Below, piece after piece: positions 1 through 64,000 of a DNA stretch of 64,000 nucleotides. Below the pieces are notes generated by a model. That model had not been told where the DNA came from, searched no databases, and saw only the letters and a program-made list of their open reading frames with translations. Source of the DNA: Caulobacter sp. X (GTDB lineage Bacteria > Pseudomonadota > Alphaproteobacteria > Caulobacterales > Caulobacteraceae); the NCBI RefSeq assembly GCF_002742635.1, contig NZ_PEGF01000002.1, positions 1,798,001-1,862,000 of the forward strand, written 5' to 3'. Position numbers and translations under genes: made by a program. Position 1 is the stretch's first letter. Each line of letters opens with the position of its first letter.

Positions 1-116
1 ACGATCAACTGAACATGAAAAGACTATAAATGAAGAAACTGAGCGTTTGCCGGTCTGTGTGACTTCGCATTGGTCCGTGATCCTGTTCGCGTCGTTGAAG
101 TGGGCGCGCAGGGCGT

Positions 117-452
117 ATGGCCGTCTTGGAAGTACAAGTTGGTCGGCTCATTCGTCATCACCGACGGCAGGCAGGGCTTACCCAGCCTCAGCTCGCTGAA
201 ATCGTTGAAATGCAGGTCGGCTCCTTGAGCCGCATTGAGCGCGGCAAAGCGGCTCCGAGTTTTTCCACACTGTCGAAGTTGGCGGAGGCGCTTGGCGTGG
301 AGGTCCGGGACTTCTTTGGTGTCGGAGACTTCGCAGCCGGCGAGGGACGCGAAGACCCGCTCTCAGAAATCGTCCTACTTGTCGCGAAGGCACCGGTGAA
401 GGTTCAGCTCCGGGTTCTAAAAACTGTCAGAGCCCTGATCACTGAAGAATAG
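117..452 (+). CDS. XRE-family helix-turn-helix regulator
   Basis: This 111-residue protein has a Cro/CI-type DNA-binding fold over residues 8-65: an RxxRxxAGLTQPQLAE first helix pair, recognition region VGSLSRIERG, and a LSKLAEALGV tail. The remaining 45 residues are a short acidic/helical C-terminus with no visible ligand domain. It is the first gene in the window and precedes the conserved DUF2285-TraF block, a position where such elements usually carry their transfer or maintenance regulators. It probably represses or activates element genes; its targets cannot be read from the sequence. Confidence 0.85.
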   Translation: MAVLEVQVGRLIRHHRRQAGLTQPQLAEIVEMQVGSLSRIERGKAAPSFSTLSKLAEALGVEVRDFFGVGDFAAGEGREDPLSEIVLLVAKAPVKVQLRVLKTVRALITEE

Positions 453-612
453 CGATCTGCTGATAAACGCGCGCCAACTCGCCGAGGAGTAGGCAGCGAG
501 TCTGCGTCACCTACGCGGCCACAATCAGTGCTCGTGCGCAAGTGTGGCAACTTAACCTTGAATTGTACTGTGGCGCTTCGCAGTAGCGTCAGGTCTCTGG
601 CGCCATGCAAGC

Positions 613-1350
613 ATGGCCGCGCCGCTCGATCCTTCGAGACCGGATCGCGCCGCGGGCGGCTGGCGCGCGCGGCTGCGGCTTAGTGTGCCGGACCTGGCCT
701 GGGAATTCCTCAGGCGCAATGTCGAGTACCGCGCCGAGTTCGCCAGGGTTTCGCGCCGTCCCGCACGGATTGATCCATGCTGGGGGCTGCGGTTCGGCGC
801 CGACCCTGACGTCCCTGCGCCGCAAGCCGAGATCTACTGGCGGCCTGAGGCCGCTCCAGGACTGGTCGTGCCGTTCGAGCAGGACGCTCAGATGTCGGCG
901 GCCGAACCGCGCTCATGGCGTCTTCCGGGCGCAGGGCGGCGGGCCGAGGACGGTCTTCATGTGCGGATGCCGGAGGGGCTGCAGCTGCAGTATCGACGCG
1001 GCGTCAGACCAAGCGAACCGCTGCTCGTCGTGCTGGCGTTCGACCAGGATTTTGGCCTTCGAGTACGCGCTGTCGATCGGTTGAACCGCGCGGTGGCGGG
1101 ACTGGCGCCGCCGCCCTCTCACGTCACCGCCGCGCAGCGCGAACGACTGGCCAAGAGTCTCCTGGCTCTGGACGGCGACCTTGCGGGCGACAGCTATCGC
1201 GCCATCGCCGGCGCCATCTTCGGCGAAGCCTCGATCGCCCGGGAGCCGTGGCGCACCTCGTCGCTGCGGGCAGCCACCATTCGCCTGGTTCAGGCCGGGC
1301 GGCAGTTGATGGATGGCGGGTATCTGAAGCTCCTGCGGGGCGGCCTCTGA
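613..1350 (+). CDS. DUF2285-family ICE protein with transcriptional-regulator-like N-terminus
   Basis: The 245-residue protein begins, after a basic leader, with the VPDLAWEFLRRNVEYR segment typical of the N-terminal regulator-like domain (DUF6499) found in alphaproteobacterial ICEs. Its second half (about residues 150-245) matches DUF2285: an SLLALDGDLAGDSYRAIA helix pair and a DGGYLKLLRGGL end. These proteins sit at the head of the conserved block DUF2285 - HTH - DUF2840 - TraF - transglycosylase - relaxase, as here. A DNA-binding regulatory role is inferred from domain and position. An overlapping alternative start lies just upstream, but the ATG chosen gives the family start. Confidence 0.8.
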   Translation: MAAPLDPSRPDRAAGGWRARLRLSVPDLAWEFLRRNVEYRAEFARVSRRPARIDPCWGLRFGADPDVPAPQAEIYWRPEAAPGLVVPFEQDAQMSAAEPRSWRLPGAGRRAEDGLHVRMPEGLQLQYRRGVRPSEPLLVVLAFDQDFGLRVRAVDRLNRAVAGLAPPPSHVTAAQRERLAKSLLALDGDLAGDSYRAIAGAIFGEASIAREPWRTSSLRAATIRLVQAGRQLMDGGYLKLLRGGL

Positions 1351-1460
1351 GGGGGTGACGAAAACGGCGCCCCCCGTCTGCGTCATCCACCCCAGGCGAG
1401 GGGCCGCGCCAGCCTATCCGAACGACACCGGCCTTCTCCGGGCGTCGCCGAGGATACGCC

Positions 1461-1763
1461 ATGAGCAGCGACGCCCCGTCTGCACCCCAACGTCATCTTA
1501 AAACGATCGAGGCCGCACGGTTTCTGGGCCTGTCCGATCGAACCTTGGAGAAGCACCGGTCCTACGGCACCGGGCCTGTCTACCGGAAGATCGGCGGACG
1601 GGTCGTCTATGCGCTGGACGATCTGATCGCCTGGTCCGAGCTCGCGGCCCGTCGATCGACGACCGATCCGGACGCTCAGATCGTGCCCGCGGCCAAGCGC
1701 CAGGCAGAGTCCGGGAAGCGTTTCGTCGCCCCGTCGGCGTCGACCGCGCGGCGCGGATCATGA
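1461..1763 (+). CDS. AlpA/MerR-like helix-turn-helix protein
   Basis: The protein is 100 residues long. Residues 12-60 form a winged-helix domain of the excisionase/AlpA type: LKTIEAARFLGLSDRTLEKH, then the wing GPVYRKIGGRVVYALDDLIAW. The last 40 residues are basic and disordered. Proteins of this kind activate excision or transfer genes in integrative elements. The stop codon overlaps the start of the following DUF2840 gene by four bases, so the two are translationally coupled. Role as a transfer/excision activator is inferred. Confidence 0.8.
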   Translation: MSSDAPSAPQRHLKTIEAARFLGLSDRTLEKHRSYGTGPVYRKIGGRVVYALDDLIAWSELAARRSTTDPDAQIVPAAKRQAESGKRFVAPSASTARRGS

Positions 1764-2218
1764 ACGCCCAGGTCGAACTCCTTTGGCTCGACGGCCAGAT
1801 TGAGCGCTGGATCCGGTTCGGCCGGAGCGCTGAGGAGCGGTTCATCGACCGCCGCCGACGCGTCGTCGCCTTCGCGCCCGGCGCCATCTTCGGGTTCGTC
1901 CGGTGGCGCGCGGGCGACTACGGAACCGTCGAGTCCAGGATCGCCGTGCTGCGCGCGGTTCGTCCTGGCGAGCCGTTCACGACCTATCCCTTCGTCGCGC
2001 CGGGCGCCGAGGTCCTGCTGAACCTCAGCGGCTGGTCGCGGGTCCAGATGGTGCTGGACGCGATCGATGCGATCGAGCGGATCGGGCTCTCGGCCGCCGC
2101 CGTGGCGCCGGATCACTGGCGGCACATCGGCGCCAGGGTCGGGGTCGGGCTGCCGCCCCGGTCCTACGATCGCGCCCGCCACCGCGCGTGGCTGCTGCGC
2201 CGGAACCTGGGTCGATGA
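1760..2218 (+). CDS. DUF2840 family ICE protein
   Basis: The 152-residue sequence matches DUF2840, a family found almost only in this ICE backbone: it starts with VELLWLDGQIERWIRFGR, contains RVVAFAPGAIFGFVRW, and ends with RARHRAWLLRRNLGR. No catalytic motif or membrane segment is visible and the function is unknown. It overlaps both neighbours by four bases (ATGA), between the HTH gene and the TraF protease, so it is expressed with them. Confidence 0.8.
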   Translation: MNAQVELLWLDGQIERWIRFGRSAEERFIDRRRRVVAFAPGAIFGFVRWRAGDYGTVESRIAVLRAVRPGEPFTTYPFVAPGAEVLLNLSGWSRVQMVLDAIDAIERIGLSAAAVAPDHWRHIGARVGVGLPPRSYDRARHRAWLLRRNLGR

Positions 2219-2721
2219 AGGGCTGGTCGTTCATCGTCGCAGCGATGGTGACCAGCTGCGCGCTCGTCGTGGCGCCGGTTGTCGCGGCGTTCGAGAAGCG
2301 CTTGATCCTGAACACGACGGCCAGCGCGCCGCTGGGGTTCTACTGGCTGGACGGAAGGGCGCCGAGGGCCGGGGATCTGGCTCTGGTTCGGCCGCCGATG
2401 GACCTGGCGCGGTGGATGGCGTCACGGCGCTACCTGCCGCTCAACGTGCCGCTGATCAAACGGATCGCGGCGGTGAAAGGGCAATCGGTCTGCATCCAGG
2501 CCGGCGTGGTCCATATCGACGGGGTCGCCGTCGCGCGTGTCCTGGATCGTGATCGGCTGGGGCGCACGTTGACCGCATCGACGCTCTGCCGCCACCTGGG
2601 ACCCGGCGAGATCTTCCTGCTGAACGCCGACCCGAGAAGTCTCGACGGGCGCTACTTCGGCCCTCTGCCGCGCCAGACCGTCGTCGGCCGCTTGACGCCG
2701 CTTTGGACCTGGGAGCGCTGA
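2215..2721 (+). CDS. traF: TraF, S26-family conjugal transfer signal peptidase
   Basis: This 168-residue protein has one N-terminal membrane segment (residues 4-24) followed by a periplasmic serine-lysine protease domain. The catalytic serine lies in NTTASAPLGFYW and the general-base lysine in PLIKRIAAVKG; the C-terminal box NADPRSLDGRYFGPL is also typical. In RP4-type systems TraF matures and cyclises the TrbC pilin, and trbC is present downstream in this element. The ATG overlaps the DUF2840 stop codon; the longer open frame upstream is a shadow of DUF2840. Confidence 0.88.
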   Translation: MKGWSFIVAAMVTSCALVVAPVVAAFEKRLILNTTASAPLGFYWLDGRAPRAGDLALVRPPMDLARWMASRRYLPLNVPLIKRIAAVKGQSVCIQAGVVHIDGVAVARVLDRDRLGRTLTASTLCRHLGPGEIFLLNADPRSLDGRYFGPLPRQTVVGRLTPLWTWER

Positions 2722-2722
2722 C

Positions 2723-3532
2723 ATGGTGCGCGTGCTCCTTCTTTCCTTGTTCGACCCGCCGACCAGATCTTTCCTCGTCCCGACCAAGGCCGCGGCAGCG
2801 GTCGCGCGCAGACGCGGTCAAGGACGGCCGGTAGGCCGGCGCGCCTGGCGCGCTTTCCTTGACGGTGGCGAGCACGGCCGCACGCTTGCGGATTTCGGGA
2901 CATCTGTTCGGGCTGCACGGCCAGGGGGCTCGATCCTGGCCGCCTGCGTGCTCGCGGTGGTCGTCTCGACAACAGCGGCGACGCCGTCCCAAGGGCGCGT
3001 GCTGGCGCAGGACATCGACGCTCCCGCCAACAGCATCGTCGACGAGGCCGCGGGTCGGTTCGGGCTCCCGGCGAGCTGGATTCTGGCGGTGATCCGGGCC
3101 GAAAGCCGAGGAAATGCGCGCGCCGTCTCGACCAAGGGCGCGATGGGGTTGATGCAGCTGATGCCCGACACTTGGCGCGCCCTGACCGCGCAACATGGTC
3201 TCGGTGACGATCCTTTCGATCGCCGCGCCAATGTGCTGGCCGGCTCGGCGTACCTGCGCCAGCTCTTCGACCAATTCGGCCGCGATGGCTTCCTGGCGGC
3301 GTACAACGCTGGCCCAGGGCGCTATGCCGATGCGCTCGCCGGTCGTCGTCGTCTGCCAGCGGAGACGGTGAACTATGTCACCGAAGTCGAGCGGACGATC
3401 GCGGCCGCGCCGCGCTCCGCGGGAGGCGCGGCTGTCAAGGATTGGCGCGTGGCGGGTTTGTTCGCGAAGCCCGGTCCCAGCGCGGAAGACGCGCGCGGCG
3501 ATGGCCTCTTTGTCCAGGGCGCGCCGCGGTGA
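2723..3532 (+). CDS. Lytic transglycosylase of the conjugation system
   Basis: The protein has 269 residues. After a basic leader and a hydrophobic stretch (about 71-85) comes an SLT-type domain (residues 104-215): catalytic glutamate in VIRAESRGN (near 126), GAMGLMQLMPDTW, and AYNAGPGRY (near 193). It would cleave peptidoglycan in the periplasm so that the type IV channel can be assembled. It starts one base after the traF stop. The long N-terminal leader before the hydrophobic segment is unusual, and translation could also begin further in. Confidence 0.85.
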   Translation: MVRVLLLSLFDPPTRSFLVPTKAAAAVARRRGQGRPVGRRAWRAFLDGGEHGRTLADFGTSVRAARPGGSILAACVLAVVVSTTAATPSQGRVLAQDIDAPANSIVDEAAGRFGLPASWILAVIRAESRGNARAVSTKGAMGLMQLMPDTWRALTAQHGLGDDPFDRRANVLAGSAYLRQLFDQFGRDGFLAAYNAGPGRYADALAGRRRLPAETVNYVTEVERTIAAAPRSAGGAAVKDWRVAGLFAKPGPSAEDARGDGLFVQGAPR

Positions 3533-3589
3533 TCGGGCGATCCTTGAGCCGGGAGAAGGGGGGGAAGGGAGGTCGCTGGGGGAGGGTTT

Positions 3590-3597
3590 GCGACCTC
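3590..3597. repeat. 8-bp target-site duplication, left copy
   Basis: GCGACCTC here is repeated exactly at 6834-6841. The two copies directly abut the inverted-repeat ends of the IS66 element. Eight bases is the duplication length known for IS66-family transposition. Confidence 0.9.
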
Positions 3598-3656
3598 GTA
3601 AGCGTCCGGCCGCTGCACATCCGTCAGGTGTTGACGTGATTTCCGCCGGGATCTTG

Positions 3657-3854
3657 TCAGGTGGTGGCTGCGTCAGCGCGGGCGAGGACGGTCTTCGCGC
3701 GCTTGACCGCGTCGCTGAACTCGTCGCTCTGCCAGTAGTCCTCGTCGGCGACTTGGTCGAAGGCGTCCTCCGACCGGCGGGTCAGTTCGCGCAAGGCGGC
3801 GAGCGCTTCCGTCAGCAGTTCGGCCTTGTCATCGCTCTGCGGAACTTGCGTCAC
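3657..3854 (-). CDS. Small hypothetical protein carried inside IS66
   Basis: A 65-residue acidic, mostly helical protein (starting MTQVPQSDDKAELLTEALAA) encoded between tnpC and the left inverted repeat of the IS66 element, on the tnp strand. It lies wholly inside the element, so it belongs to the IS and not to the ICE. I do not recognise a family. It could be a passenger protein or an IS accessory; a chance reading frame is possible, although composition and strand fit a gene. Confidence 0.5.
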   Translation of the reverse strand: MTQVPQSDDKAELLTEALAALRELTRRSEDAFDQVADEDYWQSDEFSDAVKRAKTVLARADAATT

Positions 3855-3935
3855 GTCGTCGTTCCTCTTGTCATTTCGGCCGCTGGACGGCTGACACCCG
3901 GTTCGTCTGACTTCTACCGGTTTGCAGCAGTTGCG

Positions 3936-5501
3936 TCAGGCCTCGGCTTTGTCAGCGCGTTTCCAGGCCCAGGGCAGCAGCTCGTCGAGGCGGTTGACGG
4001 GATGGCCTTCGACCATCCGCTCCAGCACATCGCGCAGGTAGGCGAAGGGTTCGACGCCGTTCATCTTGGCAGTCTCGATCAGCGAGGCGACCACGGCCCA
4101 GCGGGCGCCGCCGCCGTCGCTCCCGGCGAAGAGATGGTTCTTGCGGCCCAGCGCGACGGGCCGGATCGAGCGCTCGACGGGGTTGTTGTCGAGATCAACG
4201 CGCCCGTCGGCGAGGAACAGGCAGAGGCCTTCCCAGCGGCCGAGCGCATAGCGGATGGCGTCGGCAAGGGCGCTTCGTGGCGGCACGCGGGCCAGCTCCC
4301 GTTCCAACCAGATCTTCAGCGCCGCCACCAGCGGGCGGGAAGACTCCTGCCGCGCGGCCTTGCGCAAGGCCGCCGACTGTCCACGCACCTGGGCTTCGAT
4401 GGCGTAAAGCTCGCCGATCCGACGCAAGGCCTCGACGGACACGGGCGACTTGGTGGCCTCGGCGATCTCATAGAACTTACGCCGTGCATGCGCCCAGCAG
4501 GCGGCCAACTGGACCTCGCCGGACGCAGCCAGCGGCTCGAAGCCAGCATAGCCATCGACCTGCAGCACGCCCTTGAATCGCGCCAGATGAGCAGCGGGGC
4601 GCTCGCCTCGGCGGTCTGGCGCATAGACGTAGACCGCGCCGGGCGGCTCCGGCCCGCCCCAAGGGCGATCATCGCGGGCATAGGCCCACAGACGTCCTGT
4701 CTTGGTGCGCCCACGACCCGGATCGAGCACCGGGATGGGCGTGTCGTCGGCGAAGAGATGGCTGCTGGCGAAGAGGTTTGCGGCCAGCCTGTCGTGCAGG
4801 GCTTCAAGCCACCAGCAAGCCCCGCCTACCCATCCGGCCAGCGTCGAGCGCTCCAGATCGACGCCATGGCGGGCGAAGATCTTAGACTGCCTATAGAGCG
4901 GCGTGTGATCGCAGTACTTGCTGACCAGCACCTGGGCCAGCAGCGCGGGCGTGGCCAGTCCGCCGGCGATTGGTCGCTCTGGCGCGGGCGCCTGAACGAC
5001 GCTGGCGCAGGCGCGGCAGGCATACTTGGGGCGCACGATCCGGATCACCCGCAACTGCGCTGGGACCCAGTCGAGCATCTCGCTGACGCTCTCGCCGATG
5101 CCATGCAGCGGCCCGCCGCAGACGCAGACCTGGCGCTCGACATCGAGCACGCGCTCCTCGCGCGGCAGGTGCTCGGGCAAGGCTTTGCGCTTGGGCTGCA
5201 TTGGCCGAGGCGCGGGCAAGACGTCAGGGCGGCGCGCTTCGACAGCGGCCAGATCGGCCTCGACATCTTCCAGGCCCAGCGCCAACTGATCGGGATCCAG
5301 GCGCTCGGAGCGGCGGCCAAACTGCGCGCGCTGGAGCTGCTTGATGATGGTCTTGAGCCGCTCGATCTCGCCGTCCCGCGCCTCGACGAAGCCAGCCATT
5401 TCGCGCACCAGCTGGTGCAGCAAGGCCGTGTCGGTAGGCAGGTTTTCCAGATCCAGCCGCATGCCCGATTCTACACTTTTCGGACTCCGCGACCAAGCCA
5501 T
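3936..5501 (-). CDS. tnpC: IS66 transposase TnpC
   Basis: The 521-residue DDE transposase has an N-terminal coiled coil (residues 30-65, REMAGFVEARDGEIERLKTI), a zinc-finger-like CVCGG...CRAC pair, the central domain with HLFADDTPIPVLDPG and the DGYAGF segment, and the C-terminal box DLDNNPVERSIRPVALGRKN, which supplies the last acidic residue. This is full length for the family. It catalyses transposition of the surrounding IS together with the TnpA- and TnpB-type proteins encoded just upstream. Confidence 0.93.
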   Translation of the reverse strand: MAWSRSPKSVESGMRLDLENLPTDTALLHQLVREMAGFVEARDGEIERLKTIIKQLQRAQFGRRSERLDPDQLALGLEDVEADLAAVEARRPDVLPAPRPMQPKRKALPEHLPREERVLDVERQVCVCGGPLHGIGESVSEMLDWVPAQLRVIRIVRPKYACRACASVVQAPAPERPIAGGLATPALLAQVLVSKYCDHTPLYRQSKIFARHGVDLERSTLAGWVGGACWWLEALHDRLAANLFASSHLFADDTPIPVLDPGRGRTKTGRLWAYARDDRPWGGPEPPGAVYVYAPDRRGERPAAHLARFKGVLQVDGYAGFEPLAASGEVQLAACWAHARRKFYEIAEATKSPVSVEALRRIGELYAIEAQVRGQSAALRKAARQESSRPLVAALKIWLERELARVPPRSALADAIRYALGRWEGLCLFLADGRVDLDNNPVERSIRPVALGRKNHLFAGSDGGGARWAVVASLIETAKMNGVEPFAYLRDVLERMVEGHPVNRLDELLPWAWKRADKAEA

Positions 5502-5534
5502 TTCCCCTTGTGGCGCAAGGGTTTTGGCGGTGTT

Positions 5535-5888
5535 TCAGCCGGCGATGGCGGGCCGCCAGGTGCGCTCTGGGAAGCGCCAGTCGATGCCCTCGATGAGCAT
5601 GGAGAGCTGCGCGGGCGAGAGCACCACGGCGCCGCCCGGCGTGGTGATCTGGGGCCAGACGAAGCGGCCATGCTGGAGGCGCTTTGTGAACAGGCAAAGG
5701 CCTGTCCCGTCCCAGTAAAGCAGTTTGATCGTGTCGGCGCGGCGGCCTCGGAAGGCGAAGAGATGGCCCGAGAACGGGTCTTCCTTGAGCACTTCCTGGA
5801 CCAGCATCGACAGGCCTTCGAAGCCCTTGCGCATGTCGGTGTGGCCCAGCGCCAGATGCACCTTCACGCCCGACGGGATGAGCATCAT
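5535..5888 (-). CDS. tnpB: IS66 accessory protein TnpB (Orf2)
   Basis: A 117-residue protein typical of IS66 Orf2, with VKVHLALGHTDMRKGFEGLS at the N-terminus, HLFAFRGRRADTIKLLYWDG in the middle and RLQHGRFVWP thereafter. It is required with TnpA and TnpC for IS66 transposition; its biochemical role is not established. It overlaps the upstream tnpA by four bases and lies 33 bases before tnpC. Confidence 0.92.
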   Translation of the reverse strand: MMLIPSGVKVHLALGHTDMRKGFEGLSMLVQEVLKEDPFSGHLFAFRGRRADTIKLLYWDGTGLCLFTKRLQHGRFVWPQITTPGGAVVLSPAQLSMLIEGIDWRFPERTWRPAIAG

Positions 5889-6751
5889 CGGGTCGCCTCG
5901 CGCTCTTTGACGTACCGCCGGACGGCGTCGGGATCGCTGCCGGGCGGCGCGAACACCCGTCGTCCGTCGCCCAGATCGACGGCGATCGCCCCCTCGGGAA
6001 TAGGCAGCGGTATGGCCGTGGCGGGGATTTCGCCGGCCGCCTTGAGGCCCTCGCCCGTGAGCCTGACCCGCGCCAACTGTGCGCGCTCGCCTTGGCCAAG
6101 GCCCATCTGGGCGCGCCAGCGGAAGAGCATGCTGGTGACAACGCCGTGGCGTCGGGCCACCGCACTGACCGTGGCGCCGGGCGCTTCCGTCTCGGCGACC
6201 ATGGCGCGCTTTTGCTCTTCGCTGAACGTGCGCCGGCTGGAGCGGCCGTCGCCCTCGCGCAGCGTGCGAGGCGCCTCCGTCAAGCCGGATTCAGCGCGGC
6301 CGGCCTTAGCACTAGTGCTTCGTCTGGACCCCACATACGGGCGGGCGCTGGGATGAACGAGCTCTCTCCAGTCGATCCCAAGGGGCTCTTCATCGAGCCG
6401 GCGACGCCATTGCCGCAGCGACGACGGCGTCAATCGATGGGCGCTGGCGTACTCGGCCGCGCTCAATCCGCTCCACAATTGGGCCTCGACGTGCATGGCC
6501 CAGAACGCCTGAACGGCCTTGTTGCGGACCTCGTTTGTCGAGCGTCGCGGCGACGGCTTTGCCTTGCGCGAAGGCTTGTGGCGCAAGGCGTCGGCGTCGC
6601 CGATCACCTTCAGCCAGCGCCCGAACGTCTCGCTGTTGAGCCGGTGCTGCTGGCAGTAGGCCGACCTCGAAAGGCCGCTCAGACGCCAGGCCTCGACGTG
6701 GACCGCCCACCACATCCGCAGCGCACGGTTTTGGTACCGCTTCGAGGCCAC
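5885..6751 (-). CDS. tnpA: IS66 TnpA-type protein with extended N-terminus
   Basis: The C-terminal part (from about residue 170) is a standard IS66 TnpA: RTFSEEQKRAMVAETEAPG, ATVSAVARRHGVVTSMLFRW, then an AVDLGDGRRVFAPPG strand and the RRYVKEREATR tail. The first 160 residues add two further WxxHVEA...SGLS...YxxxHRL repeats, each resembling the same helix-turn-helix unit. At 288 residues it is about twice the usual TnpA length. This extended form occurs in some IS66 elements; the extra repeats probably recognise the ends. Confidence 0.85.
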   Translation of the reverse strand: MASKRYQNRALRMWWAVHVEAWRLSGLSRSAYCQQHRLNSETFGRWLKVIGDADALRHKPSRKAKPSPRRSTNEVRNKAVQAFWAMHVEAQLWSGLSAAEYASAHRLTPSSLRQWRRRLDEEPLGIDWRELVHPSARPYVGSRRSTSAKAGRAESGLTEAPRTLREGDGRSSRRTFSEEQKRAMVAETEAPGATVSAVARRHGVVTSMLFRWRAQMGLGQGERAQLARVRLTGEGLKAAGEIPATAIPLPIPEGAIAVDLGDGRRVFAPPGSDPDAVRRYVKEREATR

Positions 6752-6833
6752 CGCCGTACTCCCTCACAGATCAGGAGCCAGAGATGGTTGATCCCGCTGG
6801 ACGAGAACAAGAGTGCAACAACCGGACGCAAAC

Positions 6834-6841
6834 GCGACCTC
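6834..6841. repeat. 8-bp target-site duplication, right copy
   Basis: GCGACCTC, identical to 3590-3597, immediately right of the IS66 terminal inverted repeat. Confidence 0.9.
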
Positions 6842-6864
6842 GGCGAAGATGGCGAGATAAAAGG

Positions 6865-6990
6865 GCCGGGACCAGATTGGTCCAAGGCCTTGATGGTGTT
6901 GAAGAATTTCCGGGACCGCGTTCACCGCCAAGGTCCCGGCTTTTCCACCTTCCTGAATGTTTTCAGGAGTTTGTCCGGGACCAGCCGGTT
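6865..6990. other. Candidate origin of transfer (oriT) upstream of the relaxase gene
   Basis: The non-coding stretch before the relaxase holds three inverted repeats: GGACCA-gat-TGGTCC (6869-6883), CCGGGACC-14 nt-GGTCCCGG (6910-6939), and CCTGAA-tgtt-TTCAGG (6952-6967). The motif CCGGGACC recurs in the same orientation at about 6867, 6910 and 6975. Clustered inverted repeats next to a relaxase gene are characteristic of oriT. The nick site cannot be placed from sequence alone. Confidence 0.5.
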
Positions 6991-7001
6991 CGATGGCCCC
7001 A

Positions 7002-8711
7002 ATGTCTGACGATCAGGACTTCTTCCTGCGGCTGGGCCGGATCGGCGATCGCGGCGCGGCGAATATGGGGCGCGCCCGCAGCTTCGTCCGGGAGGTTCTC
7101 GCCGCCAGCCGCAAGAGCGGGCAGGGCGCGCTGGACCTGAAGGGCAGGGGGCGCATCCGACGGTCTGGACGCGGTCGTGACGCCAGCGGTCGGTCGTCGG
7201 TGAGCAATCGCCGGGTGATCATCAAGGCCCGGATCGTCCGGCATGGCGGTGCTCGGTATCGCGCGGCGCCGCTGGCTAAGCACATGGGCTATCTGCGCCG
7301 GGAGGGGGGCACCCGGGACGGCGCACCCGCCGAGATGTTCGACCGTGACGGAGCGGCCGACCACGACGCCTTCGCCGAGCGGTGCGAGGGGGACCGGCAT
7401 CACTTCCGCTTCATCGTTTCGCCCGAGGACGCCGCGGCGCTGGACGACCTGCGCGCCACTACCCGCGAGCTGATGGCCCAGGCCGAGAAGGATCTGGGGA
7501 CACGCCTGGACTGGGTCGCGGTCGACCATTGGAACACCGAGCACCCCCACGTCCATGTGCTCATCCGAGGCGTCGCGGCCGATGGCAAGGACCTGGTGAT
7601 CGATCGCGACTACATCGCCCAGGGCCTGCGTCACCGCGCCGAGGCGCTCGTGTCCCTGGAACTGGGGCCGCGGACGCCGGCGGAGGTGGCCGCCAGCCTG
7701 GACCGCGAGGTCGAGGCCGAACGCTGGACAAGCCTGGACCGGAAGCTGCGGGACCGGCTGGGGCCCGACGGCCTGGCCGATCTGCGGCCGGACGGCCCGA
7801 CCGACCAAGGTCAGCTGCGCCTGATCGGTCGGGCGCGGTTCCTCGAGAAGCTCGGTCTCGCCGAGGGAACTGACGGGCGCTGGCGGCTGGATGAGGACCT
7901 GGAGGCGCGCCTGCGCGCCCTGGGCGAACGTGGCGACATCATCAAGACCCTGCACAAGGCCTGGGGGCGGGATCGCGATCCCGCGGACCTTCGGATTCGA
8001 GGCGAGGATCTCGATGCCCCGCTGATTGGGCGGTTGTCCGACCGGGGCTTGCACGACGAGCTGAGCGGGCAGGCCTATGTGGTGGTCGACGGCGTCGACG
8101 GACGGCTGCACCATTTCCGGTTTCGCGACCTGGAGGCGACGGGGGATACGCCGATCGGCGGCCTGGTCGAGATCCGGCTACCGGCTGTCGAGGGCGCCAA
8201 GCCCGTGCTCGACCTGGTCCATCGCGCGGACCTGTCGATCGGGCAGCAGATCACCGCCTCCGGGGCCACCTGGCTCGACCGTCAGCTGGTCGTCAGGGAC
8301 CCGTCGCTCTTGGCCGGGCACGGCTTTGGGCAGGAGGTCCGCGCGGCCCTGGAAGACCGCCGCGCGCACCTGCAGCGTCTGGGCCTGGCCGACCGGGCCG
8401 GCCGTCCTAGGCCCGGCCTGCTCGCCCTGCTGCGCGCGGAGGAACTCGAGCGCGTCGGCGGCAACCTCAAGGCGGAAGCGGCCGGGGCCTACAGCGAGGC
8501 CAAGGCGGGCGACCTCGTCCAGGGCGTCTACCGGCAGCGCGTGGATCTCGCCTCGGGCCGGTTCGCCATGATCGACGACGGCCTTGGGTTCCAGCTCGTG
8601 CCCTGGACCAGGACCTTGGACGACCGCCTCGGGCAGGCGGTGACAGGAACGATGACCCCGGGAGGAGGGGTCGATTGGGCGCTCGGACGAAAGCGGGGGA
8701 GAGGGCTTTGA
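7002..8711 (+). CDS. Relaxase with DUF3363 domain (VirD2/TraI-like)
   Basis: The 569-residue protein has an N-terminal relaxase domain (about residues 60-230), including the metal-binding segment HWNTEHPHVHVLIRG near residue 180 and the upstream GTRLDWVAVDHWN. A long C-terminal DUF3363-type region follows, rich in the LDREVEAERWTSLDRKLRDR pattern and a VVVDGVDGRLHHFRF strand pair. It should nick oriT and pilot the strand through the channel. The start is set at MSDDQDFFLRLGRIGDRG, the family N-terminus; 15 further upstream codons are open but overlap the hairpin at 6952-6967. traG follows after 15 bases. Confidence 0.88.
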   Translation: MSDDQDFFLRLGRIGDRGAANMGRARSFVREVLAASRKSGQGALDLKGRGRIRRSGRGRDASGRSSVSNRRVIIKARIVRHGGARYRAAPLAKHMGYLRREGGTRDGAPAEMFDRDGAADHDAFAERCEGDRHHFRFIVSPEDAAALDDLRATTRELMAQAEKDLGTRLDWVAVDHWNTEHPHVHVLIRGVAADGKDLVIDRDYIAQGLRHRAEALVSLELGPRTPAEVAASLDREVEAERWTSLDRKLRDRLGPDGLADLRPDGPTDQGQLRLIGRARFLEKLGLAEGTDGRWRLDEDLEARLRALGERGDIIKTLHKAWGRDRDPADLRIRGEDLDAPLIGRLSDRGLHDELSGQAYVVVDGVDGRLHHFRFRDLEATGDTPIGGLVEIRLPAVEGAKPVLDLVHRADLSIGQQITASGATWLDRQLVVRDPSLLAGHGFGQEVRAALEDRRAHLQRLGLADRAGRPRPGLLALLRAEELERVGGNLKAEAAGAYSEAKAGDLVQGVYRQRVDLASGRFAMIDDGLGFQLVPWTRTLDDRLGQAVTGTMTPGGGVDWALGRKRGRGL

Positions 8712-8726
8712 CAGCGAGTCCCCTCC

Positions 8727-10679
8727 ATGAGTGGAACGAAGATCCTCTGGGGCCAGATCCTGGTCGTCGGCCTCTTGGCCTTGGCCGGCGTCTGGCTGGC
8801 GACTGAATGGACGGCCTGGCGGCTGGGGTTTCAGCCGCAACTTGGACCGGCATGGTTCTACCTCGGCCGATGGCCGATCTATCCGCCGCCGGCCTTCTTC
8901 TTCTGGTGGTTCGTCTACGAGGCCTATGCGCCCGGCGTGTTCGCGCGCGGCGCGTTCATGGCGGCCGGCGGCACGGTCGCCGCCATCTTCGTCGCCATCG
9001 GCATGTCGATCTGGCGCGCGCGCGAAGCCAAGAAGGTCACCACCTACGGCTCGGCGCGGTGGGCCACCGAGGGCGACGCCAAGGTCGCCGGACTGCTTGG
9101 CCCGGACGGAGTCGTCCTGGGCCGGCTGGGCGAACACTATCTTCGCCACGATGGCCCCGAGCATGTCCTGTGCTTTGCGCCAACGCGATCCGGCAAGGGC
9201 GTCGGCCTTGTGGTGCCCAGCCTTTTGACCTGGGCCGGGTCGGCGGTGATCCACGACATCAAGGGCGAGAATTGGCAGCTGACCGCAGGCTTCAGGGCCA
9301 AGATCGGTCCGGTCCTGCTGTTCGATCCGACCAATCCGCAGTCCAGCGCCTACAATCCGCTGCTGGAGGTGCGCAAAGGGGCGACCGAAGTCCGGGATGT
9401 GCAGAACATCGCCGACATCCTGGTCGATCCAGATGGCGCGCTAGAGCGTCGGTCGCACTGGGACAAGACCAGCCACAGCCTGCTGGTCGGGGCGATCCTT
9501 CACGTCCTCTATGCCGAGCCCGACAAGACGCTGACGGGCGTGGCCAACTTCCTGGCCGATCCCCGCCGGACGATCGAGGCGACGCTGCGGGCCATGATGG
9601 CCACGCCCCATCTCGGCGACCGCGTCCACCCGGTCGTCGCCAGCGCCGCGCGCGAACTTCTAAACAAGAGCGAGAACGAGCGGTCGGGGGTGTTGTCGAC
9701 CGCGATGAGCTTCCTGGGCCTCTACCGGGATCCGATCGTGTCGGCCGTGACCGCCCGCTGCGACTGGCGGATCGACGACCTGGTGACGCCGGGACGTCCT
9801 GTCTCGCTCTATCTGGTGGTTCCCCCGTCGGACATCAGCCGCACGCGGCCGCTGATCCGGCTGATCCTCAATCAGATCGGCCGACGGCTCACCGAGGGCT
9901 TGGAAACCGCGCGCCATCGGCCCCAGCTGTTGATGATGCTGGACGAGTTTCCGGCGCTCGGTCGGCTCGACTTCTTCGAGCAGTCGATGGCCTTCATGGC
10001 CGGCTATCGCATCAAGGCCTTCTTGATCGCCCAAAGCCTCAATCAGATCGCCAAGGCCTACGGCGAGAACAATTCCATCCTCGACAACTGCCACGTCCGG
10101 GTCGCGTTCTCGACGAACGACGAACGGACCGCCCGGCGGATCAGCGACAGTCTCGGCACCGCGACCGAGATGCGGGCGATGAAGAACTACGCCGGGCACC
10201 GGCTATCGCCCTGGCTCGGCCATCTGATGGTCAGCCGCCAGGAGACGGCCAGGCCTTTGCTGACTCCGGGCGAGGTGATGCAACTCCCCGCCGACGAGGC
10301 GATCGTCCAGGTGTCGGGCGTCGCGCCGATCCGGGCCAAGAAGGCGCGCTACTATGTCGACCGCGAACTGGCCGCCCGCATTGCGCCGCCGCCGGACAAG
10401 CCCGCGATCCTTCTGCCCGCGGAGGTCTCCGAATGGGTGTCGACGATCGTGGCCAAGAGCGCGCCCGAAAAGGGTCATGGCGACGTCGACGACGAGGGCG
10501 GCCTGAAGATCGAGCCTGAACTCGACCCGCCGGAGACGATCATCCCCGTCGAGCCGGCCGAGGTCGAGCTGGACCTGGATCTCGAAAGTGATGATGGCGT
10601 TCAGGCCGAACAGTCCCGCCGGTTCCGGGCGGCGGCGCGCATCGCGGCCCTGGATCCTGACGACGGAATCCCGCTGTGA
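8727..10679 (+). CDS. traG: TraG/VirD4 coupling protein
   Basis: This 650-residue type IV coupling protein begins with two or three membrane segments (about residues 7-95), followed by the TraG box TYGSARWATEGD. The ATPase has Walker A FAPTRSGKGVGLVVPSLL (near 150) and Walker B LLMMLDEFPALGRLDFFEQS (near 402). It would link the relaxase-DNA complex to the trb channel at the inner membrane and power transfer. The C-terminal 100 residues are acidic. It overlaps the CopG-like gene by four bases. Confidence 0.93.
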   Translation: MSGTKILWGQILVVGLLALAGVWLATEWTAWRLGFQPQLGPAWFYLGRWPIYPPPAFFFWWFVYEAYAPGVFARGAFMAAGGTVAAIFVAIGMSIWRAREAKKVTTYGSARWATEGDAKVAGLLGPDGVVLGRLGEHYLRHDGPEHVLCFAPTRSGKGVGLVVPSLLTWAGSAVIHDIKGENWQLTAGFRAKIGPVLLFDPTNPQSSAYNPLLEVRKGATEVRDVQNIADILVDPDGALERRSHWDKTSHSLLVGAILHVLYAEPDKTLTGVANFLADPRRTIEATLRAMMATPHLGDRVHPVVASAARELLNKSENERSGVLSTAMSFLGLYRDPIVSAVTARCDWRIDDLVTPGRPVSLYLVVPPSDISRTRPLIRLILNQIGRRLTEGLETARHRPQLLMMLDEFPALGRLDFFEQSMAFMAGYRIKAFLIAQSLNQIAKAYGENNSILDNCHVRVAFSTNDERTARRISDSLGTATEMRAMKNYAGHRLSPWLGHLMVSRQETARPLLTPGEVMQLPADEAIVQVSGVAPIRAKKARYYVDRELAARIAPPPDKPAILLPAEVSEWVSTIVAKSAPEKGHGDVDDEGGLKIEPELDPPETIIPVEPAEVELDLDLESDDGVQAEQSRRFRAAARIAALDPDDGIPL

Positions 10680-11089
10680 AGGTCCAGACGAAGGTGTTCA
10701 TGGCCAGGGATCTTTCCCTGGCCCTGGACGCGGCTTCACGGCGCATGCGCAGGTCCAAGTCCGAGATCGTGCAGGCCGCCGTGGCGGCCTACCTGTCGCC
10801 GGACGGTGAGGAGATGGCCGAAGCGGCGATCACGCGCCGCCTCGACCGGATCACACGGGAAATGGAGCGGCTGGCGCGGGACGTCACCATTTCCAACGAA
10901 GCCATCGCTCTGTTCGTGAAGGCCTGGTTGACCGCGACGCCAACCCTGTCCGGAGGAGATCAGAAGGCGCAGAACGCCAAGGGGCACGAGCGATATGTCG
11001 GGTTCCTGGAGGCCCTGTCGCGGCGCCTGGCGTCCGGGCGCCTGTTGCGCGGCGAGATTCTGGAAGAGGCCGACGGCGACGAGCAATAG
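10676..11089 (+). CDS. CopG-like ribbon-helix-helix protein
   Basis: The protein has 137 residues and a GTG start overlapping the traG stop. A ribbon-helix-helix unit is visible at residues 1-45: strand VQTKVFMARDLSLALD, helices RRMRRSKSEIVQAAVAAYL. A helical middle and a polar C-terminus follow. This gene normally stands between traG and trbB in related elements, as here apart from the inserted cassette. It may regulate trb expression or act as an accessory protein at oriT; neither is shown directly. Confidence 0.8.
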   Translation: MKVQTKVFMARDLSLALDAASRRMRRSKSEIVQAAVAAYLSPDGEEMAEAAITRRLDRITREMERLARDVTISNEAIALFVKAWLTATPTLSGGDQKAQNAKGHERYVGFLEALSRRLASGRLLRGEILEEADGDEQ

Positions 11090-11106
11090 CCCTGAACAGG
11101 CCATCC

Positions 11107-11190
11107 TCACTTCCGGCGCCGCACCGCCCAGACCAGGGCGGCCGTGGCGGTGACGAGCGAGGCCAGGGCGGTGATGTGTTCTGGGGTCAT
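11107..11190 (-). CDS. Tiny one-helix membrane protein (27 aa)
   Basis: The frame encodes a 27-residue protein: short N-terminus MTPEHIT, one hydrophobic helix, and a basic end LVWAVRRRK. A GGAAG ribosome site lies about seven bases upstream of the ATG. It is 80 bases downstream of the 343-residue cargo gene on the same strand, so it could be the third gene of that cassette. Its C-terminus closely resembles that of the tiny gene at 43811-43909. Function is unknown; a single-pass inner-membrane protein with the C-terminus in the cytoplasm is likely. Confidence 0.45.
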   Translation of the reverse strand: MTPEHITALASLVTATAALVWAVRRRK

Positions 11191-11270
11191 GTGGGGCTTC
11201 CTTCAAGTGGCTCTGCCCTGCTTGAAGGATTTCTTGAACCTGCACAGGCCATGACCGAGTCCGTGTCCCC

Positions 11271-12302
11271 CTAACCCGGGGTCGTACCCACCCGCAGGTC
11301 ACGACGCGGTTGGTACTCCTTGCTGTCGCCGCGCTTTTCGAAGAGTTCGCGGATGTGACGCGCGATCCATTTGTCGTCTGACGTGAAGGTCCATTTGGGA
11401 TCGTTGCGGATTTGCTCCTCGACCATGCGGGCGCATCTAGACAGAGAGATCTGCGAGTTTTGGGCGATGATCGCCTTGGCGATCAGTCGCAGCTTTTCAG
11501 TGGCCGATCGGCTCTTCTGCCGTTTGCCAGCCTTGAAGCGGGCTTGTTGTTCGTCCGCTTGGAGACCACGCACCGCGGGCGCCAGCAGCCGCTCTTCAGC
11601 CTCGGCCCGGGCCATCAGGTAGCCGAACACGGCATACGGCGCAGGATCGTAGCTGCTGTTCCCTTCGACCAGAGCAAGGATCGCGCGCTTGTAGGTCTCC
11701 GAGAGATCGGGTGACGGCACCGGCCATGCTTCCAGCGGCTCATCGACAAGCTCGTTTATGTCCTCGATCTCGGCGCGGACGCCCAGGCGTGCCAGTAGGG
11801 CCTGGTAAGCGGAGCTGTAGTCCTCGACGAAGACGAAGGCATCGGTAGCTTCCTCGGTCAGCAGCACCAGCGGGCGGGTCGCCTCGGAAACAGTTTTGTC
11901 GGCGTGCAGTACGACGATGCGCGCTTGCTTGCCTTTGTGGGCGTCGTCGTCGCCAAACTGGGCGAAGGGCGACTTCAGCTGCGCGGTGCCGACGACGCTG
12001 ATCACGACCAGGCTGCCCGGCTCGACGTCGATGACATCGACGGTCTTGGACATGAAGTCGCGGATCCACGGCGGCGTCCATGGGAAGATCAGCTCCGGCC
12101 CATACATCGACTGCCGCTGGCCGTAGGTCCCGAGGGTATGCAGGGGCTTCCAGACCTCCTTGTCGACATCGCATGTCAGGTGGAAGCAGACGCCATCGAC
12201 GACGACGGGTTCTGGGCTCTCCCAGGCTTCGGCCAGGTCGAGCACTCGATTGATGTGGACCCTGTCCTCGGCGCTCAGTTCGAAGGTTTCGTCGTCAGAC
12301 AT
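11271..12302 (-). CDS. Hypothetical cargo protein with C-terminal helical/HTH-like region
   Basis: I do not recognise this 343-residue protein. The first 220 residues look like a mixed alpha/beta domain (SLVVISVVGTAQLKS, ARIVVLHADKTVSEATRPLV). After a basic linker (ARFKAGKRQKSRSATEK) the C-terminal 80 residues form a helix-turn-helix-like unit containing IAKAIIAQNSQISLSRCARM and WIARHIRELFEKRGDSKEY. It overlaps the upstream HEPN gene by eight bases, so the two are co-translated. Placement inside the conjugation module, between copG and trbB, marks it as inserted cargo. Confidence 0.7.
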   Translation of the reverse strand: MSDDETFELSAEDRVHINRVLDLAEAWESPEPVVVDGVCFHLTCDVDKEVWKPLHTLGTYGQRQSMYGPELIFPWTPPWIRDFMSKTVDVIDVEPGSLVVISVVGTAQLKSPFAQFGDDDAHKGKQARIVVLHADKTVSEATRPLVLLTEEATDAFVFVEDYSSAYQALLARLGVRAEIEDINELVDEPLEAWPVPSPDLSETYKRAILALVEGNSSYDPAPYAVFGYLMARAEAEERLLAPAVRGLQADEQQARFKAGKRQKSRSATEKLRLIAKAIIAQNSQISLSRCARMVEEQIRNDPKWTFTSDDKWIARHIRELFEKRGDSKEYQPRRDLRVGTTPG

Positions 12303-12972
12303 TCGGAATACCCCGCCCTGGCAGCGCCAGCTCTACGCCGGCGAAGGGCTGGAGCGCGCTGGGCGGCGGCCAGTCCCTGTAGGCGTAGTCGATCAGGTCA
12401 CGGACCAGCTCCGGCAGGCCCGCCGTCGGGCCGGGCTCCAGCGGCTCGCCATGGGCCAGGCGATTGCGAATGTCGGGCAGGGTCGGTCGGATGGGGCTCT
12501 TTAGTACGAGCCGCCGGGTCACCTGGCCGCCGTGTTTCTGGCAGAAGGGCAGGGCGGCGTCGGTCAGGCCATCGCCGGTGACGATATAGTCCAGGGCCTT
12601 GCCGAATGACGTCCGCATCAGCTTGTGCGGGTTCTTGGGATCATAAACTGGGCGCGGCTTGGTCAGGTGGCCATAGCGATCGACCACGGCGTACTCCAGC
12701 GCCGTGAAGGTCAGCAGGTCCGCGGCAATGAGGTGGTCCGGCGACAGCCAAGCGAAGAGATAGGACGTCTGAACGCGTGTCCATCGCTCGGATAGCTTCA
12801 GCGGCGTGTGGGCGTTGAGGCTGAAGGCGTCGACGAACGCATACCAGTCGTCGAAGGTGTTGAAGGCGCGCCAGGCCGGGACGAGATCGCGATCGGGCCA
12901 GGGGACGCCCATGACGCCCTTCTGGCGGCGGAGCTTCGCGGCGAGGGGTTTCAGGGCGGCGTTGGTCGGCAT
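12295..12972 (-). CDS. HEPN-like protein with RX4H motif
   Basis: This 225-residue helical protein has the sequence DIRNRLAHGE near residues 168-175, fitting the R-X4-H signature of HEPN ribonucleases (Arg169, His174). Aromatic-rich helices precede it (TFDDWYAFVDAF, TFTALEYAVVDRYG). HEPN proteins are RNases common in abortive-infection and toxin-antitoxin systems. It is the first gene of a two-gene operon with the 343-residue protein and is divergent from trbB. RNase activity is inferred from the motif only; it may instead be a structural HEPN protein. Confidence 0.65.
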   Translation of the reverse strand: MPTNAALKPLAAKLRRQKGVMGVPWPDRDLVPAWRAFNTFDDWYAFVDAFSLNAHTPLKLSERWTRVQTSYLFAWLSPDHLIAADLLTFTALEYAVVDRYGHLTKPRPVYDPKNPHKLMRTSFGKALDYIVTGDGLTDAALPFCQKHGGQVTRRLVLKSPIRPTLPDIRNRLAHGEPLEPGPTAGLPELVRDLIDYAYRDWPPPSALQPFAGVELALPGRGIPNV

Positions 12973-13092
12973 GGGCCAAGCCTAGCCGTAGATCGGGTCG
13001 CATGGGAACCGGACGAAGGGCTTCTCCTTCACTGCACTCGCTCGCCCCGGGATGGCTCCCGCGTCTCGGCGGCGGCGGGCCTTCCAAGTCTA

Positions 13093-13111
13093 GCGGATAG
13101 GGCCGATCCGC
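13093..13111. promoter_or_regulatory. Inverted repeat between the HEPN cassette and trbB
   Basis: GCGGAT-agggccg-ATCCGC forms perfect 6-bp arms with a 7-base spacer in the 243-base gap between the divergent HEPN and trbB genes. It could be an operator for either promoter. No confident -35/-10 pair is visible in the gap. Confidence 0.35.
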
Positions 13112-13215
13112 CGTTTCCCCTTTTACCGCGCGAAATCCCGACGGCTGGATTCGGCTGTTGAGGTCGTCGGATTCCAGGTCTTCTTACTCATCCCCGTAAG
13201 CAACGGGGACCCGCC

Positions 13216-14169
13216 GTGGACCTTTCCGAACATCAAGCTGGACGCGAACGCAGCCGCCAGATGCTGCGCACCGCGCTGGGGCCGCTGCTGCTGGCCCGCC
13301 TCGAAGACCCCGGCGTGGCCGAGGTCATGCTCAACCCCGATGGCCGTGTGTGGGTCGACCGCTTCGAAGGCGGCCAGTTCGACGCTGGCCTGACGGTCAC
13401 GCCCGAGGACGCCGAACGCATCCTGCGCCTGGTGGCCCACCACGTCGCCGCCGAGATCCACCCCGGGCGACCGCGTCTGTCGGCCAAGTTGCCGGGCACG
13501 GGCGAGCGCTTCGAGGGCTGGCTGCCGCCGGTCGTGGCCGCACCGACCTTCGCCATCCGCAAGCCCGCCAGCCTCGTCTTCGCCTTCGACGACTATGTCC
13601 GCGACGGCGTGATGACGGAGCGGCAAGCCCAGGTCCTGGCCGATGCGGTGGATGCGCAAGCCAACATTCTCGTGGCGGGACCCACCTCCAGCGGCAAGAC
13701 CACCCTGGTCAACACGCTGCTGGCCAGGATGGCGCGCACCGGCGATCGGGTGATCGTCGCGGAGGATCTGCCGGAGCTGAAATGCGCGGCCGAGAACCAG
13801 GTGGCGCTGAACAGCTGCGACGGCATGGTCAGCCTCACCGAACTCGTCCGCTCGGCCCTGCGGCTGCGGCCCGACCGTATCATAATCGGCGAGGTGCGCG
13901 GGCCTGAAGCGCTCGACCTGATCAAGGCCTGGGGGACGGGCCATCCTGGCGGCGTCGCCACCCTGCACGCCGGCTCGGCCCTAGGCGCGCTGCTGCGCCT
14001 GGAGCAGTTGGTTCAGGAAGCGGTGGTGACCGTGCCGCGCGGCCTGATCGCCGAGACCATCGACCTTATCGCCGTGCTCGCCGGACGCGGGCGAGCGCGA
14101 CGCCTCATCGACCTTGTCCGCCTGGAGGGCCAGGCGCCCACGGGCGCCTACCAGCTCAGCCCCGCCTGA
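13216..14169 (+). CDS. trbB: TrbB, type IV secretion ATPase
   Basis: The 317-residue VirB11-like ATPase has Walker [21 protein letters not shown] (near residues 152-171), the Asp box [12 protein letters not shown], Walker B-like [12 protein letters not shown] and the His box [14 protein letters not shown]. It is a cytoplasmic hexamer powering pilus assembly and DNA transfer. The GTG start follows GGGGA at a suitable distance. It opens the trb block. Confidence 0.93.
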
Positions 14170-14216
14170 GACCCTAAGCCCCCCAACCCCCGACATTGCT
14201 CAAAGGAGATGGTCTC

Positions 14217-14603
14217 GTGTCCACGAGCCTTGCCTTGCCGCGCGCCTATGCGCCCGGCCTGCCCATCCGTGCGCGCCTTCGCGACCGGCTCCCCAACCTC
14301 AAGCCCTGGGTCGTCGCCGGCCTGGGCCTGGGCTTCACCCTGCTCAGCGCCCAGGCTCAGGCGGCCGGGTCGGGCATGCCCTGGGAAGAGCCGCTTCAGC
14401 AGATCCTGGAGTCGGTCGAAGGGCCGGTGGCCAAAATCATCGCGGTGATCATCATCATCGTCACGGGCCTGACCCTGGCGTTCGGTGAGACCTCCGGCGG
14501 CTCGCGCAAGCTGATCCAGATCGTCTTTGGTCTGTCGATCGCCTTCGCCGCCAGCTCCTTCTTCCTGTCGTTCTTCTCGTTCGGCGGCGGAGCGCTGGTC
14601 TGA
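14217..14603 (+). CDS. trbC: TrbC, conjugal pilin precursor
   Basis: The 128-residue protein has a signal region (about 26-45, VVAGLGLGFTLLSAQAQAAG) and two membrane helices after the predicted cleavage site (KIIAVIIIIVTGLTLAFGE and the IVFGLSIAFAASSFFLSFF region). It is the VirB2-like pilin matured by TraF. The GTG start is chosen because AAGGAG lies seven bases upstream; an upstream TTG in frame lacks this. Its stop overlaps the trbD start. Confidence 0.9.
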   Translation: MSTSLALPRAYAPGLPIRARLRDRLPNLKPWVVAGLGLGFTLLSAQAQAAGSGMPWEEPLQQILESVEGPVAKIIAVIIIIVTGLTLAFGETSGGSRKLIQIVFGLSIAFAASSFFLSFFSFGGGALV

Positions 14604-14869
14604 TGGCCGGCGATCGCGCCCTGGGGTTCGCGGCCCCCGTCCATCGGGCCCTGACCGAACCGATGCTCCTGGCCGGCGCCCCGCGCGCGATCGCCCTGGT
14701 CAACGGCACCCTGGCCGCGGCCCTGGGGCTGGGCCTGCGCCTCTGGGCGGTGGGCCTGGCCGTCTGGTTGATCGGCCATGGTCTCGCGGTCTGGGCCGCC
14801 CGCCGCGATCCCCAGATCTTCGAGGTCGGCCGCCGCCACGTGCGCCTGCCCGCGCACCTGGAGGTCTGA
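14603..14869 (+). CDS. trbD: TrbD, inner-membrane VirB3-like protein
   Basis: An 88-residue protein with the family start GFAAPVHRALTEPMLLAGAP and two adjoining membrane segments (about residues 28-62), ending in the typical DPQIFEVGRRHVRLP. VirB3-type proteins act with the TrbE ATPase in pilus assembly. It shares one base with the trbC stop and is followed two bases later by trbE. Confidence 0.9.
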   Translation: MAGDRALGFAAPVHRALTEPMLLAGAPRAIALVNGTLAAALGLGLRLWAVGLAVWLIGHGLAVWAARRDPQIFEVGRRHVRLPAHLEV

Positions 14870-14871
14870 GC

Positions 14872-17316
14872 ATGCTCGACCTTCGCGAATACAATAAGCG
14901 CCCCGCGCGCTTGGCCGACTTCCTGCCCTGGGTGGCGCTCGTCGCGCCCGGCGTGGTGCTGAACAAGGACGGCGGCTTCCAACGCAGCGCCGCGTTTCGA
15001 GGTCCCGATCTCGACAGCTCGACCGACGCCGAGGTCGCCGCCGTCGCCGCTCGCCTGAACGGCGCCCTGCGGCGGCTGGGGTCGGGCTGGGCGATCTTCG
15101 TCGAGGCGCGCCGCGACCCCTCAGCGGCCTATCCCGATAGCGCCTTCCCCGACCAGGTCTCGGCCCTGGTCGACGAGGAGCGGCGGGCCGACTTCCTCGG
15201 AAGCGGCGACCACTTCGAAAGCCGCTACTTCCTCACCCTGAGCTATCTGCCGCCGATCGAACGGCGCGGGCGGTTCGAGGGCCTGTTCATCGAAGGCCGC
15301 AGCGGCGTCGAGATCGACTGGCGCGCCGAGCTGGCCGCCTTCGTCGATCGCACCGATCGCTTCCTGGCGCTGCTCGACGGCCTGATGCCGAGCCTGGCCT
15401 GGCTCGACGATGCGGCCACGCTCTCCATGCTGCACGGGGCGGTGTCGACGGCGCGCCAGCGCGTGGCCGTGCCCGAGGCGCTGGTTCATCTCGACAGCCT
15501 GTTGGCCACCGAACCCCTGGCCGGCGGTCTGGAGCCGCGCCTGGGTGTTGCGCACCTGCGGGTGCTGACCCTGGTCGGGTTTCCGCCGGCCACGATGCCG
15601 GGCCTGCTCGACGACCTCAACCGACTGGCCTTCCCCTACCGCTGGTCGACCCGGGCGCTGTGCCTGGACAAGACGCTCGCCACCGGTCTGCTGACCAAGA
15701 TCCGCCGCCAGTGGTTCGCCAAGCGCAAGTCGGTGCTGGTGCTGCTGCGCGAGGCCCTGACCCAGGAGCCCTCGGCCCTGGTCGACAACGACGCGGCCAA
15801 CAAGGCCGCCGAGGCTGACCAAGCCCTGCAGGATCTCGGCGGCGACGCGGTGGCCTATGCCTATGTCACCGCCAGCGTGGTGGTCTGGGATGACGACCCG
15901 GCGCGGGCCGACGCCAAGCTCGCCCTGGTCGAGAAGGTCATCCAGGGCCGCGAACTCACCGTCATCCGTGAAAGCGTCAATGCGGTCGAAGCCTGGCTCG
16001 GGACCATCCCCGGCCACGTCTACGCCAATGTTCGCCAGCCGCCGCTCTCGACCCTGAACCTGGCCCACCTGGCGCCGATGTCGGCGGTCTGGGCCGGGCC
16101 GCACCGCAACCGGCACCTGGACGGTCCGCCGCTGCTCTTCGCCCGCACCGCCGGCTCGACCCCGTTCCGGCTGAGCCTCCATGTCGACGATGTCGGCCAC
16201 ACCCTGGTCGTCGGGCCGACCGGGTCGGGCAAGAGCGTCCTCCTGGCGATGCTGGCCCTGTCGTTCCGCCGCTATGCCGGCGCGCAGGTCTTCGCCTTCG
16301 ACTTCGGCGCCTCTATCCGGGCGGCGGCCCTGGGGATGGGCGGGGATTTCCACGACCTCTCGGGCGAGAGCGGCAAGGCGCCGGTCCTGCAGCCGCTGTC
16401 CATGATCGACCAGCCCGAGGAACGAACCTGGGCGGCCGCGTGGCTGGCGGCGATCCTGGCGCGCGAAGGCGTGACGATCACCCCGACCGTGCGCGAGCAC
16501 CTCTGGGCGGCGCTGGGCAGTCTGGCCGGAGCCCCGGCGTCCGAGCGCACCCTGACGGGCCTCGTCGCGCTGCTGACCAGTCCGCCGCTGAAGGCGGCCT
16601 TGGCGCCGTTCGTCCTAGGCGGACCGCACGGGCGCCTGCTGGACGGCGTCGGCGAGCATCTGGGCGAGGCCGACGTCCAGGTCTTCGAGACCGAGGGCCT
16701 GGCCCGGGCCGGGGCGGCGCCGGCGGTGCTGGCCTATCTCTTCCACCGCATCGGCCGGCGCCTCGACGGCCGGCCGACCCTGATCCTGATCGACGAGGGC
16801 TGGCTGGCGCTCGACGACCCCGCCTTCGGGGCCCAGCTGCGCGAGTGGCTGAAGACCCTGCGCAAGAAGAACGCCTCGGTCGTCTTCGCCACCCAGTCCC
16901 TGGCTGACGTCACCAGCAGCCCCATCGCCGCGGCGATCATCGAAAGCTGCCCGACCCGGATCTTCCTGCCCAACCCGCGTGCCTTGGAGCCGCAGGGCGC
17001 CGAGGCCTATGGGCGGTTCGGGCTCAACAGCCGCCAGATCGAGATCCTCGCCCGCGCCACGCCGGCCCGCGACTACTACCTGCAATCGCGGGTCGGCGAC
17101 CGCCTCTTCGACCTGGGCCTGGGGCCCGTCGCGCTGGCCTTCTGCGCGGCCTCGTCGAAGGCCGATCAGGCCCTGATCGGCAAGATCCTGAAGAGCCACG
17201 GCAAGCGTGGCTTCGCCGCCGCCTGGCTGCGCGCCAAGCGCCTCAGCTGGGCCGCCGACCTCCTGCCGGGCGGATCGGCCGCTCCGGCGCCGATCTCCCC
17301 GGAGACTTCGTCATGA
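14872..17316 (+). CDS. trbE: TrbE, VirB4-like secretion ATPase
   Basis: This 814-residue protein starts MLDLREYNKRPARLADFLPW, the TrbE N-terminus. Walker A VVGPTGSGKSVLLAMLALSF lies near residue 446 and Walker B TLILIDEGWLALDD near 638, followed by KNASVVFATQSLADV. It is the large inner-membrane ATPase of the channel. The open frame extends further upstream as a shadow of trbC and trbD; the ATG two bases after trbD gives the family start. It overlaps trbJ by four bases. Confidence 0.93.
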   Translation: MLDLREYNKRPARLADFLPWVALVAPGVVLNKDGGFQRSAAFRGPDLDSSTDAEVAAVAARLNGALRRLGSGWAIFVEARRDPSAAYPDSAFPDQVSALVDEERRADFLGSGDHFESRYFLTLSYLPPIERRGRFEGLFIEGRSGVEIDWRAELAAFVDRTDRFLALLDGLMPSLAWLDDAATLSMLHGAVSTARQRVAVPEALVHLDSLLATEPLAGGLEPRLGVAHLRVLTLVGFPPATMPGLLDDLNRLAFPYRWSTRALCLDKTLATGLLTKIRRQWFAKRKSVLVLLREALTQEPSALVDNDAANKAAEADQALQDLGGDAVAYAYVTASVVVWDDDPARADAKLALVEKVIQGRELTVIRESVNAVEAWLGTIPGHVYANVRQPPLSTLNLAHLAPMSAVWAGPHRNRHLDGPPLLFARTAGSTPFRLSLHVDDVGHTLVVGPTGSGKSVLLAMLALSFRRYAGAQVFAFDFGASIRAAALGMGGDFHDLSGESGKAPVLQPLSMIDQPEERTWAAAWLAAILAREGVTITPTVREHLWAALGSLAGAPASERTLTGLVALLTSPPLKAALAPFVLGGPHGRLLDGVGEHLGEADVQVFETEGLARAGAAPAVLAYLFHRIGRRLDGRPTLILIDEGWLALDDPAFGAQLREWLKTLRKKNASVVFATQSLADVTSSPIAAAIIESCPTRIFLPNPRALEPQGAEAYGRFGLNSRQIEILARATPARDYYLQSRVGDRLFDLGLGPVALAFCAASSKADQALIGKILKSHGKRGFAAAWLRAKRLSWAADLLPGGSAAPAPISPETSS

Positions 17317-18029
17317 CCCTCACGCGCCGCCGTCTGGCGGTGGCCGTGGCCGCGAGCCTGCTCGCCGCCGCGCCGGCCATCCCTTCCGTGGCCTTCGCCC
17401 AATTCACGGTCTTCGATCCGACCAACTACGCCCAGAACGTCCTGCAGGCCGCCCGCGCCCTGCAGACCATCAACAACCAGATCAGCTCGCTGCAAAACGA
17501 GGCGCAGATGCTGATCGGCCAGGCCAAGAGCCTGGCCAGCCTGCCGTATTCGTCGCTGGCCGCGCTCCAGGCCCAGGTCGATCGCACGCGTGACCTGCTG
17601 GCCGAGGCGCAAGGCCTGGCCTTCGACGTCAGCCAGATCCGAGAGGCCTTCCGCACCCAGTACGGCGCGGTGGACCTCTCGGCCAGCGATGCGGTCCTGA
17701 CCCAGAGGGCTGACGCCCGATGGGGCGCGGCCGTGGCCGGCTTCCAGGATGCGCTCAAGGTGCAGGCCGGGGTCGTCGGCGGCATGGGCGCCAGCCGCGA
17801 CCAGCTGGCCAATCTGGTGACCCAAAGCCAGGGCGCGGAAGGCGGCCTCCAGGCGGCCCAGGCCGGCAATCAGCTTCTCGCCCTCCAGGCCCAGCAGCTG
17901 TCGGATCTGCTCGCGCTCAGCGCCGCCCAGGGCAGGGCGCAGGCGCTCGAAGCCGCCGATCGCGCCGCCGCCCGCGCCGACGCCAAGGCCCGCTTTTCCA
18001 AGTTCATGGGGAGCGCTGGCACGCCATGA
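17313..18029 (+). CDS. trbJ: TrbJ, VirB5-like conjugal transfer protein
   Basis: The 238-residue protein has a cleavable signal peptide (residues 1-30, ending VAFAQF) and a long helical periplasmic region beginning with the family motif FDPTNYAQNVLQAARALQTI. Coiled-coil segments dominate the C-terminus. TrbJ is a VirB5-type minor pilus component, also linked to entry exclusion in some systems. It overlaps trbE and the next gene by four bases each. Confidence 0.9.
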   Translation: MTLTRRRLAVAVAASLLAAAPAIPSVAFAQFTVFDPTNYAQNVLQAARALQTINNQISSLQNEAQMLIGQAKSLASLPYSSLAALQAQVDRTRDLLAEAQGLAFDVSQIREAFRTQYGAVDLSASDAVLTQRADARWGAAVAGFQDALKVQAGVVGGMGASRDQLANLVTQSQGAEGGLQAAQAGNQLLALQAQQLSDLLALSAAQGRAQALEAADRAAARADAKARFSKFMGSAGTP

Positions 18030-18241
18030 CCCGATCCCTCGTCTGGGGGACCGTACTGATCATTCTGCTGGGCGCCGCTGTCTTGGCGGGCGGGGCGTCC
18101 CAGCCATCATCGACAAAGGCGCCGGCCGCCGCCTCGCGCGATCCGGACCTGGCGCGCTGCCAGGCGCTCGGCGAGGCGGGCGCTGCGGACGCGCAATGCC
18201 GCGCGGCCTGGGCGCGGTTCTTCGGCGGGGCCGCGTCATGA
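18026..18241 (+). CDS. TrbK-alt-like putative entry-exclusion protein
   Basis: A 71-residue protein with an N-terminal hydrophobic segment (residues 5-24) and two cysteines in a DLARCQALGE...DAQCRAAWARFFGG tail, the pattern of the alternative TrbK family found between trbJ and trbL. It probably blocks redundant entry of the same element into the host. Start and stop codons overlap trbJ and trbL. The exclusion role is inferred from position and family. Confidence 0.75.
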   Translation: MTRSLVWGTVLIILLGAAVLAGGASQPSSTKAPAAASRDPDLARCQALGEAGAADAQCRAAWARFFGGAAS

Positions 18242-19500
18242 GCGACGTCGGCGTCATCGATCGCTTCTTCGACACCTTCAACCGGTACCTCGACAGCGGG
18301 TTCGGCTTGCTGGGCGGGGAGGTGGCGTTCCTCTCCACCACCCTGGTGGCCATCGACGTCACCCTGGCGGCGCTCTTCTGGGCCTGGGCCTCGAACGAGG
18401 ACGTCCTGGCCCGGCTGATCAAGAAGACCCTGTATGTCGGGTTCTTCGCCTTCCTGATCGGCAACTTCCAGACCCTCAGCCTGATCGTCCTGAAGAGCTT
18501 CTCCGGACTGGGGCTGAAGGCCTCGGGCGCCGGGATATCGGCCGAGGACTTCCTGCGACCCGGCAAGCTGGCGGCGCTCGGCGTCTCGTCCTGCAAGCCG
18601 CTCCTGGAGGCGGCCGCCGAGCTGGGCGGCTTCCCGGGCTTCTTCGAGAACATCGTCCAGATCGTCGTCCTGCTCCTGGTGGCGCTCTTCGTCATCGTCG
18701 CCTTCTTCATCATCGCCGTTCAGGTCTTCGTGGTGCTGATCGAGTTCAAGCTGGTCACCCTGGCCGGCTTCGTCCTCGTGCCCTTCGGCCTCTTCGGACG
18801 TACCGCCTTCCTGGCTGAGAAGGTCCTGGGCAACGTCGTCGCCAGCGGCGTGAAGGTCATGGTGCTGGCCATCGTCGTCGGCATCGGCTCCTCGCTGTTT
18901 TCCGAATTCACCAGCGCCGCCGCCGGCCAGCCGACCTTGGAAGAGGTCCTGGCCATGGCCCTGGCGGCCCTGACGCTCCTGGGCCTGTCGATCTTCGGAC
19001 CTGGCGTAGCCTCGGGCCTGGTGTCGGGCGCGCCGCAGCTGGGCGCCGGTGCGGCCGTCGGCACGGGGCTGGTCGTCGGTGGCATGGCGATGGCCGGCGC
19101 GGCCGCCGCCCAAATGGTCGCCACGGGCGTCGGCAGCTCCGGCGCCGGCGCGGCCGCCGCCGCCGCGGGTGGGGGACGCGCCCCGCCGGCTGGCGGGGCG
19201 GCCCCGGCCGGTGGTTCGCCGCCGAACCCGCCGCAAGGGGGCGGTGGGGCGGCCAGTTCGGGCGGAGCCTCCTCGCCACCACCGCCGCCTCCATCCGGCG
19301 GACCTAGCGGGCAGGGCGGTTCGAGCGCGCCCAGCGGCCCGAACACGCCTGGCGATGCGACCGACCAGCCCGCCTGGGCCCGCGATCTCGAACGTCGCCA
19401 GACCATGACCCATGGCGCGGCCATGGCCGTCCACGCCGCCGGCAGCGGTGACGACCACAGCGCCGGCGCGGCGCCCAGCCTTTCGGAGGACAGATCATGA
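18238..19500 (+). CDS. trbL: TrbL, polytopic VirB6-like channel protein
   Basis: The 420-residue protein has the family start GVIDRFFDTFNRYLDSG and about six hydrophobic segments up to residue 300. The last 120 residues are low-complexity, rich in Gly, Ala and Pro (for instance PPQGGGGAASSGGASSPPPP), and probably disordered. TrbL forms part of the inner-membrane channel. It overlaps both neighbours by four bases. Confidence 0.9.
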   Translation: MSDVGVIDRFFDTFNRYLDSGFGLLGGEVAFLSTTLVAIDVTLAALFWAWASNEDVLARLIKKTLYVGFFAFLIGNFQTLSLIVLKSFSGLGLKASGAGISAEDFLRPGKLAALGVSSCKPLLEAAAELGGFPGFFENIVQIVVLLLVALFVIVAFFIIAVQVFVVLIEFKLVTLAGFVLVPFGLFGRTAFLAEKVLGNVVASGVKVMVLAIVVGIGSSLFSEFTSAAAGQPTLEEVLAMALAALTLLGLSIFGPGVASGLVSGAPQLGAGAAVGTGLVVGGMAMAGAAAAQMVATGVGSSGAGAAAAAAGGGRAPPAGGAAPAGGSPPNPPQGGGGAASSGGASSPPPPPPSGGPSGQGGSSAPSGPNTPGDATDQPAWARDLERRQTMTHGAAMAVHAAGSGDDHSAGAAPSLSEDRS

Positions 19501-20183
19501 CCCTGCTCAAGGGACCCGCGCGCTATGGCGAGACGCCCGCGCCCGAAACCCCGTACCAGCGCCACGGCCAGGCCTGGGACGACCTGCTGGGCGCCGCCCG
19601 CGTCCAGGCCTTCAACTGGCGCCTGATGGCGTTGGGTCTGCTGACGCTGAGTGGCGGGCTCACCGCTGGGCTGGTGACCTTGTCCCTGCGGGGCGGGGTC
19701 ACCCCCTGGGTGGTCCAGGTCGATCATCTGGGCGAGCCCCGGGTCGTCGCCCCCGCGATCCAGGGCGCGCGGCCGACCGACGCCATGATCGCCTGGACCC
19801 TGGCGCGGTTCATCACCGACGTGCGCACCATCTCCACCGATCCGGTGTTGATGCGCCAGGCCTGGCTGCGGGCCTACGACTTCACCTCGACGGACGGCGC
19901 GGCCGCGCTCTCCGACCATGCCCGGCGGGCCGATCCCTTCAGCCAGGTCGGCAAGACCCAGGTGACGGTGGCGGTGACCAGCGTGGTGCGCGCCTCGCCC
20001 GACAGCTTTCGCCTGGCCTGGACCGAGCAACGCTTCGCCGATGGCCAGCTGGTCGCCACCGAACGCTGGACGGCGATCCTGACCGTCACCCTGCGGCCGC
20101 CGCGCACCGCCGAGGGCCTGCGCAGCAACCCGCTGGGCGTGTTCGTCACGGCCCTGTCCTGGTCCAAGGAGTTCGGCGCATGA
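19497..20183 (+). CDS. trbF: TrbF, VirB8-like inner-membrane protein
   Basis: This 228-residue protein has the cytoplasmic lead PYQRHGQAWDDLLGAARVQA, one membrane helix (residues 40-60) and a VirB8-type periplasmic domain with NPLGVFVTALSWSKEF at the C-terminus. It nucleates assembly of the secretion channel. Overlaps of four bases with trbL and trbG. Confidence 0.92.
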   Translation: MTLLKGPARYGETPAPETPYQRHGQAWDDLLGAARVQAFNWRLMALGLLTLSGGLTAGLVTLSLRGGVTPWVVQVDHLGEPRVVAPAIQGARPTDAMIAWTLARFITDVRTISTDPVLMRQAWLRAYDFTSTDGAAALSDHARRADPFSQVGKTQVTVAVTSVVRASPDSFRLAWTEQRFADGQLVATERWTAILTVTLRPPRTAEGLRSNPLGVFVTALSWSKEFGA

Positions 20184-20959
20184 CCCGTCTGATTTTTTCG
20201 GCGGGCCTTGCCTGCGCCCTGCTGTCCTCGACCGTCTGGGCGGGACCGAGAACTGTGGATCCGGCGCTGGCCACCCCAGCCGGCATGCAGCCCTTCCCCT
20301 GGTCGGACACCGGCGTCTATCCGGTGATCGCCATGCCAGGCCGGATCACCGACATCGTCCTGGAACCGGGAGAGGCGCTGGTCGAAACGGGCGCGATCGC
20401 GGCGGGGGACACCGCCCGCTGGACGATCGGCGACACGACGAGCGGGACCGGGGCGCAGCGCCGCGTCCATGTCCTGGTCAAGCCGACCGAGCCGGACCTG
20501 TCGACCAACCTTCTGATCAACACCGACCGGCGCACCTACTATCTGGAACTTCGCGCCTCATCCCGGACCTGGCAGGCCCAGGTCTCCTGGGTCTATCCGG
20601 TCAGCCCGCCGGTGCTGGTCGAGGCGCCGCCCGTGGCGGCCGAGCTTGATCTGTCGCGGGTCAATCGCGGCTACCGCATCGAGGGCGACCATCCGCTCTG
20701 GCGGCCGCTGGCGGTCTTCGACGATGGTCACCGCGCCTATGTCGAGTTCGGGCCGGGCGTCGTCCTGGACGACCTGCCGCCCCTCTATCGCCTGGGCGTC
20801 GACGGCAAGACCAGCGAGATCATCAACTACCACATCGAGGGGCGGCGGATCGTCGTCGAGCGGCTGTTCGATCGGGCTGAGCTGCGTTTCGGGATCAAGC
20901 GCCAGGCCCAGCGCGTGCGCCTGATCCGCCAGGCCGCCAGTGTGGAGGCGGTCCGATGA
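20180..20959 (+). CDS. trbG: TrbG, VirB9-like outer-membrane complex protein
   Basis: The 259-residue protein has a signal peptide (residues 1-21) and a VirB9/CagX beta domain: TDIVLEPGEAL, VHVLVKPTEPDLSTNLLINT, RTYYLELRA, and at the C-terminus FDDGHRAYVEFGPGVV. With TrbI it forms the periplasmic/outer-membrane core of the channel. The open frame extends upstream only as a shadow of trbF. Overlaps trbI by four bases. Confidence 0.92.
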   Translation: MTRLIFSAGLACALLSSTVWAGPRTVDPALATPAGMQPFPWSDTGVYPVIAMPGRITDIVLEPGEALVETGAIAAGDTARWTIGDTTSGTGAQRRVHVLVKPTEPDLSTNLLINTDRRTYYLELRASSRTWQAQVSWVYPVSPPVLVEAPPVAAELDLSRVNRGYRIEGDHPLWRPLAVFDDGHRAYVEFGPGVVLDDLPPLYRLGVDGKTSEIINYHIEGRRIVVERLFDRAELRFGIKRQAQRVRLIRQAASVEAVR

Positions 20960-22104
20960 GCGACGAGCGCACCCAGGCCGAAGAGGCCATCGCCAAGACC
21001 CTGCGGCTGCGTGGATCGCCCGCGCCCGTGGCCCGTCTGTCGCGCCGCGCCCTGATCATCGGCAGCACCGCCATCGCCATCATCCTGTTCGGCGCCGTCA
21101 GCTGGTCGATGCTGGAGCATCGCCGGGCCGCCCCGCCGCGGGCCGAACCGCCGCCGGTGGCGACGCCGTCGGAACGGGTCACGGCCCTGCCGCGAGGCTA
21201 TGCCGGCCCCGCCGGCGTGCCGGCGCTGGGGCCGCCACTGCCCGGTGACCTGGGGCGGCCCATCCTGGCGGCGCAGCGCGCGGGCGCGATGTCGGATGCG
21301 CCGCTGGCGTCGCCCTCGGAGGCGTCGGTTTCGTCGCCCGCCCCGCCGCGGGCTCCGGTCGATCCGGACCGCGAGGCGCGCGCGGTGGTGCGGCGCGCGG
21401 CCCAACAGAGTGGCCTCTTCGCGGCGGGGCGGGCTGATCGCGGCGGCCAGGCCTCGCCGGCCGTAAAGCCCGAGGTCGCCGGGCCAGACGCCAGGACGAC
21501 GAGCGTGGAGCGTCTTCAGGCGCCGGCCTCGCCCTATGTGCTGCAGGCCGGCGCGGTGATCCCCGCCGCCCTGGTCACCGGCCTGCGGTCGGACGCGCCG
21601 GGTCTGGCCATCGCCCAGGTCACCCAGGACGTCTACGACAGCCTCGGCGGTGGCTTCCTGCTGATCCCGGCGGGCGCGCGGCTGGTCGGGGAGTATGAGG
21701 CGGAGATCCGGGTCGGACAGAGCCGCCTGCGGGTGGCCTGGACCCGGCTGATCCTGCCATCAGGCCGCTCCATCGTGCTCGACAAGCTCCCGGCCGCCGA
21801 CGTGCAAGGCATGGCCGGCCTGCAGGATGGCGTCGATCGCCACAGCGGCCGGATCCTGGCGGCGGCGGGCCTTTCGACCGTGCTGGCGATCGGGGCCGAG
21901 ACCGGCTCGTCGAGCGACGAGTCCAGCCTGGTCCGAGCCATTCGACGTGGCGGCGCCGACGCCGTCAGCGATGTCGGGCGCCAAGTCGTGGGCCGCAGTC
22001 TCGACCGCGCGCCGACCCTGACCATCCGCCCCGGGGCGCCGCTGCGCGTCCTACTCAGCAAGGACCTCGTCCTTGAGCCCTACCGCGTGGGAGCCCGTCC
22101 ATGA
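20956..22104 (+). CDS. trbI: TrbI, VirB10-like channel protein
   Basis: The 382-residue protein has a short cytoplasmic part, one membrane helix (about residues 29-51), a Pro/Ala-rich periplasmic linker and the VirB10 C-terminal beta-barrel domain: VLQAGAVIPAALVTGLRSD, GGGFLLIPAGARLVGEY, VAWTRLILPSGRSIVL. It spans the periplasm and links inner and outer parts of the channel. Overlaps the DUF2274 gene by four bases. Confidence 0.92.
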   Translation: MSDERTQAEEAIAKTLRLRGSPAPVARLSRRALIIGSTAIAIILFGAVSWSMLEHRRAAPPRAEPPPVATPSERVTALPRGYAGPAGVPALGPPLPGDLGRPILAAQRAGAMSDAPLASPSEASVSSPAPPRAPVDPDREARAVVRRAAQQSGLFAAGRADRGGQASPAVKPEVAGPDARTTSVERLQAPASPYVLQAGAVIPAALVTGLRSDAPGLAIAQVTQDVYDSLGGGFLLIPAGARLVGEYEAEIRVGQSRLRVAWTRLILPSGRSIVLDKLPAADVQGMAGLQDGVDRHSGRILAAAGLSTVLAIGAETGSSSDESSLVRAIRRGGADAVSDVGRQVVGRSLDRAPTLTIRPGAPLRVLLSKDLVLEPYRVGARP

Positions 22105-22325
22105 ATAAGCTGAAACTGCGTCCGCTGGAGGACGAGACCCCGGTCAAGATGACGGTGGACGTTCCGGCCGCCACCCACCGCAACCTCGTCGCCTACGCCC
22201 AGGCCCACGCGACCCAGACCGGCGGCAAGGCGGCCGAGCCGGTTCGCCTGATCGTGCCAATGCTCGACCAGTTCATGGCCACCGACCGCGCCTTCGTGCG
22301 CGGGCGGCGGGGGCGCGCCGAGTAG
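22101..22325 (+). CDS. DUF2274 protein ending the trb block
   Basis: A 74-residue protein matching DUF2274, which follows trbI in many of these elements: KLRPLEDETPVKMTVDVPAA, then HRNLVAYAQAH and VRLIVPMLDQFMATDRAF. The strand-helix-helix pattern suggests a ribbon-helix-helix DNA-binding protein. It is the last overlapping gene of the trb series, so it may be an autoregulator; this is inference. Confidence 0.8.
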   Translation: MNKLKLRPLEDETPVKMTVDVPAATHRNLVAYAQAHATQTGGKAAEPVRLIVPMLDQFMATDRAFVRGRRGRAE

Positions 22326-22385
22326 GCCGGGGCATCAAGGCGACTGTGCTTTGACGGGCGCGGTCCCTCGACGTTAGCCTTGGAC

Positions 22386-22592
22386 ATGGCCAAACCGCCC
22401 AAATCGTTGGATGACGTCGACTGGGAGACGGCCTCGCGCCACCTGATCGAGGCCTTTCCCGGCGCCAGCCTCGCCGAGGTCGTGGCTCGCGCCGAAATGG
22501 CGGCCGTCACGCTGGATCACGTGGGCAAGCCCCGCGAGGCGGAATCCATGCGGCGCGCGGCCCGGCACATCCGCAAGAAGGTCATGAACTAA
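22386..22592 (+). CDS. Small hypothetical protein
   Basis: A 68-residue mostly helical protein (MAKPPKSLDDVDWETASRHL start; EAESMRRAARHIRKKVMN end). The ATG is preferred over an in-frame TTG six bases upstream. No family is recognised. It lies just after the trb block and is convergent with the Mrr-like nuclease gene. Confidence 0.55.
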   Translation: MAKPPKSLDDVDWETASRHLIEAFPGASLAEVVARAEMAAVTLDHVGKPREAESMRRAARHIRKKVMN

Positions 22593-22620
22593 GCCCGGCC
22601 GGGGCCGTGGCGAGGTGGTC

Positions 22621-23985
22621 TTAGGCCGTTTCGCCGCCCTCAGCCGGCGTGGGAGTGGGCGGCCGGCGCAGCGGGCTGGCGTTGAACTCGGCGATCCGAG
22701 CCACGCGTTCGGCATGGCGGCCTTGGGCGTCGATCTTCCGGAACGCCGAGACCTTGGCGAACACCGTCAGCATGGCTTCCAGGTTTTCCAGGGTCGGTTC
22801 GGCGTCGAACAGCGGACAAGTGACCTCGTCGTTCAGCGCGAAGCCGACCTTGCAGGGCGCCCCTGTGCGCTCCAGGCGAAGGTGGGCGGTCGGGTCCTCA
22901 AGACGCGGCAAGCCCCTTTGGTCCAGCCGCCACCAGTAGTCTTCGACCTCGTCGCCGTCTTCGGTACGCAGGGCGTGCAAGGTCGTCGTGAACCGCTGAC
23001 AGTCGGACGAACAGACCTCCTGCAGTTCGCCCAGCAGCTGGTCGATGATCGGCATCAGAAGCATGCTCTGGACGACATCGGGGTAGGGATTGTCGGGATC
23101 GCCCGCCATCAGCACCCGCAGCAGCTCCGTGACGGCGGTCGGGCCGAAGGCCTGCAGGGCGACCAGCACGACATAGGCCTGGGCGCGCAGCAGCGGCTCG
23201 GATCTTTGACCGGCGTCTTCGGCGCGTTGGATCAGATAGAAGATGTTGGCGATGGCGTATTGGAGGGTCTCGGCCAGCTTGGCCTTGTCGAGGTCGGCGG
23301 CCCAGGGCCGCTGCGCGATCGAGCCGGCCGCGAACTCGGTGGCGATCAGCGCAAAAAGCGTCATGCCGTCCAGGTCGACTTCGCGCCGGGCGGCCCAGAA
23401 CTCGGCCAGCAGCTTGGGGGCGACGAATTCGAGCCGGCCCCAGAACCGATCCTTGGCCGCTTTGACCCGGCCCTCCAAGCTCAGCGCCTGGGCGAACAAG
23501 CGCATGACGACCTGCGGCTGGCGCGACAGCATCCGCTCCAGCGTCACGCCGTCCCACAGCTGCACGACCGGCGTGGGGTGCGCCTGCTGCCAGCGCACCA
23601 CCCAATCACGGGTGGGGTTGGTGAAGGTCGTGTTGGTGACGATGACGATGTAGTCGAGGCCAGGCTCGCCCAGCGCGTTGTTGACCGCCGCCTTGACCTG
23701 GTCGGCCTCCAGCGTCTTGGAGCGGCCCTTGCATTCGAACCACCATCGCTTGCGGTCCATGTCGCCAGCCGGGGTGAGCGCATAGAAGGCGGCGGCCAGG
23801 TCGCGGCCGCCATCAGCGGCCCCGCCGCCCGTGCCGCCGACCCGCCATTCCAGGTCCTGCGCCCCCATGGCGTCGAGCAGCCAGTAGACGCATTCCTCCA
23901 GGTCCTTGCCCAGCAGGGTGTCGAACCGGATCTCCGAGGGGATCACCCACGGCGTGTCGCCGTCGGCCGCCGCTTCTTCGGTCAT
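22621..23985 (-). CDS. Mrr-like restriction endonuclease domain protein
   Basis: The N-terminal 150 residues of this 454-residue protein form an Mrr-type PD-(D/E)XK nuclease: GGRDL (Asp62), WWFECKGRSK (Glu84, Lys86), followed by VKAAVNNALGEPGLDYIVIV and the TFTNPTRDW segment. The remaining 300 residues, with the VVQLWDGVTLERMLSRQPQV helix after the nuclease, are helical and unrecognised. No methyltransferase is adjacent, so a modification-dependent nuclease or a restriction-like defence effector is likely. The substrate is unknown. Confidence 0.7.
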   Translation of the reverse strand: MTEEAAADGDTPWVIPSEIRFDTLLGKDLEECVYWLLDAMGAQDLEWRVGGTGGGAADGGRDLAAAFYALTPAGDMDRKRWWFECKGRSKTLEADQVKAAVNNALGEPGLDYIVIVTNTTFTNPTRDWVVRWQQAHPTPVVQLWDGVTLERMLSRQPQVVMRLFAQALSLEGRVKAAKDRFWGRLEFVAPKLLAEFWAARREVDLDGMTLFALIATEFAAGSIAQRPWAADLDKAKLAETLQYAIANIFYLIQRAEDAGQRSEPLLRAQAYVVLVALQAFGPTAVTELLRVLMAGDPDNPYPDVVQSMLLMPIIDQLLGELQEVCSSDCQRFTTTLHALRTEDGDEVEDYWWRLDQRGLPRLEDPTAHLRLERTGAPCKVGFALNDEVTCPLFDAEPTLENLEAMLTVFAKVSAFRKIDAQGRHAERVARIAEFNASPLRRPPTPTPAEGGETA

Positions 23986-24070
23986 GGACTGCAGGTCTCG
24001 TTGGCCGAGTCGGCCTCGGCGTGGGAGGCAGGATGTCGAACCTGGCCGAGGGCTTCAACGGCCCGCTCGG

Positions 24071-25027
24071 CTAGGCGTCGAGTTGCTGACGCAGCTGGGC
24101 GATCTTGCGTTTGACCCCGAGCTTGGGGTCGGCGGCGACCGCGGCCTCGTAGGCGGTCAGGGCGGCGGCGATGTCGCCGTCCGCCTCGTAGCCTTCGGCG
24201 CCGTAGCGCAAGAGACGGGCTTTGTAGGCGGGATGCAGGTCCGGATTGGCCATGGCGCGGGCCAGGCCGTCCTTCCAGCGGCGGGCCAGGGCGGCGTCGA
24301 CCTTGCCGCCGGCCTCGCGCAGCAGCGTCTCCAGCACCATCGGCTTGCCGGCCGCCAGGCCGTGTTCGATCCAGGCCTCGCGGTCGATGAACGTCCCGTC
24401 GAACCCGAAGGCGAACTCGCCGCCGTCGCGCTGGCGCAACCGAAGGGTCCGGGTCTTGGCGTCGAACTTGTAAGTGTCGGCCCAGCCGATCTCGGGTGAG
24501 AAACGGGTGATCAGCGCGCCTGCAGCCAGGTCGAAGACGAACAGCTGGTTACCGTCTGCGTTGGGCGCGTTGGCGGTCTGGGCGACCGCATAGGCGCCGT
24601 CGGGCGACAGGCCGTTGTTGTAGAGGTTGGCTTCGACGGTGTGGGCGACCAGGGCGCGGCCGTCGGCGGCGAAAGCGCAGACCCGTCCGCACAGGAGGCC
24701 CTGGCCGAACATCCAGTCGTTCAGCACGAAGACGCCGGTGTTGGCGACCCGGCCATCGTGGGGACGCTCCAGGCGGCCTTCGGCGATCACCTGTCCGCCG
24801 TCTAGAAGGACATACCGGCCAGGACCGTCCTCGCGCGGGCCGCTGCGGTGCGCGTCGGGGTCGGCGTCCGACCACACCAGGACGAAGCGGCCGTTGGGGG
24901 ATTTGGCGAACTGGCCGTAGAGGTCGCGGCTGTGAACCCTGGCCGACCTCTTGGTCACGAACTTCAGGTCGTCGTCGACCTCGGGCGCGACCTTGGCCGG
25001 TTCGCCGAACAGCTTCTTGAACATCAT
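24071..25027 (-). CDS. Hypothetical beta-propeller-like protein with TPR-like C-terminus
   Basis: The 318-residue protein has repeated beta segments resembling propeller blades (GRFVLVWSDADP, GRYVLLDGGQVIAEGRL, TGVFVLNDWMFGQGLLCGRV, GNQLFVFDLAAGALI) over residues 40-210. A helical C-terminus follows, including the TPR-like EADGDIAAALTAYEAAVAAD. No signal peptide is visible, so it is cytoplasmic. I do not recognise a family. It is divergent from the HEPN gene at 25091, separated by 63 bases. Confidence 0.65.
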   Translation of the reverse strand: MMFKKLFGEPAKVAPEVDDDLKFVTKRSARVHSRDLYGQFAKSPNGRFVLVWSDADPDAHRSGPREDGPGRYVLLDGGQVIAEGRLERPHDGRVANTGVFVLNDWMFGQGLLCGRVCAFAADGRALVAHTVEANLYNNGLSPDGAYAVAQTANAPNADGNQLFVFDLAAGALITRFSPEIGWADTYKFDAKTRTLRLRQRDGGEFAFGFDGTFIDREAWIEHGLAAGKPMVLETLLREAGGKVDAALARRWKDGLARAMANPDLHPAYKARLLRYGAEGYEADGDIAAALTAYEAAVAADPKLGVKRKIAQLRQQLDA

Positions 25028-25090
25028 CCCCCCGCCGCGTTCGGTCGGGCCAGCCTTCGCGGCGGCGTCGCCGCGTGATTAAGCTGGGCC

Positions 25091-25624
25091 ATGGCCTACA
25101 AGTCCGCCGACGAGATCCTGAAGCCCGACAGCCGCTTCGACAACCTCTGCGTGCCTGAGGGCGAAGGCCTTCGGTTCATGACCATCGCCGACCATCACCA
25201 GATGATCGAGGAGGTGGCCCTGGCCGGCGCGGCGCCGGCTGAGGTGCGTGACGCCTACGACCGGGCGCGCAACGCCATGCTCTACGCCTTCTTCGACTAC
25301 GACCTGTTCGTGGTCGGCGAGGTCCAGGCGTTCGGCGCCTTCGAGCTGGCCTTGAAGCATCGCCTCAACGGCCACGGCCTGCAGCAGAAGGGCACCTTGC
25401 GCAATCTCGTCGACCGGGCGCGCAAGGCTGGGGTCTTTCCCAAGCTCGTGCCGGGCGCCTCGATCCTCGACGACCAGGTCGAGGTGATCATCCTGCTGCG
25501 CAATGCGCTCGCCCACGGTAATTCCGAGATCCATCCGCCCGGCATGGCGTTGCGGACGCTCGAACTCTGCGCCTGGGGGATCGACACGGTGTTCCCGCTG
25601 CAGATCGCGGCTGACGGCGCCTAG
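25091..25624 (+). CDS. HEPN-like protein with RX4H motif
   Basis: A 177-residue helical protein with LLRNALAHGN at residues 135-144, giving the R-X4-H HEPN signature (Arg137, His142). An earlier helix, VQAFGAFELALKHRLNGHG, is typical of HEPN-like proteins of phage-defence and stress genes. It stands 75 bases upstream of the AbiJ-like gene on the same strand and may be co-expressed with it. RNase activity is inferred, not shown. Confidence 0.62.
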   Translation: MAYKSADEILKPDSRFDNLCVPEGEGLRFMTIADHHQMIEEVALAGAAPAEVRDAYDRARNAMLYAFFDYDLFVVGEVQAFGAFELALKHRLNGHGLQQKGTLRNLVDRARKAGVFPKLVPGASILDDQVEVIILLRNALAHGNSEIHPPGMALRTLELCAWGIDTVFPLQIAADGA

Positions 25625-25699
25625 CCGCGATTTTGCATCGAGACCGATCGACTGGCGCGGTGCAGACTGAGGCGACGGTTCAACAGAGCGCGCGGACCC

Positions 25700-26506
25700 A
25701 TGAGGCCCTTCTTCGATCCGCAACCCGATCCGGACGGCGTCACCGCCATGGACATGCTGGTCATCGAGCCGGTGCTCGGCATGGGCGACGGCTACGTGCT
25801 GAATTTCAGCGACCGGACCTTCAACGCCTTCGTGGCGCGGCATTTCAACGTCGATGTCACCGCGCCGATGTACACGGGGCGCGGGCCGTCGAAGGCCAAT
25901 CGCCTGCGGGCGCTGATCTACGCCTTTACACCCGAAGCCCAGGCCGAGGTGCTGCAGGCCTTCCTCAACCATCGTCGGACGCTGGAACGCGAGCACGGCA
26001 TGGAGCCGCTGGAGCCGGGCTTGGCGGAGCGATACCAGGCCATCGTCGCGCGGCTGGCGCGGGATGCGGCCGATGCGCCGAACCTGGAGATCGAGCGGTT
26101 CACCGACGACGCCACCTTGAACGCCCTGGCCGACGCGATCGAACGCGACATCGCCGCCAACGCGCCGCACGCGGCCCTGGACCGGCTGCACACCTACTGC
26201 ATGAAGAAGTTCGCCGCGCTCTCCGAAGCGGCCGGGCTGGCGGTGGTAGAGCACGAAACCCTTCAGGGCCGGGCAGGGCGGTACATGAACGCTCTGCGTC
26301 AGAACGGCGGCCTGGACGAGATCTCCCACAAGATCGCCAAGTCCACTGTCCAAATCTTCGAGCAGTTCAACCACGTGCGGAACAACAACAGCCTGGCCCA
26401 CGACAACGATCTCTTGAAGCGCGCGGAGGGCCAGTACGTCCTGGAAACCGTGTTGAGCCTGCTGCGCTTCGTCCGGGCCTTGGATGAGAAGGCCTTCGGC
26501 CGCTAG
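25700..26506 (+). CDS. AbiJ/Abi_C-like abortive-infection protein
   Basis: The N-terminal 95 residues resemble an AbiJ-type domain: NFSDRTFNAFVARHFNVDV, SKANRLRALIYAFTPEAQAE. The C-terminal part is an Abi_C/HEPN domain with FNHVRNNNSLAHDNDLL, i.e. R-X6-H (Arg227, His234). Proteins of this build act as abortive-infection effectors, probably RNases that stop growth of phage-infected cells. A second HEPN gene precedes it by 75 bases. A shadow frame covers most of the gene in another phase. Confidence 0.75.
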   Translation: MRPFFDPQPDPDGVTAMDMLVIEPVLGMGDGYVLNFSDRTFNAFVARHFNVDVTAPMYTGRGPSKANRLRALIYAFTPEAQAEVLQAFLNHRRTLEREHGMEPLEPGLAERYQAIVARLARDAADAPNLEIERFTDDATLNALADAIERDIAANAPHAALDRLHTYCMKKFAALSEAAGLAVVEHETLQGRAGRYMNALRQNGGLDEISHKIAKSTVQIFEQFNHVRNNNSLAHDNDLLKRAEGQYVLETVLSLLRFVRALDEKAFGR

Positions 26507-26543
26507 CGCTGGAGCGGCCCAGAGGCCATGCCGGCCCCGCCGG

Positions 26544-27032
26544 CTAGCCTTGCTCAGCTTGATCGGAGGCGGCGGACGCGCCGTTCGGCGGAGCTTCGTC
26601 GCGGGCGGCCTGCTTGAACGGGCGCGCGAACCGCAGGGTCAGGAAGGTGGTCAGCGCCAGGACAACGGCGATGTCGTAGAGGCCGTAACCGACGGCCGCG
26701 CCCATCGCCCCGGTCGCCCAGAGGCTGGCGGCCGTCGCTGTCCCCGACGCGCGCGCGCCTTGTTTCAGGATTGCGCCGCCGCCGATGAAGCCTACGCCGG
26801 TGATCAGGCCTTCCAGGATCCGGGCCTGGGCCGACGAACCCCGGCCCAGCACGGCGATGCCGACCAGCACGAAGCCACAGGCGGCGATGGCGACCAGCGG
26901 GAACGTCCTGATGCCGGCGCTGCGCTCCTCGTGCTCGCGGTCCCAGCCCACCGGCAAGGCCAGGATGAAGGCCAGGGCCAGGTTGAAGATGTGGTTGGCG
27001 GTTTCCCACAAGGCGGTCGGATCAACCTTCAT
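26544..27032 (-). CDS. MgtC/SapB family membrane protein
   Basis: About 162 residues with four to five membrane segments and MgtC/SapB motifs: FILALPVGWDREHEERSAGI, RTFPLVAIAACGFVLVG, EGLITGVGFIGGGAILK and ATAASLWATGAMGAAVGYG. Family members influence magnesium-limited growth and membrane ATP synthase, but a transport role is unproven. The start is set at MKVDPTALWETANH because the upstream frame has non-family sequence; GGGAG lies 12 bases upstream. As ICE cargo it is likely a fitness gene. Confidence 0.82.
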   Translation of the reverse strand: MKVDPTALWETANHIFNLALAFILALPVGWDREHEERSAGIRTFPLVAIAACGFVLVGIAVLGRGSSAQARILEGLITGVGFIGGGAILKQGARASGTATAASLWATGAMGAAVGYGLYDIAVVLALTTFLTLRFARPFKQAARDEAPPNGASAASDQAEQG

Positions 27033-27202
27033 GGCCAGCAGGCATCTCCCAAGGGGGCGGTCTTGTCGCCATACTTTGACAGAAACCGCCGGGCCGAGCG
27101 CCACTATATGGCCTCGCGCGAGTTCTTAAGTGTTCGGCAGTCCTGGCGGGTTCCGTAGCCCGCCGCCATCGTCCAAGTGCAGCCTGTGCAAGGAGCATGC
27201 GC

Positions 27203-27583
27203 ATGACCGATCCGACCTCCGCCGCCCGCCACGAGGGCGGTCTGCTCTGCCCCGTCTGTCGCGTCGATCTGGTCATGACCGACCGACAGGGGATCGAGAT
27301 CGACTATTGCCCCAAGTGCCGAGGCGTCTGGCTGGATCGCGGTGAACTCGACAAGATCATCGAGCGCAGCCTGGCCTATGAGACGCCGCCGCCTCAGCCG
27401 GCTCCGACTCCGCGTCCGCAGGCGCCAGAATACGGCGGTCCCTGGGAAGGGGACTACCGGGGCGGCCACGATCGCGGCGGCCACGGCGGCAAGCATGGTG
27501 GCAAGCACGGTGGCGGGCATGACGGCGGCTACGGCGGTGGCCATGGCCGGCGTCGCGGCTTCCTGGGCGGGCTGTTCGACTAG
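27203..27583 (+). CDS. zf-TFIIB domain protein with Gly/His-rich tail
   Basis: A 126-residue protein whose first part holds two zinc knuckles, LLCPVC and IDYCPKCRGVWLDRGELD, the zf-TFIIB pattern. The tail is a repeat of GGHDRGGHGGKHGGKHGG type, which could bind metal ions. The ATG at 27203 is chosen because AGGAG lies seven bases upstream; the ATG six bases earlier is too close to it. Function is unknown. Confidence 0.75.
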   Translation: MTDPTSAARHEGGLLCPVCRVDLVMTDRQGIEIDYCPKCRGVWLDRGELDKIIERSLAYETPPPQPAPTPRPQAPEYGGPWEGDYRGGHDRGGHGGKHGGKHGGGHDGGYGGGHGRRRGFLGGLFD

Positions 27584-27696
27584 ATCAGCTCTTCCGGCAG
27601 TGGCATGAGGCCGCTGCCGGGCGTGGGCCCAGGCCACGCTCGCGGCGGCACCCGGCTCTTCAGGTCACCGGCGTTTCCTGCGGACGCTCGGATGTC

Positions 27697-28512
27697 TCAT
27701 GGCTTAGGGGCGCGCACCATGAAACCGGCCGCGCGCCCGCCTGGAACCGTGAAGTCCCGCGACGAGAAGGTGTTGCGGGTGAAGGTCTTCAGGCCGATGG
27801 CGCTGGGCGGGTAGGGGCCTTCGACATGCAGGTTGCGCCACCGTTTGGAGGAGCGTGTGTAGCCTCCGGCCGATTGTTCTTCGCCGCCGCTGCTGTACCA
27901 GCTGGAGGAGGGGACCTCGATCATGTGCTTGTGCAGCACGCCACGCCAAAATTGCCCGCCCACCGGATCGATGAACCATAGCTCGCCCATGCCGTAAGCG
28001 TGCGCCCACTTCTCCCAGGGACGGACCGAATAGCGCGTGATCTTGAGGCCCCCGGCGAGAGGCTCGGCGCCGGCCAGGACCTCCGGCTTGATCAGGCCGA
28101 GCCAGACGACCGGCACGCCGGCGGACATGTAGGCGCGGGTCCGGCGGTCGATCTGCTCGAAATTGAGCGGCGTGTGCTGGACCTCCAGCGCGATCCGCAG
28201 CTGGCCCGGCGGCCGCCAGACCAGCACATCGGCGCGACGGTCTCCGTCCCCCGACAGCACCTCGGCCTCCACCGAACAACTGAGGCCCTGAGCGACGAAG
28301 GCGTCGTGCAGAAGCAGCTTGGCCTTGAGGTGCGCCTGGGTCTAGCCAGAAGCCCAACTGCACGTGACCGGCGGCTTGTGGGCGAAGTTGTGGGCGACCA
28401 GCGCCCCTTTACGGAGGATCACCTGGGTCTTGCAGTTGGGGCAATGGAACACCGGACCCTTCTGGGCGACCCAGGCGGTGATGTGCTGATCGCCTTGCAG
28501 CGCCACAAGCAT
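27697..28512 (-). pseudogene. CoiA-like competence/nuclease protein, interrupted by an amber codon
   Basis: Read from the ATG at 28512 (GGGAGG seven bases upstream) the frame encodes a 271-codon CoiA-like protein. It has an N-terminal zinc-ribbon-like FHCPNCKTQVILRKG with HNFAHK, then a TAG at codon 57 (28342-28344), where relatives have a GES/GET-type segment before the HLKAKLLLH helix. After the stop the same frame continues with the nuclease-like domain RRADVLVWRPPGQLRIALEV and QIDRRTRAYMSAGVPVVWL. One base change (for example GAG to TAG) explains the break. A restart at the ATG for codon 81 would lack the zinc region. Confidence 0.72.
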
Positions 28513-28768
28513 GGCTGGGCCTCCCGATGCGCTCCGTCATCGAAGGTTGAGTCCAGGGCTATGGCAACGCTTGGAGGGTCGATATTTAAAGCCTGTTCGG
28601 ACGTCCTGGGACCCGGCGGCGATAGCCACCGTCGCCACGCCGGCTTGGGGCTCCGCCCCCAGCGCGCGTCGGATCGGCTTCCGCCCAGCTTCGGCCCCTT
28701 CGGGGCCTGCAGCCGGGTCCCCGCGAAGCCGCCCCTCTGCTTGCACCCCCGGTCTCGCCGACGGGCAA

Positions 28769-28786
28769 GGGTTCGATGTCGAACCC
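28769..28786. promoter_or_regulatory. Perfect palindrome upstream of ardA
   Basis: GGGTTCGA-tg-TCGAACCC has 8-bp perfect arms and ends 20 bases before the ardA start. Symmetry and position suit a repressor operator or a hairpin affecting translation. The 294-base gap before ardA also has GC-rich hairpins around 28655-28720 and no other recognisable gene. Confidence 0.5.
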
Positions 28787-28806
28787 CTGCGTTGAGGATG
28801 AGGATC

Positions 28807-29334
28807 ATGGGACAAGCCGCTGATGACCTTGAGCCCCGCATCTATGTCGCCTGTCTGGCCGCCTATAACAGCGGCGTGCTGCACGGCGCCTGGATCGCGG
28901 TCGAGGACGAGGACGCCGTCTGGGCCGCGATCCGAGCGATGCTGAAGGCCTCGCCCGAGCCGATGGCCGAGGAGTTCGCAATCCACGACTACGAAGGGTT
29001 CGGCGGCGTCGAGATCGCCGAGTACGCCGGCATCGCCAAGGTCGTGGAGACCGCCGCCTTCCTGAGGGCGCGGGGGGAGTTGGGCGCCTTGGTGCTGGCC
29101 GAGGTCGGGGGCGACCTGGACGCGGCGGGCGCGGCGCTCGACGACCAGTATCACGGGGTTTTCGCCAGCCTGGCCGACTACTTCCAGGCGATGACCGAGG
29201 AGACCACGGTCATTCCGGAAAACCTGCGGCTCTATATCGACTACGAGGCCATGGCCCGCGATGCGCGGCTGAATGGCGAGGTCTTCACGGTCCAGATCGC
29301 GCACGATGCGGTGCATGTGTTCTGGACGCGTTAG
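28807..29334 (+). CDS. ardA: ArdA antirestriction protein
   Basis: The 175-residue acidic protein shows ArdA motifs: PRIYVACLAAYNSGVLHGAW, the FGGVEIAEYAGIAKVVE segment, DDQYHGVFASLADYF and LRLYIDYEAMARDARLNGE. ArdA mimics bent B-DNA and blocks type I restriction enzymes, protecting incoming element DNA in a new host. The start is the ATG at 28807 with GAGG upstream; the long open frame before it is a shadow of the CoiA-like gene. Confidence 0.93.
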   Translation: MGQAADDLEPRIYVACLAAYNSGVLHGAWIAVEDEDAVWAAIRAMLKASPEPMAEEFAIHDYEGFGGVEIAEYAGIAKVVETAAFLRARGELGALVLAEVGGDLDAAGAALDDQYHGVFASLADYFQAMTEETTVIPENLRLYIDYEAMARDARLNGEVFTVQIAHDAVHVFWTR

Positions 29335-29456
29335 GCGCGGGGCAGAGCCTTCACCACAGCGACGACCACGGCGGCGGCCGACAGGGCCAAGGCGGCGAGG
29401 CCCGCCCAGCCAGTGGGCGTCAGCAAGCGGGCGGTCGGGCGGGAGCGAGCGGGCAT
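29331..29456 (-). CDS. Small one-helix membrane protein (41 aa)
   Basis: A 41-residue frame with a basic start (MPARSRPTARLL) and one hydrophobic helix rich in Ala, Leu and Val, ending VVKALPRA. It is convergent with ardA and shares two or three bases with the ardA stop. No strong ribosome site is visible. It is plausible by composition only. Confidence 0.35.
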   Translation of the reverse strand: MPARSRPTARLLTPTGWAGLAALALSAAAVVVAVVKALPRA

Positions 29457-29513
29457 GCCCCATCATAGGGCGCCGCTTCGACCTTGGGCAGGCGTCGTCG
29501 CGCCTAGGGCGGT

Positions 29514-29987
29514 CTAGGCCTCGCGGGCGAGCTTTTCGGCCAGGTCCATCAGAGTGCGATCCAGCTCAGGGCGAATGGCGACGGTCTCCATGAGCACCAC
29601 GGCTTCGCCCTGATCGAACATCGTCTCGATCAGGCCGTCCTTGGGCAGCTTGAAGCCAGGGTAGCGGTCCTTCACGGCGTCTACCGCCCAACGGTGCATC
29701 TGCTTGCCGTGGCTGCCGTCGTGCGCCGAACCATCACGGTTCATGGCGTAAAGGGTGTGGCCGCGCTGTTCGAAATGCAGGTGGTCTTGGGTGTTGGGCA
29801 CGTGCGCGCGATGGAAGATCACCGCGCGGCCCTTGCCCAGGTCGAAGCGCCGACCACTTTCCTCCAGATAGCGCAGGGCTTCCACGGCCTCGGCGTCATT
29901 CGTGTCGAAGTAGTGGAAGATGAAATTGTCGGGGACGCTGATTTCGCTGTAGCGCAACTTCTGTTTCTCGCGGTGGGTTTCCGACAA
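29514..29987 (-). CDS. Hypothetical histidine-rich cargo protein
   Basis: A 157-residue cytoplasmic protein with a striking histidine cluster: IFHRAHVPNTQDHLHFEQRG, then HTLYAMNRDGSAHDGSHG and KQMHRWAVDAVKDRYP. The arrangement suggests a metal or nucleotide site, but I do not recognise a family. It lies downstream of, and on the same strand as, the SOS mutagenesis genes, with a 65-base gap. Confidence 0.6.
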   Translation of the reverse strand: MSETHREKQKLRYSEISVPDNFIFHYFDTNDAEAVEALRYLEESGRRFDLGKGRAVIFHRAHVPNTQDHLHFEQRGHTLYAMNRDGSAHDGSHGKQMHRWAVDAVKDRYPGFKLPKDGLIETMFDQGEAVVLMETVAIRPELDRTLMDLAEKLAREA

Positions 29988-30052
29988 CCTAGGCGAGGTT
30001 GTGGTGCTTGGCCATGTCGGACCGCGCTTGAGGAACGCGGCCGCCCCGCGCC

Positions 30053-30382
30053 TTAGTGGGACTGGGTCGCCCTGAGCTCGGCGACCAGCCCGGCATGGGC
30101 GCTTTCCGCCTCGCTCCAGTCGGTGTGGTATTCGGTCCGGACGAGTTCGCTCGCCTTGAAGACCGCCGTCTCGAACAACACCGGGTGAGGGCTGGACGGC
30201 GATTCATCGAGCCGTTGGTCGAGTCCCGCGAAGACCGTGGAGACCGTCAACTGCGCGTTGACCCGTGACTTGGCGACGACGCGTGTTCCGCTTTCCAGGG
30301 CCGCGCGCATCCAGGCCTCCCAGGTCGCCGGATTGGGCTCGGGCTTGGCCGTCTTGCCATCGAGAATATAGGTCAGGGTCAT
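30053..30382 (-). CDS. Hypothetical protein downstream of dnaE2
   Basis: A 109-residue protein beginning MTLTYILDGKTAKPEPNPAT, followed by TWEAWMRAALESGTRVVAKS and FAGLDQRLDES. It resembles small phage or plasmid proteins of unknown role. It begins 11 bases after the dnaE2 stop on the same strand, so it is probably transcribed with the SOS operon. Confidence 0.6.
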   Translation of the reverse strand: MTLTYILDGKTAKPEPNPATWEAWMRAALESGTRVVAKSRVNAQLTVSTVFAGLDQRLDESPSSPHPVLFETAVFKASELVRTEYHTDWSEAESAHAGLVAELRATQSH

Positions 30383-30393
30383 CGCGGGGGAGC

Positions 30394-33300
30394 CTAGCAG
30401 AAGTTGCGGCTACGGCGAGCCCAGGACATGTCACCGGCGTCGGCGCCGCGGTCCTGCAGGGTCGAGAGCACGTCACCCAGGTCGTGCAGCTTGTAGGCGA
30501 CGAGGTGGACGACATCGCCCTCGCGCTGGATGCGGCCTTCCACGCCCAGCAGGTGGGCCGACAGGGCCACGCGGCGCTGCTTTTCGTAGAGCGTCTTCCA
30601 GATCACCAGGTTGGCGACGCCGGTCTCGTCCTCCAGGGTCATGAACATCACGCCCTTGGCCGTGCCGGGCATCTGCCGGACCAGGACCAGGCCTGCCGTC
30701 CGGACGAACTGGCGGTCGCGGCCGCTCGCCGCCGCCTGGCAGGGCTTGTAGCCCCTGGCCTCCAGCGTCCCGCGCAACAGGGCCAGCGGATGGCGGCGAA
30801 GACTGAGGCCGACATGGCCGTAATCCTCGACGATCTCGCGGCCCTCGGTCATGGCCTTCAGCGTGGGCGCCGGTTCGTTGAGCTCGGACGCATCGGGCTG
30901 GTCGAAGAGGGGGAGGGCGGTGTCACGCAGCCCCTTGATCCCCCAGCCGGCTTCGCGGCGCGCCAGGCCCAGGCTGGGGCGAAAGGCGTCGGCTTCGGCC
31001 AGGCGCGACAGGGCTCCGGTCCCGACCTGGGCGCGCCGCCAGACATCGTCGATCGAACGGTAAGGGTCTTCGGTCCTGGCCAGGACCACGCGGGCCGCGT
31101 CGGCTTCGGCCAGCTTGCCGACCATCCGCAGGCCCAGCCGCACCGCAAGGCCGCCGTCACCCGTCTCCTCCAGGGTGCAGTCCCAGCGTGAGGCGTTGAC
31201 GCAGATGGGACGCACTTCCACCCCATGCTCGATGGCGTCGCGGACAATCTGGGCCGGCTGGTAGAAGCCCATCGGCTGGCTGTTGAGCAGGGCCGCGCAG
31301 AAGACCTCGGGGTGATGGCACTTCAGCCAGGACGAGGCGTAGGCCAGGAGGGCAAAGCTGGCGGCGTGGCTTTCCGGGAAGCCGTAGGAGCCGAAGCCCT
31401 CCAGCTGGGCGAAGGTCTGTTCGGCGAACTCGACCGGATAGCCGCGCTCGACCATGCCGCCGACCAGCTTGTCCTTGAAGTGGCTGACCCCGCCCGTGAA
31501 CTTGAAGGTGGCCATGGCCCGGCGCAGCTGGTCCGCCTCGCCGGGCGTGAAGCCGGCGCACTCGATCGCCACCCGCATGGCCTGTTCCTGGAAGAGCGGC
31601 ACGCCCAGGGTCTTTCCCAGCACCTTCTCCAGCTCAGGCTTGGGGAAGGTCACCGGCTCCTTGCCCTCGCGGCGGCGAAGATAGGGATGGACCATGTCGC
31701 CCTGGATCGGGCCAGGCCGTACGATCGCCACCTCGATCACCAGGTCGTAGAACGACCGAGGCTTCAGGCGCGGCAACATGGCCATCTGCGCCCGGCTCTC
31801 GATCTGGAAGACGCCCAGCGTGTCGGCCCTCCGGATCATGGCGTAGGTGCGCGGGTCTTCAGGGGGGATGCTGGCCAGGTCGAGCGCAATCCCCTTGGCG
31901 TCCTTCAAGAGGTCCAGTCCGCGCTTCAGGCAGGTCATCATCCCCAGCCCCAGCACGTCGACCTTCATGAACTTCAGCTCGTCGATGTCGTCCTTGTCCC
32001 ATTCGATGATCTGGCGGTCTTCCATCCGCGCAGGCTCGATCGGCACCAGTTCGTCGAGTCGGTCCTGGGTCAGCACGAAGCCGCCGGGGTGCTGGGAGAA
32101 ATGACGCGGGGTGTTGAGCAGGAGCTGCGCCAGCTCCAGGGTCAGGCGTAGGCGCCGGTCCGAAAGGTCCAGGCCCATGTCGCGGGCGTGCTTTTCCTCG
32201 ATGTCCTCGCGGCTGAAGCTCCAGATCTGGCTGGAGAGACCCTTGGTCATGTCCTCGGGCAGGCCCAGCACCTTGCCAACGTCGCGCACCGCGCCGCGCG
32301 GCCGAAAGCGCTGGACCACGGCCACGATGGCAGAGCGGTGGCGACCATAGGTCTCGAAGATCCACTGCATCACCGTCTCGCGGCGGGCGTGCTCGAAATC
32401 GACGTCGATGTCCGGCGGCTCGTCGCGTTCGGCGCTGACGAAGCGCTCGAACAGCAAGTCGTTGCGCTCGGGGTCGATGCTGGTGATGCCCAGCACGTAA
32501 CAGACCGCCGAATTGGCCGCCGAGCCGCGACCCTGGCACAGGATGTCCTGGCTGCGGGAATAGCCGACGATGGAATTGACCGTCAGGAAGTAGGGCGCAT
32601 AGCCGAGCTGGCCGATCAGCCCCAGTTCGTGGTCGAGGATCTTGCGGACTTCCGGCGTCACGCCGTCGGGGAAGCGCTGGGCCGCGCCCTCCCAGGTCAA
32701 GCGCACCAGGGTTTGCTGGGCTGTCTCTCCGTCGGCGACCACTTCGCGCGGGTACTGGTAGCTGAGTTCGGATAGCGAGAACTGGCAACGGGCCGCGATG
32801 GCGACGGACGCGGCGACGGCGGCCCGATGGCGCGGAAACAGCCGAAGCATTTCGGCCGCGGCCTTCAGATAGCGGTCGGCGTGACGGTCACGCCGGAAGC
32901 CGACATCGTCGATCGTGGTGTTTTCGCGGATGCAGGTGACGACGTCCTGCAGCAGGCGGCGGTCCTTGTCGTGGAACAGCACCCGGTTGGTCACCACCGG
33001 CTTCACCCCGGCCGTAAGCGCCAGGTGCTCCAGCTCGTAGAGACGCAAGGCGTCGCCGGGCCGTCGGCGCAGGGTCAGGGCCATGTGGGCGTCGGCGCCG
33101 AAGATCGCCGAGAGGCGCGAGAGCTGCTGGGCGCAGACCTCGTCGGCGTCCTCGGGCACGAGGATGGCGATCAGGCCCTCGGCGTGGGCGGCCAGGTCGG
33201 CGTGGTCGAGATCGCATTCGCCCTTGCCGGCCCGGGCCTTGCCCAGGCTCAGCAGGCGGCAGAGCCGGCCATAGGCGGCGCGATCGGTGGGATAGACCAG

Positions 33301-33552
33301 GACCGTCATGCCATCGCGCAGGACCAACTCGCAGCCGACGACCAGCCGCACGCCGGTGTCCTTGGCGGCGATGTGGGCGCGCACCATGCCCGCCAGGCTG
33401 TTGCGGTCGCAGATCGCCAGGGCGCGATAGCCTAGGCGCTGGGCCTCGTCGAAGAGTTCGCCCGGCGAGGACGCGCCGCGCAGCAGCGAGAAGTGCGAGG
33501 CGCACTGCAGTTCGACATAGTCGCCGAGATCCTCCGGGACTGGGTTCGTCAT
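30394..33552 (-). CDS. dnaE2: Error-prone DNA polymerase III alpha subunit DnaE2 (ImuC)
   Basis: The 1052-residue C-family polymerase has an N-terminal PHP domain ([20 protein letters not shown]), the polymerase site [16 protein letters not shown], the [15 protein letters not shown] motif and [22 protein letters not shown]-terminal OB domain follows ([20 protein letters not shown]). It performs translesion synthesis after DNA damage together with ImuA and ImuB. It overlaps imuB by four bases and shares its operon and LexA box. The host probably has its own chromosomal copy. Confidence 0.95.
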
Positions 33553-35081
33553 CCGAATACCCCGGCCATGAACCAGCGCTGGCTACCGGTGGCGGCGTCC
33601 TCGCCGTCACCGTCGCGGTAGATCCAGTAGCGCTGGCCGCCTTCGTCCTCGACCTGGAAGTAGTCCCGGCTGCGGGCCAGCTCGGCGTCGGCCCGCCACC
33701 ATTCCCCGAACACCCGCTCAGGGCCGTCGGCCCGCCGCACGCGCCGGCGCGATCCGCGCCAGGTGAAGAAGGCCGGCGGCTGGTCAGGCAGGAGCGCGAC
33801 CGTCTCGATGGGCTCGGGGCGGGGAAAGAAGCGGGTGGGCCTTGGCCAATCGACCGGCCAGGAATAGGCGACGGGGCGCTCGATGGCCGGGGCCTTGCGG
33901 ACACTGCGCTCGGGGATGTCGCTCTCTGCGCTGGCCAGGCGGTAGACCGAGTCCGGACCCAGGCGCGCGGCCAGGGTGTCGATCAGACCCGCCAGATCGG
34001 CGACTGCCGGCTTGTCCCCACCCAGCCGCGCCTCGTCCTGCCGGTAGGCCAAGGGCTCGGCGCCCGGTGCAGCCAGGACCATCTTGTCGACCCCGAAGCC
34101 CGGATCGACCATCTCCAGCTTCTCGCAGAGGAGCTTGGCCAGACGGCGCGCGTCCCGGGCCGGGGTCGACAGGCCGATACGGGCGCTCTCGATCCGGTTG
34201 TCGACCCGGTAGAACCAGGCGTCGATCGACTTGGCCCCCAGGTTCAGGGCCTCCAGCGTGGCGCACAGTTCGACCGTCAGTTCGGTCAGATAGCGCGCCA
34301 TGGTCTCGGGCGCGCCGATCGGTTCGGCGAAGATCTTGGCCGCACGTGGAGTTTCGGGGGCGAAGACCGGTTCGATCGGTTCGCGTTCGCGGGCGAAGGC
34401 CTGGTCGAGGCGGCGGATCGGCTCCAGGCCAAAGCGATGGGCTAGCGGCCCCGTGGCCGTCGCCTCCAGCTCGCCGATGGTGTCGAAGCCGGGCTTGGCC
34501 AGGGCCTGGACGAGATCCGGCGGCAGGCGCAGGGCCGCCACCGGCAGGTCCCTCAGCTGGACGCCCAGCGCGCCCGGCGGCACGACGAACACCGAGCGGC
34601 GCGAATAGCGCGCCAGGGCGTGAGCGCCGCCCCAGCTGTCGGCGATGGCCAGGGTGGCGGTATAGCCGGCCTTGGCCAGGCGCTGGCGGATATTGACCAG
34701 CATCTTCTCCTCGCCGCCGAAGAGATGGGTGCAGCCGGTGGCGTCGATGACCAGACCATCGGGCGGGTCCGGGGCCACGGTCGGCGAATAGAGGCGCTGG
34801 GCCCAGAGGGCCAGGCGCTGCAGGGCGGCGTCATCCCCGGCGGCGTCGAGATCGTGCAGCACAAGACCTGGGACCATGGCGGTGGCATGGGCCACGGCCT
34901 GGCCCAGCCGCAGGCCGGCCTTGGCGGCGGCGAGGTTCATGTGCGCGATCGCACGGCGGCGCCCGACCCGTCCGACCATGACGACCGGAATGTCAGGCGA
35001 CGGCGCGGCCTTGCCCTGCATCCGCGCCAGCCGGTCGGTAGGCCAGCGGGGCAGGAAGACGGAGATGACCCTTTGCGTCAC
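33549..35081 (-). CDS. imuB: ImuB, Y-family polymerase-like mutasome protein
   Basis: A 510-residue Y-family-like protein with the ImuB start [13 protein letters not shown], the palm-region sequence [18 protein letters not shown] and a C-terminal domain with [20 protein letters not shown] and the [19 protein letters not shown] end. ImuB has lost polymerase activity in characterised relatives and works as an adaptor that brings DnaE2 to the sliding clamp. The start overlaps imuA by 89 bases and the end overlaps dnaE2 by four. Confidence 0.93.
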
Positions 35082-35760
35082 AGGCTTCTAGCTCGATGTC
35101 GAAGGCGTCGCCGGCCTTGCAGCGGAGGAGTTCTAGGAACCAGCGGGGGCGACCCACGCCGGGAACGGAAGGGGGCAGTGGAGAGGAGGGCAGGGTGGAG
35201 ACCCGCCAGCGAGTTTCCGAGGCCGTCGGCTGGCCAAGGTCCGCCGCGTCGGCGATCCGCCGCCATCTTCGGACCGCGATGGCGATCTGCCCGCTCTTCT
35301 CGGCCGCCAGCTGCAGCCGGCGCGAGGCGGTCATGGAGAGCTTGCCGACCTCGCCGATGACCCCGGCCAGGCCCGGCCAGCGCAAACCTTCCTCCATGGC
35401 CGCCAGGACGCCGGCCTCGTCGCCCGCGTCCGCGAAGATCACCCGGCTGGGCGGCAGGCCGGCCTGGGCCAGCGACGGGGCGAAGAGATCGGCCTGGCGC
35501 CGGCACCAGAGAACCTCACCCTGGGCGCGGGCCAAGATCCCGGCGGCGAACCGGGCGGCCGTGGCGCCATAGAGCGCTTCCTCCGCGCCGCCGGCCACCT
35601 CGTGCAGCGCGCCCAGCGCCAGGCCGCCGCCTGGCAGGCGCGCGTCCAGCGGCGGAACGCCGAACGGCAACACCGCCCGGGTGACGCGATCCTGGGTTTC
35701 CAGGGCGCGGACCTTGCGGCGGAGGGCATCGAGGGCGGCGGGATGAAGGGCTGCTGACAT
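34993..35760 (-). CDS. imuA: ImuA, SOS mutagenesis RecA-like protein
   Basis: The 255-residue protein starts at MSAALHPAALDALRRKVRAL. It has the RecA-like core of ImuA: PPLDARLPGGGLALGALHEV, GEVLWCRRQADLFAPSLAQA, RVIFADAGDEAGVLAAMEEG and LSMTASRRLQLAAEKSGQIA. ImuA is needed with ImuB and DnaE2 for damage-induced mutagenesis. It is first in the operon, 18 bases downstream of a perfect LexA box. An upstream in-frame ATG would place the LexA box inside the coding sequence and is rejected. Confidence 0.92.
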   Translation of the reverse strand: MSAALHPAALDALRRKVRALETQDRVTRAVLPFGVPPLDARLPGGGLALGALHEVAGGAEEALYGATAARFAAGILARAQGEVLWCRRQADLFAPSLAQAGLPPSRVIFADAGDEAGVLAAMEEGLRWPGLAGVIGEVGKLSMTASRRLQLAAEKSGQIAIAVRRWRRIADAADLGQPTASETRWRVSTLPSSPLPPSVPGVGRPRWFLELLRCKAGDAFDIELEACDAKGHLRLPAPLAYRPAGADAGQGRAVA

Positions 35761-35778
35761 GTTTGGAAGAACGACCTT

Positions 35779-35793
35779 GTTCCAGCTTTGTTC
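35779..35793 (-). promoter_or_regulatory. LexA (SOS) box of the imuA-imuB-dnaE2 operon
   Basis: On the minus strand GAACAAAGCTGGAAC is a perfect match to the alphaproteobacterial LexA site GAAC-N7-GAAC (GTTC-N7-GTTC on the other strand). It lies 18 bases upstream of the imuA start codon. LexA cleavage after DNA damage would derepress the operon. Confidence 0.88.
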
Positions 35794-35897
35794 TCTTCGG
35801 CGTGCGGGAGTCAACGGGGCCATGGGTGCGGCGCAGGCGCGCGCCCACCGCTAGATCCAGACGCGGCAAGGGTTTGAGCGGAATCAGAATTTTTCAG

Positions 35898-35917
35898 CGG
35901 CGACCGAAGGTGACGTA
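35898..35917 (+). repeat. 20-bp direct repeat, copy 1
   Basis: CGGCGACCGAAGGTGACGTA recurs at 36267-36286 with a single mismatch. The copies bracket the small membrane-protein gene at 35992-36204. It may be a binding site or the trace of a small insertion. Confidence 0.6.
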
Positions 35918-35991
35918 CCTTGGCAGCGCCGTCTGCGACCCTCGATCGCTAAACGGCGCCGTGCGCGCTAGAGTGGCGCGGGGGGAGCGTC

Positions 35992-36204
35992 ATGGATGAG
36001 GATGAGCCTGAGGACGGCCGCCCGGTCTGGCGGGAGTGGCAGGGCTGGATCGGCTGCGCGCTGGCGGCGGTCATGCCGACGGCCATCCTCACCAGCCTCG
36101 TCCAGCGGATCGAAGGCAGGACCGAGCCCTGGTTCGTGCCGGGCCTGTTCATCGGCGTCTTCACGCTGATGGTGCTGGCCGCCAGGCCTTGGACGATGCG
36201 CTAG
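35992..36204 (+). CDS. Small two-helix membrane protein (70 aa)
   Basis: A 70-residue protein with an acidic start (MDEDEPEDGRPVWREW) and two hydrophobic helices (about 18-36 and 48-65: WIGCALAAVMPTAILTSLV and the PGLFIGVFTLMVLAARPW region). GGGGGAG lies eight bases upstream of the ATG. No family is recognised. It stands alone between the imuA promoter and the GHKL ATPase gene, flanked by the 20-bp direct repeats. Confidence 0.6.
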   Translation: MDEDEPEDGRPVWREWQGWIGCALAAVMPTAILTSLVQRIEGRTEPWFVPGLFIGVFTLMVLAARPWTMR

Positions 36205-36266
36205 GCAGATCATCCTCGTGGACTTGGACCGCGAGCGCCGCGGCCGGGTCATGCAGGTCTCTGCCA

Positions 36267-36286
36267 CGGCGACCGAAGCTGACGTA
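36267..36286 (+). repeat. 20-bp direct repeat, copy 2
   Basis: CGGCGACCGAAGCTGACGTA, one mismatch from copy 1 at 35898-35917, in the same orientation and 369 bases away. It lies in the 236-base gap before the GHKL ATPase gene, which otherwise holds only a TGGCCAGAA tandem repeat near 36397-36418. Confidence 0.6.
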
Positions 36287-36440
36287 GGCGGGCGGTCCTT
36301 CTCTTTGTCAGCGGCTCACGGGCCGCCCGACCCCTGGCGGTGGCGGCCGGTCGAAGACCCGCTTGGGTTGCTGGCTTGACTGTGACTAGGGGGCTGGCCA
36401 GAAGTGGCCAGAATGGCCTGTGGGATCGCTTGAAAAGACA

Positions 36441-38564
36441 ATGACGCTCGATGTCCGCGGCAGCATCAAGAACACCAAGCTCAGCAAGAATCCCTACGTG
36501 GTGTTCGAGGAGCTGATCTCGAACGCCATCGATTCCTACCTGATCCGCAAGCACGACGATCCGACCGCGCCCAGCCTCAGCATCCGGGTCGACGTGGCGT
36601 TTCAGAAAGTCGATCTGCTCGACGATCGGGATGTGATGACCATCACCTGCGCCGACAACGGCTGCGGGCTGGGAGAGGCCCAGCTGAAGGCCTTCCTGAC
36701 CAAGGACACGTCGTACAAGGACGACCTGACGATCTCGGGAATCGGCAAGTGCAAGGGCGCGGGTCGTATCCAGTTCTTCCACTATTTCGCCGGCATGGCG
36801 ATCGACAGCACCTTCCGCCGGGATGGGCAGGTGTTTCGTCGCTGGATGACCTACGACGAACGTCAAAAGCAGATCGAGGCCGACGATTTCGCTGAGGACG
36901 CTGGCGACGCTTCGAAGATCGGCACGACCATCCAGCTGCTGAACTTCAAGGATGCCGCACGGGTTCGCCTGCCGCCCAACGCGCTGCTCAGCGCGATGTT
37001 CTCGGCGGCGGCGCTGAAGAAGCAGATGCTGCTGGCCTTCCTGCAGCGCCTGGTCGGCCTGTCTAGCCAGCTTGGCGATTTCGAGATTGTCTTCTCGACC
37101 ACCCATTGGGCCCAGCCCGACCAGACCGAAGTTCTTCGGCGCCAGGACCTGCCGGTCGTCACGGCCGTGCGGGAAGTCCAGGTCGAAGAGCGCGACCCGG
37201 ACACCGGCGGCGGTCTGGGGACTTTCCAGACCTTCAGGCTGTCCCACTATCGGCTGGATGCTGCATCGTTCGGCCTGAAGCGTAACGCCATCGCGTTCTG
37301 CGCCAAGTTCTCGCCGGTTCGCGACATCACCAACCGATACCTGCGCAGCAAGACCGAACAGAACAATCCCGTCGGCGGCTACAATCACATCGTCCTGATC
37401 GAGAGCGACTTCCTCGACCAGCACGTCAATGAGCAGCGCGACAACTTCGAGGATATTCCCGAAGAACTTGAGGCCGGCGGGCTCTTTGGCTCCGAGCGGG
37501 TGTCCTACGAGACGATCCATGCCGCCATCGATCCGGTGATCGACGCCATGGTGATCCCGGGCGACTGGAAGAAAGAGGACGTGGTCAAGGAGATCACCGA
37601 CAAGTACGGCGTCACCGAGGACATGCTGCAAGAGACCTCCACGCGGGTGGTCTACGGCGAGTCAGCCCAGAAGATCGTCGATCGGGTTCTGAAGAAGTAC
37701 CAGGAAAAGGTCATCGACGAGACCGCCGAGATCTACCGCCTGAAGGAAGAGATTGTCGCGGCCGAGCCGGACTCCGCCGATTTCCGCAAGAAGATCAGCG
37801 AGATTTCGTGGAAATATACGACGTCGCTGAAAAACTTCGACATGGCCAACCTCTCGCAGCTCGTCGTGCGGCGCGCCTGCATCGTCGAGGTTCTGGCCCT
37901 GGCCTGCGGGCGAAACCTGTCGGTGCAGAACCTGGATGACGGCGCCCGACGCAAGGACGAGCGGATCATCCACAGCATCTTCTTTCCGATGCGCCAGGAC
38001 AGCACCGAGGTCACCGACCACGACATCTGGCTGCTGAGCGAGGAATATCACTACTACGACTACATCGCCTCGGACATGCCGCTGGCCAACATCGTCTGGA
38101 ACAGCGACGAGAAGGTCTTCGAGAACGACATCGATCAGGCCTTCAAGGACCTGCTGGCCCGCCGCGCGCAGGACCACGGCGCCAAACGGCCTGACATCGC
38201 GCTGTTCAGCAAGGAAGGCTCGGCGATCATCGTCGAGTTCAAGGCGCCGGGCGTGTCGATGGACGACCACGTCGGCGACCTCAACCAATATGCCCACCTC
38301 CTGGCGGCCAAGTCGGGCGGGAGGATCAAGAGGTTCTACGGCTATCTCATCGGCGACACGCTGGATCCATTGCGGCTCAACGGCTGGACGCCGTTCCCTA
38401 CCGGCAAGGGCTGGTTCAATTCCGACAATCTCATAGACCCGACGACACGCACGAAGCTGGGCGAGACCTACTTCGAGATCCTGCACTTCGACGATGTCGT
38501 GGATCGCGCCCGCAAGCGCATCGGCGTCTACCAAGACAAGCTGAAGTTCAGCATCCCCAAGTAG
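36441..38564 (+). CDS. GHKL ATPase fused to PD-(D/E)XK nuclease
   Basis: The 707-residue protein begins with a Bergerat-fold ATPase: N box FEELISNAIDSYL (Glu24, Asn28), ADNGCGLGEAQLK (residues 71-83) and GIGKCKGAGR (100-109). A middle transducer-like region and helices (VVKEITDKYG, YRLKEEIVAAEPD) follow. The C-terminus is a nuclease-like domain with RPDIALFSKEG (Asp585) and AIIVEFKAPG (Glu599, Lys601). This build resembles MutL/MORC-type GHKL ATPases of conflict systems. The ATG is preferred to a GTG seven codons earlier. A HEPN-like gene follows 29 bases later. Exact family not recognised. Confidence 0.75.
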   Translation: MTLDVRGSIKNTKLSKNPYVVFEELISNAIDSYLIRKHDDPTAPSLSIRVDVAFQKVDLLDDRDVMTITCADNGCGLGEAQLKAFLTKDTSYKDDLTISGIGKCKGAGRIQFFHYFAGMAIDSTFRRDGQVFRRWMTYDERQKQIEADDFAEDAGDASKIGTTIQLLNFKDAARVRLPPNALLSAMFSAAALKKQMLLAFLQRLVGLSSQLGDFEIVFSTTHWAQPDQTEVLRRQDLPVVTAVREVQVEERDPDTGGGLGTFQTFRLSHYRLDAASFGLKRNAIAFCAKFSPVRDITNRYLRSKTEQNNPVGGYNHIVLIESDFLDQHVNEQRDNFEDIPEELEAGGLFGSERVSYETIHAAIDPVIDAMVIPGDWKKEDVVKEITDKYGVTEDMLQETSTRVVYGESAQKIVDRVLKKYQEKVIDETAEIYRLKEEIVAAEPDSADFRKKISEISWKYTTSLKNFDMANLSQLVVRRACIVEVLALACGRNLSVQNLDDGARRKDERIIHSIFFPMRQDSTEVTDHDIWLLSEEYHYYDYIASDMPLANIVWNSDEKVFENDIDQAFKDLLARRAQDHGAKRPDIALFSKEGSAIIVEFKAPGVSMDDHVGDLNQYAHLLAAKSGGRIKRFYGYLIGDTLDPLRLNGWTPFPTGKGWFNSDNLIDPTTRTKLGETYFEILHFDDVVDRARKRIGVYQDKLKFSIPK

Positions 38565-38593
38565 CCGCAGACCGCGCTGGAAAGGACCTCGCC

Positions 38594-39118
38594 GTGGACT
38601 CGCCCTTCGTCAGCGATGAGCATCGCGAGGCCTTCGCGCGTTACGGCCGCGCCCACTTCGCGATCCAGACCCTGGAGTACGAACTGGTCAACACCTACAG
38701 CGTCCTGAGCCTGCTGCCCGAGCGCAACGGGGTCGAGGACGCGGCCTGGGAAGGGCGGGTGGACGACTTCTTCGACACCAGCTTCACCCACACCTTCGGG
38801 ACCATGCTGGGCAAGATCAAGAAAACGGGGCGCCTACCAGCGGAGCTGCTGGCGCGGCTGGAGGCGTGCAAGCCCGAGCGCGACTTCCTGGTCCATCGCT
38901 TCTTCAGGTTCTACATCGAGGGCGGAGCGCCTCCAGATCAGCTCGAAGCCGCGATGATCGCGCGCAGCGACGCGGCCTGCGATGTCTTCATGGCCCTGAA
39001 CCGGGACCTGGAGGCCTTCAGCCATGGCATGGCCGAACGCTTCGGGATCACCGCGCAGATGATCGCCGACGAGATCGAAGCCGACCAGACCGCCCGCCAG
39101 CGGTCTGGCGACGTCTAG
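38594..39118 (+). CDS. HEPN-like partner of the GHKL-nuclease protein
   Basis: A 174-residue helical protein with a GTG start preceded by AAAGGA. ACKPERDFLVHRFFRFY (residues 91-107) carries an R-X4-H arrangement (Arg96, His101) like HEPN proteins, with an upstream helix HFAIQTLEYELVNTYSVL. It lies 29 bases after the GHKL-nuclease gene and is almost certainly in the same operon. Whether it is an RNase toxin, an antitoxin-type partner or a structural subunit cannot be told from sequence. Confidence 0.6.
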   Translation: MDSPFVSDEHREAFARYGRAHFAIQTLEYELVNTYSVLSLLPERNGVEDAAWEGRVDDFFDTSFTHTFGTMLGKIKKTGRLPAELLARLEACKPERDFLVHRFFRFYIEGGAPPDQLEAAMIARSDAACDVFMALNRDLEAFSHGMAERFGITAQMIADEIEADQTARQRSGDV

Positions 39119-39492
39119 ATCGGCGCCGAGCGGCCCAGGATCTCGATCTTGCGGGGTGGGTCGTCTTCGACCGCTCTCCAGACCGCGTCGATGAGCAGGC
39201 CCTGGTAGGCCTCCAGCGCGGTCATCGCAGGCGTGTGCTCCAAGGCCATGGTCAGAACCGCGCGGGCGGCGACTAGGGCAAGGTCGCGCGTACGTTCAGC
39301 ATCATCGTGGACGCCGATCGCGGCCAAGGCGGCGCGACGGGTCCAGCCGTCCAAAGGCCCGGTCAGTTCCGCGACCAACGTCGGGCCTTCGATCGTGCGT
39401 CGGACGCAGAAGCCGAGCGCGAGCACGCCACGGCGCGAGACCGCGCGCCAGTAGTCGATGGGCTCTAGGCTAGGTTCCTGAGGCAGGGTCAT
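39115..39492 (-). CDS. Hypothetical protein
   Basis: About 125 residues from MTLPQEPSLEPIDYWRAVSR, with RGVLALGFCVRRTIEGP and a helical middle (RTRDLALVAARAVLTMALEH). The frame is open further upstream, but that part overlaps the promoter side of the divergent gene at 39629 and is dropped. It ends overlapping the HEPN-like gene by four bases, convergently. No family recognised. Confidence 0.5.
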   Translation of the reverse strand: MTLPQEPSLEPIDYWRAVSRRGVLALGFCVRRTIEGPTLVAELTGPLDGWTRRAALAAIGVHDDAERTRDLALVAARAVLTMALEHTPAMTALEAYQGLLIDAVWRAVEDDPPRKIEILGRSAPI

Positions 39493-39628
39493 GTCCGGCT
39501 TAATAGCGTTCCGTCGACGAAGCGATTTGCGCATATCATAGCCGATGATGGACCTGGCGGGGCGCTGCCGCTGGCAGCCGAAGTTTTGAGGCCTATCTCG
39601 TATAGCGTACGTCGGAGAAACGCCCCCG

Positions 39629-39955
39629 GTGCCGAACCATCCGTCCTCGACGCTGCAGCGCCCGCCGGAGGCTCTGATCCGACGCTTCCACCTGGGCCAG
39701 GTCGGCAACGACACGGTCAGGACCTTTCTGACCAAGGGCTATTCCCTGGCGATCTGCTGTCGCGAATGTCCGCGACTGATCGAGTGGACGCCCGAGGATC
39801 TGCTGGAAAAGTTCGAGCATCGCGTGGACGTCAAGATCGCCGATATCGCCGCGCGGCTGTCCTGCACGGGCGTAGAAGGGTGCGGGTCAAAAGACGTCGC
39901 GGTCTTTCCCCACCTCTTCGACGGCGCGTGGTCCTGGACGCCGCCGGACCGCTAA
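39629..39955 (+). CDS. Hypothetical protein with putative zinc-binding cysteines
   Basis: A 108-residue protein (GTG start, GGAG upstream). The core SLAICCRECPRLIEWTPEDL and the later LSCTGVEGCGSKDVAVFP supply two pairs of cysteines that could bind zinc. No known family is recognised. It is divergent from 39115-39492 and convergent with the SRAP gene. Confidence 0.6.
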   Translation: MPNHPSSTLQRPPEALIRRFHLGQVGNDTVRTFLTKGYSLAICCRECPRLIEWTPEDLLEKFEHRVDVKIADIAARLSCTGVEGCGSKDVAVFPHLFDGAWSWTPPDR

Positions 39956-39961
39956 AGCCGA

Positions 39962-40714
39962 TCAGGCCGGCACGACGTCGTCGCTCTTGCCGCCGGTGGC
40001 CACCACCTTCAGCCGATCGGGCAGGGGCCGCTGCAGCTGGGCGACCTCAGTCCAGGGGGCGTCGCTCATCCATAGGTCCCATTCCTCCGGCTCGGTCAGG
40101 ATCACCGGCATGGCCTTGGCGTGGTAGGTCTTCACCGGCTCGGCCGACTCCGTTGTCAGGAAGCCGTAGGCGACGATTTCCTCCCAGCCCTTGCTCTTCA
40201 TCCGCACGCAGGCGTGCGGCGTCCAGATGCCGGCGAAGAAGGCGATCGGGCGGCTGTCATCCAACGCGAACCAGATGTTCTTGCGCGTCCTCTCGTGGTC
40301 TTGGTCCGGTTCGGCGAAGGACGTGAAGGGCACCAGACACCGGTTGCCCGCGCCTAGCCAGGGCGCCCAATGGGTGTTGATCCTGCCCGTCTTCTGGCTG
40401 ACCGTGTTGCGCACGTTCGTGGTGCCCTTGTCCGGCTCCATCTTCAGTAGTTCGTCGAAATCGAACTCCGTGCCCTTGGCGCGCAGCTTGTCAGCCCGCT
40501 CCGTCGCGGCCTCGAACAGGGCCTGTTTCGATGACGGCATGCCCCAGCGCGCATCGCGCATAATCCTCTGGCCTTCCTGGCCGCGGGTGATGATCGGCGC
40601 GGCGTAGTCAGGGTAAATCCCCGGCATCGGCGGCTGGTTGTTGTTGAGGTCGCTCATAGCGCGCGCCAGGGCGGCGACTTCCGCCCGCGCCTTCATGAGG
40701 GCGTAGAGATTGCA
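39962..40714 (-). pseudogene. SRAP (YedK/HMCES-like) gene, separated from its start codon by an IS1111-type element
   Basis: The frame encodes residues 2 onward of an SOS-response-associated peptidase-like protein: CNLYALMKARAEV, NNNQPPMPGIYPDYAAPII, RWGMPSSKQALFEAA, RCLVPFTSFAEPD and KAMPVILTEPEEW. SRAP proteins form a covalent link from Cys2 to abasic single-stranded DNA. Here the codon before TGC is ATC, at the edge of the IS. The lost ATG is found at 42092-42094 on the far side; rejoining gives ATG-TGC-AAT. Translation from the internal ATG at 40696 would lack the catalytic cysteine, so the gene is probably inactive. Confidence 0.85.
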
Positions 40715-40716
40715 GA

Positions 40717-40727
40717 TGTGGACGGCC
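40717..40727. repeat. IS1111-type subterminal inverted repeat, left
   Basis: TGTGGACGGCC, the exact reverse complement of 42075-42085. It begins two bases inside the left end of the IS. Confidence 0.75.
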
Positions 40728-40739
40728 CCCCGCTTGCAG

Positions 40740-40986
40740 TGAACGCGTAGACTATCTGACCTAATCGCTTGCTATCAGATGTCCGGCCTGTTTGCGCGAG
40801 GAAACCTCGCTGGCCAAGATGGTGTTCGCTACTCGCGCTCCAAACACATTGGCGACATCTGGGTGCCAGTGCAATCTTCGGAATGTCGCGCGTACCGACC
40901 GATCGGTCATTTCCATCTATGCGTTCGTGCAAGTCTCCTGGGCGGTCCGGGTGCAGCCTCGTTGGCTTCCGGGCGCCGGTCTCAGA
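40740..40986 (-). ncRNA. Possible IS1111-type bridge RNA region
   Basis: The stretch between the transposase stop and the left end of the IS has no credible gene. It contains hairpins GCGAGG-aaa-CCTCGC (40796-40810) and ACCGA-ccga-TCGGT (40894-40907). In IS1111-group elements the bridge RNA that guides target choice is encoded in the non-coding end downstream of the transposase. The assignment rests on position and these hairpins; boundaries are unknown. Confidence 0.35.
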
Positions 40987-42015
40987 TCAGGTCGGGTTCA
41001 GCGCTGCGGGTCGGGTGTATACTCCGCCCGACACCATCAGCCGCCAAGCGATCCTGGCGAACTTGTTGGCCATCGCTACCGCGACCAGCTTGGGCGGCTT
41101 CCGCTCCATGAGCTTGGCCAGCCATGGCGATGGCTTCGTATGCCCGAGGCGCACATGGCGCAGCAGCGCTGTGGCCCCGACGATCAGCGTTGACCGGATC
41201 GATGGATCTCCGGCCTTGGTGATCCCGCCGAGCCTTGATCGACCGCCCGTCGAATGGTCTCGCGGCGTGAGACCCAGCCAGGCCGCGAAGTCGCGCCCCG
41301 AGCCGAAGGTCTCCGCCGGAGGCGCTTTCATGCTCAGCATCGTCGAGCCGATAGGACCGACGCCGGGAATGGTCGCGATGCGCCGGCTCAGCTCGTCGGC
41401 GCGGTGCCACTTCATCAGCTTCGCGTCGATCTCCGCCAGGCGCGCCTCGACCGCGGCGTACTCCTTCGCCTGGAAGTGGAACAGCTCGCGGGCCAGTTCC
41501 GGCAGCGTGTCATCTTCGAGGACGCGCGCGATCAGACCGTTGACGTTCTGCCGGCCCGAGGGGCCCACGATCCCGAACTCCGCCGCATAGCTCCGGAAAG
41601 CGTTGCTGAGCTGCGACTTCACCATGACCAGGCGCTCGCGCACGGTCATCAACATGCAGGCCGCCTGACGCTCCTTGGACTTTACAGGCACGAAGCGCAT
41701 CGTCGGCCTGGTGACGGCCTCGCAGAGCGCTTCGGCGTCGGCCGCGTCATTCTTCCCGCGCTTGACGTACGGCTTCACGTACTGCGGCGGGATCAGCTTC
41801 ACCTCGTGGCCGAACGACTCCAGGAGCCGCGCCCAATGGTGGGAACTGCCGCAGGACTCGATGGCGACAAGAGCCGGCGGAAGCTTTTCGAAGTAGCGGA
41901 TCATGTCGGCGCGCCGGAGTTGGCGTCGCAGAACTACAACCTCGTTCTCATCAACTCCGTGGAGCTGGAACACGGACTTAGCCGTGTCCATGCCGATACG
42001 CACTGGTGTAACCAT
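40987..42015 (-). CDS. IS110-family (IS1111-type) transposase/recombinase
   Basis: The 342-residue protein has the DEDD RuvC-like domain at the N-terminus (RIGMDTAKSVFQLHG, VAIESCGSSHHWARLLESFG, YVKRGKNDAADAEALCEAVT) and the C-terminal Tnp domain ATIPGVGPIGSTMLSMKAPP with GSGRDFAAWLGLTPRDHSTG, which carries the catalytic serine in this family. The PPQYVKPYVKR stretch places it in the IS1111 group. It is intact and probably active. Confidence 0.93.
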   Translation of the reverse strand: MVTPVRIGMDTAKSVFQLHGVDENEVVVLRRQLRRADMIRYFEKLPPALVAIESCGSSHHWARLLESFGHEVKLIPPQYVKPYVKRGKNDAADAEALCEAVTRPTMRFVPVKSKERQAACMLMTVRERLVMVKSQLSNAFRSYAAEFGIVGPSGRQNVNGLIARVLEDDTLPELARELFHFQAKEYAAVEARLAEIDAKLMKWHRADELSRRIATIPGVGPIGSTMLSMKAPPAETFGSGRDFAAWLGLTPRDHSTGGRSRLGGITKAGDPSIRSTLIVGATALLRHVRLGHTKPSPWLAKLMERKPPKLVAVAMANKFARIAWRLMVSGGVYTRPAALNPT

Positions 42016-42074
42016 GTTGCTCTCCTCTCGACTGGCTTGTTGACGCTAAGCGCCATCAAACCGTTGGGATGAGA

Positions 42075-42085
42075 GGCCGTCCACA
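42075..42085. repeat. IS1111-type subterminal inverted repeat, right
   Basis: GGCCGTCCACA, the exact reverse complement of 40717-40727, ending six bases inside the right end of the IS. Confidence 0.75.
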
Positions 42086-42160
42086 CCAACACATCCTCGA
42101 ATGTCCCTGCCGGCCGATCCATTGAAGCTAGCGGTCAGGCGACCAGGTGCAAGGCCGTCT

Positions 42161-42514
42161 TCAATCGGCCTTCAACCACACGCGCGCATGCCACCAGCCC
42201 AGCGGGGCGCATTCCGGGTCGCCCAGGCCGTCGAAGAACATCTCGACGTGCTGGGCGCGGGGATGGTCGACCAGCGCCTGGCAGGGCGCGCCCTGGCCAT
42301 GCAGTTCCACCTCCGGCGGCCGGTCAGGGCGCTCTTCGTCGAGCGGGGGGACGGTGTCCAGGGCGCTGTCCAGCCAGACGACCAGGCCGCCATCGCGGCC
42401 GGCGTCGACGTGGCGGACGGCGGGCAGGGTTTCAAGGTAGCCGGGCTCGCCAAGGACGCCGTCGATCTCCACGGCGGTCAGCGGCTCAGCGGTGACGGGA
42501 TGGGCGTGGTTCAT
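42161..42514 (-). CDS. Hypothetical protein upstream of the SRAP gene
   Basis: A 117-residue acidic protein with regular strands (LPAVRHVDAGRDGGLVVWLD, RPPEVELHGQGAPCQ) and end GWWHARVWLKAD. I recognise no family. It reads toward the SRAP start codon with a 66-base gap, so before the IS inserted it probably shared a transcript with SRAP. Confidence 0.55.
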   Translation of the reverse strand: MNHAHPVTAEPLTAVEIDGVLGEPGYLETLPAVRHVDAGRDGGLVVWLDSALDTVPPLDEERPDRPPEVELHGQGAPCQALVDHPRAQHVEMFFDGLGDPECAPLGWWHARVWLKAD

Positions 42515-42639
42515 GAGAACGAATATAGAACATTGGTGGACGGAGTCGAGGCGCCATGACGCCGCGGGTGGAATGGGCCAAGGTTGCGGCGTAGCGCTTC
42601 GACACGCTGGGCGCTTTTAAGGTTCGAGGACAGGGCACG

Positions 42640-43188
42640 GTGAGGAATCTGGACGCAGCGATCAGGGCCGTTCAGCCTGGCGACTGGGCGACTTGGCTGA
42701 CGTTCTTCGTGGCTGTGGTCGCGCTGGTGTTTTCCGTCCTGGCGTGGCGGACCTCGGCCAAAGCCCAGCGGTTGGCTGAACGGCAGGAGGCGCGGCGGAC
42801 GCCGAAGCTGGAGGTCCGCTTGCTGGAATCCTTCCACCGCGACCTCGGCGAGGAGGGCAAGCTCTTCGCCTTCAAGGTCCAGATCGCCAATCCGACAGAC
42901 ACCGGAAACTCAGTCTCGCTGCTCGAACTAGCTATCCGCTACCGTCGCGATCTTCCGATGTCGCTGCGTCTGCCGGCGATCGCCTACCGCGATTTTGGCG
43001 AGGGCCACGGCCTTTCAACACCCTTTCGCATCGATGCACACCAAGTCGAGTCAGGATGGTGCTACTTCCTGGCCGCTCCGAAGCTTCTCGCGGGCTCCGT
43101 CACCGACGGCTACGAGGTGATCGCCAGCGATACTCACCAACAGGCGACGGGCGTCGAGGTGTTGGTGATGTCGGAGCGCCGAGCATGA
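42640..43188 (+). CDS. Hypothetical membrane-anchored protein
   Basis: The 182-residue protein (GTG start) has one membrane helix near the N-terminus (WATWLTFFVAVVALVFSVLA, residues 16-35), a basic coiled stretch (KAQRLAERQEARRTPK) and a C-terminal beta-rich domain (FAFKVQIANPTDTGNSVSLL). It overlaps the following gene by four bases, so the two form an operon. The plan of a helix plus a small beta domain recalls membrane-associated effectors, but no family is recognised. Confidence 0.6.
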   Translation: MRNLDAAIRAVQPGDWATWLTFFVAVVALVFSVLAWRTSAKAQRLAERQEARRTPKLEVRLLESFHRDLGEEGKLFAFKVQIANPTDTGNSVSLLELAIRYRRDLPMSLRLPAIAYRDFGEGHGLSTPFRIDAHQVESGWCYFLAAPKLLAGSVTDGYEVIASDTHQQATGVEVLVMSERRA

Positions 43189-43784
43189 GCATCTTCAAGC
43201 CGGCAATTTTCCGGCTCAACCATGATCATGAGCGGCTGGTGGCCCCCATTGTCGCTGACGGCGCCATCGGGACGGGCGGGATCGGGGACGGCCGCATCAT
43301 CCCTCTCGTCATCCTCGACACGTCGCAACGATCCGACATTGACGCGGCGATCGAGGCGCAAGCCTCCGTCCACCAAGGTGACGTCAAGGTTCAGTGGGGG
43401 CAGCTGCCGGGCCACGACCATACGGTCGCGCTCTATCTAACACTCCAGCGGCCAGCTGAGGCCTTTGTCATCGTCGAGTTCGACCTCACCAAGAACCAGG
43501 GTGTCCTGGTGGAGAATATTCTCGCAAGCCGGGGTCTCTATATCCAAGCCGGGCGACCAGGGGATCGCCTGAAGCACGATGTGAATCGGCCGAAGCTCCT
43601 GGCCGAGGTCCCGGACACCGGGTTTCGGCCAGCGTGGGATCGGCTCTACTTCGACTATACGGTCAAGGCATTCCGAGCACGCGGGCTGCCTCGTCCTGCC
43701 GCCAAGCAAGCGGCGCGGGCAGCGATCAGGGAGATTCGCAAGATCGTTTCGATCCGCCCAGCCTTCGCGACGAGCGAGGACTAA
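43185..43784 (+). CDS. Hypothetical protein, second gene of a membrane-protein operon
   Basis: A 199-residue cytoplasmic protein starting MSIFKPAIFRLNHDHERLVA. It contains GRIIPLVILDTSQRSDIDAA, PAEAFVIVEFDLTKNQGVLV and a basic helical C-terminus (ARGLPRPAAKQAARAAIREI). The start codon overlaps the previous stop (ATGA); a longer frame upstream is a shadow. No family is recognised. Confidence 0.6.
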   Translation: MSIFKPAIFRLNHDHERLVAPIVADGAIGTGGIGDGRIIPLVILDTSQRSDIDAAIEAQASVHQGDVKVQWGQLPGHDHTVALYLTLQRPAEAFVIVEFDLTKNQGVLVENILASRGLYIQAGRPGDRLKHDVNRPKLLAEVPDTGFRPAWDRLYFDYTVKAFRARGLPRPAAKQAARAAIREIRKIVSIRPAFATSED

Positions 43785-43810
43785 CGACGCCAGGGCTACG
43801 GCAAGGAAGA

Positions 43811-43909
43811 CTAGCGCTTCCGGCGAAAGGCCCAGACAAGCTTGGCTAAGGCGGACGCAAGCGCAGCCAGGGCCAGAATGACCGCCGGATTGAAGAGGGC
43901 GTCCGTCAA
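43811..43909 (-). CDS. Tiny one-helix membrane protein (32 aa), TTG start
   Basis: The 32-residue frame begins with TTG overlapping the stop of the upstream HTH gene (TTGA) and has GGAGA about nine bases before. The protein is a short lead (TDALFNPAV), one Ala/Leu-rich helix and the basic end LVWAFRRKR. Its last 20 residues match the tiny gene at 11107-11190 at 12 positions. Translational coupling to the regulator supports it being real. Function unknown. Confidence 0.45.
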   Translation of the reverse strand: MTDALFNPAVILALAALASALAKLVWAFRRKR

Positions 43910-44640
43910 TCCAGGCTCTCCGTCTCCCAGGTTCCGGTCACCTCTCGACGGTCGAGGATAAGCAGCTTGCGCGTTTGGATCCCAGGATCGACGGCGAGAT
44001 GACCTGCGGCGATGACAGCGTAGCGCTGTGGGTCGCGCTCGGGTTCATGAAGCACGCCGCAGACGAGCGCGATGCCAGCGCGACGCAGGAGGGCGATCTG
44101 GTTGGTGATCGCTTGATAGAGAGGGCGAACGCCGCCCAGTCGCGATCTTGGCGCCAGCGTCGGGAGGGCTAGCCGTACAGTCAGTTCGGACAAGAGTTCG
44201 AACAGCTTGAGCAACTGAGGCTGGTCGTTAGGGCAGTCGCCGATCGGCGCAAACACAAGGTGCATGCATCGCGCGATGCGCCGAAACTGCAGTTGCTTGG
44301 CAAACGGTTCGACCGAAACGAAAACCGTGTGCCCGTCGTACTGCTGCGCTACTTCTTCCTGCGTCAGCGGGGTTCGCGGCGCGGTGTAGTAGCCGGGCGG
44401 ATAGCCGAACGCGGCGCCGACCTTCTCCATCAAGGCCGGCTGAACGGGCTCGCCGCGCTCGATGCGCTCGATGGTCGACAGCGACACATCAGCCAAGCTG
44501 GCTAAGGTGCTTTGCTTCCACCCGTGCAGCTTGCGACGGACATGAACATTGAACGCGATGATCTCGACTGGCGGCAAAGTCGCCTTGCCAGGTTCTGGGC
44601 GCGGTAAAGCAACAAGCCGGTCGTATAGTGAAGCGGGCAT
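43906..44640 (-). CDS. XRE-family HTH regulator with extended C-terminal domain
   Basis: A 244-residue protein starting MPASLYDRLVALPRPEPGKA (AAGGA seven bases before the ATG). Residues 28-80 form the HTH: FNVHVRRKLHGWKQSTLASL, LSTIERIERGEPVQPALMEK. The C-terminal 150 residues are a helical/beta domain (LLKLFELLSELTVRLALPTL, LLRRAGIALVCGVLHEPERD) that may sense a ligand. The frame open upstream of the ATG lacks family features. It likely regulates neighbouring cargo genes. Confidence 0.75.
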   Translation of the reverse strand: MPASLYDRLVALPRPEPGKATLPPVEIIAFNVHVRRKLHGWKQSTLASLADVSLSTIERIERGEPVQPALMEKVGAAFGYPPGYYTAPRTPLTQEEVAQQYDGHTVFVSVEPFAKQLQFRRIARCMHLVFAPIGDCPNDQPQLLKLFELLSELTVRLALPTLAPRSRLGGVRPLYQAITNQIALLRRAGIALVCGVLHEPERDPQRYAVIAAGHLAVDPGIQTRKLLILDRREVTGTWETESLD

Positions 44641-44811
44641 GGGGTGATCCTTTCGCCAGCCTATATCGACTGACCGCGCCTGCCAAAGGAGGGCTGTTCG
44701 TCCTTCAGTCGCTGTCGGCCGCGATCGAGGTGGGGCCGTTGTCGGCGGCTGCTTTGCCATCGTCACGCATTGCTGGGTGAGCCGTGGGGCGACTTGGGGT
44801 AGTCTCGAGGA

Positions 44812-45189
44812 ATGATCGGTAGAGACCCCTCCCTCGACGCCTGGGCCATCGAGCAGCTTCAGGAAACTCAGGCGCGATCCGAACACGAAGTGCATGGCCT
44901 CGGCCTGCCGGACGGCGATCCTTGGCCGGGCGCTGGCGCCGTTCGGATTGAGTGCGAGGACAACCGGCAGGGAAGGCGAGAGCTGTTTCTGTCGGCCCGC
45001 CCCGTTCGCCTGGGACAGGTCGAGCTAATCCTTGACTTGAAGACGCAGGCGCCAGGGCGCGACCGACCTCACGGCAAAATCGTCAACATGGCTCTCTCAC
45101 CCGACGCCCTGCGGGATTTCGCGCAAATGCTGCTCGACGCTGCTGACGAGGCCGAGCGCAACAAGCCCCGACCGAGGCCTGTTCGCTAG
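44812..45189 (+). CDS. Hypothetical protein next to the integrase
   Basis: A 125-residue acidic protein (MIGRDPSLDAWAIEQLQETQ start) with beta segments AVRIECEDNRQGRRELFLSA and VELILDLKTQAPG and a helical end ALRDFAQMLLDAADEAERN. The stop overlaps the integrase stop by four bases, convergently. No family recognised. Confidence 0.55.
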   Translation: MIGRDPSLDAWAIEQLQETQARSEHEVHGLGLPDGDPWPGAGAVRIECEDNRQGRRELFLSARPVRLGQVELILDLKTQAPGRDRPHGKIVNMALSPDALRDFAQMLLDAADEAERNKPRPRPVR

Positions 45190-46280
45190 TCGTCTGGATC
45201 TGTCCAGGGCTTGAGAAGCGCGACCGCGGCGTGGACCGACTTGGCTTTGATGTGAGTGTAGCGGCGCAGCATCTTCCAGTCCTTGTGGCCGGTAATGAGG
45301 GCGACCTGTTCGATCTTCAGGCCGGCTTCGAACAGGCGGCTGGTCGCCTCGTGACGGGTGTCGTGGAAATGCAGGTCGTCGATCTTTAGCTTGGCGACCG
45401 TCCGCGTGAAGGCCGCGCTGATCGCCTCCGACGTATAGGGGAAGATGCGGTCGTCGAAGTTCGATCGGATGGCGCGCTGCTCCTCGATCAAGGCTAGCGG
45501 GTCGTAGCCGGTGATGCTGACCAGCGGGATACGCTGGTCGTTGCCGTACTTGTCGCGCGGGTCCTTACGATCGCGAATAATGATGGTCTTGGCCCGGAGG
45601 TCGAGATCGCTCCAGGTGATGCGGCAGATCTCGTCCTGGCGCATGGCGGTACCGATCGCGAACTGGATGATCCGCGTCATCGGGTTCTTCTGCCAGGGGT
45701 TCTCGTCGAACGCCTTGAAGATCAGGTCCAGCTCTTCCTGGGTCGGTCGTCGGTCGCGTTCCTGACTCTTTCCGATCAGGCCCAGATGCTTGAGGGCCAG
45801 ACGTCCCAGCTCGATCGGCTCGATCTTAGTGTCGATCTCATGGACGGCCGAGGCATGGGCGAAGACCAACTTGATCCAGCCAACATACATGCCGATCGTC
45901 ACAGGGCCGGTGCCGCCGCGCGCCCGGGTGCGGCCGAACTCGATGATGAACTGCCGATCGATCTTGGCGTAGGCGGTCTTTCCGATGGTGCGGCGCAGGT
46001 GAAGCAGCGCCTCCAGCTTCGTCCGCCCGATCGGCTTTTTCGCGGCCGCCAGATCGTCGATGTGCAGATCGATCAGGTGGGCCAGCGACGTCTTGCTAGC
46101 GATGTAGGTCTTCATCGGGGCCAAGCCCCGATCGATCGCGCTCTCCTGGGCCGTGGCCCAACGCCGCGCGTCCTCGCGCAGTTTGAACGTCTCGCTTATA
46201 TAGCGGCCCTTCCGACGGATGATCGCTCGCCAGGCGCCGGAGGGCAAATTCACAAAGGTCGCCATTTTCGTGTACGCCAT
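45186..46280 (-). CDS. int: Tyrosine site-specific integrase of the dusA-associated ICE
   Basis: About 364 residues. The N-terminal arm-binding domain (FVNLPSGAWRAIIRRKGRYI), core-binding SAM-like domain and C-terminal catalytic domain are visible, with arginine in GTAMRQDEICRI, HDTRHEATSRLF (His-x-x-Arg) and RRYTHI (nucleophile Tyr). It should catalyse integration and excision at the dusA 5' end. The start is set at MAYTKMATF; a later ATG at 46265 is also possible. No strong ribosome site is seen before either. Four GTAC-containing repeats overlap the start region. Confidence 0.9.
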   Translation of the reverse strand: MAYTKMATFVNLPSGAWRAIIRRKGRYISETFKLREDARRWATAQESAIDRGLAPMKTYIASKTSLAHLIDLHIDDLAAAKKPIGRTKLEALLHLRRTIGKTAYAKIDRQFIIEFGRTRARGGTGPVTIGMYVGWIKLVFAHASAVHEIDTKIEPIELGRLALKHLGLIGKSQERDRRPTQEELDLIFKAFDENPWQKNPMTRIIQFAIGTAMRQDEICRITWSDLDLRAKTIIIRDRKDPRDKYGNDQRIPLVSITGYDPLALIEEQRAIRSNFDDRIFPYTSEAISAAFTRTVAKLKIDDLHFHDTRHEATSRLFEAGLKIEQVALITGHKDWKMLRRYTHIKAKSVHAAVALLKPWTDPDD

Positions 46281-46331
46281 GTGTACAGTGAAATGTCGGA
46301 ACATAGAGAAAACCTGGGTACATTTGGGTAC
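46270..46331 (+). repeat. Four phased GTAC repeats near the element end (candidate arm-type sites)
   Basis: GTGTAC occurs at 46270-46275 and 46281-46286 (11 bases apart), and GGGTAC at 46316-46321 and 46326-46331 (10 bases apart). Same orientation and helical spacing suit arm-type integrase binding sites close to the attachment site. The role is inferred from position and spacing. Confidence 0.45.
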
Positions 46332-46378
46332 AAGCTTCGGTTTTCGGTATCTCCTAACACATTGAATATACGACAAAA

Positions 46379-47395
46379 ATGACGCGATTTGAACCCCATA
46401 GATTTTCTGTTGCGCCCATGATGGACTGGACGGACCGGCACTGCCGGTCGCTGCATCGCGTTCTGTCCAGCCGCGCGCTGCTCTACAGCGAGATGGTGAC
46501 CAGCGGGGCGGTGGTCCATGGCGATCGCGAGAAGCTGCTGGGCTTCGACGCCGGTCAGCATCCGGTGGCGCTGCAACTGGGCGGGTCCGACCCGGCCGAG
46601 TTGGCCCTAGCCGCGCGGATCGGCGAGGACTGGGGCTATGACGAGATCAATCTGAACGTCGGCTGCCCTTCGGACCGCGTGCAGAGCGGCCGTTTCGGCG
46701 CCTGCCTGATGCGCGAGCCGGATCTCGTGGCCGAGTGCATGGCCGCCATCAAGGACGCGGTGAAGGTTCCGGCCACCGTGAAGTGCCGGATCGGCGTCGA
46801 CGACCAGGATCCGGAAGAGAGCCTCTTCACCCTGGTCGACCGCTGCGCCGCCGCGGGGATCGACAGCTTCATCGTCCACGCCCGCAAGGCCTGGCTGCAG
46901 GGGCTGTCGCCGAAGGAGAACCGGGACATTCCGCCGCTGGACTACGAACTGGTCTATCGGCTCAAGCGCGAGCGGCCGAACCTGACGATCGCCATCAACG
47001 GCGGCGTGCCCAGCGTCGACGCGGCGCTGGAGCACCTGGCGAATGGCGTCGATGGCGTGATGCTGGGCCGCGCTGCCTATCACGAGGCCGGCCTGCTGGG
47101 CGAGGTCGATCGGCGGGTGTTCGGCATGGACGTCGCCGACGTCGACAGCTTCGAGGCCGTCGAACGCTATCGGCCCTATCTGGCGCGCGAGCTGGCGGCG
47201 GGGACGCACCTGGCGGCCATGACGCGGCACATGCTGGGCCTGTTCCACGGCCTGCCGGGCGCGCGGGCGTGGCGGCGCATCCTGACGGTCGAGGGCGTCA
47301 AGACTGGCGCGGGTCTGGATGTCGTGGATCGCGCGCTGGACGCCGTGCGCGCGGCGCTGGCTTCGCGCGAGGAGCGGACCGCCCCGGCGGCGTAA
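46379..47395 (+). CDS. dusA: tRNA-dihydrouridine synthase A
   Basis: The 338-residue flavoprotein has the DusA start FSVAPMMDWTDRHCR, the catalytic cysteine in NLNVGCPSDRVQSGRFGACL, VKCRIGVDD and TIAINGGVPS. It reduces uridine at positions 20/20a of tRNA. The first codons lie at the element boundary, so the promoter and leader now come from ICE DNA; no clear ribosome site precedes the ATG. The protein appears complete. Confidence 0.95.
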   Translation: MTRFEPHRFSVAPMMDWTDRHCRSLHRVLSSRALLYSEMVTSGAVVHGDREKLLGFDAGQHPVALQLGGSDPAELALAARIGEDWGYDEINLNVGCPSDRVQSGRFGACLMREPDLVAECMAAIKDAVKVPATVKCRIGVDDQDPEESLFTLVDRCAAAGIDSFIVHARKAWLQGLSPKENRDIPPLDYELVYRLKRERPNLTIAINGGVPSVDAALEHLANGVDGVMLGRAAYHEAGLLGEVDRRVFGMDVADVDSFEAVERYRPYLARELAAGTHLAAMTRHMLGLFHGLPGARAWRRILTVEGVKTGAGLDVVDRALDAVRAALASREERTAPAA

Positions 47396-47398
47396 AGC

Positions 47399-47917
47399 TT
47401 ACGGGTGCAGGATCAAGGCGTCGGGCGTGGCTTCGAACCGCGACAGGCGACCCAGGTAGCTCATGCCCAGCAGCGAGTTCTCGAGACCCTTTTCGATGAC
47501 CAGGGCGTCGACGTCGCGGACCTTGGCGCCGGCGATGGCGACGCTGGCCAGCTTGACCGAGGCGGCGCGGGTGCGGCCGTCGGCGGTGATCACATTGTAG
47601 TCGTAGGTCAGCTTGCTGGTGTCGATGCCCAGGCGCTGGGCGTCGGCCATGCTGAGCGAGACGGCGGTGGCGCCGGTGTCGACCAGGAAGCGGACGTCGT
47701 GACCGTCCACGGCGGCCTTGGCCCAGAAGTGGCCGTCGCTATCCTTGGTGATCTGGGCCGAGCCGCCTTCGGCGTCGCCCAGGGTGGCGGCGGCCGCCGA
47801 GGGCGCGCGGAGCTCGGGATGGCGCAGATCGTCCAGCGACACGACGGCCTTGGCCGCGCCAACGGCCGACAGGGCGCCCACCAGAGCGATCGCCGCAAAC
47901 CTAAACATCGAAGACAT
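47399..47917 (-). CDS. Retropepsin-like aspartic protease (TIGR02281-type), exported
   Basis: The 172-residue protein has a signal peptide (residues 1-25) and a single aspartic-protease half: RFLVDTGATAVSLSMADAQR with Asp-Thr-Gly, and LLGMSYLGRLSRFEATPDAL. This is the periplasmic clan AA family that in Caulobacter includes PerP; identity with PerP is not shown here. It is convergent with dusA, three bases apart. Confidence 0.85.
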   Translation of the reverse strand: MSSMFRFAAIALVGALSAVGAAKAVVSLDDLRHPELRAPSAAAATLGDAEGGSAQITKDSDGHFWAKAAVDGHDVRFLVDTGATAVSLSMADAQRLGIDTSKLTYDYNVITADGRTRAASVKLASVAIAGAKVRDVDALVIEKGLENSLLGMSYLGRLSRFEATPDALILHP

Positions 47918-48153
47918 CCCGCCTTGTAGGCTCCCAAGACCGCTTCTCGGCCCCCTTCAATCATTAGGAGCCAGGCGTTTTCAAGGCGTGAATCCAGCGG
48001 GTGTTTTTCGCGTCGGCGGGCGCCTATTCCGTACGCGCGATCCGATAGGTCTATTATCGGCGATAAGATTACGTGTCGGTAATATATCTTGGACTTTCTG
48101 ATCTGTATTAATGTATTCGATTTAACTTCATCCCAATTGGGCGCGGGTCTATT

Positions 48154-48186
48154 CCCTCGGCGAGCTAGTAAACGGCTCGCCGAGGG
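48154..48186 (+). promoter_or_regulatory. 12-bp hairpin enclosing the ribosome-binding site of 48195
   Basis: CCCTCGGCGAGC-tagtaaacg-GCTCGCCGAGGG is a perfect 12-bp stem with a 9-base loop. The 3' arm includes GAGGG, the only ribosome-site-like sequence before the ATG at 48195. Folding would mask initiation. The preceding stretch, 47918-48153, is unusually AT-rich around 48040-48140 and holds no gene. Confidence 0.6.
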
Positions 48187-48194
48187 AACGCACC

Positions 48195-48518
48195 ATGAAA
48201 GCGCTTATTGTCACAGCTGCCGCCTTCGCGGCCTTTGCCGGCGTCGCCCAAGCCGGAGTCTCGAACCTGAACTATCTGGAAGCGGCGCGGTGCCGGGGGC
48301 TGGCGGCCTCCGAAAACCTCGGCAAGCTCGACACGGCCGCCCTGGACGCTTTCCTGAAGGAGGAGGCCGTCGGGCGCGACATCACGGTTCTCACCTCGGC
48401 CAACAACAAGATGCAGTCGGCCTTGAAAGAGGCCAACGCCGCCGACGCCGGGAAGAAGGCGAAGTTGCTGGCCCAACGTGACGGCGCCTGCGCCGCCTAC
48501 ATCGCGGGCGGCAAGTAG
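48195..48518 (+). CDS. Small exported hypothetical protein
   Basis: The 107-residue protein has a signal peptide (MKALIVTAAAFAAFAGVAQA) and a helical mature part with two cysteines (AARCRGLAAS and RDGACAAYIAGGK) that could form a disulphide. No family recognised. A strong hairpin covers its ribosome site, suggesting translational control. Confidence 0.75.
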   Translation: MKALIVTAAAFAAFAGVAQAGVSNLNYLEAARCRGLAASENLGKLDTAALDAFLKEEAVGRDITVLTSANNKMQSALKEANAADAGKKAKLLAQRDGACAAYIAGGK

Positions 48519-48521
48519 GCC

Positions 48522-48749
48522 TCAGCGGGCCGCGGTCGCCGCCATCAGGGCGATCATCGGGTCGGGGCGATCGGGGAGGGCGGCGGTGATCGCCGCCCGT
48601 TCCTCGTCGCTGAATTTGGCCCAGCCGGCGATCTCGGCCAGCGTGCGGCGACACCCCAGGCAATAGCCGCTGGCGCCGTCCACCGCGCACACCTTGACGC
48701 AGGGCGTGGCGATCGGGCGGGGCGGTTTGGCTGGCGGCGTGGTCGTCAT
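48522..48749 (-). CDS. DUF1289 family protein
   Basis: A 75-residue protein with the DUF1289 cysteine pattern IATPCVKVCAVDGASGYCLG CRRT and the following EIAGWAKFSDEERAAI. Four cysteines suggest a bound zinc or iron-sulphur site; the function is unknown. The upstream open frame is a shadow of cobT. It is convergent with 48195 and divergent from cobT. Confidence 0.85.
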   Translation of the reverse strand: MTTTPPAKPPRPIATPCVKVCAVDGASGYCLGCRRTLAEIAGWAKFSDEERAAITAALPDRPDPMIALMAATAAR

Positions 48750-48831
48750 GGCGCCAAACATCTCCATTCCATCGCTGATCTTCAAGCGGTCAGGGCTTGC
48801 TTTGGACGCCGACGAGTTTAAGTCCGCGCCC

Positions 48832-49713
48832 ATGACCGCTTCTCCTTTCGCCGACATCCGCCAGCTCGCCGTCTCGCCGCCCGCGCCGGGACCGTCCCCG
48901 ACGCTGGAGCAGGGCGGGCGGCTGGCCGAGATCTCGGCCTGGCTCACCGCATGGAGCGGCAAGAGCCCGCCGGCGGTGAACCGTCCGGTCGTGGCCCTGT
49001 ACGCCGGCGCGCGCCAAGGCGTCGGGCCGCGCGGCTACGCCCGCGATCGCCTGGAAGCCATCGCCTCGGGCGGCGCCACGGTCTCGCGGCTGGCCGGCGT
49101 GCAGGGCGCGGGGCTTGAGGCCTTCGACCTCGCCATCGACCGCCCGTCGCCCGACTCCGTCGAGAAGCCCTCGATGAGCGAGAAGGAGGCCGCCGCCACC
49201 ATGGCTTTCGGCATGGAGGCCCTAGCCAAGCAGCCCGACCTCTTGATCCCCGGCGTGATCGTCGCCGAGCCGGCCCGCACCGCCGCCGCCCTTTGCCTGG
49301 CGCTGTTCGGCGGTGAAGCCTCGGACTGGTCGGATAGTCCCGAACCGGTCGCCGCGGCCGTCGCGCGCGCCAAGGCCGAGGGCATGACGGACGACCCGCT
49401 CGAAATACTGCGCCAGCTGGGCGGCCGCGAGACGGCCGCCGTCGTCGGGGCGATCCTGGCCGCTCGCACCCAGAAGGTGCCTGTCCTGCTGGACGGCTAT
49501 GCCGCCTGCGCCGCCGCCGCCATCGTCCGCGCCATCGAGCCCTCCGCGATCGACCATTGCCTGGCCGCCCATGTCAGCCCGGCCAAGGGCCACGCCAAGC
49601 TGCTCGAAATCCTCGACAAGCGGCCGCTTCTGGCGCTCGATACGTTTGATGAGGAAGGGGTCGGCGGCGCCTCGGCCCTGGCCCTCGTCAAGCTCGCCTG
49701 CGAGGTCCGCTAG
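48832..49713 (+). CDS. cobT: CobT-like nicotinate-nucleotide:dimethylbenzimidazole phosphoribosyltransferase
   Basis: The 293-residue protein shows CobT features: VALYAGARQGVGPRGYARD near residue 60, GVIVAEPARTAAALCLALFG, LEILRQLGGRETAAVVGAIL, KVPVLLDGYAACAAAAIVRA and HVSPAKGHAKLLEILD. It activates the lower-ligand base for cobamide assembly. Shorter than the classic 350-residue enzyme, so identity at family level only. No other cobalamin gene is adjacent. The ATG at 48832 is preferred over a longer frame overlapping DUF1289. Confidence 0.82.
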   Translation: MTASPFADIRQLAVSPPAPGPSPTLEQGGRLAEISAWLTAWSGKSPPAVNRPVVALYAGARQGVGPRGYARDRLEAIASGGATVSRLAGVQGAGLEAFDLAIDRPSPDSVEKPSMSEKEAAATMAFGMEALAKQPDLLIPGVIVAEPARTAAALCLALFGGEASDWSDSPEPVAAAVARAKAEGMTDDPLEILRQLGGRETAAVVGAILAARTQKVPVLLDGYAACAAAAIVRAIEPSAIDHCLAAHVSPAKGHAKLLEILDKRPLLALDTFDEEGVGGASALALVKLACEVR

Positions 49714-49864
49714 CCGCCGAAGCGGCGTCCCAAGTGAACGCGGATCATGTTTGCTTCCGTTGACGCTAACGTCATCTTTCCAAACGGTCGTTCGACCGAT
49801 ATCGTGGCGCTCGAAACGCAATAACGGCCTCCCGTAGAGAGGCCGATTGGAACGGGAGCTGGCC

Positions 49865-51079
49865 ATGAATCTCGACTTCTCGCCCGAGGACCTCGCCTTC
49901 CGCGACGAGGTCCGCGCCTTCATCGCCGAGAACTATCCGGCGGGCCTGCGCGAAAAGCAGGAGGAGGGCGAGGAAATGGCCAAGGAGGACTTCCTGGCCT
50001 GGCATCGCATCCTCGCCAAGAAGGGCTGGGTCGCCCCGGCCTGGCCGACCCAGTACGGCGGTCCGGGCTGGACCTCGGTGCAGCGCTACATCTGGTCGGA
50101 AGAGACCGCCCGCGCCGACTGCGTGCCGATCCTGCCGTTCGGCATCAACATGGTCGGCCCGGTGATCTACACCTTCGGCACGCCCGAGCAGAAAGAGCGC
50201 TTCCTGCCGCCGACCCTGACCGGCGACATCTGGTGGAGCCAGGGCTATTCCGAGCCGGGCGCCGGTTCGGACCTCGCCAGCCTGAAGACCAAGGCCGAAC
50301 GCTTCACCGGCGACGACGGCAAGGAGTACTACCTGGTCAACGGCCAGAAGACCTGGACCACCCTGGCCCAGCACGGCGACTGGATCTTCTGCCTGGTCCG
50401 CACCGACCCCAACGCCAAGATCCAGGAAGGCATTTCGTTCCTGCTGATCGACATGAAGTCGCCGGGCGTGACCGTGCGCCCGATCATCACCCTGGGCGGC
50501 GAGCACGAGGTCAACGAGGTCTGGTTCGAGAACGTCAAGGTGCCGGTCGAGAACCGCATCTACGAGGAGAACAAGGGCTGGACCTGCGCCAAGTTCCTGC
50601 TGGCCCACGAGCGCTCCGGCATCGCCGGCGTCGCCCGCTCCAAGCGCGGCATCGAGCGCATCCGCCAGATCGCCTCGACCGAGCTCTCCGATGACGGCTC
50701 GGCCCTGATCAAGGATCCGATGTTCAAGCGCAAGGTCGCCGAACTGGAGATCGACCTGACGGCGCTGGAATACACCGAACTGCGCACCCTGGCGGGCGAG
50801 GCCGCCGGCAAGGGGCCTGGTCCGGAATCCAGCTTGCTGAAGATCAAGGGCACCGAGATCCAGCAGCGGATCACCGAGCTGGTGCTGGAGGCCGCCGGCC
50901 ACTACGGCGCGCCGTACTTCCGCGGCTTCCCGACCGACGGCGACAACGCCCACCCGATCGGCCCCGACTTCGCCCACCGCGCCGCCCCGACCTATTTCAA
51001 CGTCCGCAAGACGTCGATCTACGGCGGCTCCAACGAGATCCAGCGCAACATCATCGCCAAGATGGTGCTGGGACTCTAG
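49865..51079 (+). CDS. Acyl-CoA dehydrogenase (PimC-like large subunit)
   Basis: The 404-residue flavoenzyme has FSPEDLAFRDEVRAFIAENY, the FAD/substrate region WWSQGYSEPGAGSDLASLKT, and C-terminal RKTSIYGGSNEIQRNIIAKM. It matches the subfamily annotated as pimeloyl-CoA dehydrogenase large subunit, which pairs with a smaller paralogue such as the next gene. The substrate is probably a dicarboxyl- or branched acyl-CoA; not certain. GGGAG precedes the ATG. Confidence 0.88.
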   Translation: MNLDFSPEDLAFRDEVRAFIAENYPAGLREKQEEGEEMAKEDFLAWHRILAKKGWVAPAWPTQYGGPGWTSVQRYIWSEETARADCVPILPFGINMVGPVIYTFGTPEQKERFLPPTLTGDIWWSQGYSEPGAGSDLASLKTKAERFTGDDGKEYYLVNGQKTWTTLAQHGDWIFCLVRTDPNAKIQEGISFLLIDMKSPGVTVRPIITLGGEHEVNEVWFENVKVPVENRIYEENKGWTCAKFLLAHERSGIAGVARSKRGIERIRQIASTELSDDGSALIKDPMFKRKVAELEIDLTALEYTELRTLAGEAAGKGPGPESSLLKIKGTEIQQRITELVLEAAGHYGAPYFRGFPTDGDNAHPIGPDFAHRAAPTYFNVRKTSIYGGSNEIQRNIIAKMVLGL

Positions 51080-51093
51080 CGCACGCGACCATC

Positions 51094-51118
51094 GCCCGGG
51101 CCGTCGAGCGGTCCGGGC
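51094..51118 (+). terminator. GC-rich hairpin between the two dehydrogenase genes
   Basis: A 9-bp stem GCCCGGGCC/GGTCCGGGC with a 7-base loop (one G-U pair) lies 15 bases after the first dehydrogenase stop, followed only by a CTTCGCCTTCT stretch. It may attenuate, not stop, transcription into the second gene. Confidence 0.4.
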
Positions 51119-51184
51119 CTTCGCCTTCTCACGATTTCAACGACCCGAGCTGAAGCCGGGCGACAGAAGAACGGAAACCCAGGG

Positions 51185-52324
51185 ATGGATTTCAACTTCA
51201 CCGAAGAACAGTCGATGCTCCGCGACACGGTCGCGAGCTTCCTGCAGGACAAGTACGACTTCGACACCCGCCGCAAGATCGTCAGCTCGGACAGCGGCTG
51301 GCGCGCCGACTACTGGAAGGCCTTCGCCGAGGAGCTGGGCATCCTGGGCGCGCCGTTCTCGGAAGAGCTGGGCGGCCTGGGCGGCGGCGCCGTCGACAAT
51401 ATGATTGTCATGGAAGAGTTCGGTAAGGCTCTGGTCATCGAGCCCTATCTGGGCACCGTGGTGATCGGCGGCGGCTTCCTGAAGCACTCGGGCTACGCCA
51501 GCGCCGCCTCGGTGATCGAAGGGATCATCGGCGGGACCACCACCATCGCCTTCGCCTATGGCGAGCCTCAGGCCCGCTATACCTGGCGCGACCTGAAGAC
51601 GACGGCCAAGAAGGACGGTTCGGGGTGGGTCCTGAACGGCCACAAGGCCGTGGTGATCGGCGCGCCGTTCGCCACCCACCTGATCGTCACCGCCCGCACC
51701 GGCGGCGCCCAGCGCGACGCCGGCGGCGTTGGCGTGTTCCTGATCGACAAGAGCCTGCCGGGCGTCGTCACCCGCGACTATCCGACCGTCGACGGCAACC
51801 GCGCCTCGGAAGTCTATTTCGAGAACGTCTCGGTTCCGGCCGACGCCCTGATCGCCGAGGACGGCCTGGCCTTGGTCGACAAGGTGATCGACGAGGCCAC
51901 CGCCGCCGTCGGCGCCGAGGCCGTGGGCGTGCTGCGCAAGCTGCACGAGGGCACGCTGGACTACGCCAAGCAGCGCAAGCAGTTCGGCACGGCCATCGCC
52001 AACTTCCAGGTGCTGCAGCACCGGATGGTCGACATGTTCATCGAGGTCGAGCAGTCGGTGTCGATGACCTACATGGCCACCATCAAGCTCGAGGAAGAGG
52101 CCGCCGAGCGCGCCAAGGCCGTGTCGGCCATGAAGGTCCGCATCGGCCGGGCCTGCAAGTTCGTGGGCCAGAACGCCATCCAGATCCACGGCGGCATGGG
52201 CATGACCGACGAACTGGCCATCGGCCACTACTTCAAGCGCGCCACGATGATCGAGGGGCTGTTCGGCTCGGTCGACCACCATCTGAAGCGCTACGAGTCG
52301 CTGTCGTTCGACGCGGCGGCCTGA
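51185..52324 (+). CDS. Acyl-CoA dehydrogenase (PimD-like small subunit)
   Basis: The 379-residue partner starts MDFNFTEEQSMLRDTVASFL, has GILGAPFSEELGGLGGGAVD and ends with IQIHGGMGMTDELAIGHYFK. It matches the pimeloyl-CoA dehydrogenase small-subunit subfamily and is encoded 105 bases after the PimC-like gene, supporting a heteromeric enzyme. CAGG precedes the ATG. A terminator follows. Confidence 0.88.
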   Translation: MDFNFTEEQSMLRDTVASFLQDKYDFDTRRKIVSSDSGWRADYWKAFAEELGILGAPFSEELGGLGGGAVDNMIVMEEFGKALVIEPYLGTVVIGGGFLKHSGYASAASVIEGIIGGTTTIAFAYGEPQARYTWRDLKTTAKKDGSGWVLNGHKAVVIGAPFATHLIVTARTGGAQRDAGGVGVFLIDKSLPGVVTRDYPTVDGNRASEVYFENVSVPADALIAEDGLALVDKVIDEATAAVGAEAVGVLRKLHEGTLDYAKQRKQFGTAIANFQVLQHRMVDMFIEVEQSVSMTYMATIKLEEEAAERAKAVSAMKVRIGRACKFVGQNAIQIHGGMGMTDELAIGHYFKRATMIEGLFGSVDHHLKRYESLSFDAAA

Positions 52325-52367
52325 CGAACGCCGTTCGGCGTACGGATCAATAGGCCAGAATGGAGAG

Positions 52368-52402
52368 GCCGCCTGCGTCACGCCGACGCAGGCGGCTTTT
52401 TT
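52368..52402 (+). terminator. Intrinsic terminator after the acyl-CoA dehydrogenase pair
   Basis: GCCGCCTGCGTC-acgcc-GACGCAGGCGGC followed by six T. Perfect 12-bp stem, 44 bases after the stop codon. Confidence 0.93.
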
Positions 52403-52483
52403 GTTCGGCCGTCGCGCCCGGCGCGCCCAACTCCGCGCCGCCGTCCGTTCAACCCCTTGAAGCACGCGCAAGGAGGCAGGCGG

Positions 52484-52846
52484 ATGACCGGCGAAGAGAT
52501 CCACATGACGGCTGAAGCGGTCGCCCTGGTCGAGGCCAACGCCCGCCTGCTGATCGACCAGGCGCGCGAGGCCAAGCTGTCGGCGGCCCGGTTCGAGGCG
52601 GCGTTGGCCCTGGTGGTCGGCGTGGTCGCCAATGATCCCGACCTGCAGGGAAGCGCCATCCTGCAACGGATAGCGGGTCAGATCCGCCTTTGCGCCGACC
52701 TGCCGGACCTGGCGGCCGAGACGATCGGCTGCGACGAGGAGCGGGTCAGTCCCGCCATCCTGCGCGCGGCCGCCGAGGTTCTGGGCGACGTCGAGGAGGC
52801 CAAGCGCGCTGCCGCGGCCGATGGCGCGCCCGTGACGCTGCACTAG
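52484..52846 (+). CDS. Small hypothetical protein
   Basis: A 120-residue helical, acidic protein (MTGEEIHMTAEAVALVEANA start; AEVLGDVEEAKRAAAADG end) with AAGGAGG seven bases before the ATG. No family recognised; probably cytoplasmic. It is a lone gene between a terminator and a 206-base gap in which I see nothing else. Confidence 0.65.
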   Translation: MTGEEIHMTAEAVALVEANARLLIDQAREAKLSAARFEAALALVVGVVANDPDLQGSAILQRIAGQIRLCADLPDLAAETIGCDEERVSPAILRAAAEVLGDVEEAKRAAAADGAPVTLH

Positions 52847-53052
52847 GGTTTGGGCCGTATGCGGACAAAACCGTTCCCGCCGCGCCCTTGGGTTCATCGG
52901 TCGGCGGAGGTCGCGTTCCGCGCGCTTTGTCGCGTTGCCGGCGTGGGGAAGGCGCGCAAACTGAGCCTCGACGCGCTGACGACTAGGAGGGGACCGCCCC
53001 TGTAAGCCGCGCGCGTCTCCTGGTCCTAAAGGTCAATCTGGGAGACGCCGCC

Positions 53053-53172
53053 ATGACCGTATCGAAGATGAACCACGCCATGTTCTCGTTCGCCTTGATG
53101 GGCGGGATGCTGGTGGGAGGTCGGTCCAATCCGAAGCCCGCCAAGTCGTCCGCCAAGTCGGAACGAAAGTAA
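53053..53172 (+). CDS. Small hypothetical protein (39 aa)
   Basis: A 39-residue frame with GGGAG eight bases upstream: MTVSKMNHAMFSFALMGG, a weakly hydrophobic stretch, then a basic tail (PKPAKSSAKSERK). It ends 39 bases before a bidirectional terminator. Composition and ribosome site suggest a real small gene; function unknown. Confidence 0.45.
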   Translation: MTVSKMNHAMFSFALMGGMLVGGRSNPKPAKSSAKSERK

Positions 53173-53211
53173 GCTTTCCAGTCGCTTCAGGGTCCCACGC
53201 CCTCAAACAAG

Positions 53212-53242
53212 AAGGCCTCCGTCGTTTTCGGCGGAGGCCTTT
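53212..53242. terminator. Intrinsic hairpin between convergent genes
   Basis: AAGGCCTCCG-tcgttttcgg-CGGAGGCCTT, a perfect 10-bp stem with T or A runs beginning on both strands. It lies between the 39-residue gene and the exported protein gene at 53255 and can serve both directions. Confidence 0.8.
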
Positions 53243-53254
53243 GTCGTGTTCGGT

Positions 53255-53581
53255 TTAGCCCTTGGGCTTGGCCGCCGTGTTGCAATCGGCGAGGGCGGCG
53301 TCCTCGAGCGGCTCGCCGCGATAGTTGAAGGCGGTCAGTTCGCCCAGCTGGCCGGCCAGCTTGCGGCAGGCGCGCGCCACGGGCAGGGCCCGGACCTTGG
53401 TCGTGGTGCAGAGTTCGCCCGTGCAGCGCCAGACCGAACCGTCCTGGATGAATTGCGCGGTGGTGGCGGGCGTCTTCAGTTTCAGCCAGGCGCCTTCATT
53501 GTCGGCGGCGAAGGCGGAGCTGGCCGACAGGCCAGCGACAAGAGCGCAGGCCATCAGGCCCGCGTGAACAGCGGTACGCAT
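53255..53581 (-). CDS. CC_3452-like small exported protein
   Basis: The 108-residue protein has a signal peptide (residues 1-25, ending SSAFAAD) and a mature domain with three cysteines: VWRCTGELCTTTKVRALPVA, ACRKLAGQLGELTAFNYRGE and ALADCN. This pattern matches a small secreted family common in Caulobacter (named after CC_3452). Function unknown. Confidence 0.75.
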   Translation of the reverse strand: MRTAVHAGLMACALVAGLSASSAFAADNEGAWLKLKTPATTAQFIQDGSVWRCTGELCTTTKVRALPVARACRKLAGQLGELTAFNYRGEPLEDAALADCNTAAKPKG

Positions 53582-53685
53582 TCCTTTAGTCTCCTATCCC
53601 CGCGCCGGATGGGAGTTCCGGCGCACGAGCACACGCGGTCCATGTTGACCGTAGGCCCATGGGCATAGTGCGTCTTTTTTGGAAA

Positions 53686-54294
53686 CTAAGTCAACCGCCG
53701 AAGCGTGGCCGGCTCGCCGACGCTGTCGATTTCGCCATCCCAGGTCAGCAGGGCGGGGGTGACGTCCTCGGCCCTCTCGACCGCGCGCCAGGCGTTCAGC
53801 AGGCTGGGCGGGGTGAGGCCCAGATCGACGGTGTGTCTGATCAGGGCGAAGAAGGGGTCCCAGAAGCCGCCGGGGTTATGGAACACGATCGGCTTCTGGT
53901 GAAGATCTAAACGGCGCCAAGATAGCAATTCGACGATTTCTTCCAGCGTGCCGATGCCGCCGGGCAACACGACGAAGGCGTCCGAGCGCTCGAACATCAA
54001 CATCTTGCGCTCGTGCATGGTCTCGACGACCACGGTCTCGACGTCGTCGAACGGTTGCTCGCGGCCACGCAGGAAGCTTGGGATGATGCCCAGCACCGCG
54101 CCGCCGGCCGAGTGCGCGCCGCGGGCGGCCGCGCCCATCAGCCCGACGCCGCCGCCGCCATAGACCAGCTTCAGGCCGGCCTTGGCGAAGCTCGCGCCGA
54201 TCGCGTGGGCGTCGGTCAGGTAGCTGGGATCGACGGTGTTGGACGATCCGCAATAGACGCAGACCGAGCCCAGACGGCTAGACTCGTTGGGCAT
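53686..54294 (-). CDS. LOG-family protein (TIGR00730)
   Basis: A 202-residue Rossmann protein with SVCVYCGSSN, LVYGGGGVGLMGAAARGAHS and VVLPGGIGTLEEIVELLSWR (PGGxGTxxE). Family members hydrolyse nucleoside 5'-monophosphates, including cytokinin ribotides, to the base and ribose phosphate. Start at MPNESSRLGS; the seven-codon extension upstream lacks conservation features. Physiological substrate unknown. Confidence 0.88.
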   Translation of the reverse strand: MPNESSRLGSVCVYCGSSNTVDPSYLTDAHAIGASFAKAGLKLVYGGGGVGLMGAAARGAHSAGGAVLGIIPSFLRGREQPFDDVETVVVETMHERKMLMFERSDAFVVLPGGIGTLEEIVELLSWRRLDLHQKPIVFHNPGGFWDPFFALIRHTVDLGLTPPSLLNAWRAVERAEDVTPALLTWDGEIDSVGEPATLRRLT

Positions 54295-54368
54295 CGTCGT
54301 CCACTCCACACACAAGACGAAAGGCGCGCGGGCTCGCGCGCCTTCGAACCGTTCCTATTTGAGGGCGC

Positions 54369-55175
54369 ATGATCAGGATTCGCTTCCAGGCTTGCAAGCC
54401 GCCGATCGTCGCGGGCGCTTTGGCCGCGTTGGCGCTGGCCGCCTGTTCGCCGAGCGCGCCCAAGCCGGCCGACGCGCCCAAGGCCGATGACAGCGCCGAG
54501 GCCGGCTATGTCGGCCCGCCCGTCGTCGAGAGCGTCCAGCGCGCCAACGGCGGCCTGATCCTGTCGGGTCATGGCGCGCCCGAAGCCGACGTGCGGCTGC
54601 GCTCTCCCGCCGGCGAGACCTTGTCTGGGCGGACCGACCGCGAAGGGCGTTGGAGCCTCACCGTTCCCAATATGGAGGGCGTGCGCCTTTTTGGCCTGTC
54701 GACGACTCGCGCCGGCCGCACCGTGCAGGCCGAGGGTTATGTGATGGTGGCGGAGGGCGGCGACGTGGCGCTGTTGCGCGCGGGCGCCGGAGCCAAGCGC
54801 CTGGCCTCCGGGTCGTCTTCGCCGCGCATCCTGACGATCGACGTCGATCGCGAGGGCGGGGCGGTGGTGTCCGGTGTCGCCGCGCCGGACGCCGGCCTGA
54901 ACGTCCGCGTCGATCGCGTCACGCGCGGCGGCGGGCGGACCGACGACGAGGGGCGGTTCTTCATCTCGCTGACCGCCGCCCTGGCGCCGGGCGGCCACGA
55001 CATCCAGGTCGCGGGCGAGGGCGGGGAAACCGCCGTGTCGGTCGTCACCTCGCCGCCGCAACCGCTGGTCACCGGGCCGGTGCGGGCGGAACGTACGCCG
55101 CAGGGCTGGCGGGTCGACTGGATGACGCCGGGCGGCGGCGTCCAGACCACCCTGCTGATCGGCGGTCCGCGATGA
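54369..55175 (+). CDS. Putative lipoprotein with repeated beta-sandwich domains
   Basis: The 268-residue protein has a lipobox LALAAC (Cys26) after a hydrophobic signal, a short Pro/Ala linker and two similar beta domains: SGHGAPEADVRLRSPAGETL with GRTDREGRWSLTVPN, and SGVAAPDAGLNVRVDRVTRG with RTDDEGRFFISLTA. These look like carboxypeptidase-regulatory or Ig-like folds. It is likely anchored in the envelope. It overlaps the ABC transporter gene by four bases, so the two probably work together. Confidence 0.75.
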   Translation: MIRIRFQACKPPIVAGALAALALAACSPSAPKPADAPKADDSAEAGYVGPPVVESVQRANGGLILSGHGAPEADVRLRSPAGETLSGRTDREGRWSLTVPNMEGVRLFGLSTTRAGRTVQAEGYVMVAEGGDVALLRAGAGAKRLASGSSSPRILTIDVDREGGAVVSGVAAPDAGLNVRVDRVTRGGGRTDDEGRFFISLTAALAPGGHDIQVAGEGGETAVSVVTSPPQPLVTGPVRAERTPQGWRVDWMTPGGGVQTTLLIGGPR

Positions 55176-57034
55176 GGGGCATGGGCGGTCCGCCCTCCGC
55201 TGGACGCGAAGCGGTTCCCGGCGCCATCGCCAAGGCCGAGCAGCCCGTGCGGTTCTGGAGCGCGATGGGCGACCTCGTGCGCCTGGTCATGCGCTCCGGC
55301 GCGCCGGGGTTGCGTTGGCGGGTCACGGTCGCTCTGGTCCTGACGCTGGCGGGCAAGGCCCTCGGCGTGCTGGCCCCCCTGATGCTGGGCAAGGCGGTCA
55401 ACCAGCTGTCGGCCGGCCAAAGCGCGGCGGTCGCCGTGACCTGGGCTTTCGCGGGCCTCGCCCTGGGCTGGGCGTTCGTGCGGTTCGTCTCGGCCGCCGC
55501 GCCGCAGGCCCGGGACACGATCTTCACGCCCGTCGCCCAGGCCGCCCAGAACCGGGCAGCGGTCGAGACCTTCGCGCACGCCCTGTCGCTGTCGATCGAC
55601 TTCCACCAGTCCAAGCGGACCGGCTCGCTGTCGCGGGTAATCGATCGCGGCGCGCGGTCGATGGACTTTCTGCTGCGGAGCCTGGCCTTCAACCTGGCGC
55701 CCACGGGCGTCGAACTGATCATGGCCGCCGTCGTGCTGGCCAAGGCCTATGACTGGCGGTTCGCGGCCATCGCCCTCGGCACCGTCGCGGTCTACGGCTA
55801 CCTGACCTTCGCGATCTCCGACTGGCGCATCGGCCATCGCCGCGCCCTGAACGAAGCCGACGCCGAGGCCGCCGGGCGGGCCGTCGACGCTCTGCTGAAC
55901 TACGAGACCGTCAAGTCGTTCGGCGCCGAGGCGCGCGCGGTGGCCGGCTATGGCGGCGCGCTGGATCGCTATGGCGAGGCTCAGATCAAGGCGACCAACT
56001 CGCTGAACCTGCTGAACATGGTGCAGGCGGCGGTGATGAGCGTGGGCCTTGGCGGCATGGCGGTGCTGGCGGGGGCGGAGGCGGCGGCCGGCCGCATCGG
56101 TCCGGGCGACGTGACCGCCGCCATCCTGATCCTGATCAATCTCTACGCCCCGCTGAACATCCTGGGCTTCGCCTATCGCGAGATTCGCCAGTCCCTGATC
56201 GACATGGAATCGATGATGGACCTGCGCCGGCAGACCGCCGACGTGGCCGACGCGCCGGACGCCATCGACCTGCCGCCCAGCGTGGATCGCAGGGGCGGGG
56301 CGGTGGCCTTCGAGAAGGTCTCCTTCCGTCACGGCGCGCGGTCCGAGGGCTTGGCCGACGTCACCCTGGCGATCGCGCCGGGAACGACCGTCGCCATCGT
56401 CGGCCCCTCGGGCGCGGGCAAGACCACCCTGGTGCGGCTGGCCTTGCGGATGATCGATCCGCAGTCGGGCCGGATCACGCTGGACGGTCACGATCTTCGC
56501 GCCCTGACCCAGGCCTCGCTGCGGCGCGCGGTGGCGCTGGTGCCCCAGGACGTGGCGCTGTTCAACGACACCCTAGCCGCCAACATCGCCTTCGCGCGGC
56601 CAGAGGCGACCGAGGCCGAGGTCTGGGCGGCGGCCGAGGCCGCGGAGCTTGGCGAGTTCATCCGCAACCTGCCAGACGGCATGGCCACCAAGGTCGGGGA
56701 GCGGGGCTTGAAGCTCTCGGGCGGCGAGCGTCAGCGCGTCGGCATCGCCCGCGCGCTGCTGGCCAGTCCGCGCGTGCTGATCCTGGACGAGGCGACCAGC
56801 GCGCTCGACAGCCGCACCGAGGCCGCGATCCAGGCGACGCTGCGCAAGGCGCGCGCCGGTCGTACGACGCTGGTCGTGGCCCACCGCCTCTCGACCATCG
56901 CCGACGCCGACGAGATCGTGGTGCTGCGGCGGGGCAAGGTGGTCGAGCGCGGCCGCCACGAGGCTTTGCTGGAGGCCGGCGGCGAATACGCGGCGCTGTG
57001 GCGTCGGCAGACGCGAGAGCGCGAGCCGGTTTAG
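55172..57034 (+). CDS. Atm1/HMT-like ABC transporter (fused permease and ATPase)
   Basis: The 620-residue half-transporter has a six-helix membrane domain (about residues 45-330; [20 protein letters not shown] is a family hallmark) and an ATPase with Walker [13 protein letters not shown], signature [17 protein letters not shown], Walker [14 protein letters not shown] and the [19 protein letters not shown]-loop. It belongs to the Atm1/heavy-metal ABC exporter group, which move glutathione-linked metal or sulphur compounds. Start overlaps the lipoprotein stop; the long frame upstream is a shadow. Confidence 0.9.
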
Positions 57035-57092
57035 GGCTTCGCCGCTTCGCCAACGACCACTATATCGACGACGCTTTCGAGAGGAGCTTCCC

Positions 57093-57530
57093 TTGCGCTA
57101 TCTGCACACCATGGTCCGCGTCCGCGATCTGGACGCCTCGCTGCGGTTCTACTGCGAGGGCCTGGGCCTCCAGGAAGTGTCCCGGATGGAGAACGACAAG
57201 GGCCGCTTCACGCTCGTCTTCCTGGCCGCGCCCGAAGACGTCGAGATGGCCAAGGAGCGCAAGGCGCCGCTGGTCGAGCTGACCTACAACTGGGACGACG
57301 AGGAATATCTCGGCGGCCGCAACTTCGGTCACCTGGCCTATCGCGTCGACGACATCTACGAGACCTGCCAGCGCCTGATGGATATGGGCGTGACGATCAA
57401 CCGTCCGCCGCGCGACGGCCACATGGCGTTCGTGCGCTCGCCGGACGGGATCTCCGTCGAGCTGCTGCAGGACGGCAGCCTGCCGCCGGCCGAGCCCTGG
57501 GCTTCGATGCCCAATACCGGCGCCTGGTAG
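57093..57530 (+). CDS. gloA: Lactoylglutathione lyase (glyoxalase I-like, VOC family)
   Basis: A 145-residue VOC protein with [52 protein letters not shown] and [13 protein letters not shown]. The His, Glu, His and Glu metal ligands of glyoxalase I are in place. It would convert the methylglyoxal-glutathione adduct to lactoylglutathione. It lies 58 bases after the ABC exporter gene. Confidence 0.88.
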
Positions 57531-57538
57531 GCGCCGGG

Positions 57539-57961
57539 CTAGACGAGACGCGCGCGGGCCAGGTCTTCCAGCCTCCGGACCGGCGCGTCGGCGATGGCCT
57601 TCCAGATCACTCGCGCCAGCTCCACGCGATAGGCGGTCTTGTAGCCGGTGACGAACGGCGAGCGCGCGCCGCCGGGCGCTTCGGTGTTCAACGCCTCGGC
57701 CAGCGCCTGGCGCACCTTGCGCGCCTGGGCGTCGAACGCGCCGGGGCCGGGCAGGGAGATCAGCCGGTCGACTTCCAGGCCGGCATGCACCGCCGTCGCC
57801 ACCAGCGCGGGAAACGCGGATAGGTCGGAGGGCGCGAAGGCGCACATCCTGAAGCTGGGCTTCGTGGTGTTCGCCCCAATCTTCTCGCCGGTCAGTTGGA
57901 AATCCAGGATCGCGGCGACACGGTTCAGCGTCTCCGGCCAGTGATCGTCAGCATTCGCCAT
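57539..57961 (-). CDS. Hypothetical protein
   Basis: A 140-residue protein of no recognised family (ADDHWPETLNRVAAILDFQL start; RVELARVIWKAIADAPVRRL near the end). It is convergent with gloA, eight bases apart. The 164 bases to the next gene, 57962-58125, hold no further feature. Confidence 0.6.
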   Translation of the reverse strand: MANADDHWPETLNRVAAILDFQLTGEKIGANTTKPSFRMCAFAPSDLSAFPALVATAVHAGLEVDRLISLPGPGAFDAQARKVRQALAEALNTEAPGGARSPFVTGYKTAYRVELARVIWKAIADAPVRRLEDLARARLV

Positions 57962-58125
57962 TTACTTGTAGCCCCCTGGGGGCTCCCGATAGCCGGGTTC
58001 ATTGTGCGAGGAAAGCACTCCCAGCGCGAACTTCACATTTTGGGTAGAGTTCGGCCCTGGAAAAGCGTCGAGCGAGACGCCAAATCCTGGCGGCTCCGAC
58101 CCGGAGCGAACACGAGGTTCACCGC

Positions 58126-58830
58126 ATGTCGGATCTGTCCGCCTTCCCGATCACCCGTCGCTGGCCCGCCCAGCATCCCGACCGGATCCAGCTCTATTCT
58201 CTGCCGACGCCCAACGGCGTGAAGGTCTCGATCATGCTGGAGGAGACGGGGCTGGCCTACGAGCCGCACCTGATCGACATCGGCAAGAACGAAACCTGGG
58301 AGCCCGAATACCTGTCGCTGAATCCGAACGGCAAGATTCCGGCGATCCTGGATCCCAACGGTCCTGACGGGAAGCCGCTGGCCCTGTTCGAATCCGGCGC
58401 GATCCTCGTCTATCTGGCCGACAAGAGCGGCAAGTTCCTGCCGACGGATCCCGCCGCCCGCTACGAAACCCTGCAGTGGGTCTTCTTTCAGATGGCCGCC
58501 ATCGGCCCGATGTTCGGCCAGCTGGGCTTCTTCCATAAGTTCGCGGGCAAGGACTACGAGGACAAGCGTCCGCGCGACCGCTACGCCGCCGAATCAAAGC
58601 GCCTGCTGGGCGTGCTGGAAGGCCGACTCGCCGACCGTTCGTGGATCATGGGCGACGACTACACGATCGCCGATATCGCCACGCTGGGCTGGGTGCGCAA
58701 TTTGGTTGGCTTCTATGGCGCGGGCGATCTGGTCGACTACGCGGCCCTCAAGCACGTGCCGCGCTGGCTGGAGCAGGGTTTGGCGCGTCCGGCCGTGCAG
58801 CGCGGCCTCGACATTCCCAAGCGCGGGTGA
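58126..58830 (+). CDS. Glutathione S-transferase (YfcG/YghU-like)
   Basis: The 234-residue protein has a thioredoxin-like N-terminal domain (IQLYSLPTPNGVKVSIMLEE, YLSLNPNGKIPAILDP, LFESGAILVYLADK) and a helical C-terminal domain with MGDDYTIADIATLGWVRNL. The TPNG motif is that of the Nu/YfcG class, which binds glutathione with disulphide reductase activity. It stands near gloA and the Atm1-like exporter, all glutathione-linked. Confidence 0.88.
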   Translation: MSDLSAFPITRRWPAQHPDRIQLYSLPTPNGVKVSIMLEETGLAYEPHLIDIGKNETWEPEYLSLNPNGKIPAILDPNGPDGKPLALFESGAILVYLADKSGKFLPTDPAARYETLQWVFFQMAAIGPMFGQLGFFHKFAGKDYEDKRPRDRYAAESKRLLGVLEGRLADRSWIMGDDYTIADIATLGWVRNLVGFYGAGDLVDYAALKHVPRWLEQGLARPAVQRGLDIPKRG

Positions 58831-58870
58831 GGCGAGGGCGCCTGCGACCTTTTCGCCCCGGCGTTAAGAA

Positions 58871-58887
58871 TTAAGGTCTGATTAACC
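58871..58887 (+). promoter_or_regulatory. CtrA-type binding site
   Basis: TTAAGGTCTGATTAACC matches the CtrA consensus TTAA-N7-TTAAC exactly in both half-sites and spacing. An additional TTAA lies at 58864-58867. It stands just upstream of the candidate small RNA and far enough from any coding start to be a promoter element. Confidence 0.7.
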
Positions 58888-58889
58888 AT

Positions 58890-58978
58890 AATTCCCCGAC
58901 CCTGTGCGCGTCTTCTTTGGAAGGCGCACCACCATCACTGACTTTCCACAGCCCGGTCTCGTACCGGGCTGTTTTTTT
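58890..58978 (+). ncRNA. Candidate CtrA-controlled small RNA
   Basis: About 90 bases between the CtrA site and a strong terminator, without a credible reading frame. Two hairpins: GTGCGC-gt-CTTC-tttg-GAAG-GCGCAC (about 58903-58928) and the terminator stem. The transcript start is inferred. Alternatively it is an untranslated remnant of an old leader, but it ends before the tRNA promoters. Confidence 0.5.
58948..58978 (+). terminator. Intrinsic terminator
   Basis: ACAGCCCGGT-ctcgt-ACCGGGCTGT followed by a T run: perfect 10-bp stem. Ends the candidate small RNA or, by read-through, the GST transcript. Confidence 0.92.
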
Positions 58979-58990
58979 GGAATAAGGCGC

Positions 58991-59019
58991 TTGCATCGCC
59001 GCGGGGAGGCGGCTATCAC
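58991..59019 (+). promoter_or_regulatory. Promoter of the first tRNA-Asn gene
   Basis: TTGCAT, 15 bases, GCTATCAC: matches the Caulobacter housekeeping-promoter pattern (TTG-type -35, GCTAnnnC-type -10) and lies 26 bases before the tRNA. The same arrangement precedes the second tRNA. Confidence 0.65.
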
Positions 59020-59044
59020 GCGGCCTCTTCTGAGAGCGACCTGT

Positions 59045-59119
59045 TCCGCGGTAGCTCAGTGGTAGAGCAGCCGGCTGTTAACCGGCTGGTCGTAGGTTCG
59101 AATCCTACCCGCGGAGCCA
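59045..59119 (+). tRNA. tRNA-Asn (GTT), copy 1
   Basis: A 75-base cloverleaf with encoded CCA: acceptor TCCGCGG/CCGCGGA, D arm GCTCAGTGGTAGAGC, anticodon arm CCGGCTGTTAACCGG with GTT, and T arm GTAGGTTCGAATCCTAC. Decodes AAC/AAU. Confidence 0.97.
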
Positions 59120-59221
59120 CTCTTCTTTTTCGCCTTCCGGAAGTTTTCCCGCATTCGAAACGACCTCGACTCTCGTCGCGCGTCCGCGTGCATTTGTCTC
59201 AAATCTGACGGCCGTCGGCGC

Positions 59222-59250
59222 TTGCATCGACTCTGCGCGGCGGCTATCTA
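59222..59250 (+). promoter_or_regulatory. Promoter of the second tRNA-Asn gene
   Basis: TTGCAT, 15 bases, GCTATCTA, at the same distance from the tRNA as in copy 1. The 26-base leader GAGAGCGACCTGTTCC region is also repeated. Confidence 0.65.
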
Positions 59251-59275
59251 GCCGCCTCTCTTGAGAGCGACCTGT

Positions 59276-59350
59276 TCCGCGGTAGCTCAGTGGTAGAGCA
59301 GCCGGCTGTTAACCGGCTGGTCGTAGGTTCGAATCCTACCCGCGGAGCCA
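59276..59350 (+). tRNA. tRNA-Asn (GTT), copy 2
   Basis: Identical in all 75 bases to copy 1, 231 bases downstream. The tandem arrangement with repeated promoter and leader indicates a duplication. Its 3' end is the left boundary of the small island that follows. Confidence 0.97.
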
Positions 59351-59452
59351 CTTCAGAATTAGCCCGGTTATTGAAGGCTAAGCCGCATCTTCAATCTCGA
59401 AATCCTACTATGCACTCGCTAGATTCGCGTTGTGGCATGAGGGAGCTTCGCT

Positions 59453-60184
59453 GTGAGCAATGATGTGTCAGCGAAGAGGGCCGAACTGGTCACGGTGCTT
59501 GGCTCGCAAGCGGCCGATTGGGGGCCGAAGGTCTTCAAGGTTCTTGCTGGTTCTCTAGGCATGGGAGCATTGGCCGACGCTCTGATCGAGACTCTGCCTG
59601 GCCAGCGGATCGATCGTGTGGAGAGCGTGGTCAGGGCCCTTCACGATGGACTCGCCGCCACCGAACGATCGCTTGATGAAGTGGTCGCGATAATCAAGTC
59701 GCCCAATAGGCCAGAGGCAGTCGCGTTGATTGTCGATGGAATCGTGCACGCTGCTGAGGCAACGGGGAAAGAGCGACTGGAGCGCATTGCGTGCGTGATG
59801 GTCAACGGCTTGGCGTCGGACGAAATGACAAGCATCAATGCAAGGAGAGCGTTGCGCACTTTGGCATTGATAGATGACGCAGAGGTTCAAGTCCTAGCTC
59901 TGGCCGAACAGCATGGCCGCCTGGACTACCTATTTGACGACAGTTCTGCTGCGCGTGACGCCGGGCCAGATCACCTCATCCTTTCTGGAGGGGAAATTGC
60001 GCCTCCACCGTTGCCGGCAGTCCTTGCCGCTTGGCCGAAAACAACGCTCCATTTAGCGCTATCCAGACTTGTGGGATTTGGGCTGATGGAAGTCAGCCGA
60101 CCTTATGCTGTCCTGGGGGAAAAGACAGCGCAAACCTATTCTGTGTCGCCTGGCGGAAGTGCGCTTTTGGCCCTTGCAGGCTAA
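59453..60184 (+). CDS. Hypothetical protein of the tRNA-Asn mini-island
   Basis: A 243-residue, mostly helical cytoplasmic protein (GTG start). It has LVTVLGSQAADWGPKVFKVL, DGIVHAAEATGKERLERIAC, NARRALRTLALIDDAEVQVL and a winged-helix-like C-terminus, LHLALSRLVGFGLMEVSRPY followed by YSVSPGGSALLAL. Its base use differs from flanking genes, which suggests transfer. No family recognised. Confidence 0.65.
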   Translation: MSNDVSAKRAELVTVLGSQAADWGPKVFKVLAGSLGMGALADALIETLPGQRIDRVESVVRALHDGLAATERSLDEVVAIIKSPNRPEAVALIVDGIVHAAEATGKERLERIACVMVNGLASDEMTSINARRALRTLALIDDAEVQVLALAEQHGRLDYLFDDSSAARDAGPDHLILSGGEIAPPPLPAVLAAWPKTTLHLALSRLVGFGLMEVSRPYAVLGEKTAQTYSVSPGGSALLALAG

Positions 60185-60214
60185 GTTGGCTGAGCAGGTC
60201 AATTCTACCGCCGT

Positions 60215-60226
60215 CGCGGAGCCACT
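60215..60226 (+). repeat. tRNA-Asn 3'-end repeat (att-like)
   Basis: CGCGGAGCCACT equals the tRNA-Asn 3' end plus two flanking bases (59341-59352). The preceding CTACCGCCGT also resembles the tRNA's CCTACC. It is not a third tRNA because the rest of the cloverleaf is missing. Confidence 0.6.
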
Positions 60227-60230
60227 CCCC

Positions 60231-62393
60231 TTATTCCCAGACCGGTTTTGACCGGATCGTCAGCGGGACGCCGCCCTCGGCGTGGACCGTGACGCGATCA
60301 CCTTGCCGCTGGAACGTCAGGTCAACGGTTTCGGCCCCGACGCGCAGGTGCTCGACCCGCAGACGGTCGATACCGATCGGCAGGCGCGGATCGACCAGGA
60401 CGATCTCGCCGCGATTGGCGTCGATTGAGACGCCCAGGCACGCCTGCAGCATCATGAACACCGAGCCCGCGGCCCAGGCCTGGGGCAGACAGGCGACTGG
60501 ATAGGCGACCGGCGGCTCGCCCGGCGAGCGGGGGAAGCCGCAGAACAGCTCGGGCAGGCGCATGCCCATCCGGCTGGCGGTCTCGAACAGATCCGCCGTC
60601 AGCTTCACCACCCCATCGCGTTCGCCGTAGCGCGACAGACCCATCACGCAGAGGGCGGTGTCGTGCGGCCAGACCGAGCCGTTGTGATAGCTGATCGGAT
60701 TGAACCGGGCCTCGCCGGCGGCCAGCGTCCGCAGGCCCCAGCCGGAATTGAACGCGGCCGACAACAGCTGGTCCGAGACCTTGCGCGCGCGTTCCGGCGT
60801 GGGCAGGCCGCAGAACAGCAAGTGTCCGGGATTGGACGACAGGACGCGGCAGAGTTGGCCCTGACCGTCGACGGCGATGCCGTAATAGCCGCGCTCGTCC
60901 ATCCAGAAGAGGGTTTCGACCTTCTGACGCAGCCGTTCGGCCTTCTGGCGCCAGAGCGCCGCCTGGCCGATCTCGCTTCGGCGTTCCGCCAGACGCGCCA
61001 TGCCGCGATAGGCCGCGAAGGCGTAGCCCTGCACCTCGACCAGGGCGATCGGGCCGGACGGATAGCGGCCGTCGGCGTGGAACACCGAGTCCTCGCTGTC
61101 CTTCCAGCCCTGGTTGGAGAGGCCGCTGTCTTGGCCGCGCGCATAGTCGATCAGCCCGTCGCCGTCGCTGTCGCCGTCATGCTCGATCCAGTGCATGGCG
61201 CGCTCCAAGGCGGGCCACAGTTCGTCGATCAGCCGGTCGTCGCCGGTGCGGGCCTGGTAGGCGTCGGCCAGGGCCACGAACAGCGGGGTGGTGTCAACGC
61301 TGCCGTAGTAGCGGCCGAAAGGCACTTCGCCGAGCGCCGGCATCTCGCCCTTGCGGGTCTCGTGCATGATCTTGCCCGGCGCGCTGTCGCGGAAGGCCGA
61401 ACGCTCCTGGGCCTGGTGCGCCGCCAGATAGCGCAGCACGCCCTTGGCCAGGGAGGGCTCGAACCACAGGATCTGCCAGGCGGTGATGATCGCGTCACGG
61501 CCGAAGGCGGTCGAGAACCAGGGGATGCCGGCGTAGGGGTAGGGGCCGGTCTCCATCCGCGTGGTCAGCAGCGCCAGGTCCGACCGCGACTTGCCCAGCC
61601 ACTCGTTGAACAGCCGGCCCGAGCTTCTGAGCCGCGCGCCATGGCGACGGCGCGCGCGCATGTCCCAGCGCGCGCGGGCGGCGGCGTCGCGGAAACGCTC
61701 GCGGCTGGGGACGTGCCCATCGACCGCGCCGATCTCGACATAGAGCTCGGTCACGCCCTCGGCTTGCAGGCTGAACATGAACTCGGCCTTGTGGGCGCTG
61801 AGGCGATAGGGGGCGTCTGAGAAGGCGATGAAGGACGAGCGCTCCACGCCGTCCAGGCCTAGATAGCTGTAGGCGACGCGGCGGCCGCCGACATGCGGCG
61901 GGCCCTTGACGCCGCGCCGCGCCCGCTTGGTCCCGCGCACCTCGAACATGTCGCGAAAATCGGCGTCGAACTCGATCGCCATCGGCAGCAGCACGAGGTC
62001 GCGGCTGTAGTTCACGCAACGAATGCGCTCGTAGAGGCGCTCGCCCCACAGGAAGCGCTTGCGCTCGATGTGCAGCACGCCGGGCGGCCCCATCGGACCG
62101 CCGGGATAGGGCAGGGCCTGGTTGGTGGCGTTGCAGGTAAAGAAGACGTTGTCGTGAGCGACCGCGGCCGACAGCAGGGACGGCGCGTGGCCGCCCAGCG
62201 TCAGGCGATAGAAGGACAGGATCCGCGTGTCGTTGTGGAAAAGGCCGTCGCCCTGTCCGGCGATGTCGCCGAACTGGTCGGCGACGATGAAGGTGTCCTT
62301 GTCCTTCAGGGCATAGAGATTCTGCGGCGCACGGACTTCCGCCGTCACACCGTAATCGACCGGCGCCTCGATGGCCGGTGCGAGACTCTCCAT
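60231..62393 (-). CDS. Amylo-alpha-1,6-glucosidase / glycogen debranching-like enzyme
   Basis: The 720-residue protein has the N-terminal debranching beta-domain (TFIVADQFGDIAGQGDGLFH, NDTRILSFYRLTLGGHAPSL) and a C-terminal (alpha/alpha)6 barrel with PWFSTAFGRDAIITAWQILW, FGRYYGSVDTTPLFVALADA and NSGWGLRTLAAGEARFNPIS YHNGSVWPHDTALC. It probably trims alpha-glucan or trehalose-related oligosaccharides in stress metabolism. It lies 15 bases upstream of a GT4 gene on the same strand in transcript order GT4 then this gene. Confidence 0.88.
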   Translation of the reverse strand: MESLAPAIEAPVDYGVTAEVRAPQNLYALKDKDTFIVADQFGDIAGQGDGLFHNDTRILSFYRLTLGGHAPSLLSAAVAHDNVFFTCNATNQALPYPGGPMGPPGVLHIERKRFLWGERLYERIRCVNYSRDLVLLPMAIEFDADFRDMFEVRGTKRARRGVKGPPHVGGRRVAYSYLGLDGVERSSFIAFSDAPYRLSAHKAEFMFSLQAEGVTELYVEIGAVDGHVPSRERFRDAAARARWDMRARRRHGARLRSSGRLFNEWLGKSRSDLALLTTRMETGPYPYAGIPWFSTAFGRDAIITAWQILWFEPSLAKGVLRYLAAHQAQERSAFRDSAPGKIMHETRKGEMPALGEVPFGRYYGSVDTTPLFVALADAYQARTGDDRLIDELWPALERAMHWIEHDGDSDGDGLIDYARGQDSGLSNQGWKDSEDSVFHADGRYPSGPIALVEVQGYAFAAYRGMARLAERRSEIGQAALWRQKAERLRQKVETLFWMDERGYYGIAVDGQGQLCRVLSSNPGHLLFCGLPTPERARKVSDQLLSAAFNSGWGLRTLAAGEARFNPISYHNGSVWPHDTALCVMGLSRYGERDGVVKLTADLFETASRMGMRLPELFCGFPRSPGEPPVAYPVACLPQAWAAGSVFMMLQACLGVSIDANRGEIVLVDPRLPIGIDRLRVEHLRVGAETVDLTFQRQGDRVTVHAEGGVPLTIRSKPVWE

Positions 62394-62408
62394 GGCCCCT
62401 CCTTCATG

Positions 62409-63482
62409 TCATGCGCTCGCGGCGAGCTCGACCAAGGACGGGTAGACAGCGGCGCCGTCGCGCAGCTGTTCGTAGAGCGCCACGTAACGTCGAGCCATCG
62501 CCTCGGACGAGAACCGATGTTCGAAACGCTGCCGCACCGCTTTTCGATCCAAGCTTTCGACCTGTTTGATCGCTTCGAGCGCCTGGTCGTCGTCATCGAC
62601 GATGAAGCCCGTGACGCCGTGATCGATCACCTCGGGCACCGAGCCGCAAGCGTAGGCGACCACGGGCGTGCCGCAGGCCATGGCCTCGATCATCACCAGG
62701 CCGAAGGGTTCGGGCCAGTCGATCGGGAAGAGCAGGGCGTCCGCGCCGCCCAGGAAGGCCGACTTCTCGCTGTCGCCGATCTCGCCGACGAACTCGATCA
62801 GCGGCTCGCCCAGGATCATCGGGGCGATCTTGTCCTCGAAATAGGCGCGGTCGGCGGCGTCGACCTTGGCGGCGATCTTCAGGCGCTTGCCCAGCCGTTT
62901 GGCCAGCATGATCGCCCGGTCGGGCCGTTTCTCCGGCGAGATGCGGCCCAGGAAGGCCAGGTAGCCGTCGCTCTTTTCGGAGAAGCGATAGATGTCGGCG
63001 TTCATGCCGTGGTGCACCGTGCCGGCCCAGTTGGCGAACGACAGGGGGCGGCGCTGGTCGTCGCTGATCGAGACCAGCGGGAACTGCGGCCAGCGCTTGT
63101 ACACGGCCGGCAGGTCTTTCAGGTCCAGGCGACCGTGCAGCGTGGTCAGGGTGTTCTGGGCCTGATCCGCGAAGAACGGAAAGTGGATCATGTCGGTGTG
63201 GAAGTGGATGACGTCGAACTCGCTCGCCATCGCGCGAACCTCGGCGAGCTGCGCCATGTGCGCCGCCAAGTCCGACTTCAGCGGCGCGGGGTCCAGTCTG
63301 ATCGCCTGATCGCGCACCGCGACCAGCTTGGCCTTGGTCTGGGCTTCGGCGCTGGCGAACAGGGTGACGTCGTGACCAAGATCGACCAGGGCGTCGGTCA
63401 GGTGAGCGACGACGCGCTCGGTGCCGCCGTACAGGCGCGGCGGAACGGCCTCGTAGAGGGGCGTGATCTGGGCGATCTTCAT
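62409..63482 (-). CDS. Glycosyltransferase family 4
   Basis: The 357-residue GT-B enzyme has an N-terminal domain starting MKIAQITPLYEAVPPRLYGG with VAHLTDALVDLGHDVTLFAS, the YLAFLGRISPEKRPDRAIML donor-domain start, and the E-x7-E motif in PEPFGLVMIEAMACGTPVVA. It transfers a sugar from a nucleotide donor; acceptor unknown. It is followed 15 bases later by the debranching-like gene, so the two likely form an operon for glucan metabolism. Confidence 0.9.
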   Translation of the reverse strand: MKIAQITPLYEAVPPRLYGGTERVVAHLTDALVDLGHDVTLFASAEAQTKAKLVAVRDQAIRLDPAPLKSDLAAHMAQLAEVRAMASEFDVIHFHTDMIHFPFFADQAQNTLTTLHGRLDLKDLPAVYKRWPQFPLVSISDDQRRPLSFANWAGTVHHGMNADIYRFSEKSDGYLAFLGRISPEKRPDRAIMLAKRLGKRLKIAAKVDAADRAYFEDKIAPMILGEPLIEFVGEIGDSEKSAFLGGADALLFPIDWPEPFGLVMIEAMACGTPVVAYACGSVPEVIDHGVTGFIVDDDDQALEAIKQVESLDRKAVRQRFEHRFSSEAMARRYVALYEQLRDGAAVYPSLVELAASA

Positions 63483-63595
63483 GCGGCGGACCTTGGGGCG
63501 AGGAACTGGGAGCGGTGCTGGACCGCACCAACTGAGTTCCGAAACGCGCCTTTTGTTCCGCCTGTTCGCCTTTGTATGGCCTTGCCGCGCCGCGC

Positions 63596-63793
63596 CTACT
63601 GAGCCGAGGTGTGACGCGTCATGCGCGCCAAGCGTTCCTCGCGTTCAAGACGTTCACGCTCCAGGCGCAGGTCTCGCCTATGCCGCCGCCAGCGACCATA
63701 GGCCTTTCGCGCCGCGGTGTTCATGCGCGGCAGGAAATAGATCACCACAAGCGCTGCGATCGCTCCGACGACCACGACATTCGCGTTAAGCAT
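63596..63793 (-). CDS. Small membrane-anchored basic protein
   Basis: A 65-residue protein with one N-terminal membrane helix (ANVVVVGAIAALVVIYFLP) and a highly basic cytoplasmic tail (RRHRRDLRLERERLEREERL) likely to be helical. GAGG lies seven bases before the ATG. Function unknown. The 207 bases from here to the window end contain no feature I can support. Confidence 0.65.
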   Translation of the reverse strand: MLNANVVVVGAIAALVVIYFLPRMNTAARKAYGRWRRHRRDLRLERERLEREERLARMTRHTSAQ

Positions 63794-64000
63794 GGCAACA
63801 ACCTCACGAAGCCGAAATGTTCGGGCTTCCCCCCTAAGGTGAGCACCAACGGTAGAGCTATCTTTACCATAAATCCGCGGCGATCAATCGCGCTCGCGTG
63901 ACAAGGGACACCGAGCGCCCCAAACGGCGTTGTTTTGCTCTTTCCTTGATCCTCGCGGGTCTGGTTGGCGCTTTTAAGGCCTCCGCCAACGGCGTTTAAA

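Follow-up and report, generated by a model that had tools for sequence, protein, structure and literature searches.

The genes at 36441-39118 of the window (the whole 64,000-nucleotide stretch of Caulobacter sp. X DNA that was analyzed) raise a simple question. Do an ATPase-nuclease and the small helical protein encoded next to it form one defense system, or are they two separate genes? The original prediction read them as a GHKL ATPase fused to a nuclease, with a HEPN-like protein as its partner.

Gene pair and sequence features

The first gene, P0001, starts with an ATG at 36441 and is a frame of 707 amino acids. The second, P0002, starts with a GTG at 38594, 29 bases after the P0001 stop. 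The positions and motifs predicted earlier for both proteins, and the gap between them, are all present in the DNA. The features are as follows.

36441..38564, + strand: P0001, GHKL ATPase–PD-(D/E)xK nuclease fusion, 707 aa (translation, homologues, alignment, model)
36441..36950, + strand: GHKL (Bergerat) ATPase domain, P0001 residues ~1-170 (invariant motifs in 49 homologues, Foldseek)
36993..37475, + strand: middle S5/transducer-like domain, P0001 residues ~185-345, boundaries approximate (alpha/beta region of the model, fold matches)
37506..37910, + strand: helical linker, P0001 helices 356-489 (secondary structure of the model)
37938..38561, + strand: C-terminal PD-(D/E)xK nuclease domain, P0001 residues ~500-707 (conserved D...ExK, HSDR_N in a homologue, SduA_C profile match)
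38193-38195, 38235-38237 and 38241-38243, + strand: nuclease residues D585, E599 and K601
38581..38586, + strand: AAAGGA, probable ribosome-binding site of P0002 (sequence)
38594..39118, + strand: P0002, 174-aa helical protein, HEPN-like R96-x4-H101 (translation, relatives, model)
38879-38881 and 38894-38896, + strand: P0002 residues R96 and H101

The ATPase motifs of P0001 are EELISNAIDS (E24, N28), DNGCGLG (D72, G74, G76) and GIGKCKGAGR (G106, G108, R109). In an alignment of 49 homologues, with identity down to 23%, all of these residues are identical in every sequence, as are T162 and the nuclease residues E599 and K601. D585 is kept in 48 of the 49. Residues E507, E534 and D545 are all invariant, and any of them may be the first acidic residue of an E-D-ExK motif. 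Because the ATPase and nuclease residues are invariant or nearly so, the motifs of P0001 exceed chance. Judged by conservation, the same is true of P0002. Other genera have diverged homologues of it (18-35% identity), 12 of which were aligned; all 12 keep R96 and H101, and this conservation marks it as a real gene.

Domains and fold of P0001

Standard profiles recognize P0001 poorly. HMMER gave Pfam HATPase_c at E=6e-4, under the cut-off of that family, and HSDR_N at 0.05. PADLOC had no credible model for P0001 or P0002, and a search of solved structures with the P0001 sequence gave sub-threshold Hsp90 matches only. Current Pfam and PADLOC profiles miss this branch. One homologue, which is 48% identical to P0001 (L042), does pass the curated cut-off of HSDR_N (25.5 vs 25.1 bits).

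The AlphaFold2 model (m1e5ba868b28c) was built from 42 homologues, with rows from plasmid records left out. It has a mean pLDDT of 79.8 and a pTM of 0.54, so that confidence between domains is modest. Foldseek matched the N-terminal half to the GHKL+S5 modules of SMCHD1, PMS2/MutL, GyrB and Hsp90. The best matches cover both parts of the module, which places an S5-fold domain, with approximate boundaries, after the GHKL domain. The helical linker that follows is a probable dimer or clamp arm.

In the model, the C-terminal region runs helix 564-573, strand 585-589, strand 594-600, helix 613-625 and strand 631-638. This predicted order is the one expected of a PD-(D/E)xK restriction-endonuclease core, and D585 and E599-x-K601 are placed on, or at the edge of, two of the strands. 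With this strand order and the HSDR_N match in the homologue, the C-terminal domain does model as the nuclease that had been foreseen.

A profile of the C-terminal region of the family was also compared with a small alignment of the Shedu domain SduA_C. The match had a probability of 79.6% and a score of 42.1. Among 198 column shuffles the maximum was 24.9 (5.1%), and two unrelated profiles gave 0.1-0.2%. The match is far above the shuffles, and homology of the nuclease domain to the Shedu nuclease is therefore supported at the profile level, in a comparison that covered Shedu and two unrelated profiles; the match may thus not be specific to Shedu. The whole-length family profile failed against a single Shedu protein, whereas the C-terminal sub-profile succeeded against the Shedu family alignment.

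Relation to known ATPase-nucleases

P0001 shares with MutL/PMS2 and MORC proteins the GHKL and S5 domains of an ATP-driven dimer clamp, and many MutL proteins also carry a C-terminal endonuclease. The identity to P0001 is low, however (~12%, Foldseek), and the nuclease fold of MutL/PMS2 differs from that of P0001.

Two described architectures are closer. The paraMORC3 architecture was described in 2008 by Iyer, Abhiman and Aravind, who predicted a restriction-endonuclease-fold domain in it (PMC2292703). P0001 has the same plan: an N-terminal GHKL domain, an S5-like domain and a C-terminal restriction-endonuclease-fold nuclease with D-ExK. Like paraMORC3 it is sporadic and mobile, and its kind occurs within restriction-modification (RM) operons or alone in proteobacteria. 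By domain plan and motifs, we place P0001 with the paraMORC3 proteins. The second is VcSduA of Vibrio cholerae, a GHKL-type Shedu nuclease (type I-D) for which phage restriction was shown in 2025 (PMC12137116). Its defense requires the ATPase residue E27 (E27A) and the nuclease residue K557 (K557A), and it acts alone in E. coli (PMC12137116).

VcSduA was compared with P0001 through its published description and through Vibrio and Acinetobacter homologues. Both are of the same domain order, VcSduA being a single-gene system, and P0001 keeps the equivalents of the ATPase glutamate and of the nuclease lysine. The equivalents of E27 and K557 are E27/K556 and E27/K558 in the aligned Vibrio and Acinetobacter homologues, and E24/K601 in P0001. 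This alignment suggests that these homologues are VcSduA-like. P0001 differs from them in being only ~23% identical, about 30 residues longer and without a match to SduA_C (DUF4263) by HMMER. It is also separated from them by a long branch, and its trigger and target may therefore differ from those of VcSduA.

Compared with Shedu SduA itself (SduA_C, PF14082), the nuclease can be aligned by profile (79.6%) over the D...ExK-P core as well as the closing strand-helix, whereas the N-terminal half is unrelated and P0001 has no Pfam match. In hmmscan, P0001 gave no PF14082 match at E<=1. Since the SduA_C profile does not recognize P0001 directly, we do not file it as Shedu proper.

The original prediction could not match the pair to a named system. 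The ATPase-nuclease architecture is that of paraMORC3 (PMC2292703), and VcSduA is of the same design (PMC12137116). By way of this design, the idea of an uncharacterized system is largely superseded.

Homologues and phylogeny

Homologues of P0001 were found in 27 plasmid records (20-67% identity), on 3 viral contigs and at 56 loci on genome contigs, the element's own copies included. Phage records held no homologue at E<=1e-5; PHROG 6203 matches part of P0001 (E=8.9e-11). The family profile found a match in 11 of the 399 genomes searched from the phylum. Among 199 genomes of the family Caulobacteraceae there are 3 full-length copies, and all three belong to one element.

In a maximum-likelihood tree, the clade that includes P0001 has 46 rows and is supported (100/99). 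It is separated from the Vibrio/Acinetobacter group by a long branch, of the sort that the tool marks as unsure. The clade mixes several proteobacterial classes with a few records labelled Armatimonadota, Verrucomicrobiota and Cyanobacteriota, some records in the tree being metagenome bins. This mixing of lineages suggests that the family has spread by horizontal transfer. P0001 thus belongs to a distinct, well-supported and mobile subfamily of GHKL-nuclease fusions, akin in design to a protein whose restriction of phage has been validated by experiment.

A mobile element in dusA carries both genes

Up to the start of dusA, the window is ~99.98% identical to the matching DNA of two other Caulobacter-group genomes; beyond it, identity is ~87%. 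The drop from 100% to ~87% occurs just past a tyrosine integrase, which ends at dusA. Two features define this end.

45186..46376, - strand: tyrosine integrase of the element (Pfam Phage_integrase, E=3e-24)
46412..46428, + strand: right attachment core GCGCCCATGATGGACTG, 17 bases, in the 5' end of dusA

Accompanied by a remnant of the dusA 5' end, GCGCCCATGATGGACTG recurs ~98 kb leftward at genome position 1746420, an arrangement known from other islands in dusA (PMC4482086). The part of the element in the window has Trb/VirB-type conjugation genes and encodes a DUF3363 protein, and it is therefore probably an integrative conjugative element. It would span ~98 kb (genome 1746420-1844412), that is, window 1-46411 and ~52 kb leftward, with a putative left end placed solely by the 17-base repeat with its dusA remnant.

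There are three copies of the element in all: that of the window, one in NZ_APMP01000015.1 (Caulobacter vibrioides OR37) and one in a Caulobacterales metagenome bin; one contig covers only the part from 19220 on. P0001 and P0002 are cargo of this probable conjugative element. The identical pairs in the three genomes are one recent event.

Other parts of the element vary or stand out. Window 3599-6833 does not align to one otherwise near-identical copy (G121), which suggests a second insertion or a replacement within the element. An IS110-family element at 40718-42089 (transposase 40987-42015, - strand) is present in this copy and not in the other two. A DnaE2-like polymerase, an ImuB-like protein and a probable ImuA, assigned by size and position, form a mutagenesis cassette at 30394-35823. 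To the left of the element, a further remnant of the dusA 5' end, with the attachment core GCGCCCATGATGGA, was seen at ~5918 of locus L109 (genome ~1723922), suggesting tandem or earlier insertions in dusA. Outside the element, the window has two tandem tRNA-Asn(gtt) genes (59045-59119 and 59276-59350).

P0002 as a proposed partner of P0001

The original prediction had P0002 as a second-line effector or subunit next to an ATPase-nuclease that senses or clamps DNA and cuts it; in such a system P0002 would be an RNase or a regulatory subunit. Several observations fit such a two-component system. The genes are on the same strand with a gap of 29 bases, P0002 has its own probable ribosome-binding site, all three near-identical elements have the pair intact, and the P0002 family conserves R96 and H101. 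Fusions of HEPN domains to other paraMORC ATPases are also on record (PMC3710099).

The survey of homologues points the other way. We searched the loci of P0001 homologues for the P0002 family by tblastn, phmmer and then a family profile, in flanks of up to 6-8 kb, some of them shorter. It was found only in the element of the window and in its two near-identical copies. No member of the P0002 family adjoins any independent ATPase-nuclease homologue. Conversely, relatives of P0002 occur without an ATPase-nuclease neighbor, among them one in an apparent single-gene integron cassette. The three paired copies are not independent, because they are one mobile element, nearly identical in three genomes. 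That two genes are neighbors in copies of this sort is no ground for calling them a system. What is left of the proposed pairing is this single element, and a conserved system of ATPase-nuclease and HEPN protein is not supported. We regard a genuine two-component system as very improbable. P0002 looks like a gene of its own that moves independently and by chance adjoins P0001 here.

One weak match to P0002 directly downstream of a homologue (L052) was rejected. Read by eye, the opposite strand of this region seems to code for an H-NS-like protein.

Genomic contexts and proposed function of P0001

P0001 has no conserved partner of any other kind. A tightly coupled neighbor on the same strand (at least 120 aa) is present at 12 of 64 loci. 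The element's own copies account for three of these loci; at the rest, the neighbors differ from locus to locus. As coupled neighbors are few and varied, the ATPase-nuclease gene is usually solitary.

The company that it keeps is one of defense and restriction genes. The 99 nearest neighbors of 58 homologues, annotated by PADLOC and Pfam, include GajA/GajB, HerA, PtuA, AriA, MADS, Mrr, GmrSD and type I specificity subunits; this tally is a description and not a measured enrichment. Together with the alignment, the model and the fold matches, these neighbors uphold the prediction of a GHKL ATPase fused to a nuclease in defense contexts. On a Sinorhizobium plasmid (L006, 10282-18115), a close homologue of P0001 lies in a defense-rich stretch amid genes annotated as ATP-binding protein, SIR2, DarT-like and macro-domain.

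We consider it likely that P0001 works like VcSduA, as an ATP-gated DNA nuclease of the paraMORC3 kind that needs no second protein; it would clamp and cut DNA and so protect its host, with P0002 as a separate gene. On binding of ATP, two subunits would dimerize through their GHKL domains. The middle and helical regions would then close as a clamp on foreign DNA or on replicating phage DNA. Closure would position the C-terminal PD-(D/E)xK domains, which would cut the DNA, and hydrolysis of ATP would reset the clamp. In this way the host of the element would be shielded from phage or from rival elements, probably through direct restriction and not through suicide.

Two other functions have to be weighed against this one. 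The ATPase-nuclease could be a subunit with an accessory or fail-safe role that depends on an RM system encoded elsewhere in the cell, acting for example where a type I enzyme has marked unmodified DNA. In two cases the homologue is part of a type I restriction operon, where it comes after hsdS, which it overlaps by 4 or 11 bases, and before hsdR; this restriction context also fits the ATP-gated nuclease. In Mariprofundus (L045, 2163-11301) the order is hsdM, a 307-aa protein, hsdS, ATPase-nuclease and hsdR, where hsdS was assigned by its place, its size and type I specificity matches. In Ghiorsea (L042, 3829-12279) it is hsdM, hsdS, ATPase-nuclease, a Fic protein and hsdR. On a Vibrio fluvialis plasmid (L011), type I genes are followed by a Shedu gene and then by the ATPase-nuclease. 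The paraMORCs were, moreover, first predicted as RM components (PMC2292703). This dependence is nevertheless unlikely: most of the 64 loci lack a tightly coupled neighbor, no RM gene was found among the window proteins examined, and VcSduA works alone in E. coli (PMC12137116). Since the branch has both free-standing members and members in type I operons, what the GHKL clamp senses becomes testable.

The other function is housekeeping or maintenance of the element, such as mismatch-repair-like processing, exclusion of a second element or stabilization of the element, and not phage defense. The likeness of the GHKL+S5 module to MutL/PMS2 and topoisomerases would fit this, as would the place of P0001 on a probable conjugative element near the ImuB-DnaE2 mutagenesis cassette. 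Its distribution is sporadic, however, with the copies found in the family all being one element, its neighborhoods are rich in defense genes across lineages, and VcSduA is a functional precedent for defense. A maintenance role accordingly seems a poor prospect.

The P0002 family at other loci

P0002 resembles HEPN RNases (PMC3710099) in being all-helical, with an invariant R-x4-H, a usually polar residue after the arginine and a near-invariant upstream glutamate. In 12 diverged members of its family R96 and H101 are invariant in all, E28 is nearly so, and the residue after R96 is mostly D or N. The predicted model, from an alignment of 3 sequences, is helical with a pTM of 0.73. It differs from HEPN RNases (PMC3710099) in giving no significant fold match against the PDB (best E=0.15, not HEPN), and no significant match was found among viral folds either. 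HMMER against Pfam gave no match for P0002, and a sequence search of solved structures gave nothing usable. Single relatives have weak Pfam matches to DUF4145, HEPN_Apea and HepT-like families (E 0.006-0.03). P0002 may thus be called HEPN-like by motif only.

Relatives of P0002 adjoin GajB-like UvrD helicases at two loci (L098, L100), and one relative directly follows a Qat system (L117). Tentatively, the family may consist of undescribed stand-alone HEPN-like defense effectors that move singly from one defense hot spot to another, the places being the integron cassette in Vibrio, the P2-like prophages beside a reverse-transcriptase (DRT) system, Qat and the GajB-like helicases. P0002 could then add a further line of protection to the element, independent of the ATP-gated nuclease.

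At the second helicase locus (L100, 3942-7440) there are three genes, which encode the P0002 relative, the GajB-like UvrD helicase and a 280-aa protein without a Pfam match. On P2-like prophage contigs (L110, 4992-5504 and 5586-7560, and the equivalent in L111), a relative lies beside a UG17-type reverse transcriptase and a SLATT protein. On a Vibrio alginolyticus plasmid (L115, 3992-4534), a relative forms an apparent single-gene integron cassette in an array with repeated DUF3265 genes. The surroundings of this cassette include abortive-infection, PIN and restriction genes.
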